From assembly GCF_000971295.1 (NCBI RefSeq), contig NZ_LANJ01000047.1, forward strand, positions 62,001 through 126,000: DNA of 64,000 nt, read 5' to 3'. The position numbers and the translations under genes are program-made. Below the pieces are notes generated by a model. The model was not told the origin of the DNA. It searched no databases and was given only the letters and a program-made list of their open reading frames with translations. This document shows, piece after piece, positions 1-64,000 of this stretch. Position 1 is the first letter of the stretch. The number at the start of each line of letters is the position of its first letter. Source of the DNA: Devosia epidermidihirudinis. GTDB taxonomy: Bacteria; Pseudomonadota; Alphaproteobacteria; Rhizobiales; Devosiaceae.

Positions 1-1230
1 CATCGCTTCCGCGCCAAGCTGGTGGTGCTGGCGACCGGCGGCTATGGCCGCTCCTATTTCTCGGCAACCTCAGCCCATACCTGCACCGGCGACGGCAATG
101 GCATGGTGGCGCGCGCCGGCCTGCCTTTGCAGGACATGGAATTCGTGCAGTTCCACCCCACCGGCATTTATGGCGCGGGCGTTCTCATCACCGAGGGTGC
201 GCGCGGCGAAGGCGGGTATCTGACCAATTCGGAAGGCGAGCGCTTCATGGAGCGCTATGCCCCCAATGCCAAGGATCTAGCATCGCGCGACGTGGTCAGC
301 CGCTGCATGACGCTGGAAATCCGCGAGGGCCGTGGCGTCGGTCCGAAGAAGGACCATATCTACCTCCACCTCGATCACCTCGATCCCAAGGTGCTGCATG
401 AGCGCCTGCCCGGCATCACCGAAAGCGCCAAGATTTTCGCGGGCGTCGACCTCACCCGCGAGCCGATCCCGGTGCTGCCGACCGTGCACTACAATATGGG
501 CGGCATCCCCGCCAACTATCATGGCGAAGTGCTCAACCCGACCGAGGACAATCCCGACCGCGTCGTACCCGGCCTGATGGCCGTGGGCGAAGCCGCCTGC
601 GCTTCGGTGCATGGCGCCAACCGTCTGGGCTCCAATTCGCTGACCGACCTTGTGGTGTTTGGCCGTGCCGCCGCTATTCGCGCCGGTCACGTCATCGACC
701 GCGATGCGCCGATCCCCGGGATCAACAAGGCGCAGGACGACAAAATCCTTGCCCGCTTTGATCGCCTGCGCAACGCCTCGGGCAGCCAGCCCACCGCCAA
801 GCTGCGCGATGAAATGCAGCACACCATGCAGGCTGATGCTGCCGTGTTCCGCACCTCGGAGTCGCTCAAGAGCGGCGTTGCCGGCATGAGCGAAATCTAC
901 TCGCGCCTCAAGGACGTAGCAGTCACCGACCGCTCGCTGATCTGGAATTCCGATCTGGTGGAAACGCTGGAGCTGGAAAACCTCATGGCCAATGCCATGG
1001 TCACCGTGGTGTCGGCCGAAGCCCGCCATGAAAGCCGTGGCGCCCATGCGCACGAAGACTATCCAAGCCGCGACGACGTCAACTGGCGCAAGCACACGCT
1101 GAGCTGGATCGACACCGATACCGGCGCGGTGCGTCTGGGCTATCGCCCGGTGCATGTCGATCCGCTGACGCCCGAAAGCGAGGGCGGCATCGATCTCAAG
1201 AAGATCGCCCCCAAGGCGCGCGTCTACTAA
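1..1230 (+). CDS. sdhA: Succinate dehydrogenase flavoprotein subunit, 5' truncated by window edge
   Basis: Catalytic flavoprotein of complex II, oxidising succinate to fumarate at the inner face of the cytoplasmic membrane. The frame is open from base 1, so the gene starts upstream; the FAD-linking histidine and N-terminal Rossmann motif are off-window. Visible are the substrate-site segments [18 protein letters not shown] and [19 protein letters not shown], and a complete C-terminal domain ending in KARVY before TAA. It is followed 86 bases later by sdhB, the normal sdhCDAB order, so sdhC and sdhD are expected just to the left. The family assignment is secure; only the start is unknown. Confidence 0.97.
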
Positions 1231-1316
1231 TGCAGCTCCCGCATGGGCGGGAGCAACGGGCCTGAAATGACTAGCGCCGGTTGAGCGGCGTCGCACTGAG
1301 TAGGAAAGAGCGATCC

Positions 1317-2102
1317 ATGGTCGAATTGATGCTCCCCAAGGCCGATCGGCCGACCAAGGGAAAGACCTGGCCAAAGCCAGCAGGCGCCAAGCGGCTGCGC
1401 GAATATCATATCTATCGCCATGATCCCGAGCAGAACGCCAATCCGCGCATCGACACCTATTTCGTCGATCTCGACGATTGCGGGCCGATGATTCTGGATG
1501 GTCTGCTCTGGATCAAGAACAAGGTCGATGCGACCCTGACGCTGCGCCGCTCCTGCCGCGAAGGCATTTGTGGCTCCTGCTCGATGAACATCAACGGGCT
1601 CAATACCCTAGCCTGCACCAAGGGCATGGACGACAGCAAGGGTCCGATCAAGATCTACCCGCTGCCCCACATGCCTGTGGTCAAGGATCTGGTGCCGGAC
1701 CTGACGCTGTTCTACGCGCAGCACCGCGCCATCGAGCCCTGGCTCAAGACCACCTCGCCCACCCCGACCAAGGAATGGACGCAGAGCGTTCCCGAGCGCG
1801 CCAAGCTCGACGGGCTCTATGAGTGCATTCTGTGCGCCTGCTGCTCGACCTCGTGCCCGAGCTATTGGTGGAATGGCGAAAAGTATCTTGGCCCAGCCGC
1901 CCTGCTGCAGGCCTATCGCTGGCTGATCGATAGCCGCGATGAGAGCACCCAGGAACGCCTCGATGATCTTGAAGACCCCTTCAAGCTCTATCGCTGCCAC
2001 ACCATCATGAACTGCGCCAAGGTCTGCCCCAAGGGCCTGAACCCAGCCAAGGCCATTGCCGAAATCAAGAAGATGATGGTGGAGCGCAAGGTCGCCGCTT
2101 AA
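1317..2102 (+). CDS. sdhB: Succinate dehydrogenase iron-sulfur subunit
   Basis: Electron-transfer subunit of complex II, carrying electrons from the SdhA flavin to ubiquinone. The 261-residue product has the three cluster motifs in order: C80-C85-C88-C100 ([11 protein letters not shown]) for 2Fe-2S, C170-C173-C176-C180 ([11 protein letters not shown]) for 4Fe-4S, and C227-C233-C237 ([11 protein letters not shown]) for 3Fe-4S. A TTG 36 bases upstream is in frame, but ATG 1317 is preferred because it has an AGGAAAGAG ribosome site at the right distance and gives the usual family length. It is co-transcribed with sdhA and followed by a strong terminator. Confidence 0.98.
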
Positions 2103-2126
2103 GCGATTTGAGCGGTTCTAAGAATT

Positions 2127-2159
2127 AAGCCCGTGGCATCAGCCGCGGGCTTTTGTTTT
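2127..2159 (+). terminator. Rho-independent terminator of the sdh operon
   Basis: An 11-base stem (AAGCCCGTGGC paired with GCCGCGGGCTT, one G-T pair) with an ATCA loop is followed by TTTTGTTTT, 25 bases after the sdhB stop. Confidence 0.85.
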
Positions 2160-2182
2160 GGGTAAAGAGTACCCCCACCTAG

Positions 2183-2310
2183 CCTCCCCCTCAACAGGGG
2201 GAGGAACCACCCGGCGCGTTGGGTATGATCCCACACCAGCAACTCGTCACCCTCGGTGGGTGTTTTCTGCGGGGCCCGCAAGTGAAGAGCCCTCGGGTCA
2301 GGCCCGAGGG
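2183..2310. repeat. Intergenic palindromic elements (two)
   Basis: Between the converging sdhB and EVE genes lie two palindromes. One at 2183-2204 pairs CCTCCCC with GGGGAGG. The other at 2290-2310 pairs CCCTCGGG with CCCGAGGG. Read on the minus strand, the second and its flanks (ending in GGGCTCTTC) closely match the element at 47837-47857, so it is a dispersed repeat rather than a local terminator. Confidence 0.7.
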
Positions 2311-2351
2311 TGACGGCCGGTAGGTGAGGTGACGGCAGTGCGTTGGGGCGG

Positions 2352-2786
2352 TCAGAGACCGCCCATGGAACAGAGTAGTTTCCACTCTTCGGGGCTGACC
2401 TTGGAGACGGAGAGGCGCGAGAGCTTGACCAGTTCGAGGTTTTCCAGCGCGGGCGTGGCCTTGATGGTGGCCAGCGTTACCGGCTTGGGCAGGGGCTTGA
2501 CGGCTTCGACATCAACGCACTCCCAGACCACTTCACCCTTGGCGTTGAGATCGGCCGTATCGTCGGGGTGAGCTAGGGCAATCACCTTGATGATGCCCAC
2601 GATCTCCTTGCCGATATTGGAGTGGTAGAAGAACGCTTCGTCACCCAGCTCCATGGCCTTCATATTGTTGCGCGCCGCATAATTGCGCACACCATGCCAG
2701 GATTCAGGTTCGCCCCGTTTGGTCTTTGCCATCATGTCCTCGAAAGAGAAGACATTGGGCTCAGACTTCATCAGCCAATAGGCCAT
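2352..2786 (-). CDS. EVE (PUA-like) domain protein
   Basis: A 144-residue protein that is essentially one EVE domain, a PUA-like fold thought to bind modified nucleobases in RNA or DNA. It opens with AYWLMKSEPNVFSFEDM and contains WHGVRNYAARNNMK and FFYHSNIGKEIVG, hallmark segments of the family (bacterial thymocyte-nuclear-protein-1-like). The in-frame extension upstream is rejected because ATG 2786 shares its A with the stop codon of the YciI gene (TAATG), implying translational coupling. It is the last gene of the tsaD-gpsA-yciI-EVE run. The molecular target is unknown. Confidence 0.9.
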   Translation of the reverse strand: MAYWLMKSEPNVFSFEDMMAKTKRGEPESWHGVRNYAARNNMKAMELGDEAFFYHSNIGKEIVGIIKVIALAHPDDTADLNAKGEVVWECVDVEAVKPLPKPVTLATIKATPALENLELVKLSRLSVSKVSPEEWKLLCSMGGL

Positions 2787-3085
2787 TACTGACCCCGCTT
2801 GTCCGGGTTGTTGATGCCCCAGACCCATTGCTTGACTTCATAGGAGGCAAACACGCCTTCCTTGACGAAGGGGTCCTGTGCGGTCAGCGCCTTGGCGGCG
2901 GCAAGGTCAGCCGCTTCGATGACCATCATCGAGCCCTGTGGCTTTTCATTCTCGTCCAGCAGCGGGCCGGCGAACACCATCTGGTCGCCCAGGGTCTTGA
3001 GGTGCTCGAGGTGAGTTGGGCGCACGGCAAGACGGTGCTCCAGCCCGTCGGGCTTGTCCTGGGCGATGATGACGAAAAGCGGCAT
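2786..3085 (-). CDS. YciI-like protein
   Basis: A 99-residue single-domain protein of the YCII family, a ferredoxin-like fold with a conserved His-Asp pair, of largely unknown function though some relatives are dechlorinases or muconolactone-isomerase-like. Seen are the N-terminal MPLFVIIAQDKPDGLEHR, the RPTHLEHL segment with the family histidine, and the DPFVKEGVFASYEV stretch. It lies 2 bases after the gpsA stop and overlaps the EVE gene by one base, so it is in the same operon. Confidence 0.88.
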   Translation of the reverse strand: MPLFVIIAQDKPDGLEHRLAVRPTHLEHLKTLGDQMVFAGPLLDENEKPQGSMMVIEAADLAAAKALTAQDPFVKEGVFASYEVKQWVWGINNPDKRGQ

Positions 3086-3087
3086 GG

Positions 3088-4074
3088 TTAGTCCTCACGT
3101 TTGAGCGGGCGCGACATCAGGCCCGCCACAATGGTTGCGATATCGATGTTCTGGCTGAGCACGGCGTGCACGGCGGCGATCAGCGGCGCATCGACCTCAA
3201 GGCTTTTGGCCAGGGCATCGGCGACGGGCGCAGTGGCCACGCCTTCGGCCAGCTTGGCACCCGAGGCGATGATCTGCTCCACCGTCTGGCCGCGACCCAG
3301 CGCCATGCCGAACTGGTAATTGCGCGACTGCACGGACGTGCAGGTCAGCGTCAGATCGCCCAGCCCGGCCAGCCCGGTCAGTGTCGTCGCCGAACCGCCC
3401 ATGGCCGTGACCATGCGCGCCATTTCGGCGTAACCACGGGCCAGCAAAGCCGCGCGGGCCGAGGCGCCGAGATTGGCGCCGTCGACCGCACCACAGGCCA
3501 GCGCATAGACGTTTTTCAGCGCCCCGGCGATTTCAACGCCGATGCGGTCATCGGCGGCATAGGGGCGAAAGGACGGACCGGCCAAAGCTGCTGCCAGCGC
3601 CGAGGTCAGCGTTGCGTCGTCTCCCGCCAGTGTCACCGCCGTTGGCCGACCGGCCGCAACGTCGGCAGCAAAACTGGGGCCGGACAGCACATAGGGAATG
3701 GCATCAGGCGCCATATCGGCGAGGATTTCGCTCTGCCTATCAAGCGTGCCCGCTTCAAGGCCCTTGGCCGAAAGGATCACCGGCTTGCCTGCCAAAAGGG
3801 CTGGATCAAGCGCCCCAAGCGCCGTGCGGCTCGCCTGAGCGGGCACAGCCAGAATGATGACATCGGCGGCGCTGGCGACGAGCGACGCGCTCAGCCCCGG
3901 ATGCAGAACCTGCTCGCCCAGATAGCGCTGATTGGTGTGATGGGTGTTGATCTCGGCGACCTGTGCGGCGTCGCGCGCCACCAGCGACACACTGCGCCCT
4001 GCCATGGCGGCGGCCTGCGCAAGAGCGGTGCCCCATGAACCGCCGCCGATGACACTGACGGTTTCAAGCGGCAT
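3088..4074 (-). CDS. gpsA: NAD(P)H-dependent glycerol-3-phosphate dehydrogenase
   Basis: Makes sn-glycerol-3-phosphate from dihydroxyacetone phosphate for phospholipid synthesis in the cytosol. The 328-residue protein starts with the dinucleotide-binding motif [12 protein letters not shown], has VILSAKGLE and [10 protein letters not shown], the catalytic lysine segment [15 protein letters not shown], and [12 protein letters not shown] near the C-terminus. ATG 4074 is chosen over the upstream in-frame TTG because a GAAGG ribosome site sits 9 bases before it. The start overlaps the end of tsaD by 11 bases, so the two are translationally coupled, a common alphaproteobacterial arrangement. Confidence 0.97.
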
Positions 4075-5143
4075 CGGGAACAACCTTCATATCGGGCGTA
4101 TCCAGCGGCCAGCGCGGGCGGGCGGTGAAATCGAGCCCATTGGTATCGCCCAGCATGAAGCGCTCGGCACCCGCCCAGGCCACCATGGCGCCATTGTCGG
4201 TGCACAGCGCAATCGGCGGGACGATCAGCGTTGCGCCAAGTGTATCGCAGAGCGTGCGCAAACCTGCGGCGATGCGCAGATTGGCCGCGACGCCACCGGC
4301 CACCACCAATTGCATGGCCTGGCCGGGAAATTGCGCGGCGAACCGCTCCAGCGCCTGACGCGAGCGCACTTCGATGATCGTCGCCACCGTGTCCTGAAAG
4401 CTCGCCGCAATATCGGCGACGTCCTGATCGGTCAGCGGCGCCAATGCCTCGGCCTGTAGCCGCACGGCCGTCTTGAGGCCCGAGAAGGAGAAATCGAGGC
4501 GTTCTTCGCGCAGCAAGGGGCGCGGAAATTTGAACCGGCTGGCATCGCCATTGCGGGCGATTCGCTCGACGGCCGGACCGCCGGGATGACCCAGACTCAG
4601 CAGCTTGGCCACCTTGTCGAAGGCTTCGCCCAGCGCATCATCGATGGTGGTGCCCCAGCGCTCATAATCGCCAACCCCGCGCACCAGCACGAACTGGCTG
4701 TGCCCGCCCGACACCAGCAGCATCAGATAGGGAAACTGCACATTATTGGTCATGCGCGCGGTCAGGGCATGGGCTTCAAGGTGATTGATGGCCAGCAGCG
4801 GCTTGCCCAGCGCAGCCGCCATGGCCTTGGCCGTGGTCAGGCCCACAAGCACGCCCCCGATCAGCCCCGGACCAGCCGTGGCGGCGATGGCATCGACCTG
4901 GTCAAGCCGAATACCGGCCTCGCGACAGGCCTGGGCAATGATGTGGTCGAGATAGGTCACATGGGCGCGGGCGGCCAGTTCGGGCACCACACCACCAAAT
5001 GCCGCATGTTCATCGAGCTGCGAACGCACCACATTGGAACGAATCGTGCCCTTGCCCGATTGCTCTCGCATGACAATGGCTGCCGCAGTCTCGTCGCAGC
5101 TGGTCTCTATGCCTAGAATGGTGGCTTGCGCTTGCCCGGTCAC
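4064..5143 (-). CDS. tsaD: tRNA N6-adenosine threonylcarbamoyltransferase
   Basis: Transfers the threonylcarbamoyl group onto A37 of tRNAs that read ANN codons, working with TsaB, TsaE and TsaC. Seen are [14 protein letters not shown] at the N-terminus, the metal-binding INHLEAHAL segment, [13 protein letters not shown], and [11 protein letters not shown]. No ATG lies in the expected place; GTG 5143 gives a 359-residue protein of normal length, preceded by AGGGAG 13 bases upstream. The open frame extends further left to right but that part lies inside hemC on the other strand. It is divergent from hemC with about 55 bases between them. MtaB, which acts on the same modified base, is at 56.9-58.1 kb. 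Confidence 0.96.
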
Positions 5144-5198
5144 GTTGAACTGGTTACTCCCTGAGGGTTGCCTCTGCCTACTATAGGACGAAAACACA

Positions 5199-6140
5199 TT
5201 GCAATCGCCAGCACCATTCACCCGGATCGGAACACGCGGCAGCCCGCTGGCGCTGACCCAGGCGCGCCTTGTGCGCAAGCTGCTCAGCGCAGCCCATGGT
5301 GTCAGCGAGGATGACATCGCCATTGAGGTGATTTCGACCGGCGGGGACCGCAGCCAGGCCAGCAATGCCAGCCTGATCGAGATCGGCGGCAAGGGCCTGT
5401 TCACCAAGGAAATCGACGACGCCATGCTCGATGGCCGCATCGATATTGGCGTGCACTCGTCCAAGGACGTAGCGACGCGCCTGCCCGATGGCATCGAGCT
5501 CGTCGGCTTTCTCGAGCGCGAAGATGTGCGCGACGCCTTCATGTCGGTAAAGGTGGCCAGCCTTGATCAGCTTCCCGAGCGCGGCCGGTTTGGCACCTCC
5601 TCCATTCGCCGTGCGGCGCAGGTTTTGCGGGTCCGCCCGGATCTGACCATCGTGCCGTTCCGTGGCAATGTCGGCACGCGGCTGCAAAAGCTGCTCGACG
5701 ACGTCGCCGACGGCACCATGCTGGCCATGGCCGGCCTCAACCGTCTCGGCGAAGGCCATCGCGCCACCGCCCTGCTCGATCCCGAGATTTTCATGCCGGC
5801 CCCGGCACAGGGTGCCATCGGCATTGCCGTGCGCAGCAATGACAGCAAAACCGCGCAGCTGGTGGCCGGGCTCAACCACGCCCCCACCCATCTGACCATA
5901 ACAGCCGAGCGCGCCATGCTGGCTGTGCTCGACGGCTCCTGCCGCACGCCGGTGGGCACGCTCAGCCGCCTCGACAATGGCACCGTGACGCTGAAGGGGC
6001 AGATCCTCAGCCTCGATGGCAAGACCGTGTTCGACAGCATCGCCAGCGGCACCGATCCGGTTGTTGTGGGCAAGCAGGTCGGTGATGATCTGATCGCGCA
6101 GGCCGGCACCGAGTGGCTGGCACAGTGGGCCGCTCTATGA
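5199..6140 (+). CDS. hemC: Porphobilinogen deaminase (hydroxymethylbilane synthase)
   Basis: Polymerises four porphobilinogens to hydroxymethylbilane in tetrapyrrole synthesis. The 313-residue product has [14 protein letters not shown] at the N-terminus, VHSSKD with the catalytic aspartate near residue 90, the [11 protein letters not shown] arginine cluster, and cofactor-carrying Cys248 in DGSCRTPVG. The start appears to be TTG 5199, with AGGA about 10 bases upstream; no ATG or GTG is suitably placed. It is the first gene of a four-gene operon with hemD, the Mic60-like gene and hemY. Confidence 0.97.
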
Positions 6141-6868
6141 GCCGCATGCTGGTCACCCGGCCCGAGCCCGATGCGCAATCGACGCTGGCGCGCCTGACGG
6201 CGCTCGATATCGTGGCCGATATCGCGCCGCTGATGGTGCGTGAAACACTCGACGTGAGCCTGCCCCCGGCCAATGGTTTTCAGGCCGTGGTGCTGACATC
6301 AGCCAACGCGGTGCGCTCGCTCGTCGATCGCGGCGTTGTCGCCGACTACGCTCACCTGCCGGTGTTTGCCGTGGGCGACCGGACCAAGGGCGAGGCCGAA
6401 GACGCAGGCTTTGTGCGCGTCAGCAGCGCCGCTGGGGCCTTTCAGGATCTGGTCAACGCCATTGGCATTTCCGGTCTCAAGGGGCCGCTGTTTTATCCCG
6501 CCGCCAAACACCAGAGCGCCGACCTGGCCAAGGCCATAGCGCCGTTTGGCGTCATGGTCGCGACGTCGAAGGTCTATGAAATGGTGGCCGCTGATTCCAT
6601 GCCAGAGACGGTGTTGGCCGATCTCGCCAGCGGCGCCATCGGTTCGGTGCTGGTCTATTCGCGCCGCACGGCGGAAATTTTTGCGGGCCTGACGGCGACG
6701 CTGGATCAGTCACGCCGCAGCGCACTGGCCATGCTGTGCATGAGCGAAGCGGTCGCCGAGCCCCTGCTGGCCAATCATTTCAACCGAATCAGTCTGGCCG
6801 ACTGGCCCGATGAAGATGCGATGATGTCGCTCGCTTTGGCTTTTGCCCGCGAGCAAACTGGGTCATGA
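6137..6868 (+). CDS. hemD: Uroporphyrinogen-III synthase
   Basis: Closes hydroxymethylbilane with inversion of ring D to give uroporphyrinogen III. The family is poorly conserved; support comes from the N-terminal MLVTRPEPDAQSTLARL, the VVLTSANAVRSLV segment, FAVGDRTKGEAEDAGF, the LFYPAAKHQSADLAKA stretch and position. The ATG at 6137 overlaps the hemC stop (ATGA), so the longer in-frame start is rejected. The product is 243 residues, a normal length. Followed after 28 bases by the Mic60-like gene. Confidence 0.9.
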   Translation: MSRMLVTRPEPDAQSTLARLTALDIVADIAPLMVRETLDVSLPPANGFQAVVLTSANAVRSLVDRGVVADYAHLPVFAVGDRTKGEAEDAGFVRVSSAAGAFQDLVNAIGISGLKGPLFYPAAKHQSADLAKAIAPFGVMVATSKVYEMVAADSMPETVLADLASGAIGSVLVYSRRTAEIFAGLTATLDQSRRSALAMLCMSEAVAEPLLANHFNRISLADWPDEDAMMSLALAFAREQTGS

Positions 6869-6896
6869 TCGGCCTCCAATAGAGGATTTACTGCAC

Positions 6897-8144
6897 ATGG
6901 CGGACAACAAGGGCAGCGATTCCAACCCCCACGAGGCCAAGAGCGGTCCGGTTAAACCGCCTGTGCTCGACCTCAAGGCCCGCCCGGCCGAGAGCGAGGC
7001 CAAAAAGGCGGATACGCCTGCTGCCGCGACCACAGCCAAGCCCAAGCCGGCCGAACCGGCCAAGCCCAGCGAAAGTGCCAAACCCGCAACGCCCGTTGCC
7101 CCGGTCGCCGCTGCGCCAGCTCGCAGCGCGCCCTATGTGGCAGCGATTGGCGGGGGCGTGCTGGGTCTGGTTGCAGCCTATGGATTGGCATTGGCGGGGC
7201 TTTGGCCTGCGCCCCCTGCACCGACCCCGGCGACCGATCCGCGTGTCGCCCAGCTCGCCAGTGCCGTTCCGGAGTTGAAGACGGTGACCGAAACGACCCA
7301 ATCTGAATTGTCGGCCCTCAACCAGCGCATCGCATCGCTGGAAACGGCTGGCGAAACCGCAGCCCCCGCGGTTGAGACAAATGCTGTCGATTCCAGCGCG
7401 CTCGAGGCCGACATTGCAGCGCTCACGGCGCGCATCAACGCCCTGCCCGCGGCGCCTTCAGCGTCGACCGATACTGCAGCACTTGATTCGCTCCGTACCG
7501 ACCTGGCGGCCCTGGGCTCCCGGATTGATGAAGTTGCAGCCCGTGTCGGCACCGCCGAAGCCGGTTTGCGCACGCTGGATACGAGCGTGACCCAGACCTC
7601 GGCGGCGCTGGCCAGTCAGCCCAGCGATATCGGCGCGGTGCTGCAATTGCCGCTGATTCTCTCTGGGCTCGAAACCGCCTTTGCCAATGGTCGGCCCTAT
7701 GCCACCGAACTTGCCGCCCTGCGTGCCGCGTCACCCGATGCAGCTGTGCCCACCGCCATTGCCAATAGTGCCACTACAGGCCTGGCGCGCCCCGATGCGA
7801 TTGCGCGCCGGTTCGATGCCGTGCTGCCCAATATGCTGGCGGGGCGTCCGGCCAACCCGGATGCACAATGGCAGGACGGCGCGCTCGACTGGCTCGCCTC
7901 CGCGGTCGCACTGCGGCCCACCGGTGAGATAGACGGCGATGGCCCCGATGCGGTGATGTCGCGGCTGGAAGGCGCCATGTCCCGACGCGACTTCGTCACG
8001 GCAAACACGTTGATCACCAAGCTGCCCCCACCAATGGTAGCGGCAGCCGAAGATGTGCCTGCACTGGTCGCGGCACAGGCCGAGGCCTCCCAGTTCCTCG
8101 ATGACGTCCGCGCCAGGGCGCTGTCGCGCGAGGCCGCACAATGA
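6897..8144 (+). CDS. Mitofilin/Mic60-like inner-membrane protein (COG4223)
   Basis: A 415-residue protein with a charged, Ala-Lys-Pro-rich N-terminal part, one transmembrane segment near residues 80-105, a long periplasmic stretch with coiled-coil character (about 130-250) and a helical C-terminal domain. Sequence conservation is low, but its position between hemD and hemY is the known context of the alphaproteobacterial Mic60 homologue, which in mitochondria organises cristae and in purple bacteria affects intracytoplasmic membranes. ATG 6897 is chosen because the low-complexity DNK-rich N-terminus begins there. The Mic60 name rests largely on gene order and architecture. Confidence 0.8.
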   Translation: MADNKGSDSNPHEAKSGPVKPPVLDLKARPAESEAKKADTPAAATTAKPKPAEPAKPSESAKPATPVAPVAAAPARSAPYVAAIGGGVLGLVAAYGLALAGLWPAPPAPTPATDPRVAQLASAVPELKTVTETTQSELSALNQRIASLETAGETAAPAVETNAVDSSALEADIAALTARINALPAAPSASTDTAALDSLRTDLAALGSRIDEVAARVGTAEAGLRTLDTSVTQTSAALASQPSDIGAVLQLPLILSGLETAFANGRPYATELAALRAASPDAAVPTAIANSATTGLARPDAIARRFDAVLPNMLAGRPANPDAQWQDGALDWLASAVALRPTGEIDGDGPDAVMSRLEGAMSRRDFVTANTLITKLPPPMVAAAEDVPALVAAQAEASQFLDDVRARALSREAAQ

Positions 8145-9505
8145 TCCGCCTCGCGCTGTGGATCGTCGGAAGTCTCGTCGTCGCGGCGCTGGCAGCGTGG
8201 ATGATCTCGCTGCCCGGCACATTGTCGCTCGAAGTGGGCGGCTATCGCATGCAGCCGCGCCTCGGCACGGCGGTGTTCATTTTCATCCTGATCGCCATTG
8301 TGGTGATCGTAGTCTGGGCCATTATCCGCCGCATTCTGGCCGCCCCGCGCGCCATGGCGCGCCGGGGTCGTGAACGGCGGCGTGAACAGGGGGTCGAAGC
8401 CCTGTCCGACGCAATCATCGCCCTGCAGGCCGGCGACGCGGCCCGTGCCCGCTCCCTGGCGCGCGACGCTCAGGCGCGACTGCCCAGCAATGCTGCGGCA
8501 CGCCTGCTCGAGGCCCGCGCCGATCTGGCACTGGGGGATATGCCCGCTGCCCGCGAGCATTATCGCGCGCTGATCGCCAGCGAGAAAACCGCCATTGCGG
8601 CCCTCACCGGCCTCTACGATCAGGCGCGCGCCCAAAATCGTCCGGAATCCGCGCTGACTTTTGCCCGCAAGGCGCTGGCGCTGGCGCCCAGCAGCGGCTG
8701 GGCCGCCGATGCGGTGTTTGATGATCTGGTACGCCGTGGCCAATGGGCCGAGGCCGTCGCAATGGTCAATGTCGAACAGGCAAGCAGCCGTGAAGACCGC
8801 GCCCGCAAACGTCGCCGCCAGGCAGTGATCGAAACGGCCCGCGCGCGGGAGCAGGAAACCAGCAACCCGCTGGTGGCGCTTGACCACGCCTTGACCGCGC
8901 TCAAGCTTCTGCCCGATTTCGTACCCGCCGCGCTGATCGCGGCACGTATTCACATCAACCGGGGCGAAACTCGCAAGGCGATGAGCCTGTTGCGGCGCAT
9001 CTGGCGCGCCACCGGACACCCCGACATTGCCGCGCTCTACGCCAATGCCCAGCCCGGTGCCTCCGCCGTCGATCGCCTCAAGCGGCTTGGCGAAATCATC
9101 GAGGTGCCCCCACCCCATCGTGCCGCTGCGATGGCTTTGGCGCGCGCGGCCATTGATGCCTATGACTGGCCCCTGGCGCGCAAGGCGCTGGCGCCATTCG
9201 CCGGCGTCGATGCCACGCAGGGCGTGGCCAGCCTGATGGCCGAAATTGAAGAGGGTGAAACCGGCGACCAAGGCAAGGCCCGCGAATGGCTGGCCCGCGC
9301 CGTGCGGGCGCCGCGTGATCCGGCCTGGACCGCTGATGGCCTGGTGAGCGACGAATGGGAGCCGATTTCGCCGGTGACGGGTAAGCTCGATGCGTTTGAG
9401 TGGAAGGTGCCGATGACCGTCACCAGCCGCCCAACCCAGCCTGCGGCAATGCATTTGCCAATAGAGGCACCGTTGCCTCTTGCACCGGCAGAAAACCCAA
9501 CGTAA
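8141..9505 (+). CDS. hemY: HemY-like tetratricopeptide membrane protein
   Basis: A 454-residue inner-membrane protein with two N-terminal transmembrane helices (about 3-25 and 40-65), the HemY-N region, and TPR-like helical repeats over the rest (for example ARLLEARADLALGDMPAARE and KALALAPSSGWAADAV). It is the proteobacterial HemY of the hem operon, whose role is not firmly known; it is not the Bacillus protoporphyrinogen oxidase of the same name. The start overlaps the previous stop (ATGA). A tRNA gene follows after 13 bases. Confidence 0.9.
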   Translation: MIRLALWIVGSLVVAALAAWMISLPGTLSLEVGGYRMQPRLGTAVFIFILIAIVVIVVWAIIRRILAAPRAMARRGRERRREQGVEALSDAIIALQAGDAARARSLARDAQARLPSNAAARLLEARADLALGDMPAAREHYRALIASEKTAIAALTGLYDQARAQNRPESALTFARKALALAPSSGWAADAVFDDLVRRGQWAEAVAMVNVEQASSREDRARKRRRQAVIETARAREQETSNPLVALDHALTALKLLPDFVPAALIAARIHINRGETRKAMSLLRRIWRATGHPDIAALYANAQPGASAVDRLKRLGEIIEVPPPHRAAAMALARAAIDAYDWPLARKALAPFAGVDATQGVASLMAEIEEGETGDQGKAREWLARAVRAPRDPAWTADGLVSDEWEPISPVTGKLDAFEWKVPMTVTSRPTQPAAMHLPIEAPLPLAPAENPT

Positions 9506-9518
9506 AAGGCGATCCGTT

Positions 9519-9594
9519 GCCGCATTAGCTCAGTTGGTAGAGCACATCATTCGTAATGATGGGGTCAGGTGTTCGAGTCACCTATGCGGCACCA
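9519..9594 (+). tRNA. tRNA-Thr, anticodon CGT
   Basis: A full cloverleaf can be folded: acceptor GCCGCAT with ATGCGGC, D-arm AGCTCAGTTGGTAGAGCA, anticodon stem CATCA/TGATG with loop TTCGTAA (anticodon CGT), T-arm GGTGTTCGAGTCACC, discriminator A and an encoded CCA end. It decodes ACG. It begins only 13 bases after the hemY stop codon, so it may be processed from the hem operon transcript or have its own promoter inside hemY. Confidence 0.97.
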
Positions 9595-9931
9595 TTTCCT
9601 CCTCCAAGACGCAATCTGGTTCGGCCCTTTGAAAGGGCGGGTTTTGTCGTGCCTTGCCGACGCCGGATAAGAAATTTCGGTTGCAGACGCGCCTCCTCTC
9701 AATATAGCACGTTTTCTTGCAGTCATTCATGAGCCGCACGTCGACTACTTGCGCCTTCAAGCAATTACGTGTTTCAGCGCAAGCAAAAACACCAAGTAAC
9801 CGCAAACCATAATCTGCACAGTCCGGGTGGATTTGCAGTGCTGATCCGGCCCCGCGCCCAATTCGCGGCGATAATACCGGAACCATCAAGTGACACTCGC
9901 GTTCGCTTCAAGAGAGCACGAGGAGAGCACC
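9595..9931 (+). other. Non-coding stretch between tRNA-Thr and gcd
   Basis: About 337 bases. It holds the hairpin at 9624-9646 and presumably the gcd promoter; I see no convincing -35/-10 pair and no recognisable gene. Short open frames here have no ribosome site or family resemblance. Confidence 0.6.
9624..9646 (+). terminator. Probable terminator after tRNA-Thr
   Basis: Palindrome GCCCTTTGAAAGGGC followed by GGGTTTTG, about 30 bases after the tRNA. The T-run is short, so strength is uncertain. Confidence 0.55.
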
Positions 9932-12409
9932 ATGTTAGACTGGACCACCCGACAAGACCAATCGCGCCGTGGAGGCTATTGGTGGCTGGTCCTGATTGCC
10001 GTGCTGCTCATTGTTTTCGGCGTGCCGATAGCCGGTGGCGGGCTCTATCTGATTGCCCTGGGCGGCTCGTGGTATTACCTGCCGGCGGGGATTGGTCTGC
10101 TACTGACGGCCTATCTGCTGGTTCGGCGCAACATCAACGCCCTCTGGGTCTACCTCGCCACCTATATTGGCACCCTAATCTGGGCGTTTTGGGAAGCGGG
10201 ACTCGATGGCTGGGCGCAGCTGCCACGCCTTCTGGCGCCCACAGTCATCATGGTGCTGGTACTGACGACGTTGCCATGGCTGCGTCGTACACACACACGA
10301 TTGAGCGGACGCGGCATGGCCACCCTGGTTGCCCTTGCGGGCGCCATCGGCCTGTTCGGAGTGGCGCAGAACGGGGTCGAGCGGGCCCACGCGCAGGATG
10401 CGGACATGACGCAGCCGAGCGAGCCTGCCACGGAAGGGGGCGCCTCACCGGCCGCCGTGCCACCGCCATCCGCGCCAAACCATGTCACCATCGACACCGG
10501 CGTGGATTGGCCCGCCTATGGCGGCACCAACCACGCCCTGCGCTACTCGCCGCTCAATCAGATCACCAAGGACAATATCGGCAATCTCGAAAAGATCTGG
10601 GAGTTCCGCACGGGTGACCTGCCGGAGGGTGATGAAGCCTTTGGCAACCAGAACACCCCGGTCAAGGTTGGCGAACGCCTCTACCTTTGCTCGGCCCTCA
10701 ACAAGATCAGCGCGCTCAACGCGGCGACCGGTACGGAATTCTGGACCTTTGATCCCCAGGTTTCGACCGATGCGATCGGTTACAACGCATCGTGCCGTGG
10801 CCTCGTCTATTTTGAAGACCCCGGTGCCGATCGGAACCAGCTCTGTGCGGCGCGGGTGGTCAACCTCACCCATGATGCGCGCATGATTGCGCTGGACACC
10901 CAGACCGGCCAGCTTTGCCCGGGCTTTGGCAATGGCGGCATCGTCAATCTGATGGAAGGGATCGGCGAGAGCGCACCGGGCTTTTACGCGCCGACGTCGC
11001 CCCCAACCTTGGTGCGCGACGTGCTGGTTGTGGGCAGCCAGGTCAGTGATGGCCAGACCCGCGAGGCACCATCAGGCGTCATCCGCGGCTACAATGCGGT
11101 GACCGGGGATATGCAATGGGCCTGGGATATGGGCCGCCCGGGTGAGACAGGGCTCCCACCCGAGGGCGAAATCTATACGCCAGGCACGCCGAACGTGTGG
11201 ACCATTGCCTCGGGTGATGACGCGCTCGGCATGGTCTACCTGCCCATGGGCAACTCGGCCGTCGACTACTGGGGCGGCGACCGCTCGGAGGCAGAAAACA
11301 CCTATTCCACCGCCATCGTCGCGCTTGATGTCGAGACCGGCACCGTAGTCTGGCACTACCAGACCGTCCACTATGACGTCTGGGATTACGATCTCGGTGG
11401 CCAGGGCACGCTGGTGGATTTCCCCACGGCAGACGGGCCAGTGCCCGCCATCATCATGCCGTCCAAGCAGGCGCAGTTTTACATCTTCAACCGCCAAACC
11501 GGCGAGCCGCTGGTGACGATCGAGGAGCGGCCTGCGCCACAGGGTGGAGTTGAGCCCGAGCGGTTGTCGCCCACCCAGCCCTTCGTCACCGACTTCCCCA
11601 ATCTCATCAAGCCGGACATTACCGAGGCCCAGATGTGGGGAGCGACGCCGCTCGACCAGCTCTGGTGCCGGATCCAGTTCCGTCAGGCGCATTATGACGG
11701 GGTCTATACCCCGCCCACCGTCGACAAACCGTGGATTCAATTCCCAGGCTATAATGGCGGCACCGACTGGGGTGGCGTGGCGATCGACCCGATCAAGGGC
11801 ATCATGATTGCCAATTACAACAACATGCCCAACTACAATCAGCTGGTGCCGCGCGAAGAGGTGGATGCCATGGGCATTCTGCCGATCACCGATCCCGATC
11901 ATGATCCATCGGCTGGCTCGGGGTCACATGGCAGCATCGCGCCGCAGGCGCTGTCGCCCTACGGCATCCGGGTCAATGCAGGCTGGCGCGTGCCGTTTAC
12001 CGGCATGCTGTGCACCCAGCCGCCCTATGGTGGCATCGCCGCCATCGACCTCAATACGCGTGAAGTGCTGTGGGATCGTCCCTTTGGCTCTGCGCGCAAG
12101 AATGGGCCCTTCGGCATTCCAACCATGCTGCCCCTCGATATCGGCACCCCCAATAATGGCGGGGGCTTCGTGACGGCATCCGGCCTGTTCTTCATCGCCG
12201 CTGCGACCGACGACATCCTGCGCGCCATCGACATCGAGACCGGCGAGGAAGTCTGGCAGGTCGAATTGCCTGCCGGTGGCCAGGCGACCCCCATGACCTA
12301 CGAAGTGCAGGGACGCCAGATCGTGGTCATCAATGCGGGTGGGCACGACTTCATGGAAACGCCCATCGGCGATTACTTCATCGCCTATGCCCTGCCCGGC
12401 GGCCCCTGA
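9932..12409 (+). CDS. gcd: Membrane-bound PQQ-dependent glucose dehydrogenase
   Basis: Oxidises glucose (and other aldoses) to the lactone in the periplasm and passes electrons to ubiquinone. The 825-residue protein has five N-terminal transmembrane helices (roughly 15-140) and an eight-bladed quinoprotein propeller beginning near WPAYGGTNHALRYSPL. The catalytic aspartate region HYDVWDYDLGG, the FGNQNTPVKVG start of the propeller and NPNNGG-like GTPNNGGGFVTASGL are present. ATG 9932 follows GAGGAG; the upstream GTG is not needed. No pqq biosynthesis genes lie in the window, so the cofactor must come from elsewhere in the genome or from outside. The next gene starts 86 bases downstream. Confidence 0.95.
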   Translation: MLDWTTRQDQSRRGGYWWLVLIAVLLIVFGVPIAGGGLYLIALGGSWYYLPAGIGLLLTAYLLVRRNINALWVYLATYIGTLIWAFWEAGLDGWAQLPRLLAPTVIMVLVLTTLPWLRRTHTRLSGRGMATLVALAGAIGLFGVAQNGVERAHAQDADMTQPSEPATEGGASPAAVPPPSAPNHVTIDTGVDWPAYGGTNHALRYSPLNQITKDNIGNLEKIWEFRTGDLPEGDEAFGNQNTPVKVGERLYLCSALNKISALNAATGTEFWTFDPQVSTDAIGYNASCRGLVYFEDPGADRNQLCAARVVNLTHDARMIALDTQTGQLCPGFGNGGIVNLMEGIGESAPGFYAPTSPPTLVRDVLVVGSQVSDGQTREAPSGVIRGYNAVTGDMQWAWDMGRPGETGLPPEGEIYTPGTPNVWTIASGDDALGMVYLPMGNSAVDYWGGDRSEAENTYSTAIVALDVETGTVVWHYQTVHYDVWDYDLGGQGTLVDFPTADGPVPAIIMPSKQAQFYIFNRQTGEPLVTIEERPAPQGGVEPERLSPTQPFVTDFPNLIKPDITEAQMWGATPLDQLWCRIQFRQAHYDGVYTPPTVDKPWIQFPGYNGGTDWGGVAIDPIKGIMIANYNNMPNYNQLVPREEVDAMGILPITDPDHDPSAGSGSHGSIAPQALSPYGIRVNAGWRVPFTGMLCTQPPYGGIAAIDLNTREVLWDRPFGSARKNGPFGIPTMLPLDIGTPNNGGGFVTASGLFFIAAATDDILRAIDIETGEEVWQVELPAGGQATPMTYEVQGRQIVVINAGGHDFMETPIGDYFIAYALPGGP

Positions 12410-12495
12410 GGCAAGACTGTGAACACCGCCGTCCCGCACCAGGCGGGGCGGCGGACCGAAGGGGACAATATCGAACTCGGGGGCAGTGACAGGAC

Positions 12496-13245
12496 ATGAA
12501 CAACGCGTCGGGCTTTTCCTTCGACATGAGCTATTGCGGCCCCCCGGTTGTGCCCGGTGAAATTTGGTCGCGCTGGAACTTCGAGCCGTTTCTGCTCGTC
12601 GGGCTGCTGGTCCTGGCGGGCCTGGGCTATCTGTCGCTGCGCACATCCGAGCGCCTGCAGCAAGTGAGCTTCGGTGCCGCCTGGACGATTTCGGTGGTCC
12701 TTTTCGTCTCGCCGCTCTGCGCCCTGACGGTCAGCTTTTTCGCCGCGCGCGTTGGCCACCATGTCGCGCTGACCATGGTCGTGGCGCCGCTTCTGGCGCT
12801 GGCACTGCCCACTCTGTGGGGGCGTCAGCTGCGCCTCATGCCGGCGCTGGTTATCTCCACCGCGGCCTTCTGGCTCTGGCATAGCCCAGATCTCTACGCG
12901 GCCAGCTTTGCCCATCCGGCCCTCTATTGGCTGATGCAGTTTAGTCTGCTGGCCAGCTTTACCTGGCTGTGGCTGGGCCTGATGCGCGGCATGCCCACGG
13001 CCGCCGGAATCGCGGCGCTTTCAAGCGCAATCCAGATGGGACTGCTTGGCGCGCTTTTGGTGTTTGCGCCCGCAGCGCTTTACCTGCCGCATTTTTCCAC
13101 CACCCTGGCCTTTGGTATGTCGCCGCTCGACGATCAGCAGCTGGCGGGGCTGATCATGTGGGTTCCGGCCAATCTGCCGCTGCTCGCGCTGGTGCTGTGG
13201 CGGTTGATGGATGCCCTGCGGCAGGGCCCGGAGACGACAAAATGA
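12496..13245 (+). CDS. CtaG-family (caa3 type) cytochrome c oxidase assembly protein
   Basis: A 249-residue polytopic membrane protein with about seven hydrophobic helices. It carries segments typical of the Bacillus-type CtaG/caa3 assembly family (FVSPLCALTVSFFAARVGHHV, AFWLWHSPDLYAAS, PHFSTTLAFGMSPLDDQQLA), with histidines that are likely metal ligands. The family is required for active caa3-type oxidase and is distinct from the Cox11-type CtaG. Its stop overlaps the start of the CopD-like gene, and the oxidase structural genes lie about 1 kb downstream, which supports the role. Confidence 0.87.
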   Translation: MNNASGFSFDMSYCGPPVVPGEIWSRWNFEPFLLVGLLVLAGLGYLSLRTSERLQQVSFGAAWTISVVLFVSPLCALTVSFFAARVGHHVALTMVVAPLLALALPTLWGRQLRLMPALVISTAAFWLWHSPDLYAASFAHPALYWLMQFSLLASFTWLWLGLMRGMPTAAGIAALSSAIQMGLLGALLVFAPAALYLPHFSTTLAFGMSPLDDQQLAGLIMWVPANLPLLALVLWRLMDALRQGPETTK

Positions 13246-13742
13246 TCGTCACCTGGTTCAAGTTCATCCACGTCGCCGCCATCACGCTGTGGGCCGGGGG
13301 GCTGCTTGCCCTGCCCTTCCTCTACCATCAGCGCAAGGGGCTGGAGGACGAGGCGCTGTTCAAGCTCCACGCCTTTACGCGCCACTTCTATGTGGCCATC
13401 ATTTCCCCCGCTGCCTTTGTCGCCATTGGCTCGGGCACGGTGCTGATCTTTCTGATGAGCACTTATGGAAACTGGTTCTCGGCCAAGCTTCTGGCTGTAG
13501 CCATGATGACCGGCATTCACATCTTTTCCGGCCTTGTCATTCTGCGCCTGTTTGAGCCGGGGCATACTTATCCCGCCTGGCGGCAGGCTGTGGTGGTCAC
13601 CCTGACCGCAATCGTCATCACCGTCATTCTGACACTGGTCCTCGGCAAGCCCCGGCTGGATTGGCCGGGCCCGCTTGCCGAGGTTTTCGCGCCGGGGGCG
13701 CTGTCAAAGATCGCCGAGCAGATCATTGACGGGGCGAAATGA
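13242..13742 (+). CDS. CopD/HemJ-like four-helix membrane protein
   Basis: A 166-residue protein with about four transmembrane helices. The N-terminal WFKFIHVAAITLWAGGLLALP and the second histidine near FTRHFYVAIISPAAF resemble CopD-domain proteins and the HemJ-like group, where histidines on helices bind heme or copper. ATG 13242 overlaps the stop of the CtaG gene. The location suggests a metal or heme step in oxidase assembly, but the exact role is inference. Its 3' end overlaps the convergent DUF2231 gene by 20 bases. Confidence 0.75.
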   Translation: MIVTWFKFIHVAAITLWAGGLLALPFLYHQRKGLEDEALFKLHAFTRHFYVAIISPAAFVAIGSGTVLIFLMSTYGNWFSAKLLAVAMMTGIHIFSGLVILRLFEPGHTYPAWRQAVVVTLTAIVITVILTLVLGKPRLDWPGPLAEVFAPGALSKIAEQIIDGAK

Positions 13743-14277
13743 GGAGGCCCACGCCGTGATCAAACACGAGTTTGCCGCCATGCCATCCGGCAAAGGCCGT
13801 TGCAAGACTGGCGAGAACCGAGAGCATCAGCCCGCTGGGCAGCACCATGTCTGGCCAATAGAGCCGCAGCCCGGCATTGCAACCGGCAATGGCCAGCAGC
13901 ACCATCGCCGCAATGGCATGGTTCCAACTGGCGACGCGCGCGCGGATGCCGGGCACCGCGAGCAATTCGAGCGTGCCCACTACGGCCGCCAGCACGCCGA
14001 AAATGAAGGCTGCGCCTGCGGACCACTTGCCCACTTCGAGCCAGAACCTGTCGCCATTCCACCAATAGAAAATATCCACGCCCAACGTGGCGATGACGAA
14101 GGCGATCGGGAAATGCACCAGCATGGCGTGGATAGGATGGCCCGCCACCGCAATGCTCGAGGAGATATCCTGCGCGGCAACATCGCGAATATGCGGGTTA
14201 GGGTGATCTGGCGCCACCTCCTGGCTTTCCTCCAGCTGGCCGGCGATTTTTTCGCTGTCGTTCGACGTGTCGGTCAT
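13723..14277 (-). CDS. DUF2231-type integral membrane protein
   Basis: A 184-residue protein with a polar N-terminal tail of about 45 residues, then GHPIHAMLVHFPIAFVIATL, the hallmark of DUF2231 membrane proteins, and four hydrophobic helices. Function is unknown; the histidines in GHPIHAMLVHFP suggest heme or metal binding. It is encoded antisense within the oxidase gene block: its stop overlaps the CopD-like gene, and its start codon at 14277-14275 sits almost on top of the coxB start. A GGGGGG tract serves as ribosome site. Confidence 0.85.
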   Translation of the reverse strand: MTDTSNDSEKIAGQLEESQEVAPDHPNPHIRDVAAQDISSSIAVAGHPIHAMLVHFPIAFVIATLGVDIFYWWNGDRFWLEVGKWSAGAAFIFGVLAAVVGTLELLAVPGIRARVASWNHAIAAMVLLAIAGCNAGLRLYWPDMVLPSGLMLSVLASLATAFAGWHGGKLVFDHGVGLLISPRQ

Positions 14278-14955
14278 CCACTACCCCCCATTTTCAGAAC
14301 ACTTGCTCTGACAGCAACGCCACTGCTGCTGAGCGGTTGCAGCGGCGAACTGTCAACGCTTGACCCGGCAGGGCCACGCGCCGCCAATCTGGCCACGCTC
14401 TGGTGGGTGATGTTCTGGGGTGCGGCAGCGCTGTTTGCGCTGGTCATGGCGCTCTTTGCCATCACCTATCTGCGGCGGGAATGGCTGGAACGCCTCTCGC
14501 CGGCGCAGTGGATCGTGGGGGGCGGATTGATCCTGCCCATGCCGATCCTGGTGCTGCTGACCGGCACGGCGCTGGTTCTGGGCGAGCAATTGCTGCCGCA
14601 TGGCAATGCGCCCGTCCGGATCGAGGCCCATGCCGAACGCTGGCACTGGACCTTCACCTATCCGGGCGGCGCGCCGATGGCTGACGACGTCCTGCATATC
14701 CCGGCGGGCGAGCCGGTTGATATCGTGGTGACGGCGGGCGACGTCATTCACGCCTTCTGGGTGCCCCGGCTGGGCGGCAAGATCGATGCCATTCCCGGGC
14801 ATACCAACACGATCCGTCTCCAGGCCGACAAGCCCGGCACCTATTGGGGCCAGTGCGCCGAATATTGCGGCGAGGGCCACGACACCATGTTCTTTCGCGT
14901 CGAGGCCCATTTGCCGGACGACTACGCGCGCTTGATCCCAGGGGCAGCCCAATGA
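14191..14955 (+). CDS. coxB: Cytochrome c oxidase subunit II (start uncertain)
   Basis: Carries the binuclear CuA centre that accepts electrons from cytochrome c. Seen: lipobox LLLSGC (about 14320-14337), two transmembrane helices, then the cupredoxin domain with HAFWVPRLGGKID and the full CuA motif QCAEYCGEGHDTMFF. No C-terminal cytochrome c domain. The start is problematic: the nearest ATG (14191) and GTG (14203) lie inside the antisense DUF2231 gene and would place the lipobox about 45-50 residues in, too deep. An ATT at 14290 would give a perfect 16-residue lipoprotein signal. Coordinates use the ATG as the outer limit. The stop overlaps coxA (ATGA). Confidence 0.9.
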   Translation: MRVRVIWRHLLAFLQLAGDFFAVVRRVGHPLPPIFRTLALTATPLLLSGCSGELSTLDPAGPRAANLATLWWVMFWGAAALFALVMALFAITYLRREWLERLSPAQWIVGGGLILPMPILVLLTGTALVLGEQLLPHGNAPVRIEAHAERWHWTFTYPGGAPMADDVLHIPAGEPVDIVVTAGDVIHAFWVPRLGGKIDAIPGHTNTIRLQADKPGTYWGQCAEYCGEGHDTMFFRVEAHLPDDYARLIPGAAQ

Positions 14956-17453
14956 GCCAGACGCCAACTCCCCTTCGTCTACACAAGGAACTCGACCGGA
15001 TCTGGCGGACGCCGCCGGGCATCCATCGCCTCTCCAGCGTCAATCACACGGTGCTGGGCAAGCGCTTCATGGTGGTGGCGCTGTGCTTCTTCGCCATTGG
15101 CGGACTGCTGTCCATGCTGATCCGGGCGCAATTGGCGACGCCGAACAGCGCCTTTATCGGTCCCGAACTCTACAACCAGATTTTCACCATGCATGGCACG
15201 GTGATGATGTTTCTGTTCGCCATTCCCATGTTCGAGGGCTTCGTCATCTATATGCTGCCCAAAATGCTGGGCGCACGCGACATGGCATTTCCCCGCCTCA
15301 CCGCCTACGGGTTCTGGTGTTACCTGTTCGGCGGCCTGATCCTGATCGGGGCCATGCTGGCCGGGGTAGCGCCCAATGGCGGCTGGTTCATGTACACCCC
15401 GCTATCGTCCAAGCCCTATACGCCCGGCATCAATGCCGATGTCTGGCTGCTCGGCATCACCTTTGTCGAAATCTCGGCGGTGACGGCAGCCATCGAAATC
15501 TTTGTTTCGATCCTCAAGATGCGCGCGCCCGGCATGTCGCTGACCCGCATGCCGCTGATGGGCTGGTATATGCTGGTGACCTCCGGAATGATGATCATCG
15601 GCTTTCCGCCACTGATCCTGGGCTCCATCCTGCTTGAACTGGAGCGGGCGTTCGAGCTGCCGTTCTTTGATCCGACGCGGGGTGGTGACCCTCTGCTCTG
15701 GCAGCACCTGTTCTGGCTGTTCGGGCACCCGGAGGTCTACATCATCTTCCTGCCCGCGGCCGGAGCACTGTCGACGATCATACCGGTGTTCGCGCAGCGG
15801 CCGATCCTGGGTTACCGCGCCATCATTGCCGCCATTGTCGCCATGGGCTTTCTGAGTTTCGGCCTCTGGGTGCACCACATGTTCACCGTGGGCATTCCGC
15901 ACCTGGCGCTGGCCTTTTTCTCGGCGGCAAGCGCGCTGGTTGCCATTCCCACCGCGGTGCAGATCTTTGCCTGGCTGGGCACCTTAGCCTCGGGCCGTCC
16001 GCGCTGGGACATTCCGATGCTTTACGTGTTCGGCTTCTTTTTCGTCTTCGTCATTGGCGGGCTAACCGGGGTCATGCTGGCCATGGTGCCGTTCAACACG
16101 CAGGCCCATGACACCTATTTTGTCGTGGCGCATCTGCACTATGTGCTGGTCGGCGGTTTCGTGTTTCCCATGCTCGCCGGCATCTATCACTGGATGCCCC
16201 ACATCTCGGGGCGGCAGAGCCTTTACCGGCTGTCCATTCCCGCCTTCTGGCTGATCTTCATCGGCTTCAACCTGACGTTCTTCCTGATGCACCTGACCGG
16301 CCTGATGGGCATGCCGCGCCGCATCTCCACCTATCCCTCCAATTGGGGCTGGGACTGGCTCAACCTGTTGTCCTCCGTCGGCGGCTTCATTCTCACCATG
16401 GGCTTTGCCCTCGTCCTTGCCGACATGGTGCTGCAGTTTCGCTTCGGGCGCTTTTTCCGTCGCGATCCCTGGAGTGCCCAGACGCTGGAATGGGCGACCG
16501 CAACGCCACCGCCCAGCTACAATTTCGCCGCCATCCCGCGCATCGACCGGCGCGCCGACCAGCTCGAACCGGCCAAGATCGGCCCCGTGCTGGCGGGCGG
16601 TTCGGGCTATCTGGGGTTTGCACGCAATGGCGATCAGGAAACCATGGGCGTCGAGATGACAACCGGCGCGCCCGAGCACGTCATCATCCTTCCGCGCCGC
16701 ACCTTTTTGCCGCTGTGGACCGCCCTCGCGACCGCCAGCTTCTTTCTCGCCCTGCTGTTTGGGCTTTATGGGCTGACGCCCTTTGGTGCGCTGCTCACCT
16801 TGGTCTTGTTTTTACTCTGGCCAACCACCCTGGGGCAGAAAAAGGATTTTGGCCCGGTGTCCATCGGCATGGGGGAGACGGCTGTGCTGGACGTCGAGTG
16901 CACCAGCAATGTCAGCATTCTGGCCAATCGCGCCGCCCTGGTAATGAACGGCACGCTGTTCTCGTCCCTGCTGTTCGGGGGCCTGTTTTTGCTGGTGGTG
17001 GCGCCCAACTGGCAGGGGATAGCGCCACTCGATCTGCCGATTTGGTTGGCCGTTGTCGCCGTGCTTGCGGCCAGCCTCAGTGCGCTCTGCTGCTGGATGG
17101 CGCGACGGGCCAATACGGCGGGCAACTCGGCGGGTGTGCCGCTGGCGCTGGCCGGGCTGGGGCAGTTGGTTGCCCTCGGCCTGCTGGTCGGGTTGATGGT
17201 CTGGGTGCCGCAGCCGACCGAACACGCTCGGCAGGCTGTGATCTTCGTGGTGCTGGGTTATGCCGCACTGCATTGTGGCCTGGCCGCCCTGATGGCCTTT
17301 CATGCCCTCTTGCGCCTGCATCAGGGATATCTCTCGGCGCGGCGGCAGACCGAATGCATCTTGGCCTGGCTGTGGAACGGCTATGCCGCTGGCGCGACCT
17401 GTCTGGCGCTGGGCCTGAGCCTGTTGCTGGCAATGATGGGGCAGATCCCATGA
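14952..17453 (+). CDS. Cytochrome c oxidase subunit I fused to a subunit III-like domain
   Basis: The 833-residue protein has a full heme-copper oxidase subunit I (residues about 30-560) with heme a ligand MHGTVMMF, the FGHPEVYIIFLPAAG motif (proton-channel Glu, CuB His and cross-linked Tyr), LWVHHMFTVG and HDTYFVVAHLHYVLVGG. A linker leads to about 230 hydrophobic residues with several helices, including SNVSILANRAALVMNG and a final GYLSARRQTECILAWLWNG that resembles a degenerate subunit III. This CoxA/C fusion is known from caa3-like oxidases. It overlaps coxB and the small downstream gene by ATGA junctions. Confidence 0.93.
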   Translation: MSQTPTPLRLHKELDRIWRTPPGIHRLSSVNHTVLGKRFMVVALCFFAIGGLLSMLIRAQLATPNSAFIGPELYNQIFTMHGTVMMFLFAIPMFEGFVIYMLPKMLGARDMAFPRLTAYGFWCYLFGGLILIGAMLAGVAPNGGWFMYTPLSSKPYTPGINADVWLLGITFVEISAVTAAIEIFVSILKMRAPGMSLTRMPLMGWYMLVTSGMMIIGFPPLILGSILLELERAFELPFFDPTRGGDPLLWQHLFWLFGHPEVYIIFLPAAGALSTIIPVFAQRPILGYRAIIAAIVAMGFLSFGLWVHHMFTVGIPHLALAFFSAASALVAIPTAVQIFAWLGTLASGRPRWDIPMLYVFGFFFVFVIGGLTGVMLAMVPFNTQAHDTYFVVAHLHYVLVGGFVFPMLAGIYHWMPHISGRQSLYRLSIPAFWLIFIGFNLTFFLMHLTGLMGMPRRISTYPSNWGWDWLNLLSSVGGFILTMGFALVLADMVLQFRFGRFFRRDPWSAQTLEWATATPPPSYNFAAIPRIDRRADQLEPAKIGPVLAGGSGYLGFARNGDQETMGVEMTTGAPEHVIILPRRTFLPLWTALATASFFLALLFGLYGLTPFGALLTLVLFLLWPTTLGQKKDFGPVSIGMGETAVLDVECTSNVSILANRAALVMNGTLFSSLLFGGLFLLVVAPNWQGIAPLDLPIWLAVVAVLAASLSALCCWMARRANTAGNSAGVPLALAGLGQLVALGLLVGLMVWVPQPTEHARQAVIFVVLGYAALHCGLAALMAFHALLRLHQGYLSARRQTECILAWLWNGYAAGATCLALGLSLLLAMMGQIP

Positions 17454-17758
17454 CGCCGCTGGATAAGAGATCGCTCATCCTGCTCGTCGCTGGCTTCACG
17501 CTCTGGTCGCTCGCCTTCGTCCTGCTTTACGTGCTTCAGGCGCTGGGCTGCGCCTATGACTGGAGCCACCACCGCCTGATCCTGATTGCCGCATATCTGG
17601 CCAGCCTGCTGCCCTTGGCGTGGCTGGCGCTGCAACGGTCGCGGGATAGAGGGGCCACTACAAGTCTTTCAACGGCCGCCCTCTGGGCCAACCGCGCTGC
17701 CTTCGCGGCGGGGGTACTGGTTTTTGCCCCCGTCACCTTTGGCAGTATGTGTCTGTAG
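17450..17758 (+). CDS. Small membrane protein of the oxidase operon, unknown
   Basis: A 102-residue protein with three hydrophobic segments (about 10-32, 42-60 and 78-100), translationally coupled to coxA by an ATGA overlap. I do not recognise a family. By position and size it could be a subunit IV-like or assembly protein of this oxidase, but that is only inference. The end of the operon lies a few bases downstream; no strong terminator is obvious before the convergent gene at 17788. Confidence 0.75.
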   Translation: MTPLDKRSLILLVAGFTLWSLAFVLLYVLQALGCAYDWSHHRLILIAAYLASLLPLAWLALQRSRDRGATTSLSTAALWANRAAFAAGVLVFAPVTFGSMCL

Positions 17759-17787
17759 GAGAGGGCGCGGACGCCCTGCCCTAAACC

Positions 17788-18576
17788 TCAGACGTTGCTC
17801 ACAGCCACTTCGAGGGCATTGCGGGCACGATCATACGCGGTGCGCGCCGAAGCCTTGACCGGCAGATTGGCTGATTGCTGCACGGTCTGGGAGAACAGGT
17901 GGTCGCGCTCTTCGGCAGTGGACAGGAAAAACGGGAACCGCTCTGCCACGCGCGCGCGGATCGATTCGACCGTCGCGCCGAACAGCGTCACCGGGAAGTG
18001 CAGGCCCGGATAGCTGCGCACATCACTGAGCGGCTCCGAGCCAAAGACGCGCTTGTAGAAGGCACCGTGTTCCGGGCGAACCAGCGCAAGGCACTGATTG
18101 GCGTTGAACTGCACCGAGGCCATGGCGGCAATGCGCAGGGTCAGAAACGGCATGGCCGGATAGGCCAGCGAGGCTTCGTGGTCGGCGGTGAAGCGGCTTG
18201 GATCGATGAAGGTCATCCCCTGATCAATCATGGGCCCCAGCACATCAGGAAAGACCTTCATGCTGGGTGAGTTGCGGTGCTCGGCGCTTAGAATGTGCAG
18301 ACGGATCGAGCTGACCAGTTCGCCATCGATATAGATGCCGAAGCTCATGCCATTGGGGGCGTTATCGAGATCGTCGACGCAGATTTCTTCGGGGTTGTGA
18401 TCCATGAACCCCTCGCGCGTATAGGCGCGGTAACGGAGCTTGTAGATTGGATCATCGATGACGCCGGGATCGACCCGGGCATAACTGACCTTGTCGAGAA
18501 TATCGAGCAAGGCACCAGAAAAACGCGAGGGCGTTCCTGCCCTTGCGGCAGCCGCACTGTCGGAGTCGATAAGCAT
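17788..18576 (-). CDS. FeeM-like N-acyl amino acid synthase / autoinducer-synthase-fold protein
   Basis: A 262-residue protein with the layout of the FeeM group, GNAT-fold enzymes related to LuxI that join an acyl chain from acyl-ACP to an amino acid. Seen: VIDDPIYKLRYRAYTREGF, CVDDLDNAPNGMSFGIY, LVSSIRLHIL, FIDPSRFTAD and MPFLTLRIAAMAS. The substrate cannot be told from sequence. It has its own AT-rich upstream region with a perfect CtrA-type site, and lies downstream of a GGDEF-EAL gene on the same strand. A genuine homoserine lactone synthase is less likely, as there is no adjacent LuxR gene. Confidence 0.78.
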   Translation of the reverse strand: MLIDSDSAAAARAGTPSRFSGALLDILDKVSYARVDPGVIDDPIYKLRYRAYTREGFMDHNPEEICVDDLDNAPNGMSFGIYIDGELVSSIRLHILSAEHRNSPSMKVFPDVLGPMIDQGMTFIDPSRFTADHEASLAYPAMPFLTLRIAAMASVQFNANQCLALVRPEHGAFYKRVFGSEPLSDVRSYPGLHFPVTLFGATVESIRARVAERFPFFLSTAEERDHLFSQTVQQSANLPVKASARTAYDRARNALEVAVSNV

Positions 18577-18614
18577 GGATGTGTCGCCGCAAAAGATACA
18601 ATTTGAACTTTTAC

Positions 18615-18631
18615 GTTAACAATTTATTAAC
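18615..18631 (-). promoter_or_regulatory. Predicted CtrA binding site upstream of the FeeM-like gene
   Basis: The sequence GTTAA-N7-TTAAC is an exact match, on both strands, to the CtrA consensus TTAA-N7-TTAAC. It starts 38 bases upstream of the FeeM-like ATG (18576) in an AT-rich patch. A TATAAT (minus strand, 18659-18654) lies on the far side and a GTATCT nearer the gene, so it could repress the first or activate the second. Confidence 0.65.
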
Positions 18632-18691
18632 CCTAAAAGAAGGCTTCTGGGAAATTATACTTAAGAAATAAGGTTAATTTTCATCAAGGAC

Positions 18692-21004
18692 TCAGTGACT
18701 TGAGTGCCGACGCCGGTTTGGCAAATGTCCCGCCTTGCGGTGATGGGCCTCCAGCAGGCGGCTCATGGCTTCGAAATTCAGCGGCGGTCCATAGACAAAA
18801 CCCTGCACCTGATCGATGCGGGTTTCGGCCACCAGAAGGTTGAGCTGGGTCTCGGTCTCAACGCCTTCCACGGTGATCTTGAGGTCAAGATCCTTGCCGA
18901 GTTGAGCCACGTTGGCGACCAGCTTGAGCGCCTGCGGATCGGTCTCGATATCAGCCACAAAGCTGCGATCGATCTTGAGCTTGGTGAGCGGCAGCGCCAT
19001 CAGATAGCTCAGCGAGGAATAGCCAGTACCAAAGTCGTCCAGCGCCACGCCGATGCCGCGTTTGCACAGGGCCGAGAGCGCCAGGGTCGCCGCATCCCGC
19101 TCCTCGATCAGCGCGGTTTCAGTCACTTCGATCTCGAGACGATGCGGCGCCAGCCCCGAAGCCTCGAGCGCCTGAACCACCACATCCTCGACATTGCAGG
19201 CGCGGAAATCGCGCGCCGAAATATTGACCGCAACCCGGGTTTCGTCGGGCCACTGGCGGCAATCGCGGGTGGCCATGGCCAGAACGCTGCGCGTCAGATC
19301 GGTGATAAGGCCGGTTTCCTCGGCGATGGGAATGAAGGTCGCCGGCGAGATGGCGCCAAAGGTCGGGTGGTTCCAGCGCGCCAGCGCCTCGCAGCCCACG
19401 ATGCGGTTTTCGCGCGGATCGACGATGGCCTGATAGGCCATGGCCAGCGCCCCGGTCGCAATGGCTTCCTTGAGGTCAAGCTTGAGCTGCTGGCGCTTGT
19501 GGTATTCGGTGTCCATGCTGTCATGGAAGCGCACAACCTGACCCTTGCCATCGCTCTTGGCGGCATAGATCGCCAGGTCCGCCTTGACCATCAGGCTGTC
19601 GAGCGTGTCTCGGGGCTGATCGGAAATCACCATGCCGATACTGACATCAATGGCGAACTGGTGCCCCGGCACGGCGAAGCTGCTGCGCAGACTGTTGAGC
19701 ACGCGCTGGGCCAGCTGATCGAGCTCTTCAGGAGGCGCGCCATCACTGCGGAAGGCGACGAATTCGTCGCCGCCAAGGCGGGCGCAGATGGTCTGAGGAC
19801 CAAAAGCCTCCGGCAGACGCCGACCGATTTCGGCGAGCAGCTGATCGCCGGCAATATGACCCATCGTGTCGTTGACATGCTTGAAGTCGTCGACGTCGAT
19901 CACCCAAAGCGCCACGGGGCCGGTGCGTCCGGCTTCCTGCTGCTCCCGCAACGCGGCTTCCACCTGCTCGGCAAAATAACTGCGGTTGGGCAGCCCGGTC
20001 AGCGCGTCATAGCGCGCCATATAGTTGATGCGCTCCTCGGCCACGATGCGCTCGGAGATATTTTCGAACAGCAGCGCCGTCTTGTTCTGGCGCGAGGACA
20101 CCGTGACCTCGTAATATTTGCCCGGCCGCACGATCAGCAGCACCTTGCCGTTGGAGCGTGCGGCGATCAGGGACAGCAGCTGGCTCTGGGCCTGCGCCGG
20201 CATGGAGCCATTGTCGACGGCAACACCAAACAGCGCCTCGACCGGATGGCCGATCCAGACGCCGGAATCGGGGAGCTCGAACGCGTCGAGCGCCCGCGCA
20301 TTGGTGACTTCGATTTCGCCTTCGCTGTCGAGGAGCAAAAGCCCGTGTTCGAGCGTGGCGAGCGCCGTATCGAGCTGGGTGGCAAGCGCGGATGCCGACA
20401 TGCGGCCACGCACGGCACGCAGCAGCACATTGCGGGCATTGCGGGAAATCCGGCGCAGGCTGGCAAAGAACGGCAGCAGCAGCAGGGTCAGCAGCGCATA
20501 ATAGATATTGCCGACCAGCAGCAAACCGGCGGCCATCGGGACGGCGATCAGCAGCACCTGAATGGTCATCAGCCGGTCGACAGCAAAATTGCGCTGCGAC
20601 ACGCCCACCAGAACCGAGACGGAAACCGAGGCTGCCGTCAGTTCGGCAAAGGTATCGTCAACGATCCAGAAGCTGAGCAGGCACCAGATGCCATAGATGG
20701 CGGCAATAGCGGCGGCGCCCAGCGTGGCGCGCATTTCCCAATGGAGCGCCTGGTTCACATCGGTATCCCCGATATCAACGGCTTCAAAGGCGACCATGTC
20801 TACATGGCGGGCCAGGCCCACCAGAATGAACAGCCCGGCAATAACCCAGAGAATGCCGGAATCGGCTTCATGGGCAGCCACCGCTGCGGCGAGCGCGGAA
20901 CCAAAAGCCCCGAACAACATGGAGCGCCGATCCGCATAAAGCGAGCGGATCATGGCGACATAGTCGACAGGGGGCAGGATCTTGTGCGCAGCCTCGAAGA
21001 TCAT
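18692..21004 (-). CDS. Membrane GGDEF-EAL c-di-GMP signalling protein
   Basis: A 770-residue protein with about five N-terminal transmembrane helices (roughly 30-210), a PAS-like region (about 240-350), a GGDEF domain with intact RLGGDEF, and an EAL domain with [37 protein letters not shown] and KIDRSFV, all catalytic residues in place. The c-di-GMP inhibitory I-site (RxxD) is degenerate: the aligned residues before [10 protein letters not shown] read GPQT. So a phosphodiesterase activity is likely and feedback inhibition of the cyclase is not. ATG 21004 is chosen because the transmembrane domain starts just after it; the frame is open further upstream. Confidence 0.93.
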   Translation of the reverse strand: MIFEAAHKILPPVDYVAMIRSLYADRRSMLFGAFGSALAAAVAAHEADSGILWVIAGLFILVGLARHVDMVAFEAVDIGDTDVNQALHWEMRATLGAAAIAAIYGIWCLLSFWIVDDTFAELTAASVSVSVLVGVSQRNFAVDRLMTIQVLLIAVPMAAGLLLVGNIYYALLTLLLLPFFASLRRISRNARNVLLRAVRGRMSASALATQLDTALATLEHGLLLLDSEGEIEVTNARALDAFELPDSGVWIGHPVEALFGVAVDNGSMPAQAQSQLLSLIAARSNGKVLLIVRPGKYYEVTVSSRQNKTALLFENISERIVAEERINYMARYDALTGLPNRSYFAEQVEAALREQQEAGRTGPVALWVIDVDDFKHVNDTMGHIAGDQLLAEIGRRLPEAFGPQTICARLGGDEFVAFRSDGAPPEELDQLAQRVLNSLRSSFAVPGHQFAIDVSIGMVISDQPRDTLDSLMVKADLAIYAAKSDGKGQVVRFHDSMDTEYHKRQQLKLDLKEAIATGALAMAYQAIVDPRENRIVGCEALARWNHPTFGAISPATFIPIAEETGLITDLTRSVLAMATRDCRQWPDETRVAVNISARDFRACNVEDVVVQALEASGLAPHRLEIEVTETALIEERDAATLALSALCKRGIGVALDDFGTGYSSLSYLMALPLTKLKIDRSFVADIETDPQALKLVANVAQLGKDLDLKITVEGVETETQLNLLVAETRIDQVQGFVYGPPLNFEAMSRLLEAHHRKAGHLPNRRRHSSH

Positions 21005-21325
21005 GTTGGCCCCGTTCCGATCATGTAGGGCCGACAGGGCTCCCGCCAACAAACCGGTTGGCGTGCACACTCGTCGGGGCGCTGCCGGAGGGGCAGAATA
21101 AATAGGGCAGTGCCCGGCATAAGGGACCTCATATGTCCCAGAAGACCACAGATGCATTAAGAGCATCTTGCCGAGCGCCTGTCCCAGCGCGGGGCGCTCG
21201 CAATTATGCGGCAAAGGTAAATTTTACATAAATGGCCGTGTTGCCCCGACACGCAGCCAAAATTGTCCAGAATCGTTGTCATGGTGGAGCGCGAGTCAAA
21301 GCGAGCGGATGGAAGTGGTGTGGAC
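21005..21325. other. Divergent promoter region between GGDEF-EAL gene and phhB
   Basis: About 320 bases with no gene on either strand that I can support. An AT-rich patch (GGTAAATTTTACATAAATGG, about 21220-21240) is the likeliest promoter area. An in-frame extension of the GGDEF-EAL gene up to 21214 remains possible but lacks conserved sequence. Confidence 0.5.
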
Positions 21326-21616
21326 ATGGTTGATAAGCTGACGGCAAAGCAGCGTGAGGCGGCCCTCAAACGGTTAAACGGCTGGGTCTATGACGAGGCC
21401 AAGGACGCCATCCACCACGTGTTCAAGTTCAAGGACTTCTCTGAGGCTTTTGGCTTCATGAGTCGCGTGGCGCTGGTTGCGGAAAAATCCGGGCATCACC
21501 CCGATTGGTCCAATAGCTATAACAGTGTCACCATCACGCTATCGACGCACGATGCGGGTGGACTCAGCGTGCGGGATGTCGAGCTGGCCAAGGCGATCGA
21601 CACCATTCTGGTGTGA
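21326..21616 (+). CDS. phhB: Pterin-4a-carbinolamine dehydratase
   Basis: Recycles the hydroxylated pterin cofactor of aromatic amino acid hydroxylases. The 96-residue protein has [33 protein letters not shown], the family motif [15 protein letters not shown] and [18 protein letters not shown] 21326 gives the normal length; upstream in-frame codons are not conserved. No phenylalanine hydroxylase gene is near. It converges with dnaE2, whose stop is 8 bases away. Confidence 0.96.
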
Positions 21617-21623
21617 TCCTGCC

Positions 21624-24600
21624 CTAGTGAAAATTCCGCCCGCCCGGCAGCGCCGTATAGGCCTCACGCCGCGCACGCTCGATTTCGAGATGCACCTGTC
21701 GGTCGCGCTCGGGTTGTGGACCTGACTTGCCCTCATCGCCGCGCGCCAGAATGCGGTCGCCAATATCGAGGCCATGCGCCAGATCAAGCAGGTGCCCGGT
21801 CATGTCGGTCAGCTGTTCGGCGATGATATGGATCACATGCCCTTCGCGCTGCAATTGCCCGCGCACCGCCAGCATACGCGCCCCCAGCACAGTCTTGCGG
21901 TTGGCCTCAAAAACCTTCGGCCAGATCACGATATTGGCGACGCCGGTCTCGTCCTCGAGCGTGGCAAAGATCACCCCGCTGGCGGTGCCGGGCCGCTGGC
22001 GCACCAGCACCAGCCCGGCCACCTCGATACGGCTACCCGGCCTCACACGGGTCAACTGATCCGAGCGGGTGACACGGCGGGCATCAAGCCGGGGCCGGAT
22101 GAACTGCAGGGGATGGCCCTTGAGCGAGAAGGAGAGCGTCGAGTAATCGCGGATCACCTCCTCGCCCGGCAGCATTTTGGGCAGGCCCGCTTCGATATCG
22201 GTCTCGGTCTGAACTGAGCCGGAGGCCTCAAACAGCGGCAGCGTGTCGGCACCGTGGGTGCCGATCAGGCCTTTGACAGCCCAGAGTGCCTCACGACGGG
22301 ACAGACCGAGCGAGGCAAAAGCATCGGCCTCGGCGAGTTTTTCCAGCGCTGAGATCGGCACCTGGGTGCGCAGCCAGAGGTCGCGCACAGAGTCATAACC
22401 CGCCCCGCGCTGTTCCACGATGCGTTGCTGAACCGCTTTGCCCAGCCCGATGACCGACGCAAATCCGAGCTGAAGCGGCCTGTCGCTCCAGATGTCCTCC
22501 CGCATCTCGCTGTGCTGGGACCAGACGTGATCCCCGGCGCGACGCGGCTGAATGGCGTCGACTTCGCCCAGGCAGTGTTCGATCTCCGAGGCATTGATAT
22601 CGACCGGCCGGACCTCGACGCCATGCTCGATGGCATCGCGGATGATCTGGCTGGGCGCATAAAACCCCATGGGCTGACTATTGAGCAGGGCGCAGGCGAA
22701 CACATCGGGGTAATGGCATTTGAGCCAGCACGAGGCGTAAACCAGAAGGGCAAAGCTAGCGGCGTGGCTTTCGGGAAAGCCATATTCGGCAAAGCCCTGG
22801 ATCTGGGCGAAGCTTTGCTTGGCGAATTCGAGCTCATAGCCATTGTCGATCATGCCGCCGATAAAGTCCTCGGCGAATTGCTCGATCTTGCCGGTGCGGC
22901 GCCAGGCGGCCATGGCGCGGCGCAATTGATCGGCCTTGCCTGCCGAAAAGCCGGCGCCGACAATGGCGATCTGCATGGCCTGTTCCTGAAACAGCGGCAC
23001 GCCCAGGGTGCGGTGCAACACAGCCTTGAGCGCCGGGCTGGGGTATTTGACCTCTTCGAGCCCCTGCCGGCGCCTCAGATAAGGATGAACCATATTGCCC
23101 TGAATGGGGCCGGGCCGGACGATGGCAACCTCGATGACGAGATCATAAAACTCCCGCGGCTGCAGGCGCGGCAGCATGGACATCTGTGCCCGGCTTTCGA
23201 TCTGGAACACGCCGATCGTGTCGGCGCGATGGGTCATCGCATAGACGCGGGCACGCTTGTCTGGCTCGTCTTCCTCATCGAGCAGATCGGCCAGCTTGAC
23301 CTGCTTGTCATAGTGGCTGTCCATCAAGGCAAAAGCGCGCCGCAAACAGCTCAACATGCCCAGCGCCAGAATATCCACCTTAAGGATGGCAAGCGCGTCG
23401 ATGTCGTCCTTGTTCCATTCGATGATGGTGCGGCTGTCCATCGCCGTCTTGCCGATGGGGACCAGGCTTTCCAGCGAATCCCGAGTGATGACGAAACCGC
23501 CGACATGCTGGCTGAGATGGCGCGGAAACCCGCGCAGCACTTTGACCACCTCGAACATCTGCGCCAGCGTTGGGTCATCGGGGTTCAGCCCGATCGGTGC
23601 CATGTCGGCCAGATCGAGCCGGGACCCCCAACCCCAATGCAGTTGATTGAGCGCGGTGATGGTGTCGTCGGAAACGCCAAACACTTTGGCCGCTTCGCGG
23701 ATGGCGCTTTTGGAGCGATAGGAGATCACATTGGCGGTCAGCCCGGTGCGCTTGCCGCCGTATTTCTTGTAGACATACTGCATCACCTCTTCGCGACGTT
23801 CATGCTCGAAATCGACGTCGATATCGGGCGGCTCGTCGCGCTCGGTGGAGATGAAGCGGCCAAACACCAGCGTGCTTTTTTCCGGATTGACCTCGGTGAT
23901 CTCAAGACAGAAGCAGACGGTGGAATTGGCCGCCGAGCCCCGCCCCTGACAGAGGATATTCAGCGTGTAGCGGGCATAATGAACGATGTCGTGCACGGTC
24001 AGGAAATAGGCGGCATAGCCCTTGTAACCGATGAGGCTTAGCTCGGTCCAAATCGTCTTCTTGATGCTGTTGGGCACCCCTTTGGGGAAGCGCTTTGCCG
24101 CGCCCTCCCAGGCCAGCCGCTCCAGCGTTTGCTGGGCGGTTTCGCCATTGCCGACGGTCTCTTCCGGGTAATTGTATTTCAGCTGATCGAGCGAAAATTC
24201 GATGCGGGCGATAAAGCGCTGCGTTTCAAGGATCGCATTGGGGAAAGCGGAAAAAAGGCGCGCCATCTCGGTGGCAGGTTTGAGATGCCGCTCGGCATTG
24301 GCGGCCAGCGCAAAGCCAGCATTTTCAAGCGTCACATGCTGGCGGATGCAGGTGACCACGTCCTGCACCATGCGCCGGTCCGGTTCGTGATAGCGCACGT
24401 CATTGCTCGCCAACATGTGGGCGCGATGGCGCTTGGCCAGCGTATCGATCCGGTTGAGACGCGCGCGGTCCTGCCCATCAAACCGCACCGAACCAGCCAC
24501 CCAGATACGGCCCGGTGCTTTTTCGGCCAAGATGGCCAAGGTCTGCTCGGTCAGGCCCCAATCGGCTTCGTCGGGGATGAGAATGAAAAGTTGTCCCTGC

Positions 24601-25067
24601 GCATAGTTTTCGGGAGGACCCAGCTCGGTTTCCGAGGGAGCGCCCGCGCCGAACAGGTCGCTGAGATACAGCAGGGGCTTGCCCTTTTCGCCACGCTGGT
24701 TGGCAACGGTCAGCAGCTTGCACAAGCGGCCATAGGCAATGCGATTGGTGGGATAGGCGATCACATCGGGCGTGCCATCAGCAAAGCAGAGGCGCACTCC
24801 GACCAGATAGCGAAAATCGGGGAAGTCGGCCTTGTTGTCGCGCGCCACGACATAGCCGCGCACCACGCCAGCAAAGCTGTTGCGGTCGGTTATGCCGAAA
24901 GCCTTGAGGCCCATCTGCATAGCCGCCGCCACCATTTCCTCGGGGTGAGAGCCACTGTGCAGGAAGGAGAAATTAGTGGTCGAGACCAGCTCGGCAAAAC
25001 CCGGCACCGGCGGACGAGCGGTCGGGCGCGCCGCGCGGGTTTGCGGGAGATGGACAATCTCGCTCAT
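21624..25067 (-). CDS. dnaE2: Error-prone DNA polymerase DnaE2
   Basis: C-family polymerase of the SOS mutasome, responsible for damage-induced translesion synthesis and mutagenesis. The 1147-residue protein has an N-terminal PHP domain (FAELVSTTNFSFLHSGSHPEE), the catalytic PPDIDVDFEH motif in the palm, CQGRGSAANSTVC, the thumb and fingers (GFPESHAASFALLVYASCW), a helix-hairpin-helix region and an OB fold near the C-terminus. It is shorter than replicative DnaE1 and lacks its tau-binding tail, as usual for DnaE2. The start overlaps the imuB stop (ATGA). Transcription should start at the LexA-controlled imuA promoter. Confidence 0.97.
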   Translation of the reverse strand: MSEIVHLPQTRAARPTARPPVPGFAELVSTTNFSFLHSGSHPEEMVAAAMQMGLKAFGITDRNSFAGVVRGYVVARDNKADFPDFRYLVGVRLCFADGTPDVIAYPTNRIAYGRLCKLLTVANQRGEKGKPLLYLSDLFGAGAPSETELGPPENYAQGQLFILIPDEADWGLTEQTLAILAEKAPGRIWVAGSVRFDGQDRARLNRIDTLAKRHRAHMLASNDVRYHEPDRRMVQDVVTCIRQHVTLENAGFALAANAERHLKPATEMARLFSAFPNAILETQRFIARIEFSLDQLKYNYPEETVGNGETAQQTLERLAWEGAAKRFPKGVPNSIKKTIWTELSLIGYKGYAAYFLTVHDIVHYARYTLNILCQGRGSAANSTVCFCLEITEVNPEKSTLVFGRFISTERDEPPDIDVDFEHERREEVMQYVYKKYGGKRTGLTANVISYRSKSAIREAAKVFGVSDDTITALNQLHWGWGSRLDLADMAPIGLNPDDPTLAQMFEVVKVLRGFPRHLSQHVGGFVITRDSLESLVPIGKTAMDSRTIIEWNKDDIDALAILKVDILALGMLSCLRRAFALMDSHYDKQVKLADLLDEEDEPDKRARVYAMTHRADTIGVFQIESRAQMSMLPRLQPREFYDLVIEVAIVRPGPIQGNMVHPYLRRRQGLEEVKYPSPALKAVLHRTLGVPLFQEQAMQIAIVGAGFSAGKADQLRRAMAAWRRTGKIEQFAEDFIGGMIDNGYELEFAKQSFAQIQGFAEYGFPESHAASFALLVYASCWLKCHYPDVFACALLNSQPMGFYAPSQIIRDAIEHGVEVRPVDINASEIEHCLGEVDAIQPRRAGDHVWSQHSEMREDIWSDRPLQLGFASVIGLGKAVQQRIVEQRGAGYDSVRDLWLRTQVPISALEKLAEADAFASLGLSRREALWAVKGLIGTHGADTLPLFEASGSVQTETDIEAGLPKMLPGEEVIRDYSTLSFSLKGHPLQFIRPRLDARRVTRSDQLTRVRPGSRIEVAGLVLVRQRPGTASGVIFATLEDETGVANIVIWPKVFEANRKTVLGARMLAVRGQLQREGHVIHIIAEQLTDMTGHLLDLAHGLDIGDRILARGDEGKSGPQPERDRQVHLEIERARREAYTALPGGRNFH

Positions 25068-26698
25068 GCGAAAAAACCGTGCAGATACCAGCGTGTTTCG
25101 CCCTCAAGGCCCTGCCGGTAAATCCAGAAGCGGCGGCCTTCGCCATCCTCGGCCATATAATAATCCCGCGTCATCGCCTCGGGATCGAACAGGGCTAGGT
25201 CGGGAATATGGGGCGGCGGTTCCGGCTTCTCGCCGGGTTCGGGCTTTTTGGGCACGGGCGGCGGCACCAGCTGCAGGCGCTGGCCGGTGCGCCACCATTC
25301 GGCGCCCAGCCGTTCGGGACCGGAAGCCTTGAGCAGACGATAGGCAACGCGCCGCCAGATCATCGAGGCCGGCAGGCCATCGGGCACTTCGGCATTGATG
25401 GCAATCGGTTCAGGAACCGGCAGCAGGCGCAGCGGCCGTGTCAGTTCGGCGACCGGTGGCGGCGCTGCGGGCTCATGCACCAAAGCGGGCACCAGCCGCA
25501 CGGCGCGCTCGGGAATGTGGCTGGCCACGAACTGGGTGCGCAACACGGCCAGCGTGCCGAGCCGGCTGCTCATGCGATCCTGCAACTGATCGAGATCTTC
25601 GATGCCGTCCTCGGTGTTGAAAGCCCCCATCTGGGCCGCATCGAGAACGCCGATTGAACTCACCGCCAGTCGGATCATGTCGATGCCGAAGCCGGGATCA
25701 TATTCCCCCTCCAGCCGCTCGGAGCGGTTGGAAAACAGCTTGGCGATATGGTGGGGATCGCGCGTCAGGCGCGCCGAATTGACCGATAGCGCCATGACCT
25801 TGTGGTCAACGCGGTAGAGGAACAGATGAAATGTCTGCCCGCCCAAGCCTTCGGTTTCGAGGCGCAGGCCGAGCTGCACGGCCAGATCCTGCGCGCACAT
25901 CAGCACGTCATCCATCAACCCGATGGGATCGGCAAAGCGGCGCTCGGCATAGCGTTCGGCAAGAGGCAGGCGCGGCGTCATGCGCTCTTCGAGCAGGCCA
26001 TAGGCCTGATCAAGCCGCTCCAGCAGCGAGACGCCGAAGCGGGCCTGCAGCGCCTTCCGATCGCGGCCCCGGATCTGCCCGATGCTCCGCAGACCCATAT
26101 GGATGAGGCCCGAGGACTGGCTATCGCTGAGGCGCAGCGCATTGACTGGAAGCGCGTCCAGAATGGCCTCGAGGGCATCGGCTTCGACCACCTGGCTGCG
26201 GGCAAAATGGCTGACCGCCCAGGCGGCGCCGATGGTGGGGGCAATGGCACCGGCCACGGTATAGCCGAGATCGCGTAGCCGGCTCAGCAGCAGACGCAGC
26301 ATGGGACGCTCGCCGCCAAACAGATGCGCGACGCCGGTAATATCGAGCACGAGATCGCCAAAGGCGGTCACGTCCTGCATGACGGCGACCAAAGGGCTGG
26401 CATTGGAGTGCCAGTCGGCAAAGTCGGCGAAAATGGCTTCGAGCAGCGGGCGGTCGATTTCGCGGACCGTCAGTCCCGGCAGCATGGCCCGGGCATCGGC
26501 CAGATTTTGGCCGACCCGCAAGCCCATGCGCGCGGCCTCGGCGTCGAGCGCGGCCAGCCGCAGCCCGCCCTTGATGCGCTCATAGAGCGCAAGCGGGCCC
26601 TTGAGCTCGTGGTCACGCCGTTTGAGGCAGTCGGTGGCCCAGCTGGGCAGGAACAGCACCAGAAAGCGGCGCTTGGGGAGCAAGCCGGTGTGCTGCAT
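25064..26698 (-). CDS. imuB: ImuB, catalytically inactive Y-family polymerase-like mutasome subunit
   Basis: Adapter of the ImuA-ImuB-DnaE2 mutasome that recruits DnaE2 to the sliding clamp. The 544-residue protein follows the Y-family fold but the N-terminal RRFLVLFLPSWATDCLKRRD lacks the first catalytic aspartate motif, and DLVLDITGVAHLFGGE lacks the usual DE pair, so it should not polymerise. A proline-rich stretch (about residues 480-515) precedes the conserved end DYYMAEDGEGRRFWIYRQG. ATG 26698 is used; another ATG at 26716 is also possible, and neither has a strong ribosome site. Either start overlaps the end of imuA by 86 bases or more, implying coupling. Confidence 0.92.
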   Translation of the reverse strand: MQHTGLLPKRRFLVLFLPSWATDCLKRRDHELKGPLALYERIKGGLRLAALDAEAARMGLRVGQNLADARAMLPGLTVREIDRPLLEAIFADFADWHSNASPLVAVMQDVTAFGDLVLDITGVAHLFGGERPMLRLLLSRLRDLGYTVAGAIAPTIGAAWAVSHFARSQVVEADALEAILDALPVNALRLSDSQSSGLIHMGLRSIGQIRGRDRKALQARFGVSLLERLDQAYGLLEERMTPRLPLAERYAERRFADPIGLMDDVLMCAQDLAVQLGLRLETEGLGGQTFHLFLYRVDHKVMALSVNSARLTRDPHHIAKLFSNRSERLEGEYDPGFGIDMIRLAVSSIGVLDAAQMGAFNTEDGIEDLDQLQDRMSSRLGTLAVLRTQFVASHIPERAVRLVPALVHEPAAPPPVAELTRPLRLLPVPEPIAINAEVPDGLPASMIWRRVAYRLLKASGPERLGAEWWRTGQRLQLVPPPVPKKPEPGEKPEPPPHIPDLALFDPEAMTRDYYMAEDGEGRRFWIYRQGLEGETRWYLHGFFA

Positions 26699-27407
26699 CG
26701 AGTGTGGTGAAACCATTTTGTGTCCAACCCAGAAGCCATTCGGTCTGCTGTTTGAGGAGTGTTCCCTTTTCCAATTGGGCCCGCCAGCGGGGCGCACCCG
26801 GCGCCAGAGGATCAAAGCGTTTGCGGGCGCTGCGGGTCGGGGTCAGGCGCCAGCGCAATTGGGCGGCGCTGGCTTCGCGCCTGGTGCCATAGCGCAGCAG
26901 GTAGATCGAACAGCCGGTGCTGCTGGCGCGCAGGTTCAGCCGTCGGCTGGCGGTGAAATCGAGGATTTTATGGTGCTCGGCGATATCGGCTACGACGGCG
27001 GCGACGGCCTTGCAGGCCAGCGCCTCTTCGGCCGCCCAGAGCAGCTCGGCCATATTGGCGGGCCGCACCAGCACCAGCGCATCGGGGTTAAAGCCGAAAC
27101 TGACCAGCCCCGGTCCATAAGGCAGGCCCATTTCCTGACCATCCTTGCTCAATTGCAGATAGATCACGGCCGGACGACGCTGGGTGACAAGGCTGCGCGC
27201 CTGCCCCAGAGCAAAACCCAGCACGGCGCCAGCGTGGCGACGTTCATCGGTGAAGATTTCCTGGCTGAGCCCACCGGCCAAAACGGGAAAGCCGGAGCTC
27301 TCGACCACCGGCTGGGCGAAAGCCTCCGCCAGAGCCGGCTTCTTTTCGATATCGGCAATGGTATCGCGCAGCGCGGCAATGCGCTGTTGACGGTCGGGGG
27401 CGCTCAT
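26613..27407 (-). CDS. imuA: ImuA, RecA-like mutasome accessory protein
   Basis: First gene of the damage-inducible imuA-imuB-dnaE2 cassette. The 264-residue protein is a RecA/SulA-like P-loop-fold relative; visible are LSQEIFTDERRHAGAVLGFA, LVSFGFNPDALVLVRPANM, LWAAEEALACKAVAAVVADI and the TASRRLNLRASSTGCSIYLLR segment typical of alphaproteobacterial ImuA. ATG 27407 is chosen; a longer in-frame start would run across the LexA site that lies 18 bases upstream. The C-terminus overlaps imuB. Confidence 0.92.
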   Translation of the reverse strand: MSAPDRQQRIAALRDTIADIEKKPALAEAFAQPVVESSGFPVLAGGLSQEIFTDERRHAGAVLGFALGQARSLVTQRRPAVIYLQLSKDGQEMGLPYGPGLVSFGFNPDALVLVRPANMAELLWAAEEALACKAVAAVVADIAEHHKILDFTASRRLNLRASSTGCSIYLLRYGTRREASAAQLRWRLTPTRSARKRFDPLAPGAPRWRAQLEKGTLLKQQTEWLLGWTQNGFTTLDAAHRLAPQAPLSGAVPAQLGHRLPQTA

Positions 27408-27424
27408 GGGCAACCAATTTATGT

Positions 27425-27439
27425 GAACATAACAAGAAC
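27425..27439 (-). promoter_or_regulatory. LexA (SOS) box of imuA-imuB-dnaE2
   Basis: On the plus strand GAAC-ATAACAA-GAAC, that is GTTC-N7-GTTC on the minus strand, the exact alphaproteobacterial LexA consensus. It ends 18 bases upstream of the imuA ATG, an ideal place for LexA repression of the promoter. Confidence 0.9.
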
Positions 27440-27645
27440 ATTTAGACTCAGCTCTGTTCCAGAGTCGAGTCCTATTTCTGCGCTTCCAAGTGTGGCGCTT
27501 GGGCACCAATGGCGGTCAAGAGCGCGTGAGAGGCGCTTGCGGGCATTGAGAATAGGCAACCAGACCGCCTATTTAAGACTTGCAAACCATCGGACCTGCA
27601 CTTCACCAACCCGTCGTTCCCCCATCCCCGAAAGAGGCTGACGCC

Positions 27646-28086
27646 ATGTTCGAGGCCATCACCCGCCTGTTCCAAAAAAACGATGATGTGCTTTCGGTGC
27701 ATGATCCCAAGCTCGCCGTGGCGGCGCTGCTGGTGCATCTGGCTGCCGTCGACGGGCAGATGAATGACGAAGAGCGCCTGGCGATTCGTGCCGCGCTGAT
27801 GGACCATTACAGCCTCGATGAAGCTGGCGTGGAAAACCTCGTGACCCAGGCTTCGCTGCGCGACGCCGAGGCGGTGGATTTTTACAAGTTCACCTCGACC
27901 CTGTCCTCACTGGACATCGATGATCGCATCGAAATCGTGCGGATGATGTGGCAGGTGGTATTTGCCGACAAGAAGAACCACGAGATGGAAGACAACATGG
28001 TCTGGCGCGTGGCCGAACTGATCGGCGTCAGCTCACGCGACCGCACCATTCTGCGCAACCAGATTTCCAAGGCCGAGCAGGGCTAA
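27646..28086 (+). CDS. TerB-family protein
   Basis: A 146-residue all-helical protein of the TerB/DjlA-N (tellurite resistance B-like) fold. Seen are LAVAALLVHLAAVDGQMNDE with acidic metal-binding residues near the loop, and RIEIVRMMWQVVFADKKNHE repeating the same pattern in the second half. ATG 27646 follows AAAGAGG. It stands alone without terC, terD or terZ genes, so a tellurite role cannot be inferred; stand-alone TerB proteins are common in Rhizobiales. It converges with the next gene after 3 bases. Confidence 0.9.
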   Translation: MFEAITRLFQKNDDVLSVHDPKLAVAALLVHLAAVDGQMNDEERLAIRAALMDHYSLDEAGVENLVTQASLRDAEAVDFYKFTSTLSSLDIDDRIEIVRMMWQVVFADKKNHEMEDNMVWRVAELIGVSSRDRTILRNQISKAEQG

Positions 28087-28089
28087 GCC

Positions 28090-28668
28090 CTACCAGGCGG
28101 TCATCTTGCCGAGAATTTTAGGCTTGTCCTTGGCGCAGTCGAACTTGCCCGAAGCGTCGGCAGCCTGACGGGCCAATTCAATGGCGTCGGGATTGGCCAG
28201 CACGTCCACATAGGCGATGTGACAGATATTGCCTGGAACCAGCTGCGTCACCGACAGCACCTCATGGGTGCCCGGCGCGCCGGCGTCACCATCGGCCAGA
28301 ACGTAGCGCACAATTGTCGCCACGGGCAGCCAGCGCGCCAGCGCGTTGGACAGCCGCCACTCGATCTTGGGCCCAAGATAGTTCACGGGCGGCACGGTCT
28401 GGAATTTCTTAGGCTCGGCGGCGAGGTTGAACCCATAGCTGGTGGAAAAGCGCAGATCGCTTTCCTGAACCATCAGAGGATAGCCCTTATAGCCGGGACA
28501 GGCCCAACTGCTGAAGAAGTCATCAGCGTCCAGCACCATGCATTCATTGAGATCGAGATCGGTATAGGCGCTCATGAACGCGGCATGAGCGGGTGCGGCA
28601 CTGAGCAGCAGAGCGGCCGAAAACAGGGGCACAATAGACTTCAGCACGGCTCTATCCTTGTGTCGCAT
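28090..28668 (-). CDS. Predicted secreted protein, unknown family
   Basis: A 192-residue protein with a clear Sec signal peptide (basic RHKDRAVLK, hydrophobic core, cleavage after APAHA near residue 29). The mature part has conserved-looking cysteines in NECMVLDADDFFSSWACPG, GNICHIAYVDV and KFDCAKDK, likely paired in the periplasm. I do not recognise the family. A second in-frame ATG lies 12 bases upstream (28680) and no strong ribosome site distinguishes them. Divergent from ppa. Confidence 0.72.
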   Translation of the reverse strand: MRHKDRAVLKSIVPLFSAALLLSAAPAHAAFMSAYTDLDLNECMVLDADDFFSSWACPGYKGYPLMVQESDLRFSTSYGFNLAAEPKKFQTVPPVNYLGPKIEWRLSNALARWLPVATIVRYVLADGDAGAPGTHEVLSVTQLVPGNICHIAYVDVLANPDAIELARQAADASGKFDCAKDKPKILGKMTAW

Positions 28669-28767
28669 GGCAACAGACATGCCAATGTGGCTTGCTTTTG
28701 CGGCCTGTTCTGGGCAAGAAACGGCCACTTTCTCGCCCTCCCTCGATGAACGAGACCAGAAGCCAAA

Positions 28768-29301
28768 ATGAACATCGACGCAATCCCTACCGGCAAGTCC
28801 ATTCCCGACGACCTCAATGTCATCATTGAAGTTCCCCTGGGCGGCGAGCCGATCAAGTACGAAATCGACAAGGCATCGGGCGCGCTGTTCGTTGACCGGT
28901 TCCTGTACACACCCATGCGCTATCCGGGCAATTACGGCTTCGTGCCGCATACCCTGTGCGGCGATGGCGATCCGCTCGACGTGATCGTGATGAACTCGCG
29001 CCCGCTGGTGCCCGGCGCCGTGGTGCGCTCGCGCCCCATCGGCGTGCTCTACATGGAAGACGATGGTGGCCAGGATGAGAAGATCATCGCCCTGCCCGTC
29101 TCCAAGCTGACGCGCATGTATGACAACATCCACGACATCGAAGATTTCCCCGAGATCCAGCTCGAGCGCGTGAAGCACTTCTTCACCCACTACAAGGATC
29201 TCGAGCCCGGCAAGTGGGCCAAGATCGATCGTATCGGCAACCTGGCCGATGCACGCAAGGTGATCCTTGACTCGATCGAGCTGTACAATAAGTCCAAGTA
29301 A
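28768..29301 (+). CDS. ppa: Soluble inorganic pyrophosphatase
   Basis: Family I pyrophosphatase that hydrolyses pyrophosphate in the cytosol and pulls biosynthetic reactions forward. The 177-residue protein has [34 protein letters not shown], the signature DGDPLDVIV with the metal-binding aspartates, and [13 protein letters not shown]. Length is typical of bacterial enzymes. A separate membrane pyrophosphatase gene lies at 32.6-34.7 kb. Followed by a terminator. Confidence 0.98.
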
Positions 29302-29327
29302 GCCAGCGCTTGCGACACTGCTTTGAT

Positions 29328-29358
29328 AACGCCGCGCCGGGCAACCGGGGCGGCGTTT
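29328..29358 (+). terminator. Terminator of ppa
   Basis: Stem AACGCCGC paired with GCGGCGTT around a GC-rich loop, followed by TGTGTTTGG, 26 bases after the ppa stop. Confidence 0.75.
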
Positions 29359-29429
29359 GTGTTTGGCGACCACATCCTTGCCGCAAGTGGCTGGCAGGAG
29401 TGAATTTCGAGTTGATCAGGAGACGCTGC

Positions 29430-30809
29430 ATGAGATCTGTTGGCTTGGCTTTGGGCGCCATTCTATTGTCCGGCACATTGGCCTTTGCACAGACGACGGA
29501 TGGGACCGTGGATCAAAACGAGATCGAACAGATCGTACGCGACCGCGTCGAGCGCGACCAGCAGGGCGTGGGCCTGACCGCAGCGGTTATCGTTGATGAC
29601 CAGCCGGTCTTTGCCAATACGGGCATGCAGGATGTGAACGGGGAAACCCCGGTCGATGATCACACGATCTTCGAGATCGGCTCGATCACCAAGATCTTCA
29701 CCAATCTGCTGCTGGCGCAGCTGGTGGTTGAGGGCAAGATCGATCTCGACAAGCCGGTGATCGACTATCTGCCCGAAGGCACCAAACTGCCCGAGTTTGA
29801 AGGCAAGAGCATCAGCGTCTTTGATCTGGCAACGCATTATTCGGGCCTGCCTTCCGTGCCGGCAGAACTGGCCAGTGGCGATCTCGACAATCCCTATGCC
29901 GACTATGACGCGACCAAGTTCTATGCTTTCCTCGCCAGCTATACGTTGACGCGCGCGCCGGGCGCCGAGTTTGAATATTCCAATATCGGCACCTCGCTTC
30001 TGGGCCAGGCGATCAGCCATGTGGCGGGCAAGCCTTATGCTGATCTCGTCAGCGAACGCATTCTGACCCCGCTCGACATGACTGAGACCTCCATCACGGT
30101 GGATGATTTCTTTGCCTTTGCCGGTGGCCACAATGCCGATCGTCAGCCTGTATCCCATTGGGATTTCGACGTATTTGCGCCCGCAGGCGCCTATCGCTCG
30201 ACGGCGACCGATATGGCCAAGTTCGTTGCGGCGGCAAGCGGACAAGTGTCGACGCCTCTGGATGCCGCTTTTGCCAAAATGTTCGACCGCACCCGACCGG
30301 CCGGCAGCCCCGGCATGAATATCGGGCTTGGCTGGATGCTGCTCGACGCACCCGATAGCCAGATCGCCTGGCACAATGGCGGCACGGGCGGCTTTAACAG
30401 CTTCATCGGCTTTGACCGCACCAGCAAGCGCGCCTCGCTGGTGCTGTCCAACGCCCTGACGCTGACCGGCATCGAGGATATCGGCTTCCACCTGATCGAT
30501 GAAAAAGCCCCCCTCGCGCCCCAGCCTAAGCCGCGCACGGCCGTGGATATCGATGTGTCGGTGCTGCCCAACTACGTCGGCACCTACCAGCTGGGCCCGG
30601 AAATGGACCTTGAGGTGACGACCGACGCCGGCCATCTTTTCGTGCAGGCTTCGGGACAGGGCAAGCTCGAAGTCTTCCCCGAAAGCGCGACCGAGTTTTT
30701 CTTTAAGGATGTCGACGCGCAAATCACTTTTGAAACCGATGCCAGCGGCAAGGCCACCGGGCTCGTGCTGCACCAGAACGGCATGGACCTACCCGGCAAA
30801 CGCAAGTGA
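29430..30809 (+). CDS. Serine beta-lactamase-fold hydrolase, secreted
   Basis: A 459-residue exported protein with a signal peptide (cleavage near LAFAQ, residue 20-21) and the class C/DD-peptidase fold: S85-I-T-K88 in FEIGSITKIF, the YSN motif in FEYSNIGTSLLGQ, and HNGGTGGFNSFIGF in place of KTG. A C-terminal beta domain of about 100 residues follows. Such proteins are esterases, D-aminopeptidases or beta-lactamases; the substrate cannot be told. ATG 29430 follows AGGAG. Its stop overlaps the GTG start of the next gene, so the two are coupled. Confidence 0.9.
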   Translation: MRSVGLALGAILLSGTLAFAQTTDGTVDQNEIEQIVRDRVERDQQGVGLTAAVIVDDQPVFANTGMQDVNGETPVDDHTIFEIGSITKIFTNLLLAQLVVEGKIDLDKPVIDYLPEGTKLPEFEGKSISVFDLATHYSGLPSVPAELASGDLDNPYADYDATKFYAFLASYTLTRAPGAEFEYSNIGTSLLGQAISHVAGKPYADLVSERILTPLDMTETSITVDDFFAFAGGHNADRQPVSHWDFDVFAPAGAYRSTATDMAKFVAAASGQVSTPLDAAFAKMFDRTRPAGSPGMNIGLGWMLLDAPDSQIAWHNGGTGGFNSFIGFDRTSKRASLVLSNALTLTGIEDIGFHLIDEKAPLAPQPKPRTAVDIDVSVLPNYVGTYQLGPEMDLEVTTDAGHLFVQASGQGKLEVFPESATEFFFKDVDAQITFETDASGKATGLVLHQNGMDLPGKRK

Positions 30810-31402
30810 GTGGCCGCATCGTCATTCTCAATGGCGCGCCGCGTGCCGGCAAATCCACCCTTGCGGCGGCGATGCAGACGGACCTCGGCGGGCACTGGAT
30901 CAATCTCGGTGTCGACGTCATCAATCGATCCCTGCCCCCAGACCTGGTGCCGGGGATCGGTCTACGCCCCGGAGGCGAGCGGCCCGAATTGGAGCCGCTG
31001 CTGCCAGCGCTGTACGTCGCGCTCTATGATTCCATCGCCGCCCATGCGCGGCAGGGCTTCAACGTGGTGGCGGACCTCGGCCATCACGACCATTACAGCC
31101 AGACGCTGAACCTCTTGCCCCAATGCCTGGTGCGGCTTGCCGGGCTTGATGTGCTGCTGGTTGGCGTCAGCTGCGATCTCGACACCATCATGGCGCGGCG
31201 CAATGCCAATCCGGACGGCTACGTTGCTGGCGAGGGCGTTCCTGCGCCGGTGCAACGCTGGCAGGACAGCGTGCATGTGCCCGGGATTTACGACCTTGTG
31301 GTCGATGGCGCTGCGCCGCCCGCCGACGCGGTGGCGGCGATTGCTGCGGCGCTCGCCAATCCTCCCACGCCCAGCGCCGCCAGCCAACTCACTGGACGCT
31401 AA
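30806..31402 (+). CDS. Chloramphenicol phosphotransferase-like P-loop kinase
   Basis: A 198-residue protein with a Walker A loop GAPRAGKST (residues 10-18) after RIVILN, the layout of the CPT family that phosphorylates chloramphenicol in Streptomyces. Other marks are LGVDVINRSLPPDL, the ADLGHHDHY acidic segment, and LLVGVSCDLDTIMARR. The start is GTG 30806, overlapping the preceding stop (GTGA). The substrate in this organism is unknown, and antibiotic resistance should not be assumed. Confidence 0.82.
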   Translation: MSGRIVILNGAPRAGKSTLAAAMQTDLGGHWINLGVDVINRSLPPDLVPGIGLRPGGERPELEPLLPALYVALYDSIAAHARQGFNVVADLGHHDHYSQTLNLLPQCLVRLAGLDVLLVGVSCDLDTIMARRNANPDGYVAGEGVPAPVQRWQDSVHVPGIYDLVVDGAAPPADAVAAIAAALANPPTPSAASQLTGR

Positions 31403-31473
31403 CCCCGTCATCGCGGACGTGATTTGCGCCCGGCCGCGTTAGAGCGCACCCTTGCTACAACAAGGAGGCGCAG

Positions 31474-31665
31474 ATGGGCATTGCCAGAGCAATTGCCGGT
31501 ATCGTGCTACTGGTGATCGGCGGGCTTTGGACCCTCCAGGGGTCCAATGTCATTGCCGGCAGCGCGATGAGCGGGCAGAGCCATTGGCTCTATATCGGCA
31601 TCGTCGTTTTAGTGGCGGGGATCGCCCTGCTGATCTGGTCGGTCCGCGAACGCAGGCGGCCCTGA
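31474..31665 (+). CDS. Small two-helix membrane protein, unknown
   Basis: A 63-residue protein with two transmembrane helices (about 3-25 and 38-57) and a basic C-terminus RERRRP. The start has an excellent AGGAGG ribosome site 6 bases upstream, which supports it being real. Function unknown. Its stop abuts the stop of the convergent reductase-like gene. Confidence 0.75.
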   Translation: MGIARAIAGIVLLVIGGLWTLQGSNVIAGSAMSGQSHWLYIGIVVLVAGIALLIWSVRERRRP

Positions 31666-32217
31666 CTAGTCTTCACGCAAACCATAGCGCAGGACCACAT
31701 TGCCCTTTGAGGTCTGCTGCGAGCCGATCAGCGTGAGGCGCGTGGTCGGGTCATCGGGCAGGAACAGATGACGTCCCTTGCCGCTGATCACCGGATGCAT
31801 GATCAGGGTCAGCTCGTCCATCAGCCCACCCAGCATCAGCTGACGCACCAGCGACATGCCGCCCATGGCGGCAATGGTGCCGCCGGGTTGCGCCTTCAAT
31901 CCGCGCACGAAATCGTGGAGATCACCGTCGATCAGGCTGGCATTGCTCCAGGCCAGCGGGCCCTTGAGCGTGTCGGAGGCGACGAATTTCGGCACCGCAT
32001 TGATGAAGCTGGCAAAGCCCTCATCCTGCTGCGCATTGGGCCAATAGCCGGCCCATTCCTCATAGCCGACCCGGCCCATCAGCACGGTATCGACCTCGCC
32101 CATCACGCCGCCGAGCAGCATGCCCAATTCATCATCAAAGCTGTCGAACTGGAAAAGGTTTGGCGCTTCTGCCACGCCATCGACCGAATAGAACAAGCCT
32201 GCAGTGAGTTTACGCAT
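31666..32217 (-). CDS. Dihydrofolate reductase/RibD C-terminal family protein
   Basis: A 183-residue protein of the RibD-C/YwjB-like group with the DHFR fold: KLTAGLFYSVDGV at the start, VLMGRVGYEEWAGYWP, AAMGGMSLVRQLM and LIMHPVISGKGRHLF. ATG 32217 follows GGGAG; the frame upstream is not conserved. These proteins are probably NADPH-dependent reductases of unknown substrate, and it is not the housekeeping FolA. Confidence 0.88.
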   Translation of the reverse strand: MRKLTAGLFYSVDGVAEAPNLFQFDSFDDELGMLLGGVMGEVDTVLMGRVGYEEWAGYWPNAQQDEGFASFINAVPKFVASDTLKGPLAWSNASLIDGDLHDFVRGLKAQPGGTIAAMGGMSLVRQLMLGGLMDELTLIMHPVISGKGRHLFLPDDPTTRLTLIGSQQTSKGNVVLRYGLRED

Positions 32218-32407
32218 TTTGTCTCCCAAAGATCTGGCCGCCCCACGGCTGCCATTTGGTAACACAACGAACCATCCCAGCGGAATTCGACACGACAGCT
32301 GAATTTTGTGAATTGGCTAACGGGGGAGAGGACAGGCCACCCGGTTGAGCTGGGGTTGGATGGGGTAGGCCCAGCCAGGCCCGGACCATAAACCCCTCCC
32401 CACCGTC

Positions 32408-32475
32408 ATTGCCCGGCTTGTCCGGGCAATCCACCTCACCGCGCGAAGATGGATCACCCGGACAAGCCGGGTGAT
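32408..32475. repeat. Pair of inverted palindromic repeats
   Basis: ATTGCCCGGCTTGTCCGGGC and onward (32408-32430) and ATCACCCGGACAAGCCGGGT and onward (32453-32475) are palindromes sharing an inverted CCGGCTTGTCCGG core. They lie in a gene-free stretch (32218-32561) that otherwise holds only the hppA terminator and the upstream end of the reductase gene. Confidence 0.75.
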
Positions 32476-32500
32476 GACGATGGGGGCTATGGTGGTGGCA

Positions 32501-32530
32501 AAAGAGAAGGCCCGGAGTTTCCTCCGGGCC
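32501..32530 (-). terminator. Terminator of hppA
   Basis: Stem GGCCCGGAG with CTCCGGGCC around TTT; on the minus strand it is followed by TTCTCTTTT, about 30 bases after the hppA stop. Confidence 0.85.
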
Positions 32531-32561
32531 CTCGTCAGTGTCGGTCGAGGTGGATTCCTCG

Positions 32562-34706
32562 TCAGCCCAGATGTGCCAACACCGCTAGCAGCAGCAGGGC
32601 CACGATATTGGTGATCTTGATCATCGGGTTCACGGCAGGGCCTGCTGTGTCCTTGTAGGGGTCGCCGACGGTGTCGCCGGTGACGGAGGCCTTGTGGGCG
32701 TCGCTTCCCTTGTGGTGGGTGACGCCGTGGCTGTCGGTGAAGCCGTCTTCGAAGCTCTTTTTGGCATTATCCCACGCGCCGCCACCGGCGGTCATGGAGA
32801 TGGCGACAAAGAGCCCGGTGACAATGACGCCCATCAGCATGGCGCCCAGCGCCGAGAAGCCTGCGGCGGGTCCGGCGATCCAGTTGATCACGAAGAACAC
32901 CACGATGGGCGACAGCACGGGCAGCAGGCTCGGCACGATCATTTCGCGGATAGCGGCCTTGGTCAGCATGTCGACGGCCCGGCCATAGTCGGGCTTTTCC
33001 GTTCCAGCCATGATGCCCGGACGTTCCTTGAACTGGCGGCGCACTTCCACCACCACCGATTGAGCGGCGCGACCCACGGCCGTCATGCTCATGCCACCGA
33101 ACAGGAACGGCAAGAGGCCACCAAACAGCAGGCCCACCACGACATAGGGGTCGGCCAGCGAGAAGGTGAGTTGGCCAACGCCTCGGAAGATGGCGGGGGC
33201 ATCAGGCAGGGACGAGAAGTAGATCAGGTCCTGCGTATAGGCAGCGAATAGCACCAGAGCGCCGAGGCCCGCCGAGCCGATGGCATAGCCCTTGGTAACG
33301 GCCTTGGTGGTGTTGCCCACAGCGTCGAGCGCGTCGGTATTGTGGCGCACTTCCTTGTCGAGGCCCGCCATTTCGGCAATGCCGCCGGCATTGTCGGTGA
33401 CAGGTCCAAAGGCGTCGAGCGCCACGACGATACCGGCCAGCGCCAGCATGGTGGCAACGGCAAAGGCAATGCCGAAAAGACCCGCCAGATTATAGGTGAC
33501 GATAATGCCCGCGATGATGACCAGAGCAGGCAGCGCGGTCGATTCCAGCGATACGGCAAGGCCCTGGATGACGTTGGTGCCATGGCCGGTGACAGAGGCT
33601 TCAGCGATCGAATTGACCGGGCGGCGATTGGTGCCGGTGTAATATTCGGTGATGACGATGATCAGACCGGTGATGACCAGACCCGCCACGCCGCACCAGA
33701 ACAGGCTCATCGGCGTAAAGGTCTTGTCATTGGCGGCGATGGCAACGTTGAGATCGCCAAACACAAACCACAGTACCGGCAGCAGGATGATCAGTGACAG
33801 TACGCCCGTGGCAATGATGCCCTTGTAAAGCGCGCCCATGATGTTGTTGGACGCGCCCAGCTTGACGAAATAGGTGCCGATGATCGAGGTGACGACGCAG
33901 GCGCCGCCAATCGCCAGTGGCAGCACCATGCCTGCGAGCTTGAACGCGTCGGGCAGGATGATGGCGGCCAGCACCATGGTGGCGACGATGGTCACCACAT
34001 AGGTTTCGAACAGGTCGGCGGCCATACCGGCGCAGTCACCAACATTGTCGCCGACATTATCGGCGATGGTGGCTGGGTTGCGCGGATCATCTTCCGGAAT
34101 GCCAGCTTCGACCTTGCCCACCATGTCGCCGCCGACGTCCGCACCCTTGGTGAAGATGCCGCCGCCGAGACGGGCGAAAATGGAAATCAGCGACGCGCCG
34201 AAGCTCAAGGCCACCAGCGAGTCGATGACGGTGCGGCTGGTTTCGCCAAAGCCAAGGAATTGGGTGAGTACGATGAAATAGAGGGTGACGCCGAGCAGGC
34301 CCAGCCCCGCCACCAAGAGGCCCGTGACTGCGCCCGATTTGAATGCGAGATCAAGGCCTTTACCGAGCGAAGAAATCGCCGCTTGGGCCACCCGCACGTT
34401 GGCGCGCACCGAGATGTTCATGCCGATAAAACCGGCTGCCCCCGACAGCACGGCGCCAAGCAGGAAGCCGATGGCGGCATAGATGCCGAGCAGGAAATAG
34501 GCGGCGATCAAGATGACGACGCCGACAATCGCAATGGTGGTGTATTGCCGTTTCAGATAAGCCGACGCCCCCTCGCGTACGGCTGCGGAGATTTCCTGCA
34601 TGCGGGCTGAACCGGCATCGGCCGCCAGCAGGGTGCGCGTGGTGATCACGCCATAGACGATAGACAGACCGCCGCAGACGACGATCAGCCAAAGTGCCAA
34701 AGTCAT
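32562..34706 (-). CDS. hppA: Membrane-bound proton-translocating pyrophosphatase
   Basis: Couples pyrophosphate hydrolysis to proton pumping across the membrane. The 714-residue protein has about 16 transmembrane helices, the substrate motif [20 protein letters not shown] followed by [20 protein letters not shown], and the second acidic motif in [12 protein letters not shown]. The segment [16 protein letters not shown] has Lys at the position that distinguishes K+-independent H+-pyrophosphatases (Ala in K+-dependent ones). ATG 34706 has a GAGGG ribosome site. It is likely its own transcription unit. Confidence 0.97.
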
Positions 34707-34881
34707 TCTTTAGTCCCTCTCGGTGTTCCTCCGGGGACCCAATCGCAGACCTGGCCGGTCCTCCAACCGGCATGAGCCTACCCCTCCATGAGCCCCTCTG
34801 ACGTCGAGATTAGCGGGATTGCATGGTTAAGCAATGGATATTGCGGTGAATTGTCGCAGGCGGCTCAGCTGGCAGAAAAGC

Positions 34882-35340
34882 TCACGGCTGGCGGTAAATG
34901 TCGGCTTTGACGATGGCCATCAATCGATCAGGGTTGGGTGGCGGACCAAAGCCGTATTTCTGGTAGAGGCTGTGCGCATCCTGGGTTGCCAGCATGAAAC
35001 GGCGCAGGCCCTGCAAATCGGGGTGGACGAAGATTGCATCCAGCAAGCCTTTGCCAAGGCCCTTCCCCTGCAGGGCTGGATCGATGAACACATCAGCCAA
35101 CCAGGCGAAGGTGGCGCGATCGGTGATCACCCGGGCGAAGCCAAGCTGTGCACCATCCGTCTTATAGAGGCCGAAAACGATGGAATTGGCGAGTGAGCGG
35201 GCCACGACATCCCGCGGAATGCCGTGGGCCCAATAGCTCACTTCGCTCAAATAGCGGTGCACGTAGTCGATATCGATCCGCGTCGGATCGCTCGACACTT
35301 CATAGCCTTGCGGCAAGGGCACGTTGGTTGCCTGGCTCAC
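34882..35340 (-). CDS. GNAT-family N-acetyltransferase
   Basis: A 152-residue single GNAT domain with the acetyl-CoA motif ALQGKGLGKGLLDAIF (motif A, Q/RxxGxG/A pattern), FAWLADVFIDP before it, and SLYQKYGFGPP near the end. The start is GTG 35340, 6 bases after the yggT stop, with TAAGG as ribosome site, so it is co-transcribed with yggT. Substrate unknown. Confidence 0.9.
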   Translation of the reverse strand: MSQATNVPLPQGYEVSSDPTRIDIDYVHRYLSEVSYWAHGIPRDVVARSLANSIVFGLYKTDGAQLGFARVITDRATFAWLADVFIDPALQGKGLGKGLLDAIFVHPDLQGLRRFMLATQDAHSLYQKYGFGPPPNPDRLMAIVKADIYRQP

Positions 35341-35346
35341 AGGGCC

Positions 35347-35637
35347 TTACGGGAAGTACGGATAGCCATAGCGCACGATCAGCTGCTGGATGAAGAAGAT
35401 GCCCAGAAACAGGATGATGGGCGAAATATCGAGCCCGGAGAAATTGGGCATGACGCGACGGATCGGCCGCAGCAGCGGTTCGGTCAATTGGTTGACCACG
35501 CGCCAGACCGCCTCGACGAACTGATTGCGGGTATTGATGACATTGAACGAAATCAGCCAGCTCATGATGATCATGATGAGCAGAACCCACCAGTAGAGCT
35601 GGAGGATTACCATTATCACATCCAGAACGGCCTTCAT
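35347..35637 (-). CDS. YggT-family membrane protein
   Basis: A 96-residue protein with two hydrophobic regions and the family core VINTRNQFVEAVWRVVNQLT and EPLLRPIRRVMPNFSGLDIS. YggT proteins are linked to osmotic shock tolerance or divisome/membrane protein assembly in other bacteria, with no agreed activity. ATG 35637 has an AGGAG ribosome site. First gene of a pair with the GNAT gene. Confidence 0.93.
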   Translation of the reverse strand: MKAVLDVIMVILQLYWWVLLIMIIMSWLISFNVINTRNQFVEAVWRVVNQLTEPLLRPIRRVMPNFSGLDISPIILFLGIFFIQQLIVRYGYPYFP

Positions 35638-35708
35638 CGCAGTCTCCTGTTGAATGGGCATTTATCTAATGGGTTGATGGCCTTGCCACAAGGGCTAGCG
35701 CCACAAGC

Positions 35709-35840
35709 AAAAGAGCCCCTTACCGGGCAAAACGGTTCGGGGCTCCAATGACTGACATCCGGTACGCACAACAAAACTCCGGATACGCCCTCAATTGCAC
35801 GAAGCGTGCCAAGTCGGTGCGGCCGGCAAACCGGGGCTCA
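35709..35840 (-). ncRNA. Candidate structured small RNA with intrinsic terminator
   Basis: Read on the minus strand this 130-base stretch can fold into successive hairpins: CCGG-tttg-CCGG, GCACG-ctt-CGTGC, ATCCGG/CCGGAT with a 16-base loop, then a terminator GAGCCCC...GGGGCTC-TTTT. The 8-mer GAGCCCCG occurs twice (5' end, complement at 35832-35839, and 5' arm of the terminator, 35738-35745), but there is only one GGGGCTC, so two mutually exclusive closing stems are possible. No open frame with a ribosome site. It could be an independent sRNA, the 3' end of the dedA mRNA, or a leader of yggT. Confidence 0.5.
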
Positions 35841-35948
35841 GAAGTTAAGGTGTTGTAAAAATAAGCGTTTTAGCAGCGAGGCTGCATTGCAAAATGCGAG
35901 GCGGGTTGCAGAATGCGAGCGGCAAGCGGTGTCGCCACTCCTGCGTCC

Positions 35949-36095
35949 CCTCGCCCCTCAGGGGAGAGGGTAGCGACGCCGGGAGCCTTGGCGACCTGGC
36001 AAAGCTAGGGTGAGGGGTGCCGTTTCTCGGCTCGAGCCGAAACATTGCACCCCTCACCCGGCGCTACGCGCCGACCTCTCCCCTGAGGGGCGAGG
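35949..36095. repeat. Compound inverted-repeat element
   Basis: Two exact 21-base inverted arms (35949-35969 and 36075-36095, core CTCGCCCCTCAGGGGAGAG) enclose a second, nested palindrome of 52 bases: GGGTGAGGGGTGC (36008-36020) and its exact complement (36047-36059) around TCGGCTCGAGCCGA (36027-36040), all centred at the same point. With the RNA candidate it fills the gene-free interval 35638-36112. The stop codon of dedA is only 18 bases beyond. It resembles a REP/BIME-type mobile repeat. Confidence 0.75.
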
Positions 36096-36112
36096 TGAAG
36101 TGGTGGCGTGGA

Positions 36113-36721
36113 CTACGCCCGGGCCTTGCTCGGCTTCCAGGTCGCGACTTTGAGCAGGTAGAGCACGATCACCAGACCCAGCACGATGTAGCTCAGCGGG
36201 TCGAGCACAACCTCGATGACCTCGTAATGCTCGTGCAGGATGTATCCCGCCATGGTGAGGAAGATGTTCCAGATCAGCGCACCAGTGGTCGAGGCGGCGA
36301 GGAACACCGGCAGGCTCATACGCGACAGGCCCGCGGGAATGGAAATCAGCGTGCGGATCAGCGGGATCAGGCGACCAAACAGCACGATGATGGGCCCGAA
36401 GCGTTTGAACCACCCCACCGCCAGATCGATTTCGTCGGCATTGAAAGCCATGACGCGACCGAAACGGTCGGCCAGCCAGCGCACGCGATCAAGCCCGAAC
36501 AGGCGCCCGGCATAATACCAGGGCAGCATGCCGACAACGGCGCCGATGGTGGCGGCGGCCAGCACGCCAAAAAGATTGAGATCGCCATTGGCAGCGGCAT
36601 AGCCGGCAAAGGGAATGATCAGCTCGGACGGGATGGGCGGAAAGATCGATTCCGCCAGCATCACCATAAAGATGCCGACATAGCCCCAGTCGGAAATGGT
36701 CTGGATGATCCAGTCTGTCAT
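36113..36721 (-). CDS. DedA-family membrane protein
   Basis: A 202-residue polytopic protein of the DedA/SNARE-associated (VTT) family, implicated in lipid carrier recycling and membrane homeostasis. Seen: ESIFPPIPSELIIPFAGYAA, the GALVGMLPWYYAGRLFG-type segment, and FGRLIPLIRTLISIPAGLSR with the functionally needed arginines. ATG 36721 follows AGGAG. Which phospholipid it moves cannot be told. Confidence 0.95.
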   Translation of the reverse strand: MTDWIIQTISDWGYVGIFMVMLAESIFPPIPSELIIPFAGYAAANGDLNLFGVLAAATIGAVVGMLPWYYAGRLFGLDRVRWLADRFGRVMAFNADEIDLAVGWFKRFGPIIVLFGRLIPLIRTLISIPAGLSRMSLPVFLAASTTGALIWNIFLTMAGYILHEHYEVIEVVLDPLSYIVLGLVIVLYLLKVATWKPSKARA

Positions 36722-36781
36722 GGGGTTCGGCTCCTGTTTGATGTGGCGGCCAAGATCGCTGCCAAATGACAAGAAAAGGTA

Positions 36782-36812
36782 AGGGCCCCGACGTTTCCGT
36801 GGGGCCCTGACA
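36782..36812 (-). terminator. Terminator of typA
   Basis: Stem AGGGCCCC with GGGGCCCT about an internal GACGTTTCCGT; on the minus strand T-rich sequence (TTACCTTTTCTT) follows. It lies directly after the typA stop. Confidence 0.75.
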
Positions 36813-36813
36813 C

Positions 36814-38628
36814 TTATGCCGACTTGGACGCGCGCATGTTGCGCTTGCGATCGTTTGGATCCAGCCAGATCTTGCGCAGGCGGATCGACTTGGGGGTCAC
36901 TTCCACATACTCGTCATCGGCGATGTAGCCGATCGACTGCTCGAGGGTGAGCTTCTTTGGCGTGGTCAGGCGCACCGCTTCGTCCTTGGACGTGGTGCGG
37001 ATGTTGGTCAGCTGCTTGCCCTTGAGTGCGTTCACTTCAAGGTCGTTCTCGCGGCTGTGCTCGCCGATGATCATGCCTTCATAGATGTCGACGCCAGCGT
37101 CGATCATGATCGGGCCACGATCTTCCAGGTTCCACAGCGCGAAGGCCACGGACTGACCGGTACCGTTCGAGATCAGAACGCCCGTGCGACGGCTGGCCAG
37201 CTCGCCCTTGAACGGGGCGAATTCGTGGAACAGACGGTTGAAGATGGCGGTGCCGCGCGTATCGCTCAGCAGTTCGGCCTGGTAGCCGATCAGCGACCGG
37301 GTTGGCACGAGCAGGCGGATACGGGTGCGGCCAACGCCGGACGGACGCATGTCAGTGAGTTCACCCTTGCGCTCGGTCAGCTTCTGCACGACCGCGCCGG
37401 TGTGCTCGTCATCGACGTCGATGATGACTTCTTCGATCGGCTCGAGCTTGACGCCGTTCTCTTCCTTGAACAGGACCTTTGGACGACCGATGGTGAGCTC
37501 AAAGCCTTCGCGACGCATGTTTTCGATCAGAACTGCGAGCTGCAATTCGCCACGACCAGCAACGTCATAGGAGTCATTGTCGTCGCCCGGGGTGACGCGG
37601 ATGGCCACGTTGCCTTCGGCTTCGCGGAACAGGCGTTCACGGATGACGCGCGACTGCACCTTGTCGCCTTCGCGACCGGCCAGCGGGCCGTCATTGATGC
37701 GGAAGGTCACCGACAGGGTTGGCGGATCAATTGGCTTGGACGCGATGGGCTCGGAAACCGATGGCACAGCAATAGTGTCGGCCACAGTGGTGGTTTCGAG
37801 ACCGGCAATGGCCACGATGTCGCCAGCAATGCCTTCATCGATCGGCGTCCGCTCAAGACCACGGAACGCCAGAACCTTGGAGACGCGGCCCTTTTCGACG
37901 ATCTTGCCTTCGCGGTTAAGCGTGTGGATGGCTTCACCGGCCTTGATCGAACCCGAGAAGATACGACCGGTCAGAATGCGGCCGAGGAACGGGTTGCGCT
38001 CGATGGTGGTGACCAGCATACGGAATGGGCCGGTTTCGACCTTTGGCTCTGGAACGTGCTCAAGCACCTTGTCCAGCAGCGGCGCCAGGCTCTCACGCGC
38101 GCCATCGGGCTCATTGGCCATCCAGCCGAGCTTGGCAGCGCCGTAGAGCACTGGGAAGTCGAGCTGTTCTGGGGTCGCGTCCAGCGCGATGAACAGGTCG
38201 AAGATTTCTTCGAGAACTTCGAGGTGACGCTCGTCGGACTTGTCGATCTTGTTGATCGCCACGATCGGACGCAGGCCCTGGGCCAAAGCCTTGCCGAGCA
38301 CGAACTTGGTCTGTGGCATCGGGCCTTCGGCCGCGTCGACCAGCAGAACCACACCGTCAACCATGGACAGGATGCGCTCGACTTCGCCGCCGAAGTCGGC
38401 GTGGCCGGGGGTGTCCACGATATTGATGCGGGTGTCTTTCCAGAGCAGCGAAGTGACCTTGGCCAGAATGGTGATGCCGCGCTCGCGCTCGATATCATTG
38501 CTGTCCATGGCGCGTTCTTCGACGCGTTCGTTTTCGCGGAAGGAGCCGGATTGCTTGAGCAGGACGTCGATCAGCGTGGTCTTGCCGTGGTCAACGTGGG
38601 CGATGATGGCGATATTGCGCAGTGACAT
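36814..38628 (-). CDS. typA: Translational GTPase TypA/BipA
   Basis: Ribosome-associated GTPase of the EF-G/LepA superfamily involved in ribosome assembly and stress adaptation. The 604-residue protein has the GTPase motifs [24 protein letters not shown] and NKIDKSDER, then EF-Tu-like domain II, two EF-G-like domains and the TypA-specific C-terminus ([35 protein letters not shown]-like [20 protein letters not shown]). ATG 38628 begins directly before [15 protein letters not shown], so the open frame further upstream is not coding. Confidence 0.98.
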
Positions 38629-38892
38629 TAAACGTTCAGCCTGGTTGGCACGATCCCAAAACCGGGCCCGCGTCAGATGGAGGCGGACTGCAACGGCTGA
38701 ACCATGCGGGATGCAAACACGTGCCAAGCCCCGGCAGAAAGCCGAACTGGCGTATTTCGGGGGTGCCTTACAGGAAGATGAGCTTTTCTACAAGCGCAGG
38801 GGACGCAAGTCTGGAATGCGATGCCGCTTTTTTGACGCCGGCACACGCGCTTGGAACCCGGCCAAACCTGTCGCACGCGGTGTTTTTTGGCG

Positions 38893-41046
38893 TCACGAAG
38901 CCACTTTGCGCGCCTTGCCATTGCGGCTGCGCAGCAAATTGGCCAGCTGGGTCGAGGCCAGTGGCGGGGAGAACAGGAAGCCCTGCACCTCCGACACGCC
39001 ATGGGCGCGCACCATCGCCAGCTGCTCGTCTGTCTCCACCCCTTCGGCCGTGGTCGACATGCCGAGCGACTGCCCCAGCCCGATCACCGCCTTGATGATG
39101 GCCTGGCTATCATCGCGGCTGGTGAGGTCCGCCATGAAGGAGCGGTCGATCTTGATCTTGTCGAAGGGGAAGGAGCGCAGATAGCTCAGCGACGAATAGC
39201 CGGTGCCGAAATCGTCCATAGAGATGCGCACGCCCATGCCGCGCAGATCATGCAGCGCCTTGAGCGTGGTTTCGCTATCGGCCAGCAGCAGGGATTCCGT
39301 GATTTCCAGCTCGAGCCGGGTGGGCGACACGCGCGCATCGGTCAGCGCACTGCGCACCATGGTCACCAGATCGCGGTTTTTGAACTGCACGGGCGAGAGG
39401 TTGACGGCAATGCGGACATCGGCCGGCCAGCTGGAGGCGGTCTTGAGCGCCTCGCGCAGCACCCATTCGCCGATCGGCACGATCAGCCCGGTTTCCTCGG
39501 CGATGGGAATGAACTCGGTGGGCGAAATAGTGCGCCCCTCATGTTCCCAGCGCAGCAGGGCCTCAACGCAACTGATGCGGTTCTCGGCCAGCCCGAGCAG
39601 TGGCTGGAACACCAGGCGCAGCTCGTTGCGTTGAAGCGCCAGGCGCAACCCGGCCTCGATGGCGCGCCGCTGCTGCAGGTTGGCGTCCATGCCCGCTTCA
39701 AAGAAATGGTAGGTTGAGCGGCCTTCGCTCTTGGCCTTGTAGAGCGCCAGATCGGCGTTCTTGACCAGGGTGTCGGTCTTGACCCCGTCACCGGGGCCGA
39801 CGGCGATACCGACGCTGGCGCCGATTTCGATCTGCTGACCACCGATCATCATCGGGGCACCAATGGCCTTGATGATGCGGTCAGCAACACGCGCCGCATC
39901 GGCGGCGCTTTCCACCGGGCGCATCAGCAGTGCAAATTCGTCGCCGCCCAATCGCGCCAGCAGATCTGTTTCACGCGTCGTGCCCCAAAGGCGAGCAGAG
40001 GCCTGCTTGATCACCTCGTCGCCCACTGCATGGCCCAGCGTATCGTTGACAGCCTTGAAGTGATCGAGATCGATATACAGCACGGCCGCCATTTCACCGC
40101 GCCCAAGCGCGGCTTCAGTCTTGCCCATCTGTTCCAGAAACTCGATGCGATTGGGCAGGTCGGTCAGGGCGTCGTGACGCGCCAGATGGCGGATACGCGC
40201 CTCATTCTGGCGCTGCTCGGTAATGTCCTCGTGGGTCGAGACCCAGCCACCATCCTTCATCGGATGATGCTGCATCATGATGGTCCGGCCATTCAGCTCA
40301 TGGACGGTCTTGCCGTATTCCCGGCGCGCAATGACCTCTCGCCGCCAGGTAATGTATTCCTCGCGCGTGCCGCTGGCGCTCATGCCGACATCGAACAGAT
40401 GACCCAGAATGTCTTCGAGCTGGGTGCCCGGTTTGATCATCCGCTCGGGCAGATTGTAGATGCGCGCATAGGGCTCGTTGCAGATGACCAGACGCCCGCG
40501 CGCGTCCATCATGCACAGGCCCTGGCTGATATTATTGACCGCTGCGTCGAGGCGGATGTTCTGCCGCTCAAGCTCCAGCTTACGGCGTTGGACCACTTCG
40601 GAGCGGGCGATTTCTTCAGTGATGTCCTCATGGGTCACCACCCATCCGAGCGCCTCGGAATAGACATGGGCCGTTTCCACCGTGCGGCCACCACGCACGA
40701 CTTCCCGGTTCTTGCACCGCGCGCCGCTGCGATTGGCCAGGAGATCGGCTGTGTAGCTCTCGTAAAAATCGGCGGGCGTGGTGTCCGTGTGGTTGCCGAG
40801 CGAACTCGATAGATCGATCAACTCCTCCAGCGTCATGCCGCGCTGAATGGCGCCCGCATCAAAGCCGTAGAGGTCACGATAGTGCTTATTCCACATCACC
40901 AGCCGAAACTGGGGGGACCACACACAGAACCCGTAGGGTATGTTTTCCAAGGCGGCGTCGAGCAGCAACGCTCCCGCCATCTCGCTCAAGCTTCCAGCGT
41001 CATCTGCGCGCACCCGCCGATACCCCTCGTCTCTACGCATGTGCAT
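38893..41046 (-). CDS. PAS-PAS-GGDEF-EAL c-di-GMP signalling protein
   Basis: A 717-residue cytoplasmic protein with two PAS domains (about 25-145 and 165-285, each followed by a THEDITE segment), a GGDEF domain with intact RLGGDEF and an intact I-site RETD five residues before it, and an EAL domain with [35 protein letters not shown] and KIDRSFM. Both activities and product inhibition are possible. No transmembrane helix is seen. Two ATGs (41046 and 41040) are equally possible starts. It is separated from typA by about 260 bases without recognisable signals. Confidence 0.93.
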
Positions 41047-41108
41047 GACGTCGTGGGGAACGCTAAAGGCCCGACATTAATGGGCGATTAAAGCCGAAAA
41101 GGGCCGAA

Positions 41109-41134
41109 GCGGGGTGCAGAGCACTGCACCCCGC
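41109..41134 (-). terminator. Terminator of argG
   Basis: A perfect 11-base stem GCGGGGTGCAG / CTGCACCCCGC with AGCA loop lies 9 bases after the argG stop; on the minus strand TTCGGCCCTTTT follows. Confidence 0.85.
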
Positions 41135-41142
41135 CCGAAAGC

Positions 41143-42366
41143 TTACTTGCCAGCCTTGATATTGCGGGCAGCGTAGGTCTTCAGACGCAGGCCATTGAGG
41201 CGGATAAAGCCCTCAGCGTCCTTGTGATCATAAGCCACGGCGCCCTCTTCGAAGGTCACCAGATCCATCGAATAGAGGCTATAGGGCGAGGTGCGGGCGA
41301 TGACGCTGGCGCTGCCCTTGTAGAGCTTGATGGTGACTTCGCCGGTGACGAATTGCTGGCTCTTGTCGATCAGGGCCTGCAGCATTTCGCGCTCTGGCGA
41401 GAACCAGAAGCCATTGTAGATCAGCTCGGCATATTTCGGCATCAGCTCATCCTTGAGATGGGCTTCGCCACGGTCGAGCGTGATCGATTCAATGCCGCGG
41501 TGCGCGACGAGCATGATGGTGCCGCCGGGGGTCTCGTAGAGTCCGCGCGACTTCATGCCGACAAAGCGGTTTTCAACGAGGTCGAGACGGCCGACGCCGT
41601 GCTTGCCGCCGAGCTCATTGAGCTTGGTCAGCAGTTCAGCGGGGCTGAGCTTGACGCCATTGATCGAAACCGGGTCTCCCTTTTCGTAGCCGATGGTGAT
41701 GATCTCGGCTTCGTTGGGGGCGTCTTCCGGATTGACGGTGCGCTGGGCGACATAGTCTGGGAAAGGCACGGCTGGATCTTCCAGCACCATGCCCTCGGAC
41801 GAGGTGTGCAGCAGGTTCGCATCCACCGAGAACGGGGCTTCGCCGCGCTTGTCCTTGGCAATCGGGATCTGGTTGGCTTCGGCATAGGCCAGCAGCTGGG
41901 TGCGGCTGCGCAGGTCCCATTCGCGCCATGGCGCGATCACCTTGATCGAGGGATCAAGCGCGTTGGCGGTCAGCTCAAAGCGGACCTGATCATTGCCCTT
42001 GCCGGTGGCGCCATGAGAAATCGCATCGGCGCCGACTTCCTGAGCGATTTCAACCAGACGCTTGGAGATCAGCGGACGGGCGATCGAGGTGCCGAGCAGA
42101 TAGACACCCTCATAGACCGCATTGGCGCGGAACATGGGGAACACGAAGTCGCGCACGAACTCTTCGCGCAGGTCTTCGATGCGAATGTCTTTGATGCCGA
42201 ACATTTCGGCCTTCTTGCGGGCGGGCTCGAGCTCTTCGCCCTGCCCCAGATCAGCGGTGAAGGTCACCACTTCGCAATTATAGGTTTCCTGCAGCCATTT
42301 CAGGATGATGGAAGTGTCGAGGCCGCCCGAGTAAGCGAGCACGACTTTCTTGATGTCTTTTGCCAT
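41143..42366 (-). CDS. argG: Argininosuccinate synthase
   Basis: Joins citrulline and aspartate with ATP in arginine synthesis. The 407-residue protein has [19 protein letters not shown] (PP-loop), [22 protein letters not shown]-like [20 protein letters not shown] and [13 protein letters not shown] 42366 is the family start; the in-frame extension runs into the lrp promoter. It is divergent from an Lrp-family gene with about 126 bases between, and a candidate palindromic site lies there. Confidence 0.98.
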
Positions 42367-42452
42367 GGGATTGGTTCCAGTGTCTTCATTTGGAACGATA
42401 GAGCAGTTCGAGCGCAACAATCTTGCGAAAAGTACACGTATGGGCAAATCTA

Positions 42453-42467
42453 TGGCATTAAGTGCCA
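42453..42467. promoter_or_regulatory. Candidate operator between argG and the Lrp gene
   Basis: Perfect inverted repeat TGGCA-TTAAG-TGCCA in the divergent promoter region, 26 bases before the Lrp gene ATG. The size and symmetry fit an Lrp/AsnC site, but no consensus for this regulator is known to me. Confidence 0.4.
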
Positions 42468-42492
42468 ACTACTGAATTCATTGAGGCAGGAA

Positions 42493-42960
42493 ATGCCAGA
42501 ATCGTTTGATGCCATCGATCGCCGCATTCTGCGTGCCCTGCAGCGCAATGGGCGGATCAGCAATGTGGAGCTGGCCAGCGAAGTGGGCCTGTCGCCCTCC
42601 CCCTGCCTCCGGCGGGTCAAATTGCTGGAAGAGTCCGGCATTATCGACCGCTATGTGGCCGTGCTCGACGGCGCCAAGATCGGCGTCGGGCTGACAGTGT
42701 TTGCGCGCATCTGGTTCAAAACGCAGGATGCCGAAATCACCAACCAGTTTGCCGAAACCGTGCGCAAGTTTCCCGAAGTGGTCGAGTGCTACCTCACTAC
42801 CGGGGAATGCGACGCCATCATGCGCATCGTCACAGCCGACTTGCACGCCTATTGGCGGTTCCAGTCCGACTACCTCATGCGCATTCCGAGCGTGCAGAGT
42901 GTCAAGACCGACGTGCCGATGGAGACCATCAAACGGACGTATGAGCTACCGCTGCTGTAG
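42493..42960 (+). CDS. Lrp/AsnC-family transcriptional regulator
   Basis: A 155-residue regulator with an N-terminal helix-turn-helix (DAIDRRILRALQRNGRISNV, ELASEVGLSPSPCLRRVK) and a C-terminal RAM ligand-binding domain (VVECYLTTGECDAIMRIVTA). Such proteins sense amino acids. It is divergent from argG and followed, 299 bases on, by a LysE-family exporter, so control of basic amino acid synthesis or export is a reasonable inference. ATG 42493 follows GAGGCAGGAA. Confidence 0.95.
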   Translation: MPESFDAIDRRILRALQRNGRISNVELASEVGLSPSPCLRRVKLLEESGIIDRYVAVLDGAKIGVGLTVFARIWFKTQDAEITNQFAETVRKFPEVVECYLTTGECDAIMRIVTADLHAYWRFQSDYLMRIPSVQSVKTDVPMETIKRTYELPLL

Positions 42961-43005
42961 GAATGCTTGGCGGGGCTGCTGATATCCAACCTCCCACAAT
43001 CGCTG

Positions 43006-43167
43006 TCCTCGGACTTGATCCGAGGATCACGCGCCTCACCTGCCGAGTTGAGAGAGGCCCTCGGATCAAGTCCGAGGGCAGCGCCGGTGGGTGGTGTGAT
43101 TGAGTGCCCAGGACGCATTCTGGACAAAAGACCAGAGACCTCATCCTGAGCCCGCCGAAGGACGAGG
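43006..43167. repeat. Intergenic palindromic repeats between Lrp and LysE genes
   Basis: Two palindromes with the same core in opposite orientation, CCTCGGACTTGATCCGAGG (43006-43026) and CCTCGGATCAAGTCCGAGG (43058-43078), are followed by a different element at 43139-43167 (CCTCATCCTGAGC... GAAGGACGAGG). The last recurs inverted at 47755-47783. They fill the 299-base gap before the LysE gene. Confidence 0.75.
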
Positions 43168-43259
43168 TCAGGGTACGAGGACCTCGCCGCTCACGCTGCA
43201 CTCTCGCCACCGGGCTCTCGTCGCGTTATGCCTAATCCACCCACACCTGCGGAACTGCC

Positions 43260-43904
43260 ATGTCCTTCATCCCCGATGTCTCCGTCATCCTCGCCTTTGC
43301 CCTCGCCACCGTGGTTCTGGCCATCACGCCGGGGCCGGATATGGCGCTGCAGATGTCGCGCGCCATCAATTATGGCCGCAGCCATGGATTGGCGACCGCA
43401 GCCGGCGCGATGACGGGGATTTTCGTTCACACGTGCCTCGTGGCCTTTGGCATTTCGGTGCTGATCGTTGCGGCGCCGACGGCCTTTCTCGTGCTCAAGA
43501 TTGCCGGTGCGCTCTATCTGCTCTGGCTGGCCTATGGCGCCATTGCCCATGGCGGTGGGCTGAGACTGTCGCAAAAGGCGGCCAAGACCCCCACCGTGGC
43601 GCAGAGCTATCTCACCGGCGTCGGCATCAACCTCTTGAACCCCAAGGTCGTGCTGTTTTTCATGACCTTTCTGCCGCAATTCGTCGATCGCACCGATCCC
43701 GCGGCCGGGCAGAAGCTGTTCTTCCTTGGCGCCGAATTCATCCTCGTGTCGATCCCGCTGGCTGTGCTGACCGTGTTTGCCGCCGAGCGGTTGGCGGCGC
43801 TTTTGGTCAAGAGCGTCTGGGTGCAGCGGGCGCTCAACTGGAGTTTTGCCGCGGTGTTCACCGCCTTCGCCGCGACCATCCTTTTTGCCGAAGGGCGCAA
43901 ATAG
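43260..43904 (+). CDS. LysE/RhtB-family amino acid exporter
   Basis: A 214-residue membrane protein with about six helices and the family signature ITPGPDMALQMSRAINYGRS and GVGINLLNPKVVLFFMTFLP. It exports amino acids or related metabolites across the cytoplasmic membrane; specificity cannot be read from sequence. Its neighbour is an Lrp regulator next to argG, which hints at arginine or another amino acid. Confidence 0.93.
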   Translation: MSFIPDVSVILAFALATVVLAITPGPDMALQMSRAINYGRSHGLATAAGAMTGIFVHTCLVAFGISVLIVAAPTAFLVLKIAGALYLLWLAYGAIAHGGGLRLSQKAAKTPTVAQSYLTGVGINLLNPKVVLFFMTFLPQFVDRTDPAAGQKLFFLGAEFILVSIPLAVLTVFAAERLAALLVKSVWVQRALNWSFAAVFTAFAATILFAEGRK

Positions 43905-44013
43905 GCTCACGCAGGCGTCATTAACCCTGGCCGCATAGCGCCACCGTTCTGCCGATATCGCTGTGTTAACGTTGCCTTGATGGGCTCCATCGGGCCCGAG
44001 GGGCCCCTTGCAC

Positions 44014-45360
44014 ATGCAGCTGAAACCCAATGCCTATCGCCTCAACGAGACCGTAAAGGGCGTCGAGACGATGACCCGCTTTGCGCTGGCTGTGCTGGCG
44101 CTGGCCTCCGGCGTCTACACCTATCTCGGCGTGCGCGGCATTCTCGATGGCTCGGCCAGCTTCGTGTTCTTTGCCGCCATCATCTATTCAGCCGCTGTTT
44201 CAGTGGCGATCTATGCATTCTGGAGCTTCATGCTGCGGTTCGTGCCGCTGGTGACCTCTGGCACCCAGCGTATCGGGCTGTTTCTCACCATGGCTGTGGG
44301 CTGCTGCATGATCATTGCCATGTCGAGCTGGCTCAATGCCGCCGCTCTGGCCGGATCTGCCGCCACCGAACAGCATCTGGCCGTGACCTTGCAGGGTTAT
44401 GCCGAAGATCTCGACAAAGCCCACTCCAATGCGCTGGCCGCACAAAGCCTGCTGCCGGACGTGCAGCGTGCAGCCGAGCGCTTTTCGGGCCTTGCCGCTG
44501 ATGAGCGCGAATCCGGCGCTTTGACGGGAACCACAGGCTCGGGCAGCGTCGTGCAGTTGCTGACGCAGATGGGCACGCAGATGACCCAACTCGGCACCAC
44601 CATCACCGGCAGTCGCGATGAAGTGGCGAGCCTGTTCGAACAGGGTTCGGCCCGCCTTGCCAGCATGCGCGAGCTGGTCTCGACGCCCGGCGCCATCGAG
44701 CCACGCGCCGATAGTTTCCAGACTGAAGCGGTACAACTCTCGGCCATCATTGCCGCACTGCAGCAGACCGACGTCGCTGCCTCGGTGAAGCGCGCCGCAG
44801 CTGATCTCTCCGCCGGCTTCATCGCGCCAGTCGCCAATGGGCAGAGCGCCGATCTGGTCAACAGACAGGATCAGGTGATGGAAACCGTCCGTGCCTCAGT
44901 GGCCGCCCAATCGGCAGCGCTGAGTGCGGCAGCCGACGAAATCCTAGCGACACCCGCCGTCGAGCAGCGCCGCTATGTGCCGCTATCGAGCGCGGAAGCA
45001 GTGATCCGCTATTGGCAGGATTTCATCCCAAGCTGGGCGGGTGCCATTTCCATCGACCTGCTCCCCGTCGTTTTGGTCCTGGTGCTGATGATCGTCCATG
45101 ACGCCATGCGCAAGGATTCAGAATCCCTCGAGGAAGCCGAGAACATAACCGCCGCCGAAATGCTGCGGGCGCTGGCGCTCTATCGCAAGATGGAGGCCGC
45201 GGGGGTTGTGCTGCCGCAGCCGCTAACAACTCCTGCCGAACCCGAAGTCGACGATCCCGTTACCGTCGAAGAGGTGGCGGTGGTTACACCGGACGACGCG
45301 ACCGTCACCTCCATCGATAGCGCCTCCCGCAAGCGCACCGAGGGGCCACGACCAGCATGA
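44014..45360 (+). CDS. Uncharacterised membrane protein with large helical domain
   Basis: A 448-residue protein that I do not recognise. Three transmembrane helices lie near the N-terminus (about 21-40, 49-71, 87-108), then about 230 residues rich in Ala, Gln, Glu and Ser with coiled-coil character, presumably periplasmic, a fourth helix (about 340-361) and a cytoplasmic tail of 85 residues with an acidic stretch and a basic end. ATG 44014 is preferred to the TTG two codons earlier. Its stop overlaps the next gene (ATGA), so it probably works with that ClpP-like protein. Confidence 0.8.
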   Translation: MQLKPNAYRLNETVKGVETMTRFALAVLALASGVYTYLGVRGILDGSASFVFFAAIIYSAAVSVAIYAFWSFMLRFVPLVTSGTQRIGLFLTMAVGCCMIIAMSSWLNAAALAGSAATEQHLAVTLQGYAEDLDKAHSNALAAQSLLPDVQRAAERFSGLAADERESGALTGTTGSGSVVQLLTQMGTQMTQLGTTITGSRDEVASLFEQGSARLASMRELVSTPGAIEPRADSFQTEAVQLSAIIAALQQTDVAASVKRAAADLSAGFIAPVANGQSADLVNRQDQVMETVRASVAAQSAALSAAADEILATPAVEQRRYVPLSSAEAVIRYWQDFIPSWAGAISIDLLPVVLVLVLMIVHDAMRKDSESLEEAENITAAEMLRALALYRKMEAAGVVLPQPLTTPAEPEVDDPVTVEEVAVVTPDDATVTSIDSASRKRTEGPRPA

Positions 45361-46175
45361 AAAGCGAGGCCAATGCCCGCGCCAAAACCGATGAAAGCTC
45401 CCTCTACCGCAGCTTTGTCCGCTGGGTGGCAGAGGTCGATGACGGCGCGATTGTGCGCGTGGTGTTCTTTGCCCTGTTGCTGGGCACGGCTTCGGTGCTG
45501 TTTGTCGATTATCGCGAACTGACCGAAAATGAGGGATCGGCGCTCTCGGTGCCGCTGCAGCCCATTCTGCCGCCGGCCAGTGTGGACGGTCCCGACCAGG
45601 GGCCGATGCCCAGGATTACCACAAACCCGGAAACGCTTGAGAAACCACTCGAGATTGCGCTCGGCACCGGCGGTGAACTCCATCTCACCGGCACCATCGA
45701 TCCCGGAGCTGCTGACAGATTCGCGAGCGAGATTGCCGCGCGCGGCGAGTACGTCCAGACTGTGGTTCTGGATTCGCCTGGAGGATCTGTCGTGGATGCA
45801 CTGGCTATAGGCAGTCTGATCCATGAAAGCGGCCTTGCCACCAAGGTTGCGGCCGGGTCTCTGTGCGCCTCGTCCTGTCCCCTTATTTTCGCCTCGGGCA
45901 AGGCGCGCATAGCCAGCGCGGCATCGGCCATTGGTGTGCACCAGATTTACGCCTCGGCCCTTGCCGGGGATGCGCAAAATGCGCTGCGCCTTGCCAGCAC
46001 GGCAATGAGCGATGCTCAGTCCGCCACCGCCGATATTCTGGCGCACCTCACCGAAACGGGCGTTGATCCGGCCATGTGGGTCCATGCGCTGCAGACCCCG
46101 CCCGACCGGCTATATTACTTCAAACCAGAGGAGATGCTGCGTCTCAAGCTTGTGACAGAACTCGTCGACAATTGA
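45357..46175 (+). CDS. Membrane-anchored ClpP/crotonase-fold protein (COG3904-like)
   Basis: A 272-residue protein with one N-terminal transmembrane helix (31-50) and a periplasmic domain of the ClpP/crotonase fold. Seen: VVLDSPGGSVVDALAIGSL, the ClpP oxyanion-type GG-V motif; AAGSLCASSCPLIFASGKAR, with a serine at the nucleophile position flanked by two cysteines; and AIGVHQIYA with the candidate catalytic histidine. It could be a membrane protease or a non-catalytic relative. It is translationally coupled to the preceding membrane protein. Confidence 0.85.
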   Translation: MKSEANARAKTDESSLYRSFVRWVAEVDDGAIVRVVFFALLLGTASVLFVDYRELTENEGSALSVPLQPILPPASVDGPDQGPMPRITTNPETLEKPLEIALGTGGELHLTGTIDPGAADRFASEIAARGEYVQTVVLDSPGGSVVDALAIGSLIHESGLATKVAAGSLCASSCPLIFASGKARIASAASAIGVHQIYASALAGDAQNALRLASTAMSDAQSATADILAHLTETGVDPAMWVHALQTPPDRLYYFKPEEMLRLKLVTELVDN

Positions 46176-46249
46176 ACAGCCAGGGGCGGAACCGGTGGAG
46201 GACCGGCGTCGTTGGTTGGTTAACAAAACCTATGGCAGAGGAGGCCAGC

Positions 46250-46543
46250 ATGAATAATGTTCATACTTTGACGCGCCACCGCGACATCCAGGCATGGGTG
46301 ACCAATCGCCGTGGCGGACCGGCAATTGCCCGAATTCGCGACAGGTTTGGCGAGGAGCGCGCCGAGCTCAAACTCAGCTTCGACCGCAACGCACGAAACA
46401 CCGGCGATATGGCGCGCGCCGATGACGGGATCAGCCCGTGTTCCTGGACAGCCTGGTTTGCCGAACTGGATCGCCAGCAGCTTGCGCTCAAGATCGATCC
46501 AGATGTGGATGCGTTTGAGCTCGTGCAGCGACAACCCAATTAG
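46250..46543 (+). CDS. Small hypothetical protein
   Basis: A 97-residue, mainly polar protein with no signal or membrane segment and no family I recognise. ATG 46250 has a near-ideal GAGGAGG ribosome site, which is the main reason to accept it; an ATG six codons earlier has none. It lies 74 bases after the ClpP-like gene on the same strand and before a strong terminator, so it may be the third gene of that operon. Confidence 0.65.
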   Translation: MNNVHTLTRHRDIQAWVTNRRGGPAIARIRDRFGEERAELKLSFDRNARNTGDMARADDGISPCSWTAWFAELDRQQLALKIDPDVDAFELVQRQPN

Positions 46544-46567
46544 CCACCTAAAACCACTGTAAATTTG

Positions 46568-46605
46568 GCGGCCTTCGGAGTGTTCCGGAGGCCGCTTTAT
46601 TTTTT
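46568..46605. terminator. Strong terminator between converging genes
   Basis: A 12-base stem GCGGCCTTCGGA / TCCGGAGGCCGC with one mismatch and GTGT loop, followed on the plus strand by TTTATTTTTTC. It ends the 44-46.5 kb operon. Confidence 0.85.
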
Positions 46606-47616
46606 CTATGCGCGCGGCGTGACACCGAAGGCGTTGGCGATCAGCGCGTAGGAGCGGCGGCGCAACTCATAGCTGTGCACGGTGGTGGTGATCATCACCT
46701 CGTCGGCCCCGGCAAGCTCTGCCTTTTCCGCAATGGTGTCGCGCACGGTTTCGGGCGAGCCAACGATCCACAGCGTCGACTGATGGTCGATGACACTCTG
46801 CTGCTGCGGCGTCAGCACGCGGGCGTGGGCCTCCTCCGGGCTCATCAGCTTGCGCTGCTCGCCAGTGGTAAACAGGGCCCAGCTCACAGCCTGCGAGCGC
46901 GACAGATATTGCGCTTCCTCATCGGTCGGCGCGCAGATCACCGAGACGCACATCATCGCCCGCGAGCGCGGGAAGGCTTCCGTGCCCTTGAAGGCATAGC
47001 GATAGGCTTCGAATGCTGGCGCGGCCGGCGTATGGCTGAAATGAGCGGCAAAGGCATAGCCAATGCCCAATTGTCCCGCCGCCTGCGCGCTCGCCCCCGA
47101 CGAGCCAAGCAGCCACATTGGCGGCAGGCGAACGCCCCCAGGCGACACCGGCACGCGCGAATAAGGATGCTCGGGCGGGAAGCTGTCCTCATCAAACGCC
47201 ATCAGCTCGGCCAGATAGGCGGAAAATTCCTCGCCGCCACCCGAGCGCAGCGCGCGCATGGCATAGCCATCGCCACCGGGCGCGCGGCCAAGGCCGAGAT
47301 CGATACGGCCGGGATGCAGCCCCTCCAGCGTTCGATAAGCCTCAGCAATGCGCAGCGGCGCGTGGTTGAGCAGCATGACACCGCCCGAGCCGACACGGAT
47401 GTTTTTGGTATGCGCAGCCGCGCTACCGATCAGGATTTCAGGAACCGATGAGGCAATGGACGGCATGCCGTGGTGTTCGGCATACCAGAGCCGTGTATAG
47501 CCCAGATCGTCGGCCGCCTGCGCCAGCTTGATGGTCTCGGCCATAGCCTCAGCCGTGGTCGTACCCTCAGCGATCGGGGCGAGGTCTTGCAGGGACAGGG
47601 CGAAAGGGGCGCTCAT
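46606..47616 (-). CDS. LLM-class flavin-dependent oxidoreductase (YhbW-like)
   Basis: A 336-residue bacterial-luciferase-like monooxygenase. It resembles E. coli YhbW along its length: LSLQDLAPIAEGTTTAEA, YTRLWYAEHHGMPSIASS, IRVGSGGVMLLNHAPLRIAE, HPGRIDLGLGRAPGGDG and the WLLGSSGASAQAAGQLG flavin-phosphate region. It is expected to use FMNH2 from a partner reductase; the substrate is unknown. It stands alone. Confidence 0.93.
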   Translation of the reverse strand: MSAPFALSLQDLAPIAEGTTTAEAMAETIKLAQAADDLGYTRLWYAEHHGMPSIASSVPEILIGSAAAHTKNIRVGSGGVMLLNHAPLRIAEAYRTLEGLHPGRIDLGLGRAPGGDGYAMRALRSGGGEEFSAYLAELMAFDEDSFPPEHPYSRVPVSPGGVRLPPMWLLGSSGASAQAAGQLGIGYAFAAHFSHTPAAPAFEAYRYAFKGTEAFPRSRAMMCVSVICAPTDEEAQYLSRSQAVSWALFTTGEQRKLMSPEEAHARVLTPQQQSVIDHQSTLWIVGSPETVRDTIAEKAELAGADEVMITTTVHSYELRRRSYALIANAFGVTPRA

Positions 47617-47754
47617 GGCAAATATCCGAGTTGAGGCGTTTGCCGCGTTCTATCGGTAAAATGCGATGAAGGCGAGGCGGGAATTGTTCGGACCAGAGAT
47701 CTCATGGCGAGCTTGCGAACCACCAGGTCGGACGTCGGCCCCAGGCTGCCACGC

Positions 47755-47857
47755 CCTCGTCCTTCGACAAGCTCAGGATGAGGTCTGATGTGGGGGTGCC
47801 TGTCGCCAAAGATCGCTCCCCACCCACCACGCGTCACCCTCGGGCTTGACCCGAGGG
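47755..47857. repeat. Intergenic palindromic repeats
   Basis: The gap 47617-47922 between two minus-strand genes holds at least two dispersed elements: CCTCGTCCTTCGACAAGCTC and onward (47755-47783), inverted relative to 43139-43167, and CCCTCGGGCTTGACCCGAGG and onward (47837-47857), inverted relative to 2290-2310. A weaker TTGGGTCGAGCCCGAG copy follows near 47883. Confidence 0.75.
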
Positions 47858-47922
47858 CTCTTCCACAATCGCAAACGCTCTTGGGTCGAGCCCGAGAGTG
47901 ACGATCCGGCGGTTAAGAAGGA

Positions 47923-49113
47923 TCAGGCCGCTTGCCCAGCAGCCCAGCCCGAGGCCCACGCCCATTGGAAATTATACCCGCCGAGCCAACCGGTGACGTC
48001 GACAACTTCGCCGACGAAGAACAGGCCGGGCACGTTGCGGGCGCCCAGGGTCTTAGCGTCGAGATCGCGGGTATCGACACCACCAAGAGTGACTTCGGCG
48101 GTGCGGTAGCCTTCCGAGCCGACGGGCTTGAGCGTCCAGCTTTTGAGGATAGACTCGACCTCGGCCAGTTTTTTGTCGGAGAAGTCGCCGACCATGCCGG
48201 GCAGGTCGAGTTCTTCGCCCAGCAGCTGCGCCAGCTTTTTGGGCAGCAAGGCGCCGAGCACGGTTTGCACCTGCACCTTTGGTGTAGCCTTGCGCAAGGC
48301 GCGGATGGCTTCGCCAGCGTCTTCGTGCGGCAGCAGGTCAACCGAAATGCTGTCCCCCTCGCGCCAATAGGACGAGATCTGCAGAATTGCCGGACCGGAC
48401 AGGCCGCGATGGGTGAACAACAACGCTTCTTCGAACGAGGTCTTGCCATGGCTGACAATGGCATCAGCGGCGATGCCGGAGAGGTTCTTGAGCTTTTCCA
48501 ACGCGCCGGTTTCAAAGGTCAACGGCACCAACGCCGGTCGGGTCTCGGTCAGGCGCAGGCCAAACTGGGTAGCCAACTGATACCCAAGGCCGGTGGCGCC
48601 CATCTTGGGAATGGATTTGCCGCCCGTGGCAACGATCAGGCTGTCGCTGGTGATGGACGCGTTCGACAGTTCGACGGCAAAGCCTTCGACATCCCGGCTG
48701 ACGCTTTCGATGATTGTGCCCAGCGACAACACCACATTGGCCTGGCGCAGCTCGCTCAGCAGCATGGTATTGATCTGGGTGGCCGGGCCATCGCAGAACA
48801 ACTGGCCGAGGGTCTTTTCGTGGAAGGCAATGCCGTAGCGCTGCACCAGCGCGATAAAATTCTCGGGCGTGTAACGGCTCAGCGCCGAGAGGGCAAAGCG
48901 CGGGTTCTCGCTAAGGAAGCGATCGCGGCCCTTGTCGGTGGTGGCATTGATATTGGTGAAATTGCAGCGGCCACCGCCCGAAATGCGGATCTTGTCGCCG
49001 ACATGGGTGGCATGATCGACCAGCATCACCGTGCGACCGCGTTTGCCAGCCTCGATGGCGGCCATCATGCCAGCGGCACCTGCACCGAGTACGATCACGT
49101 CATAATGGGCCAT
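47923..49113 (-). CDS. HI0933/BaiN-family NAD(P)/FAD-dependent oxidoreductase
   Basis: A 396-residue flavoprotein. The N-terminus VIVLGAGAAGMMAAIEAGKR binds FAD; KIRISGGGRCNFTNIN, LIVATGGKSIPKMGATGLGY, THRGLSGPAILQIS and the C-terminal GLFFVGEVVDVTGWLGGYNF are hallmarks of this family (YhiN in E. coli). Some gut members reduce bile acid intermediates but the general role is unknown. ATG 49113 has AAGGA at the correct spacing; the ATG three codons earlier would sit on its own ribosome site. Confidence 0.95.
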   Translation of the reverse strand: MAHYDVIVLGAGAAGMMAAIEAGKRGRTVMLVDHATHVGDKIRISGGGRCNFTNINATTDKGRDRFLSENPRFALSALSRYTPENFIALVQRYGIAFHEKTLGQLFCDGPATQINTMLLSELRQANVVLSLGTIIESVSRDVEGFAVELSNASITSDSLIVATGGKSIPKMGATGLGYQLATQFGLRLTETRPALVPLTFETGALEKLKNLSGIAADAIVSHGKTSFEEALLFTHRGLSGPAILQISSYWREGDSISVDLLPHEDAGEAIRALRKATPKVQVQTVLGALLPKKLAQLLGEELDLPGMVGDFSDKKLAEVESILKSWTLKPVGSEGYRTAEVTLGGVDTRDLDAKTLGARNVPGLFFVGEVVDVTGWLGGYNFQWAWASGWAAGQAA

Positions 49114-49327
49114 GGTCAGCATCCTTGGCGGTCTTGATGCCGCGAAAAGCGTGGGAACGGGCTCAGCCGAGATGATTGAGCCGCGTGCGTAAAGCGCTCT
49201 CCCTAGCGGAGGGGAAAGGCCCTATCAATGGATGACGTGTATTCTGGGCCGCGGCAATTGGCGTTGTGAATTGACTTTTACTCTTCGCAACGGGCTTTAT
49301 GACGCGATTATTCGGGTGGGTATCGGT

Positions 49328-49921
49328 ATGGCCAAGCTTGGCAAATCTATCGTGGCAGCGCTGGCTCTGCTTGGCATGAGCCTTCCGGCTGTTGCTCAAA
49401 GCGTTTATGCGCCTGCGCCAATGGCCGATATCGTCGATGAACTGCGCTTTGGCATCAATGCTCATGATGTGCACCACGCGGCCCTGCCCTTTCTCGTCAA
49501 TGAGTGGCGCCTCGACAAGATCGAAGATGTGAGCTTTGACGTGCTGTTCCGCACGCCAGATCTTGAGGCCTTCCGCTGGATCGGCTCGCCACGTCCCGAA
49601 TTCGGCACCACCATCAATCTCGCCGGACGCGACAGCCTCGCCCATCTGGGGTTGACCTGGCAGCTGCCCATCTTCGAGACGCCGGTTTACCTCGAAGGCT
49701 CGTTTGGTGCCGCCATCAACAATGGCTACCTGACCAATGCGCCCGAGGGCCGCAAGGGCTTTGGCTGTCGCGTCAACTTCTACGAGCGCTTTGGCGTTGG
49801 CATGCATGTGACCGACAGCGTCACCGCAACGCTGACCTACGAGCACACGTCTAACAACGAATATTGCGACGCCAATGACGGGCTCTCTAACTTTGGCCTA
49901 CGTGTAGGCTGGAAGTTCTAG
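49328..49921 (+). CDS. PagL-like lipid A 3-O-deacylase / acyloxyacyl hydrolase
   Basis: A 197-residue exported protein with signal peptide (cleavage after PAVAQ, about residue 24), then alternating beta strands of an eight-stranded outer-membrane barrel. The catalytic PagL pattern is present near the C-terminus: YEHTSNNEYCDANDGLSNFG, with His and Ser two apart and a downstream acidic residue; it ends GLRVGWKF with a terminal Phe. It would remove an acyl chain from lipid A in the outer membrane. ATG 49328 is chosen because the signal peptide begins there. Confidence 0.85.
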   Translation: MAKLGKSIVAALALLGMSLPAVAQSVYAPAPMADIVDELRFGINAHDVHHAALPFLVNEWRLDKIEDVSFDVLFRTPDLEAFRWIGSPRPEFGTTINLAGRDSLAHLGLTWQLPIFETPVYLEGSFGAAINNGYLTNAPEGRKGFGCRVNFYERFGVGMHVTDSVTATLTYEHTSNNEYCDANDGLSNFGLRVGWKF

Positions 49922-50204
49922 AGGCGCAAGAAAGCGACGGATTGACTCTTTCCTATTTGAGAGTATGACAAGTCCTGCTTTTCAACCAAAGCAGTCAATT
50001 GATGCGCAGCTTTTTCGACATTGCGGACCTCTCAACCACTCTGGCCCCGGCCGGTGGCGTCGCTGCTTTCATGACCAAAACCACCAAAACCGCCTGAAGC
50101 TTTTCCCCGGGTCACCTCCCCGACGGGGAGAGGCCGAAACGGACGGCCGTAACGCATGAAGCGTTGCGCGGGGGCGGGACTGGTAAGGGACTGGAGTTCC
50201 AAAA

Positions 50205-51248
50205 ATGGGTTATCGCGTCGCTGTCATCGGAGCCACGGGCAATGTGGGCCGGGAAGTTCTCAATATTCTGGCGGAACGCAAGTTTCCCGCTGACGAGGTC
50301 ATCGCCCTCGCATCGTCCAAGTCGACCGGACGTGAAATCTCCTATGGCGACAAGATCCTCAAGGCGAAGAACCTCGACGATTTCGACTTCAAGGGCGTCG
50401 ATTTCGCCATCATGTCGGCGGGCTCGTCGGTGTCCAAGGATCTGGCCCCGCGCATTGGCGCTTCGGGCTGCATCGTCATCGATAACTCCAGCTTCTGGCG
50501 CTATGATTCCAACGTACCGCTGATCGTGCCGGAAGTGAACGCGCATGTTCTGGACAGCTGGCTGGCCAATCCGCACCGCACCAATATCATTGCCAATCCA
50601 AACTGCTCGACCGCCCAGCTCGTGGTGGCTCTGAAGCCCCTCCATGACTTTGCCAAGATCAAGCGCGTTGTCGTCTCGACCTACCAGTCCGTTTCGGGCG
50701 CCGGCAAGGAAGGCATTGACGAGCTGTGGAACCAGACCAAGGGCATTTTCGTCAATGACAGCCCGGGCAATGGCACCAAGTTCCCCAAGCAAATCGCCTT
50801 TAACGTCATTCCCCATATCGACGTCTTCATGGAAGACGGCTCGACCAAGGAAGAGTGGAAGGTGATGGCGGAGACCAAGAAGATCCTCGATCCCAAGATC
50901 AAGGTGACCTGCACCGCCGTGCGCGTGCCGGTGTTTGTTGGTCACTCCGAAGCGGTCAATATCGAGTTCGAAAACCCGATTTCGGCTGATGAGGCCCGCG
51001 ATATCCTGCGCGAGGCAGATGGCATCTCGGTGATCGATAAGCGCGAGCCCGGCGGCTATGCAACCCCGGTCGAAAGCGTTGGCGACGACGCCACCTATGT
51101 CTCGCGCATCCGCGAAGACAGCACGATCGAAAACGGCCTCAATATCTGGGTCGTCTCGGACAATCTGCGCAAGGGCGCAGCGCTCAACACCATCCAGATC
51201 GCCGAAACGCTGATCGCCAAGGGCCTCCTCCCGCGCAACGCGGCCTAG
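50205..51248 (+). CDS. asd: Aspartate-semialdehyde dehydrogenase
   Basis: Reduces aspartyl phosphate to the semialdehyde for lysine/diaminopimelate, threonine and methionine synthesis. The 347-residue protein has VAVIGATGNVGREVLNIL, SAGSSVSKDLAPRIG, the active-site cysteine in IIANPNCSTAQLVVAL and VRVPVFVGHSEAVNIEFE. The 283-base gap upstream holds a GACGGGGAG palindrome near 50117 and probably the promoter; nothing else is evident. Followed by a strong terminator. dapF of the same pathway lies at 58.1 kb. Confidence 0.98.
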   Translation: MGYRVAVIGATGNVGREVLNILAERKFPADEVIALASSKSTGREISYGDKILKAKNLDDFDFKGVDFAIMSAGSSVSKDLAPRIGASGCIVIDNSSFWRYDSNVPLIVPEVNAHVLDSWLANPHRTNIIANPNCSTAQLVVALKPLHDFAKIKRVVVSTYQSVSGAGKEGIDELWNQTKGIFVNDSPGNGTKFPKQIAFNVIPHIDVFMEDGSTKEEWKVMAETKKILDPKIKVTCTAVRVPVFVGHSEAVNIEFENPISADEARDILREADGISVIDKREPGGYATPVESVGDDATYVSRIREDSTIENGLNIWVVSDNLRKGAALNTIQIAETLIAKGLLPRNAA

Positions 51249-51311
51249 CACTTTGTGGCACCCCGCCATGCGCGAACAGCGCTTCGCAATGGGGAGAGGG
51301 TCACGTAAACG

Positions 51312-51337
51312 AGGCGGGCAGCAATGCCCGCCTTTTT
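51312..51337 (+). terminator. Terminator of asd
   Basis: Perfect stem AGGCGGGC / GCCCGCCT with AGCAAT loop followed by TTTTTCATTT, about 65 bases after the asd stop. Confidence 0.92.
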
Positions 51338-51353
51338 CATTTGGACGCTTTCA

Positions 51354-52232
51354 ATGCCCTTGCGCGATATCGGTCTGGCCCTTGGCGTCGTCGTGATCTG
51401 GGGGCTCAACTTCGTTGCCATCAAATGGGGGGTCGATGAAGTCTCCCCCTTCATGCTGACGGCTTTGCGCTATCTGGGCTGCGCCCTGCCCGCGGTGTTT
51501 TTCATCCGCCGCCCCAAGGTCAGCTGGGGCCTGCTCATCGCCTATGGCATGACCGTGGGCGTGTTGCAGTTCAGCTTCCTCTTCACCGCGATCCGAATGG
51601 GCATGCCGGCGGGGCTGGCGAGCCTGATTATGCAGATGCAGGTGTTTTTCACCATGGGGCTAGCGGTGCTGTTCCTGGGCGAGCGACCGACGCGGTTGCA
51701 ACTAGGCGGCGCGTTCATCGCTCTTATTGGCCTCACCACGATCGGGGCCGAGCATCTTGGCGGTGCCGTTTTGGTGCCGCTGGTGATGACGCTGGCCGGA
51801 GCGTTTTTCTGGGCCACCTCCAATATCGTCACCAAGCGTGCGGGCAAGGTCGACATGGTGGGCTTTGTGGTCTGGGGCGCACTGATCCCGCCGCTGCCGA
51901 TGGTTGCACTGTCCCTGATCTTTGAGGGCCCGCAGGCGATTGCCGCGCTGCCCTTTATCAGCCTTCAGGCACTGGGATCGGTGCTGTTCATCGCTTATGG
52001 CTCGACTCTACTGGGCTATGCAGGCTGGGCCGTGCTGCTGGGGCGATACCCAGCAAGCCTTGTCGCACCATTTTCGCTCCTGGTGCCCGTAGTTGGGTTT
52101 GCCGCCGCCTTCGTGCTGCTGGGCGAGCAGATGACGGTGCTGGAAGTGGTCGGCAGTGGGCTGATTTTTGTCGGGCTCCTGCTCAATGTTTTCGGACCGC
52201 GCCTGCTGGCGCGATGGCGCCAACTGGCCTGA
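51354..52232 (+). CDS. EamA/DMT-family transporter
   Basis: A 292-residue membrane protein with ten predicted helices in two EamA repeats: VVIWGLNFVAIKWGVDEVSP and LRYLGCALPAVFFIRRP in the first, LAGAFFWATSNIVTKRAG in the second, and LLVPVVGFAAAFVLLGEQ near the end. It resembles the YdcZ/O-acetylserine exporter-like group; the substrate is unknown. ATG 51354 is used since an earlier in-frame ATG lies inside the asd terminator loop. No clear ribosome site precedes it, so the transcript may be leaderless. Confidence 0.9.
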   Translation: MPLRDIGLALGVVVIWGLNFVAIKWGVDEVSPFMLTALRYLGCALPAVFFIRRPKVSWGLLIAYGMTVGVLQFSFLFTAIRMGMPAGLASLIMQMQVFFTMGLAVLFLGERPTRLQLGGAFIALIGLTTIGAEHLGGAVLVPLVMTLAGAFFWATSNIVTKRAGKVDMVGFVVWGALIPPLPMVALSLIFEGPQAIAALPFISLQALGSVLFIAYGSTLLGYAGWAVLLGRYPASLVAPFSLLVPVVGFAAAFVLLGEQMTVLEVVGSGLIFVGLLLNVFGPRLLARWRQLA

Positions 52233-52236
52233 GGAA

Positions 52237-52258
52237 AGGCCGCCCGAAGGCGGCCTTA
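52237..52258. terminator. Bidirectional terminator-like hairpin
   Basis: Perfect stem AAGGCCGCC / GGCGGCCTT with CGAA loop between the converging EamA and EF-hand genes. There is little T-run on either side. Confidence 0.65.
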
Positions 52259-52264
52259 AGGTGG

Positions 52265-52552
52265 TCAATCCGAGATGGTCTCGGCCGAAACGCCCGCGTC
52301 GCTCGAGGGCGTTGCCCGCAGGGCCGCTGGTTGCAGCGTATTGAGCTCCTTCACGCTCAGCCCGCCACTGCCATCGACGTCGGCAGCATCAAACTCGTCT
52401 TGCGTCAGGTCCGGCCACACAGCCTGCAGTTCGGCAAAGCTCAACTCGCCATTCCCGTCCGTATCGACATCAGCAAAATTGGTTGGGGTCTGGGCAAAGG
52501 CAACGCCAGCAGACAAGCCGAGGACGGCAAGGCCTAGAGCAATCTTACGCAT
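52265..52552 (-). CDS. Secreted EF-hand protein A
   Basis: A 95-residue exported protein: signal peptide (RKIALGLAVLGLSAGVAFA, cleavage near residue 21), then two EF-hand loops, DVDTDGNGELSFAEL and DVDGSGGLSVKEL, that should bind calcium in the periplasm. Between them AVWPDLTQDEFDAA matches the next gene closely, so the two are tandem paralogues. ATG 52552 is fixed by the signal peptide. Confidence 0.88.
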   Translation of the reverse strand: MRKIALGLAVLGLSAGVAFAQTPTNFADVDTDGNGELSFAELQAVWPDLTQDEFDAADVDGSGGLSVKELNTLQPAALRATPSSDAGVSAETISD

Positions 52553-52601
52553 ATGAAAAACTCCGCAATATGGGGCCGCATCTTGCGGCCGAAAAATAGG
52601 G

Positions 52602-52630
52602 AAGCCACCCCAGGAGGCGTGGGGTGGCTT
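52602..52630 (-). terminator. Terminator of EF-hand gene B
   Basis: Perfect stem AAGCCACCCC / GGGGTGGCTT around AGGAGGCGT, 28 bases after the stop of EF-hand gene B on the minus strand; followed by CCCTATTTTTC. Confidence 0.8.
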
Positions 52631-52658
52631 CAAGTTCACCCTATGGGTGCGTGTGGCT

Positions 52659-52898
52659 TTAGCCGGCAGGCGTCGCAGTCAGGGCAGCGTACTCTTCGGC
52701 AGACAGCTCACCATTGCCGTCAGTGTCGGCAGCGGTAAACGCCTCCTGGGTCAGGTCGGGCCAGGCAGCCTGGGCTTCGGAGAAGGACACGCCGCCGCTG
52801 GCATCGGCATCAACCGTTGCAAAATCGGTGGCAGCCTGTGCAAAAGCGGCCGACGACAGGCCAAGCACGACGAGGGAGGACAAAAGGATCTTCTTCAT
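52659..52898 (-). CDS. Secreted EF-hand protein B
   Basis: A 79-residue exported protein: signal peptide (KKILLSSLVVLGLSSAAFA, cleavage near residue 20), then a first loop DADASGGVSFSEA and a second DTDGNGELSAEEY. The shared AAWPDLTQEAFTAAD links it to EF-hand protein A, with which it is in tandem. The first loop has Ala-Ser where the paralogue has Asp-Gly, so calcium binding may be weaker. ATG 52898 is fixed by the signal peptide; the frame upstream is not conserved. Confidence 0.88.
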   Translation of the reverse strand: MKKILLSSLVVLGLSSAAFAQAATDFATVDADASGGVSFSEAQAAWPDLTQEAFTAADTDGNGELSAEEYAALTATPAG

Positions 52899-53283
52899 GG
52901 GAGTTGAGCTCCAATGTTGGGGAGATACAAGCGGCGACCGGTTAGCCGATCCCCGACGGATCGCTCTCCTGCGGTCCGTGATTTGATAATGAAAGGGCAA
53001 TGTGTCTCCCGGGGGCCCGAAATTTGGCTCGTAGCGGGACATTATCAGGCGAAAACGGGGCAATAAAACTCGCAGGTCCGGCGACAAAAATTGGCGCGCC
53101 GCAACGATATAGTACGAACCTGCTATCGTGTATTGATTTGGAAATTCATTCCAGGCCGTATCAATATCAAGATGAACTGGCCATTATGCTTGCGCCCGCA
53201 ACGAAGATTTTCAGTCACGGCACCGTGAACGGGCATGCGGCGACCCAAAAGGGTCGCCGTGCCAAGTTCAAAGGTTTGTGAAG
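52899..53283. other. Gene-free stretch between EF-hand gene B and carbonic anhydrase
   Basis: About 385 bases. It must hold the promoter of EF-hand gene B. A perfect hairpin GGCGACCC-AAAA-GGGTCGCC at about 53239-53258 lies near the carbonic anhydrase stop and may terminate it on the minus strand. A 93-codon plus-strand frame is present but lacks a ribosome site and any family likeness. Confidence 0.5.
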
Positions 53284-53925
53284 TCAGATGAGTGGGCGGA
53301 CGAAATCGCCGCTCGCATTGTCCATAACCCACAATTCGCCGGTCGAAATGTCGAACCAGGCGCCATGTACCGCCAATTTGCCTGCTGCTTCGAGCTCGGC
53401 GACATAAGGGAAGGTGCGCAGATTGTGGATGGAGTTGCGAATCGAGATGCGTTCAAGCGCAGTCTGGCGTTCGGCAGCGGTCATCAGCGTGTTCTGGCCA
53501 AGCTGGTTGGGCAGGTCACCCAGCATGCTCATCCATTTGCCGATGAAATCGCCGGCGTCGAGCGGGTTGGATTCAGGGGCCAAGGCGGCCTTGATGCCAC
53601 CGCAGCGGCCATGACCCATCACCACGATATTGGCAATGCCCAGCGCCTTGACGGCAAACTCGATGCCCGCCGAGGTGCCGTGCTGGCCGCCGTCGGGCTG
53701 ATAGGTGGGGACGAGATTGGCGACGTTGCGCAGCACGAACAACTCGCCCGGCCCAGCGTCGAAAATCATCTCAGGCGCGGCGCGACTGTCGCAACACGCA
53801 ATAATCATGGTGGACGGGGTTTGCCCCTCGGAAGCCAGATCGCGAATGCGATCCTTTTCCCTCATATATCGGCCCGCCATGAAGTTGGCGTGGCCCTTCA
53901 GCAGATGATCAGGAAATCCATGCAT
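53284..53925 (-). CDS. Beta-class carbonic anhydrase
   Basis: Interconverts CO2 and bicarbonate in the cytosol. The 213-residue protein has the beta-class zinc motifs CCDSRAAPE (Cys, Asp-Arg dyad) and VVMGHGRCGGI (His and Cys ligands), plus GELFVLRNVANLVP and SAGIEFAVKALG. ATG 53925 gives the family start HGFPDHLLKGHANF. It is a single-gene unit as far as can be seen. Confidence 0.96.
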   Translation of the reverse strand: MHGFPDHLLKGHANFMAGRYMREKDRIRDLASEGQTPSTMIIACCDSRAAPEMIFDAGPGELFVLRNVANLVPTYQPDGGQHGTSAGIEFAVKALGIANIVVMGHGRCGGIKAALAPESNPLDAGDFIGKWMSMLGDLPNQLGQNTLMTAAERQTALERISIRNSIHNLRTFPYVAELEAAGKLAVHGAWFDISTGELWVMDNASGDFVRPLI

Positions 53926-53998
53926 GGCATCTCGATTAGCGCTATGAAACGAGAATATCAACTGAGGTTGCGTTGCAGCCCCCGCTTTGAGGCTCTCT

Positions 53999-54205
53999 AT
54001 GCTTATCTATCGCTTTCTGACTGGCGACGACGATTCCGCTTTTTGCCATAAGGTTACCAAGGCGCTCAGCGAAGGCTGGGCCCTACATGGTACGCCCACC
54101 TACGCCTATGATGGTTTCACCAAGAAAATGAAGTGCGGCCAGGCCGTCACCCGTATTGCCAAGGATCAACCCTACGATCCCGAAAAGAAGCTGGTGGATT
54201 TCTAA
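53999..54205 (+). CDS. DUF1737 small protein
   Basis: A 68-residue protein of the DUF1737 family: LIYRFLTGDDDSAFCHKVTK, LSEGWALHGTPTYAYDG and KCGQAVTRIA are the typical parts. Function is unknown. ATG 53999 is chosen to give the family start; GAGG lies 6 bases upstream. Followed at 54224-54243 by a hairpin GGACCGC/GCGGTCC. Confidence 0.88.
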   Translation: MLIYRFLTGDDDSAFCHKVTKALSEGWALHGTPTYAYDGFTKKMKCGQAVTRIAKDQPYDPEKKLVDF

Positions 54206-54364
54206 GCCTGTTTGCCGTTCACCGGACCGCTCTCGGGCGGTCCCTGCCGTCGCGACAATGATATTGCAGTCGCACGATATGCGGTGGAGCTCGCCGGCCC
54301 ACCGCTTCTCAGCCCCAACATCTGTCGCTAAGCTCGCCCCGCGTACACTTTTTGGGGCTCCATC

Positions 54365-54769
54365 ATGATTTCGCATTTCGCCGTCAACTGGCTGGCCGTC
54401 GTGCTGGCCACCGTCGCCAGCTTCGCCTTTGGCGCTGTCTGGTACATGAGCCTGTCGCGGCAATGGCTCGCGGCCCTTGGCAAGACGCGCGAGCAGCTCA
54501 ATGTCGGCTATACGCCGTTCATCTGGTCTGTCGTTGTTGAACTGGTCATGGCCTATTTCCTGGCCCTGCTGACACCCGCACTGCTTGGGGAAATGAGTGT
54601 CATCAACGGCCTTATCGTGGCCGCCCATATGTGGTTCGGCTTCGTGCTCACATCGCTGATCATGAACCACCGCTATGAAGGCCTGAAATGGTCCCTCACC
54701 CTGATCGACGGCCTGCACCTGCTCGGGGTATTGCTGATTCAAGGCATCGTGCTCGGGCTGCTTGGCTAG
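54365..54769 (+). CDS. DUF1761 membrane protein
   Basis: A 134-residue membrane protein with four helices, starting VNWLAVVLATVASFAFGAVW and containing WYMSLSRQWLAALGKTREQL and GFVLTSLIMNHRYEG, the usual marks of DUF1761. Function is unknown. It is a single gene followed by a bidirectional terminator. Confidence 0.88.
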   Translation: MISHFAVNWLAVVLATVASFAFGAVWYMSLSRQWLAALGKTREQLNVGYTPFIWSVVVELVMAYFLALLTPALLGEMSVINGLIVAAHMWFGFVLTSLIMNHRYEGLKWSLTLIDGLHLLGVLLIQGIVLGLLG

Positions 54770-54793
54770 CTCTTCGCCGGACCCACAAAACAA

Positions 54794-54815
54794 AATCCCC
54801 GCTTTCGCGGGGATT
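54794..54815. terminator. Bidirectional terminator
   Basis: Perfect stem AATCCCCGC / GCGGGGATT with TTTC loop; A-rich on the left (CAAAAC) so it can stop minus-strand transcription of yciB, as well as the DUF1761 gene. Confidence 0.8.
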
Positions 54816-54849
54816 AACTCAGCTCAAGTTAGACATCAGAGCGACGTCA

Positions 54850-55467
54850 TCAGCTCTCCACCACGATGGGTGGCACATGCTTGGGCTCAGCGGCGGGGGC
54901 GTATTTGTTGAGCAGGCTCACCTGGCTGATCGAGAACAGCACGGTCAGCGGCATCACGCCCCAAACCTTGAAGGCGACCCAGATATCGGTCGAAAAATTG
55001 CGCCACAGGATTTCGTTGATGATGGCGAGCACCACAAAGAACAGGCCCCAGTTCAGCGTCAGCTTGCTCCAACCCTCGGGCCGCAACTTATAGACATCGC
55101 CGAAGACATATTTCAGCAGCGACTGACCAAATAGCAGCCCGCCCAGCAGCACGGCGGCAAACAGGCCATTGGTGATGGTCGGCTTGATTTTGATGAACAT
55201 GTCATCCTGCAGCCACAGCGTCAGCCCGCCGAACACCAGCACCACCGCGCCCGTCACCAGCGGCATCACGGCGATCTTTTTGAGGAGCAGCCAGCTTAGC
55301 AGTAGCGACACGACCATGGCGCCCATGAACCAGGCGGTGGCGGTGAAAATATCGGCGCGGGCATTGGCGATAAAGAAAATCACCAGCGGGCCCAACTCGA
55401 GTGCCATCTTGATCAGTTGCGGACGCAACTCATCCCAGTTGACTTCGGGTTCAGCTTTCTCGGTCAT
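54850..55467 (-). CDS. yciB: Inner-membrane septation protein A (YciB/IspZ)
   Basis: A 205-residue membrane protein with about six helices of the IspZ/YciB family, needed for normal septation and envelope integrity. Seen: LGPLVIFFIANARADIFTAT, LTLWLQDDMFIKIKPTITNG, LLGGLLFGQSLLKYVFG, and LTLNWGLFFVVLAIINEILW. ATG 55467 is chosen; 26 further in-frame codons upstream are not conserved. It lies 95 bases downstream of ftsY on the same strand and may share its transcript. Confidence 0.94.
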   Translation of the reverse strand: MTEKAEPEVNWDELRPQLIKMALELGPLVIFFIANARADIFTATAWFMGAMVVSLLLSWLLLKKIAVMPLVTGAVVLVFGGLTLWLQDDMFIKIKPTITNGLFAAVLLGGLLFGQSLLKYVFGDVYKLRPEGWSKLTLNWGLFFVVLAIINEILWRNFSTDIWVAFKVWGVMPLTVLFSISQVSLLNKYAPAAEPKHVPPIVVES

Positions 55468-55562
55468 GGGCGGATATCTCGCTTCGGCATATTGTGCAAT
55501 GTGAGCGCAGACGCCCCCACTTGCAAGGCAAGCGTTACGCGCCAAGCATGGTTAGATTTGGG

Positions 55563-56789
55563 CTAGTCGCGCCCGGCAATGGCCTTGGCAAAGTCCGAGG
55601 CGGTAAAAGCTTCGAGATCGCCAACGCTTTCACCAACGCCGATAAAGTGCACCGGCAGGCCAAACTTCCGGGCGATTGCAACAAGAATGCCGCCGCGCGC
55701 CGTGCCATCGAGCTTGGTCATGACCAGACCGGTCACGCCCGCCCGCTTGCCGAAAATCTCGACCTGGCGGAGCGCATTTTGCCCTGTCGTGGCGTCGAGC
55801 GTCAAAAGCGTGGCGTGCGGCGCGGATGGATCGACCTTCTTGATGACGCGGATGATCTTTTCGAGCTCGTTCATCAGCTCGTCGCGGTTCTGCAAGCGCC
55901 CTGCCGTGTCGATAATCAGCACATCGCGCCCTTCGGCGCGCGCCTGCGTCACCGCATCGAAGGCCAGACCGGACGCATCAGCCCCTGCCGGCCGCGAAAC
56001 GACGGGCGCATTGGTGCGCTGGCCCCAGACCTGCAGCTGCTCGATGGCGGCGGCGCGGAACGTATCGCCCGCTGCCAGCATCACCGACTTGCCCTCCTGG
56101 GCGAATTTCTGCGCCAGCTTGCCGATGGTCGTGGTCTTGCCCGAGCCGTTCACGCCGATCATCAGGATGATGAAGGGCTTGTGCGACGGGTCGATCACCA
56201 GCGGCCGCGCCACGGGACCCAGCACCTTTTCGACTTCAGCGGCCAGAACGGCGCGGACGTCTTCGCCCGACACATCCTTGTCGAAGCGGTCGCGGCGTAG
56301 CGTTTCGGTGATGGCCGTCGCCGTCTCGATGCCGAGGTCGGCCTGGATCAGCACATCTTCCAGCTCATCGAGCGTTGCCCCATCGAGCTTGCGCTTGGTG
56401 AAGACCGAGGTGATCGAACCGCTGAGCTGGTCTGACGACCGCTTGAGGCCCGATGCCAGCCGCGCAAACCAGCCCTGACGGGGCGCCTCAACGGCAACCT
56501 CGACAACTGCAGCGGGCTCGACGGGCACCAGGAGAACGGGTTCTGGTTCAGGCTCGGCAACGCGATGGGCTGCGGCCTCAATCTCTTCGACATAATCAGG
56601 CGTGGTTTCCGGTGGGCCGGGCAGCGGCACCTCTTCGGGCTCCGGCGCAGGCGGCGGAATCGGGGTCGGTTCGACCGGCTGCGGCGCTGGAACGGGCTCG
56701 ACCGGCAGCGTCTCGGGGGGCGCAGGGGGCGGCACTGGCGCCTCGCCACCGAACAGGCGCTTGAAAAATCCCGGCTTCTTGTCGGTCAT
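55563..56789 (-). CDS. ftsY: Signal recognition particle receptor FtsY
   Basis: SRP receptor GTPase that docks Ffh-ribosome complexes at the Sec translocon. The 408-residue protein has an N-terminal acidic, Pro-rich A domain (about 15-100), a helical N domain (about 105-190) and the SRP GTPase G domain with GVNGSGKTTTIGKLA, the DTFRAAAIEQLQVW insertion box, DTAGRLQNRDEL, TKLDGTARGG and GVGESVGDLEAF. Its partner gene ffh begins at 62.9 kb. mtaB and dapF lie upstream on the same strand. Confidence 0.98.
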   Translation of the reverse strand: MTDKKPGFFKRLFGGEAPVPPPAPPETLPVEPVPAPQPVEPTPIPPPAPEPEEVPLPGPPETTPDYVEEIEAAAHRVAEPEPEPVLLVPVEPAAVVEVAVEAPRQGWFARLASGLKRSSDQLSGSITSVFTKRKLDGATLDELEDVLIQADLGIETATAITETLRRDRFDKDVSGEDVRAVLAAEVEKVLGPVARPLVIDPSHKPFIILMIGVNGSGKTTTIGKLAQKFAQEGKSVMLAAGDTFRAAAIEQLQVWGQRTNAPVVSRPAGADASGLAFDAVTQARAEGRDVLIIDTAGRLQNRDELMNELEKIIRVIKKVDPSAPHATLLTLDATTGQNALRQVEIFGKRAGVTGLVMTKLDGTARGGILVAIARKFGLPVHFIGVGESVGDLEAFTASDFAKAIAGRD

Positions 56790-56856
56790 AGATCGTCTTT
56801 CCGTTCCGGCGCTGTCGCGCTCTTATTGTAGGACGCGGTGGGGGTCCAACGCCAGA

Positions 56857-58122
56857 TCACGCCGCTGCGCGCAGCGGTTCGCCAACGAGCCCATCGGCAG
56901 ATATCTTGGTCACCTTAACGCTGAGCAATTCGCCGGGCTCCGTGCCCGCCACCGCAATCGGCACGAACTGCTCGGTGCGGCCCAGACCATCGCGCTCGAT
57001 CAGCACGTTCTCGATCTGGCCCAGCCGTGTGGCGCAAAGCTTGGCAAATTGCTTGTCGCCCTCGGCCCGGAGGATGGCAGCACGATCGCGTGCAACGCGC
57101 TTGTTGACCTGCGGCATGCGCGCGGCCGGTGTGCCTTCACGCGGCGAATAGGGAAAAACGTGCAGATAGGTGAGATCGGCCTCCGCGACGATGGCGCGGG
57201 TATTCTCGAACATCGCATCATCTTCAGTGGGGAAACCGGCAATGATATCGGCGCCAAACACCATTCCTGGGCGGAGGCTGCGCAGCTTTCCGACAATCGC
57301 CAGCGCATCATCGCGGCTGTGGCGCCGCTTCATGCGCTTAAGGATCATGTCATCGCCCGACTGGAGCGACAGATGCAGGTGCGGCATCAGGCGGCGCTCG
57401 CTGGCAATGGCGTCATAGAGCGCCTCATCGGCCTCGATGGAATCGATCGATGAAATGCGCAGCCGCGGTAGATCCGGCACGTGGCGCAGGATCGATTGCG
57501 TCAGCTTGCCCAAGGTCGGGGTGCCCGGCAGATCGGGGCCGTAGGAGGTGATATCCACCCCGGTCAGCACCACTTCGCTATAGCCATTGGCCACGAGCTT
57601 TTTGATTTGGTCGACCACCAGCCCCATCGGCACCGAGCGCGAGGGACCACGACCAAACGGGATGATGCAGAAGGTGCAGCGATGATCGCAGCCATTCTGC
57701 ACCTGAACGAAAGCCCGCGCCCGACCATCCATGCCCTCGATCAGATGACCGGCGGTTTCCCGCACGCTCATGATGTCGTTGACCTGTACCTTGTCGTTAA
57801 GCGGGGAGCCGAACACCATCGGGGTGTAGCTCTCGGCCTTCATCTTGTCGTTGTTGCCAATCACCAGATCGACTTCGGGCATATCACCAAAACTGCGCGC
57901 CTCGGTCTGCGCCGCACAACCCGTCACGATGATCCGCGCCGCCGGATTGTCACGCCGCGCCTTGCGCACGGCCTGCTTGGCCTGACGGACGGCCTCAGCC
58001 GTTACCGCGCAGGTATTGACGATGATGGCATTGTCGAGCCCGGCCTTTTCGGCCTCGGACTTCATCACCTCGGCTTCATAGGCGTTGAGGCGGCAACCAA
58101 ATGTCAGCGTTTCGACCGCCAT
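56857..58122 (-). CDS. mtaB: tRNA t6A37 methylthiotransferase MtaB
   Basis: Radical SAM enzyme that adds a methylthio group to C2 of t6A37 in tRNA, after the TsaD system has made t6A. The 421-residue protein has an N-terminal MTTase domain (LTFGCRLNAYEAEVM, VNTCAVTAEAVRQAKQ, VTGCAAQTEA with three cluster cysteines), the radical SAM CDHRCTFCIIPFGRG, and a C-terminal TRAM-like domain. The start overlaps the dapF stop by one base (TGATG). A MiaB function is less likely because of the CRLNAYE motif. Confidence 0.93.
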   Translation of the reverse strand: MAVETLTFGCRLNAYEAEVMKSEAEKAGLDNAIIVNTCAVTAEAVRQAKQAVRKARRDNPAARIIVTGCAAQTEARSFGDMPEVDLVIGNNDKMKAESYTPMVFGSPLNDKVQVNDIMSVRETAGHLIEGMDGRARAFVQVQNGCDHRCTFCIIPFGRGPSRSVPMGLVVDQIKKLVANGYSEVVLTGVDITSYGPDLPGTPTLGKLTQSILRHVPDLPRLRISSIDSIEADEALYDAIASERRLMPHLHLSLQSGDDMILKRMKRRHSRDDALAIVGKLRSLRPGMVFGADIIAGFPTEDDAMFENTRAIVAEADLTYLHVFPYSPREGTPAARMPQVNKRVARDRAAILRAEGDKQFAKLCATRLGQIENVLIERDGLGRTEQFVPIAVAGTEPGELLSVKVTKISADGLVGEPLRAAA

Positions 58123-59009
58123 CAGGCCGCAACCTCATCGCGCGTCCATACGCCCGTGGCGGGATCAAGCGTGCCTGTCCATTCGAGCTCGGCAGGCCCC
58201 GTCAGCACGACATGGTCATCCTCGCGCCATTCGATTAAAAGGTCGCCACCGGGCAGGGTCACGGTCACCTTGCGATCGGTGCGACGCGTGCGCGCGCCAT
58301 TGACCACAGCAGCGCAGGCCGCTGTGCCACAGGCCTCCGTCAGGCCCGCACCGCGCTCCCACGTGCGCAGGATCATCTTGTCGCGACCGATCACTTGGGC
58401 AATCGAGATATTGGCGCGCTCGGGGAAAATCGGATGGTTCTCAAGCATGGGCCCGAACCGGTCGAGCGCATAGCTCCACACATCCTGATTGACCCAGAAT
58501 GTGGCATGCGGATTGCCCATCGAGGCAACGGATGGCGAATGCAGAACTGGCGCGTCAATCGGCCCGATCTGCAGCTCGATCTGGCGCGTATCCATGAACT
58601 CTTCGGCCAGCGGGATATCGTACCAGGCCAGCTTTGGCGTGCCCATATCCACGGTGACCATGCCGTCTTCAAGCTCTTCGCCAAACAGAATTCCGGCGAC
58701 GGTCTCGAAGGTGAACGCCTGGCGCCCCTGCTCGGCTGTCAGAAACTGCACCACGCAGCGCATGCCATTGCCGCAGGCCTGCGCCCGCGTGCCGTCCGAA
58801 TTGATGATCTCGATGTAATTGGCCGTGCCCGGCGTGCGCGGATCATGGATGGCCATGATCTGGTCGAATTTGGTCCCCGGCGTGTCATTGATCGCAATGG
58901 CTGCGGCAGGCGTGACGCGATCGGCGCGGCCGCGCATGTCGGCCACGATGATCTGGTTGCCCAGCCCGTTCATCTTGAGAAACGGTACGCCGCTCACGCT
59001 GTGCCTCAT
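58122..59009 (-). CDS. dapF: Diaminopimelate epimerase
   Basis: Converts LL- to meso-diaminopimelate for lysine and peptidoglycan. The 295-residue protein has [15 protein letters not shown], the two catalytic cysteines in QACGNGMRC and [10 protein letters not shown], and [13 protein letters not shown]. The residue after GLGN is Gln where Asp is more usual. ATG 59009 is the sensible start. First gene of a dapF-mtaB-ftsY run on the minus strand, a frequent alphaproteobacterial order. Confidence 0.97.
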
Positions 59010-59188
59010 CTGAGGTTGAAAGGAATGGTCACTATATGGCCGATGCATTGCAAAATTGCCAGTGGCGCACGCCGATCAGCCGAATTGGATTGCAACGGTT
59101 TTATGGCGTTTTAACCAGCAGGGCAGGCATTTACCCCTTAGCCGATCATTCCCGTTATGGTTCGCCGCAAAGATAGGGTGGATTGCGC

Positions 59189-60367
59189 ATGAATGGGACA
59201 GCGATGGACAGTGTAGGCGAATTGCCGACCCTGGCCCCGGCGTCGCCCGGCGTTCCGACCATGGTGCCGCTGCGACAGGTATCACGCCCCGCCTGGGATG
59301 ATCTGGCCGCCAGCACCCTTGAACCCAATGCGTTTTTCGCCGCCAGTTACACTCTGCCCGCCTTTGGGCGTTGCGATCGTGGGGCTCAACCCAAGGCCCT
59401 GTTGGCCCATGCCGGATCGTCCCGCCAGCTGGTGGGCCTGTTGCCCGTCGTCTCCGCCTGGAAGGCGCTGCGCCTACCCTTGCCAGCCCTGGTGGCACAC
59501 CAGCCCTATAGCCCGCTGACCGTGCCACTGCTATCGCGCGACCATGCCGAAACCGCCGCAGGCGCCTTGATCGATGCTGCCGCTGCGGGCGGCATGCGCG
59601 TGCTGTCCCTGCCCGCCATGGTGCTCGACGGCCCCGCTTTTGCCGCCATCAGCGCCGCCATGACCAGGCGCGGTATTGCGCCCACCATCCACAATCGTCA
59701 TCTGCGCGCCGCACTCGACGCAACGCAGGATGCCGAGACCTATCTGCGTGCTGGCTTTGGAGCCAAGCGCCTCAAGGATTTGCGCCGCCTGCGCCACCGC
59801 CTCGATGAAGAGGGCCAGGTCGGCTTCACCTTTGCCAAGGATCAGGCAGCGGTCGCGGCTGCGCTCGAACGCTTCCTTGTTCTTGAAGCCAAGGGCTGGA
59901 AGGGCGCTGGCGGCACCGGGCTGGGTCAAAGCGAGGGCGACACGGCTTTTGTGCGCGAGGCCGCAGCCCAGAACTGCTTTGAAATCGCAGAGTTGACGCT
60001 CGATGATCGTTTGCTGGCCTCGGGCATTGTCATGCGCCAGGGTGACCGCGCGTTCTTTTTCAAAATTGCCTATGACGAGACCATGTCGCGCTTTTCGCCG
60101 GGTGTACAACTCACGGTGGAACTGACGCGCCTGTTTGCCGCCGACCCGACACTTGCGCTGGTCGATTCTACCGCCGATGCCGGCCACCCGATGATCGACC
60201 ACGTGTGGCGCGAGCGTCTGGCCGTCGGGGATCTGCTGATCCCCACCAAACCCAATGATCCCATCGCCACAGCCATCATCGCCGTGATGGCAGCACGACG
60301 CGCCCTGCGCAGCCGCCTCAAGGCACTGGTGCACCGCGTCAAGACAGCCAAGGAGAACCGGACATGA
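59189..60367 (+). CDS. BioF2-like (Acetyltransf_6) GNAT protein
   Basis: A 392-residue cytosolic protein of the BioF2/CelD (BcsL-like) acyltransferase family, which has two GNAT-like halves. Seen: PNAFFAASYTLPAFGR, the conserved FGAKRLKDLRRLRHRLDEEG, FLVLEAKGWKGAGGTGL, and AYDETMSRFSPGVQLTVELT. Family members acylate polysaccharides, peptides or lipids. ATG 59189 is preferred to a TTG 6 bases earlier. A TTTA-N7-TTAAC near-match to the CtrA box lies about 75 bases upstream. Coupled to the next gene by an ATGA overlap. Confidence 0.87.
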   Translation: MNGTAMDSVGELPTLAPASPGVPTMVPLRQVSRPAWDDLAASTLEPNAFFAASYTLPAFGRCDRGAQPKALLAHAGSSRQLVGLLPVVSAWKALRLPLPALVAHQPYSPLTVPLLSRDHAETAAGALIDAAAAGGMRVLSLPAMVLDGPAFAAISAAMTRRGIAPTIHNRHLRAALDATQDAETYLRAGFGAKRLKDLRRLRHRLDEEGQVGFTFAKDQAAVAAALERFLVLEAKGWKGAGGTGLGQSEGDTAFVREAAAQNCFEIAELTLDDRLLASGIVMRQGDRAFFFKIAYDETMSRFSPGVQLTVELTRLFAADPTLALVDSTADAGHPMIDHVWRERLAVGDLLIPTKPNDPIATAIIAVMAARRALRSRLKALVHRVKTAKENRT

Positions 60368-61317
60368 CGACCCATATGTTGACCGCCGACGATGCTGCCT
60401 TCAAGGCCCTGTTCCCGCTCAAGCCCTTCCGCATTCGGCACAATCTGGCCGGTGATCCGCGCCTGACGCTGCCCGCCATTCTCGAGCTGGTCAAAGCGCT
60501 GCCGCGTGACCGCATCGAATACAACTCGGGCAAGGCGGCCGTCAGCCAAGACCCGGACAGCACGCCTCTGGTCGACCTCGATCCGGAAGACGTGATCACC
60601 CAGATCGAAACCGCAGGCGCCTGGATGGTGCTGAAAAAGGTCGAGCATCACCCGACCTACAAGGCACTGCTCGAAGAGGCCTTGCTCTCGGTCGCGGCCG
60701 CGCAGGGTTTTGAAAGCGTCAAAGCCGCCAAGTTCACCGACATTCAGGGCTTCATGTTCGTCTCATCGCCGAACTCGACCACGCCCTTCCATCTCGACAG
60801 CGAAGACAACTTCTTCGTGCAGATCCATGGCGACAAGCAATTCGCCATCTACGACAACACCGACCGCTCGATCGCCAGCGAAGACCAGATCGAGCATGCG
60901 ATCACCAAGCATCGCAACCTCAAGTTCGACGATGCCTTTGCACCGCGCGGCACGGTCAACGAGCTGCGCCCCGGTGAAGGTGTGTTTGTGCCTTATATCT
61001 GGCCGCACTGGGTCAAGACCAAGGATGCCTATTCCATCTCGCTGGCCATCACCTGGAAAACGCCGGAAGTGAAGCGCCGTAACGATCTCTACGTTGCCAA
61101 TTCCATGCTGCGCGACCGTGGTTTCCCGCAAAAGGCACCCGGCGTCAGCCCCGGCTTCGACAAGGTCAAGATTGCAGCCGTGCAGACCCTGACCCTACTG
61201 GCAGCACCGCTGCGCAAGAGCGAAGGCCTGCGCAAGGTCATCCGCTCCATCGTGCTCGGCAAGAATGCGAACTACTATTATCGCGACAAGGCCAAGCCAA
61301 AACAGGTCGGCATGTAG
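60364..61317 (+). CDS. Cupin/JmjC-like iron(II) dioxygenase-family protein
   Basis: A 317-residue protein with a JmjC-like cupin core: TPFHLDSEDNFFVQIHGDKQ with the HxD metal pair, and FVPYIWPHWVKTK with the third histidine, so an Fe(II)/2-oxoglutarate-type active site is likely. An N-terminal helical part (about 1-110) includes RIRHNLAGDPRLTLPAIL. Relatives are annotated as cupin-like or as transcription factor jumonji, with no known substrate. It follows the BioF2-like gene directly, so the two products probably act on the same compound. Confidence 0.85.
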   Translation: MTTHMLTADDAAFKALFPLKPFRIRHNLAGDPRLTLPAILELVKALPRDRIEYNSGKAAVSQDPDSTPLVDLDPEDVITQIETAGAWMVLKKVEHHPTYKALLEEALLSVAAAQGFESVKAAKFTDIQGFMFVSSPNSTTPFHLDSEDNFFVQIHGDKQFAIYDNTDRSIASEDQIEHAITKHRNLKFDDAFAPRGTVNELRPGEGVFVPYIWPHWVKTKDAYSISLAITWKTPEVKRRNDLYVANSMLRDRGFPQKAPGVSPGFDKVKIAAVQTLTLLAAPLRKSEGLRKVIRSIVLGKNANYYYRDKAKPKQVGM

Positions 61318-61341
61318 GCTGTCTTGCGGCGGACATAAAAG

Positions 61342-61370
61342 GGCGGCTCGGGAAACCGGGCCGCCTTTTC
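61342..61370 (+). terminator. Terminator of the BioF2-cupin operon
   Basis: Stem GGCGGCTCGG / CCGGGCCGCC with GAAA loop and TTTTCATTTT. It sits between the converging cupin gene and the second acetyltransferase gene. Confidence 0.85.
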
Positions 61371-61386
61371 ATTTTGAGAAGATCGA

Positions 61387-62589
61387 TCAGCGCTTGCGCA
61401 GCTTGAACACGCTGCGGCGCAGCCACTTGGCTGCATTCCAGAGGGATGGCGTCTGCTTGATCAACCGTTTCACCGCTGCCCGCTGGCGCAAAAGCGTTGA
61501 CGCAAAGCGCCCCCTGCCCGTCAGCGCGATCACACTGTGATAGACGGGCTGAGGCTCGGTCCAATCGACCTTGTACTCAAAATCGCCCAGCCCCATGTCG
61601 AAGCTTGTAATGCCGACATGGATCAACTCATCCATCAGGTCGGCAACCAGAATGCCCATCAGACTGTAGCGCCCAGCGGGTCCCGAACTGGTTGAGTTGA
61701 TGTATTGCGAATAGTGGTCGCCCGCCATGGTGCCCCAGCAGGTGGCGACAATTTCGTCTCCCGCAAACAAAGCATGGGCCGTCAACGTTGGACGCGCGAC
61801 CTCGAAATTGTCTGCCGCCACGTCACGGAAGAACTGCATATAGGGCGGCTCGGCAAAAATGTTGGCGACACCCATGGCGTCAAACCGCGCACCGCGCTGC
61901 GCCAGAAACTCGGCATGCACGCGCTCCAGCATGGCCGGATCAGTGACCCTGGCCAGCCGCACTGGTCCCAGCATTTCTTCAAGCCGCCGCCGACCGCGAT
62001 TGATATTGGCCCGGCGCTTAGCACTGAGACGATAATCCACATAAGGCGCAGGCGTCGCAGCAAGGCTGGTTGTGTAGAGATTGGACGCAGCCGGTGAGTG
62101 CGGCAGCGCCAGAACCGGATTGCTATGGCCCTGCCAGCTCTCTGGCTGATTCATCAACACCATAAGATCTATGCCGCCGACCGCACTGGCGATCTGTCGG
62201 AAAATGATCTGTAATTCGCTCGGCGAAGGTATGAAATCGGGGAGCGCCAGGAGCCAATCGCTATTGGACTGATGCGCCCCAATGAATCGGGCAAAGGCCG
62301 CGCCAAACTTACGCCGGATAATCAGCGGCAAGAGCCCGACCGGCACACCGGCACGGCGGATCACCGCGATCACCAGCTCCCCTTCGGGCTCGGCGTTGGC
62401 GGCCAGCATGCCACTGATCCAGTCAAAACGCTGGTAGGGCGTGAGAACAGCACGGGCCTCAAGGCCGCGCCACACGCATTCTGCATCCGCCATGCTCGAG
62501 TGCACCTGCACGTCGAGGCGCAGCTCGGCGCACGTGCTGCGCGCGCGTGGGAGCAAAGGTTCGGCCTGTAGAGCGGTGATCTCGGTCAT
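61387..62589 (-). CDS. Second BioF2-like (Acetyltransf_6) GNAT protein
   Basis: A 400-residue protein of the same Acetyltransf_6 superfamily but only distantly like its neighbour at 59189. Seen: YQRFDWISGMLAANAEPEGE, VDYRLSAKRRANINRGRRRL, FLAQRGARFDAMGVANIFAE, and the family end pattern SFDMGLGDFEYKVDWTEPQP. The acyl acceptor is unknown. It converges on the cupin operon and is followed upstream by the ffh promoter region. Its closeness to the other two genes suggests a shared pathway. Confidence 0.85.
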   Translation of the reverse strand: MTEITALQAEPLLPRARSTCAELRLDVQVHSSMADAECVWRGLEARAVLTPYQRFDWISGMLAANAEPEGELVIAVIRRAGVPVGLLPLIIRRKFGAAFARFIGAHQSNSDWLLALPDFIPSPSELQIIFRQIASAVGGIDLMVLMNQPESWQGHSNPVLALPHSPAASNLYTTSLAATPAPYVDYRLSAKRRANINRGRRRLEEMLGPVRLARVTDPAMLERVHAEFLAQRGARFDAMGVANIFAEPPYMQFFRDVAADNFEVARPTLTAHALFAGDEIVATCWGTMAGDHYSQYINSTSSGPAGRYSLMGILVADLMDELIHVGITSFDMGLGDFEYKVDWTEPQPVYHSVIALTGRGRFASTLLRQRAAVKRLIKQTPSLWNAAKWLRRSVFKLRKR

Positions 62590-62716
62590 CGTCAGGTCGG
62601 TTTCACATGGCAGATGAATGCTTGGCGCGCAGTGTACCGTCCAAATGCCCTGTCCGCCTCAGTTGAGCGAAAGGATGGTTACTGGAAAGGGATAAACACA
62701 GGATCTCTGGCCTTTC

Positions 62717-62745
62717 CTTGACTCCAACGCCCCTTTCCCCTACAG
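62717..62745 (+). promoter_or_regulatory. Predicted housekeeping promoter of ffh
   Basis: CTTGAC (62717-62722), a 17-base spacer and CTACAG (62740-62745) fit the rhizobial sigma-70 pattern. The gene-free stretch 62590-62916 otherwise holds a long leader of about 165 bases with a GACCGGGACCC...GATCCCGG inverted repeat near 62790. Confidence 0.45.
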
Positions 62746-62916
62746 CAACCCCATTCATCAGGCCTTGCTCCTGACCAGCCGACCGGGACCCTTAGTGGTA
62801 TAAACCGATCCCGGAGGCCACCATCCGCCAGCGCGTTGCGCCCGCGGGTGTGCTTGGCGTTTGGACTGATGGATCCTATGTCTCGCGGTACAATCCGCAG
62901 AGAAGGACCAAAAAGT

Positions 62917-64000
62917 ATGTTCGAGAGCCTTTCAGACCGGCTTGGCAAAATCTTCGAAGGCCTGCGTGGCCGTGGTGCCCTCAACGCCACGGACGTCGAC
63001 AACGCCATGCGCGAAATCCGCCGCGCGTTGATCGAGGCCGACGTTTCTCTCGAAGTCGTTCGGGCTTTTGTCGAGCAGGTCAAGGAGCGCGCTGTTGGCG
63101 CCGAAGTCACCCGTTCGGTGACGCCGGGGCAGCAGGTCGTCAAGATCGTCCATGACGAGCTGGTTGCCGTTCTCGGCGATACGGCCTCGCCTATCGATCT
63201 TAATGCCAGGGCCCCCGTTACCCTCCTGATGGTGGGTCTGCAGGGCTCGGGCAAGACCACCACCACTGCCAAAATCGCCAAGCGCCTCAGCGAAAAGAAC
63301 AAGAAAAAGGTTCTGCTCGCCTCGCTCGATACCCGCCGCCCCGCTGCCATGGAGCAGCTGCGCGTATTGGGTGAGCAGGTTGGCGTTGACACGCTGCCGA
63401 TCGTTTCGACGGAAACGCCAGTCGAGATCGCCCGCCGCGCCGAGCGCGAAGGCCGCCTCGGCGGCTATGACGTGCTGATCCTCGATACGGCAGGTCGCAC
63501 CCATATCGACGAAGAATTGATGGCCGAAACGGTCGCCATCAAGGATATCGCCAATCCGCATGAAATCCTGCTCGTCGTCGACGCACTGACGGGTCAGGAC
63601 GCGATCAATGTCGCCCGCTCGTTCGACGGTCGCCTTGATATCACCGGCATCGTGCTGACCCGTGTTGACGGCGACGGCCGTGGTGGCGCGGCGCTGTCGA
63701 TGCGCGCGGCAACTGGCAAGCCGATCAAGCTGATTGGTGTCGGCGAAAAGATGGATGCACTGGAGGATTTCCATCCTTCGCGCATCGCCGACCGTATTCT
63801 GGGCATGGGCGACATTGTTTCGTTGGTCGAAAAGGCCGCCGAGCACGTCTCTGCCGAAGACGCTCAAAAGATGGCCAAGAAGCTCAAAAAGGGCTCCTTT
63901 GACCTCGACGATCTGCGCAATCAACTGCTGCAGATGAAGAAGATGGGTGGCATGGGCGGGCTGATGTCCATGATGCCCGGTGTCGGCCAGATGAAGAAGG
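62917..64000 (+). CDS. ffh: Signal recognition particle protein Ffh, 3' truncated by window edge
   Basis: SRP54 GTPase that binds signal sequences through 4.5S RNA and docks to FtsY. Seen in 361 codons: N domain from FESLSDRLGKIFEGLRG; G domain with VGLQGSGKTTTTAKIA, the ASLDTRRPAAMEQL box, DTAGRTHIDEELM and GVGEKMDALEDFHP; then the start of the Met-rich M domain (QLLQMKKMGGMGGLMSMMP). ATG 62917 follows GAAGGA. The frame is still open at base 64000, so the rest of the M domain is off-window; rpsP and trmD would be expected next. Confidence 0.98.
   Translation, partial: MFESLSDRLGKIFEGLRGRGALNATDVDNAMREIRRALIEADVSLEVVRAFVEQVKERAVGAEVTRSVTPGQQVVKIVHDELVAVLGDTASPIDLNARAPVTLLMVGLQGSGKTTTTAKIAKRLSEKNKKKVLLASLDTRRPAAMEQLRVLGEQVGVDTLPIVSTETPVEIARRAEREGRLGGYDVLILDTAGRTHIDEELMAETVAIKDIANPHEILLVVDALTGQDAINVARSFDGRLDITGIVLTRVDGDGRGGAALSMRAATGKPIKLIGVGEKMDALEDFHPSRIADRILGMGDIVSLVEKAAEHVSAEDAQKMAKKLKKGSFDLDDLRNQLLQMKKMGGMGGLMSMMPGVGQMKK

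Follow-up and report, generated by a model that had tools for sequence, protein, structure and literature searches.

The Qrr RNAs of Vibrionaceae are short intergenic RNAs with four hairpins. Their genes combine a sigma-54 -24/-12 promoter and an activator of the LuxO family with TTGCA-N3-TGCAA sites, one or two per promoter, farther upstream. These RNAs depend on Hfq, are expressed at low cell density and pair with luxR/hapR-type and luxO mRNAs. GlmY/GlmZ, CrcZ and NrsZ are further sRNAs driven by an enhancer-binding protein together with sigma-54, as proposed for the Devosia candidate described here; their activators are different, and their RNA is unrelated to the Devosia one. The accessible text of three papers gives TTGCA-N3-TGCAA as the site for LuxO in the qrr promoters of Vibrio (PMC3352281, PMC10162802, PMC11443567); in V. 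fluvialis, the qrr LuxO sites are located between -89 and -120, and close pairs were linked by the authors to the strongest promoters (PMC11443567). The sigma-54 consensus is quoted as YTGGCACG-N4-TTGCWNN (PMC3352281). Among alphaproteobacterial sRNAs, the alphaR8 family (MmgR, SisA-D) resembles the Devosia candidate in occurring mostly as one copy beside a fixed neighbour, but that neighbour is an N-formylglutamate amidohydrolase-type gene, the family carries a characteristic 10-mer, and SisA-D have no common promoter motif in the accessible part of the source (PMC12559287). A literature search from which subscription papers were mostly absent returned no LuxO/Qrr-type system for Alphaproteobacteria, Rhizobiales or Devosia sRNAs.

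The window, which is the whole 64,000-nt stretch of Devosia epidermidihirudinis DNA analysed here, probably encodes a ~77-nt Qrr-like sRNA under LuxO-type, sigma-54 control that falls outside the Qrr family. One feature by which Qrr family members are recognized, a sigma-54 promoter with TTGCA-N3-TGCAA-like sites upstream, is present at the locus, and so is a predicted short intergenic RNA with hairpins. In contrast to the Vibrionaceae Qrr RNAs, the Devosia RNA has two hairpins rather than four, one strong match per genome, which in this genome does not share a contig with the luxO-like gene, and a host in a different class (Devosiaceae, Alphaproteobacteria). The Qrr covariance model finds no match up to E 10 in the window (35400-36100) and none up to E 1 in the loci of 15 relatives.

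Organization of the locus

The locus lies on the minus strand between dedA (end at 36113) and yggT (start at 35637), and at 35709-35840 the ORF list holds nothing but short overlapping frames. From 5′ to 3′ on the minus strand, the features are:

35906..35918, minus strand: distal site TCGCATTCTGCAA, LuxO-site-like by its match to TTGCA-N3-TGCAA, centre at about -127
35887..35899, minus strand: proximal site TCGCATTTTGCAA, matching TTGCA-N3-TGCAA, centre at about -108, 19 bp from the distal site
35797..35811, minus strand: sigma-54 -24/-12 element TGGCACGCTTCGTGC, by match to the consensus, conserved
35785, minus strand: predicted transcription start (+1), placed from the -24/-12 position, 12 nt past the -12 C
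35709..35785, minus strand: predicted small RNA, ~77 nt, two hairpins, from fold, covariation and covariance model, with both ends predicted
35756..35785, minus strand: hairpin 1, conserved loop GU..UGCGUA, 6 pairs with 100% of cells paired, 2 of them with two-sided changes
35747..35755, minus strand: linker, whose AGUCAU core is kept by most of the Devosia rows in alignment A1 and not by more distant genera
35709..35746, minus strand: hairpin 2 followed by TTTT, a probable terminator, with two-sided changes at 11 of the 13 hairpin pairs
35663..35692, minus strand: yggT promoter-like sequence CTTGTGG...TAGATA, conserved in loci with and without the RNA
35347..35637, minus strand: yggT, the downstream gene (ORF)

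Other elements of the window are a large near-perfect palindrome between dedA and the RNA (35946-36097; CCCCTCACCC / GGGTGAGGGG type), which draws chance microRNA matches in Rfam and looks like a dispersed repetitive palindrome, an Rfam ffh sRNA match above the gathering score (62807-62858, plus strand), and a tRNA-Thr gene (9519-9594, plus strand).

The sigma-54 promoter and its upstream sites

The element TGGCACGCTTCGTGC, read from 35811 to 35797 on the minus strand, differs by one base from the sigma-54 consensus TGGCACG-N4-TTGC. Bases just 3′ of this box are variable, and a conserved block restarts at the predicted +1, 35785. The count covers 73 of 80 yggT loci, of which 40 have a sigma-54 box in the 420 nt preceding yggT; these are 40 of 50 Devosia-type loci and 0 of 23 others, where the Devosia-type group (L036-L082, L091, L095 and L105) was formed by title and similarity and includes some Maritalea, Arsenicitalea and Pelagibacterium.

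Further upstream, each of the two window sites deviates by one base from TTGCA-N3-TGCAA, and the form searched across relatives was YYGCANNNTGCRR. In the 180 bp that precede the box, one or more such sites occur in 39 of 41 loci and at least two in 28 of 41, compared with 0.8% and 0% of shuffled upstream sequences; a perfect TTGCA-N3-TGCAA is found in 15 of the 41 loci with a box. Site centres across these loci cluster at about -127, -108 and -83, with 19 bp as the commonest spacing. Over the entire window, single YYGCANNNTGCRR sites show no excess (3, with a shuffle mean of 3.15), and the case for the putative LuxO-like sites is one of pairs, place and conservation rather than of single sites. 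By eye, two further features recur in many of L036-L082: a CCCGGTTT..CGGG dyad that precedes the -24 element by ~12-30 bp, and an IHF-like stretch, rich in A+T, that separates the activator sites from the box.

Structure and covariation of the RNA

Folding calculations place the structural signal downstream of the predicted start. In particular, the 79-nt fold from the predicted +1 has a z-score of -3.39 with 0 of 200 shuffles as good, and the RNAs of six relatives have fold z-scores from -1.88 to -6.02. Over the longer span proposed in the initial annotation, the 151-nt fold has a z-score of -0.97 (35 of 200 shuffles as good) and the 136-nt fold a z-score of -1.76 (9 of 200); the whole span is not clearly better folded than shuffles, and an excess appears only from the predicted +1 onward. 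That span consists of a promoter part and an RNA part. Its pre-terminator and terminator hairpins are real and conserved; its first two hairpins fall outside the predicted RNA, the second (GCACGCTTCGTGC) being the sigma-54 -24/-12 element and the first lying upstream of that element.

Alignment of relatives contains the compensatory changes expected of a structured RNA between dedA and yggT, as had been proposed. RNAalifold on 41 sequences yields two hairpins, and 16 of their 19 pairs show two-sided changes. In alignment A2, which comprises 33 of the 41 sequences (32 distinct; L045 and seven distant loci excluded), 97.0% of the cells are paired, and two-sided changes are seen at 13 of 19 pairs. 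Four of five covariation measures on A2 were reached by 0 of 500 shuffles and the fifth by 1 of 500, where the shuffles leave relatedness in place uncorrected; sliding the structure along the alignment, a control that preserves relatedness, left 25-51% of cells paired.

The most constant unpaired element of the RNA is the hairpin-1 loop, GU..UGCGUA. It can pair with the start of the luxO-like gene in the window genome, whereas inspection by eye of 40 other luxO-like starts gave no evident pairing of this kind; as a target, luxO was set aside, its score of -14.1 being unremarkable against a best of -23.8 among the 289 ORF starts scored. A candidate outer stem between the AGUCAU core and the 3′ flank was also rejected: at least 5 pairs form in 16 of 34 sequences, compared with 36% of shuffles, and the means are equal.

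The Rfam covariance search that the initial annotation had suggested returned no family for 35709-35840, at the gathering score or up to E 10, and none matching the window RNA up to E 10 when 35400-36100 was searched. Across the loci of 15 relatives, the sole Rfam match overlapping the RNA is Hrs10, on the other strand, at a chance-level E of 0.87.

Distribution of the RNA

A covariance model, R1, was built from A2 and evaluated on the window and 41 of the 80 yggT loci. It recovers 7 of 7 left-out loci with a box (E from 2e-13 to 2e-4) and does not exceed 10.2 bits in any of 33 loci that have no box. The D. riboflavina locus (L050) is among those that carry the RNA. Across 136 genomes of the family, 88 have a match of at least 34 bits, with one strong match each among the matches listed; 127 of the 136 have something at E 0.1 or better, where the matches of ~22-32 bits look like background. 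Across 397 genomes of the order, R1 finds four genomes outside the family at E 1e-4 or better, with scores of 29.6-38.1 bits. Three of these weak matches, in another family (L178, L179 and L180; three species of one genus), keep the hairpin-1 loop, do not stand beside yggT and show no sigma-54 box of the usual kind. The fourth, L181, was rejected; it is without the loop and looks like a terminator. L178-L180 have a hairpin close in sequence to UCCGGGAU..UGUACUGCGUACCCGGA together with a terminator-like hairpin, and L179 and L180 have a conserved upstream block in common.

A LuxO-like activator and its co-occurrence with the RNA

The genome has eight matches to the sigma-54 activator family, two of which are weak and by eye lie in Clp-like ATPases, leaving six full activators. 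Five of the six have GAFTGA; NtrX is without it, and was rejected as the activator of the RNA for that reason. FlbD, NtrC and NtrX exceed their own NCBIfam cut-offs.

The candidate activator, P0002, is encoded on a different contig from the RNA (G000:C41:174698-176173, minus strand). Its best NCBIfam model is LuxO, at 461.7 bits with the next at 341.8, a score that falls short of the curated cut-off of 800 for NF041946 (LuxO). Similarly, its best PDB match is LuxO 5ep0, with 340 bits compared with 265 for the best non-LuxO structure, and the two proteins are 46% identical over 356 residues. P0002 has the set of features that marks a LuxO, which is a receiver Asp, an AAA+ domain with GAFTGA and a LuxO-type HTH; in the alignment, by eye, the Thr next in the LuxO receiver is not kept. 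Its HTH fragment alone matches LuxO at 49.5 bits and everything else at 16 or less. The HTH fragment of a second activator, the AtoC/TacA-like P0001, has LuxO as its second-best match (29.8 bits), and the NtrC fragment scores 13 against LuxO. An unrooted tree splits P0002 from the five other activators at 0.999; it also places P0002, on a long branch, outside the group of LuxO and alphaproteobacterial LuxO-like proteins and on the other activators' side (0.93). The tree and the P0001 HTH match weigh against a plain LuxO assignment. Because of the sub-cut-off score, the HTH matches and the tree placement, P0002 is best described as a divergent LuxO-like protein, not LuxO. The LuxO pathway includes a LuxU phosphotransferase and autoinducer kinases; no obvious kinase was seen by eye among the translated ORFs in 14 kb around the P0002 gene. 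Upstream of the luxO-like gene in Devosia (L225 and L266-L303), a conserved AACGG...TTTACCCT block was noticed by eye, possibly an operator or promoter.

The presence of P0002 tracks that of the RNA. Over the 136 family genomes, 97 have both, 15 have P0002 only, 1 has the RNA only and 23 have neither; among the 120 genomes at least 90% complete, the corresponding counts are 91, 10, 0 and 19. The sole RNA-only genome, G132, is 71% complete. Here, P0002 presence means at least 450 bits, plus G019 and G106, which have fragments below 450 bits only; a strict count that takes these two as lacking P0002 gives 95/15/3/23 of 136 and 89/10/2/19 of 120. The 98 RNA-positive genomes were assigned by score (88), by inspection of box and site (3), or by sequence pattern and appearance (7). 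Within genera, 15 of 19 genomes of g29 are without both, 2 have both and 2 have P0002 only, and 5 of 5 genomes of g40 are without both. As a control, P0001 is unassociated with the RNA (90/29/1/0 among the 120 genomes at least 90% complete), with presence taken at E 1e-100 and with the weakest matches, of ~380 bits, possibly being paralogues. This co-occurrence is read as support, not proof, since Fisher values ignore phylogeny. The RNA persists in three genomes with a broken or split luxO-like gene: G106 (contig C63, with four stops in the match), G019 and G094.

These data bear on an alternative in which the RNA is a sigma-54 sRNA with a different activator, whether NtrC, P0001 or a SypG-like paralogue. 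The six activators of the genome, five of them with GAFTGA, offer candidates; the P0001 HTH fragment also matches LuxO, P0002 stands outside the LuxO group in the tree, and SypG sites overlap the LuxO sites of qrr1 in the accessible text of PMC10162802. However, P0001 also occurs in genera without the RNA, being present in 29 of 29 genomes that are at least 90% complete and have no RNA, and the YYGCANNNTGCRR site was not found at glnK, at glnB or at the urease box. At glnK and glnB, a wider search gave single, mostly distant, related matches, and at the urease box (L130) one related TTGCGCATCGCAA was seen by eye; NtrC was rejected as the activator for want of such a site at these three places. 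Overall, a different activator for the RNA is unlikely, while keeping a real share of the probability.

Relation of the RNA to yggT

A second alternative is that the structure serves yggT as a 5′ leader or attenuator driven by sigma-54, in which hairpin 2 controls read-through and a separate RNA is of no account. yggT is 3′ of the RNA in 41 of 41 loci found with R1, 39 of them at a distance of 64-129 nt, and dedA is 5′ in just 28 of 41 (the 41 loci being the 30 best family matches and 11 chosen stretches, out of 98 RNA-positive genomes). The T tract after hairpin 2 is short in many relatives, which is a reason why read-through from the RNA into yggT is possible. In contrast, 36 of 40 loci with the RNA have a CTTG...TAGATA sequence separating it from yggT, and such a sequence stands upstream of yggT in 10 of 10 loci without it, compared with 0.03 and 0 in shuffles, for a pattern that was written after viewing the same sequences. 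Because this promoter-like sequence stands between the two, the RNA looks like a separate unit ahead of a yggT promoter. Further, the conserved 5′ hairpin and loop would be unnecessary for attenuation, and a weak hairpin homologue lies away from yggT in three genomes of another family. Attenuation of yggT is disfavoured by the separate promoter-like sequence and quite unlikely; it is kept as a rival since the linkage to yggT is complete.

The remaining alternative is the one put forward in the initial annotation, a 6S-type or attenuator switch with two competing closing stems in one long RNA. The letters behind it were reported correctly: on the minus strand, the 8-mer GAGCCCCG occurs twice (35839-35832 and 35745-35738), GGGGCTC is present in a single copy (35719-35713) and TTTT follows at 35712-35709. 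Pairing in which the 5′ copy of GAGCCCCG competes with the terminator 5′ arm is extremely unlikely to be functional: the complementarity is present in the window, but that copy lies upstream of the -24 element, is unconserved and occurs in 1 of 32 scored sequences, the window itself, the long folds fall within the shuffle range, and yggT has its separate promoter-like sequence. The scored set is 32 of 41 sequences, with 9 that are without an exact arm left unscored, and an upstream copy of at least 7 nt of the hairpin-2 5′ arm occurs in 0 of the 31 scored relatives. Because the upstream copy is present in 1 of 32 sequences, the repeat looks like chance. In the window and its relatives, 6S RNA and attenuators were sought and gave neither an Rfam match nor conserved alternative stems.

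A proposed Qrr-like circuit

The reading of the locus as a Qrr-like sRNA gene under LuxO-type control starts from what is visible in the DNA: the promoter element, the upstream sites, a conserved two-hairpin RNA, the activator gene and its co-occurrence with the RNA. In the mechanism we infer, sigma-54 RNA polymerase would transcribe the ~77-nt RNA from 35785 on the minus strand, and the LuxO-like response regulator P0002 would bind the tandem TTGCA-N3-TGCAA-like sites ~108 and ~127 bp upstream, turning on the RNA. The sequence of events would resemble that of Vibrio Qrr, in which a phosphorylated activator leads through DNA looping to a sigma-54 open complex and to a short RNA that acts on other mRNAs. 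The RNA would then pair with regulated targets through its hairpin-1 loop or its linker. Against this reading stand the P0002 score below the cut-off, the placement of P0002 in the tree, the 15 of 112 P0002 genomes without the RNA and the 1 of 24 in the reverse state (G132). The RNA may also have a role in cis on yggT, which would be compatible with the complete linkage in 41 of 41 loci.

LuxO-type sites in other Alphaproteobacteria

LuxO-like proteins of other Alphaproteobacteria are 52-61% identical to LuxO over the receiver and AAA+ part (24 examined). Among 385 genomes of the class, 29, the window's included, match P0002 with an E of 1e-110 or better. A sigma-54 box preceded at 60-90 bp by a TGCA-N3-TGCRA site occurs in 9, and 3 genomes are in both sets; this combined pattern is so strict that the promoter of the window itself escapes it. 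Six of these nine promoters stand before protein ORFs, one of them ~3 kb from its luxO-like gene, and one (G529) lies inside ribosomal-protein genes and is probably a chance match. At L230 (G626) and L234 (G720), a LuxO-type site and sigma-54 box are followed by intergenic, sRNA-like stretches with multiple hairpins, judged by folds and ORFs, making these loci candidate LuxO-type sRNAs that are unrelated in sequence to the Devosia RNA. At L227 (G755), a LuxO-type site and sigma-54 box are found just 3′ of an activator-like gene and before a 193-aa ORF. R1 finds no match near the class-level LuxO sites and LuxO-like genes (17 loci), and for that reason RNA homology is not claimed there; in Rfam, the class-level loci give a single match, a chance one to a fly family.

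Implications

If the reading is true, the Devosiaceae have a LuxO/sigma-54 module built with an unrelated RNA, and Devosia and its relatives would gain a signal-driven sRNA switch like that of Vibrio quorum sensing, whose RNA has no match among the Rfam families. It is conceivable, with the balance tilting slightly towards doubt, that the LuxO/sigma-54/sRNA module is a wider proteobacterial design and not a Vibrio invention, in which the regulator, the sites and the logic are kept and the RNA is exchanged. The Devosia locus thereby raises the question of whether the LuxO-Qrr design exists outside the Vibrionaceae, and whether its RNA is exchangeable while the control stays.
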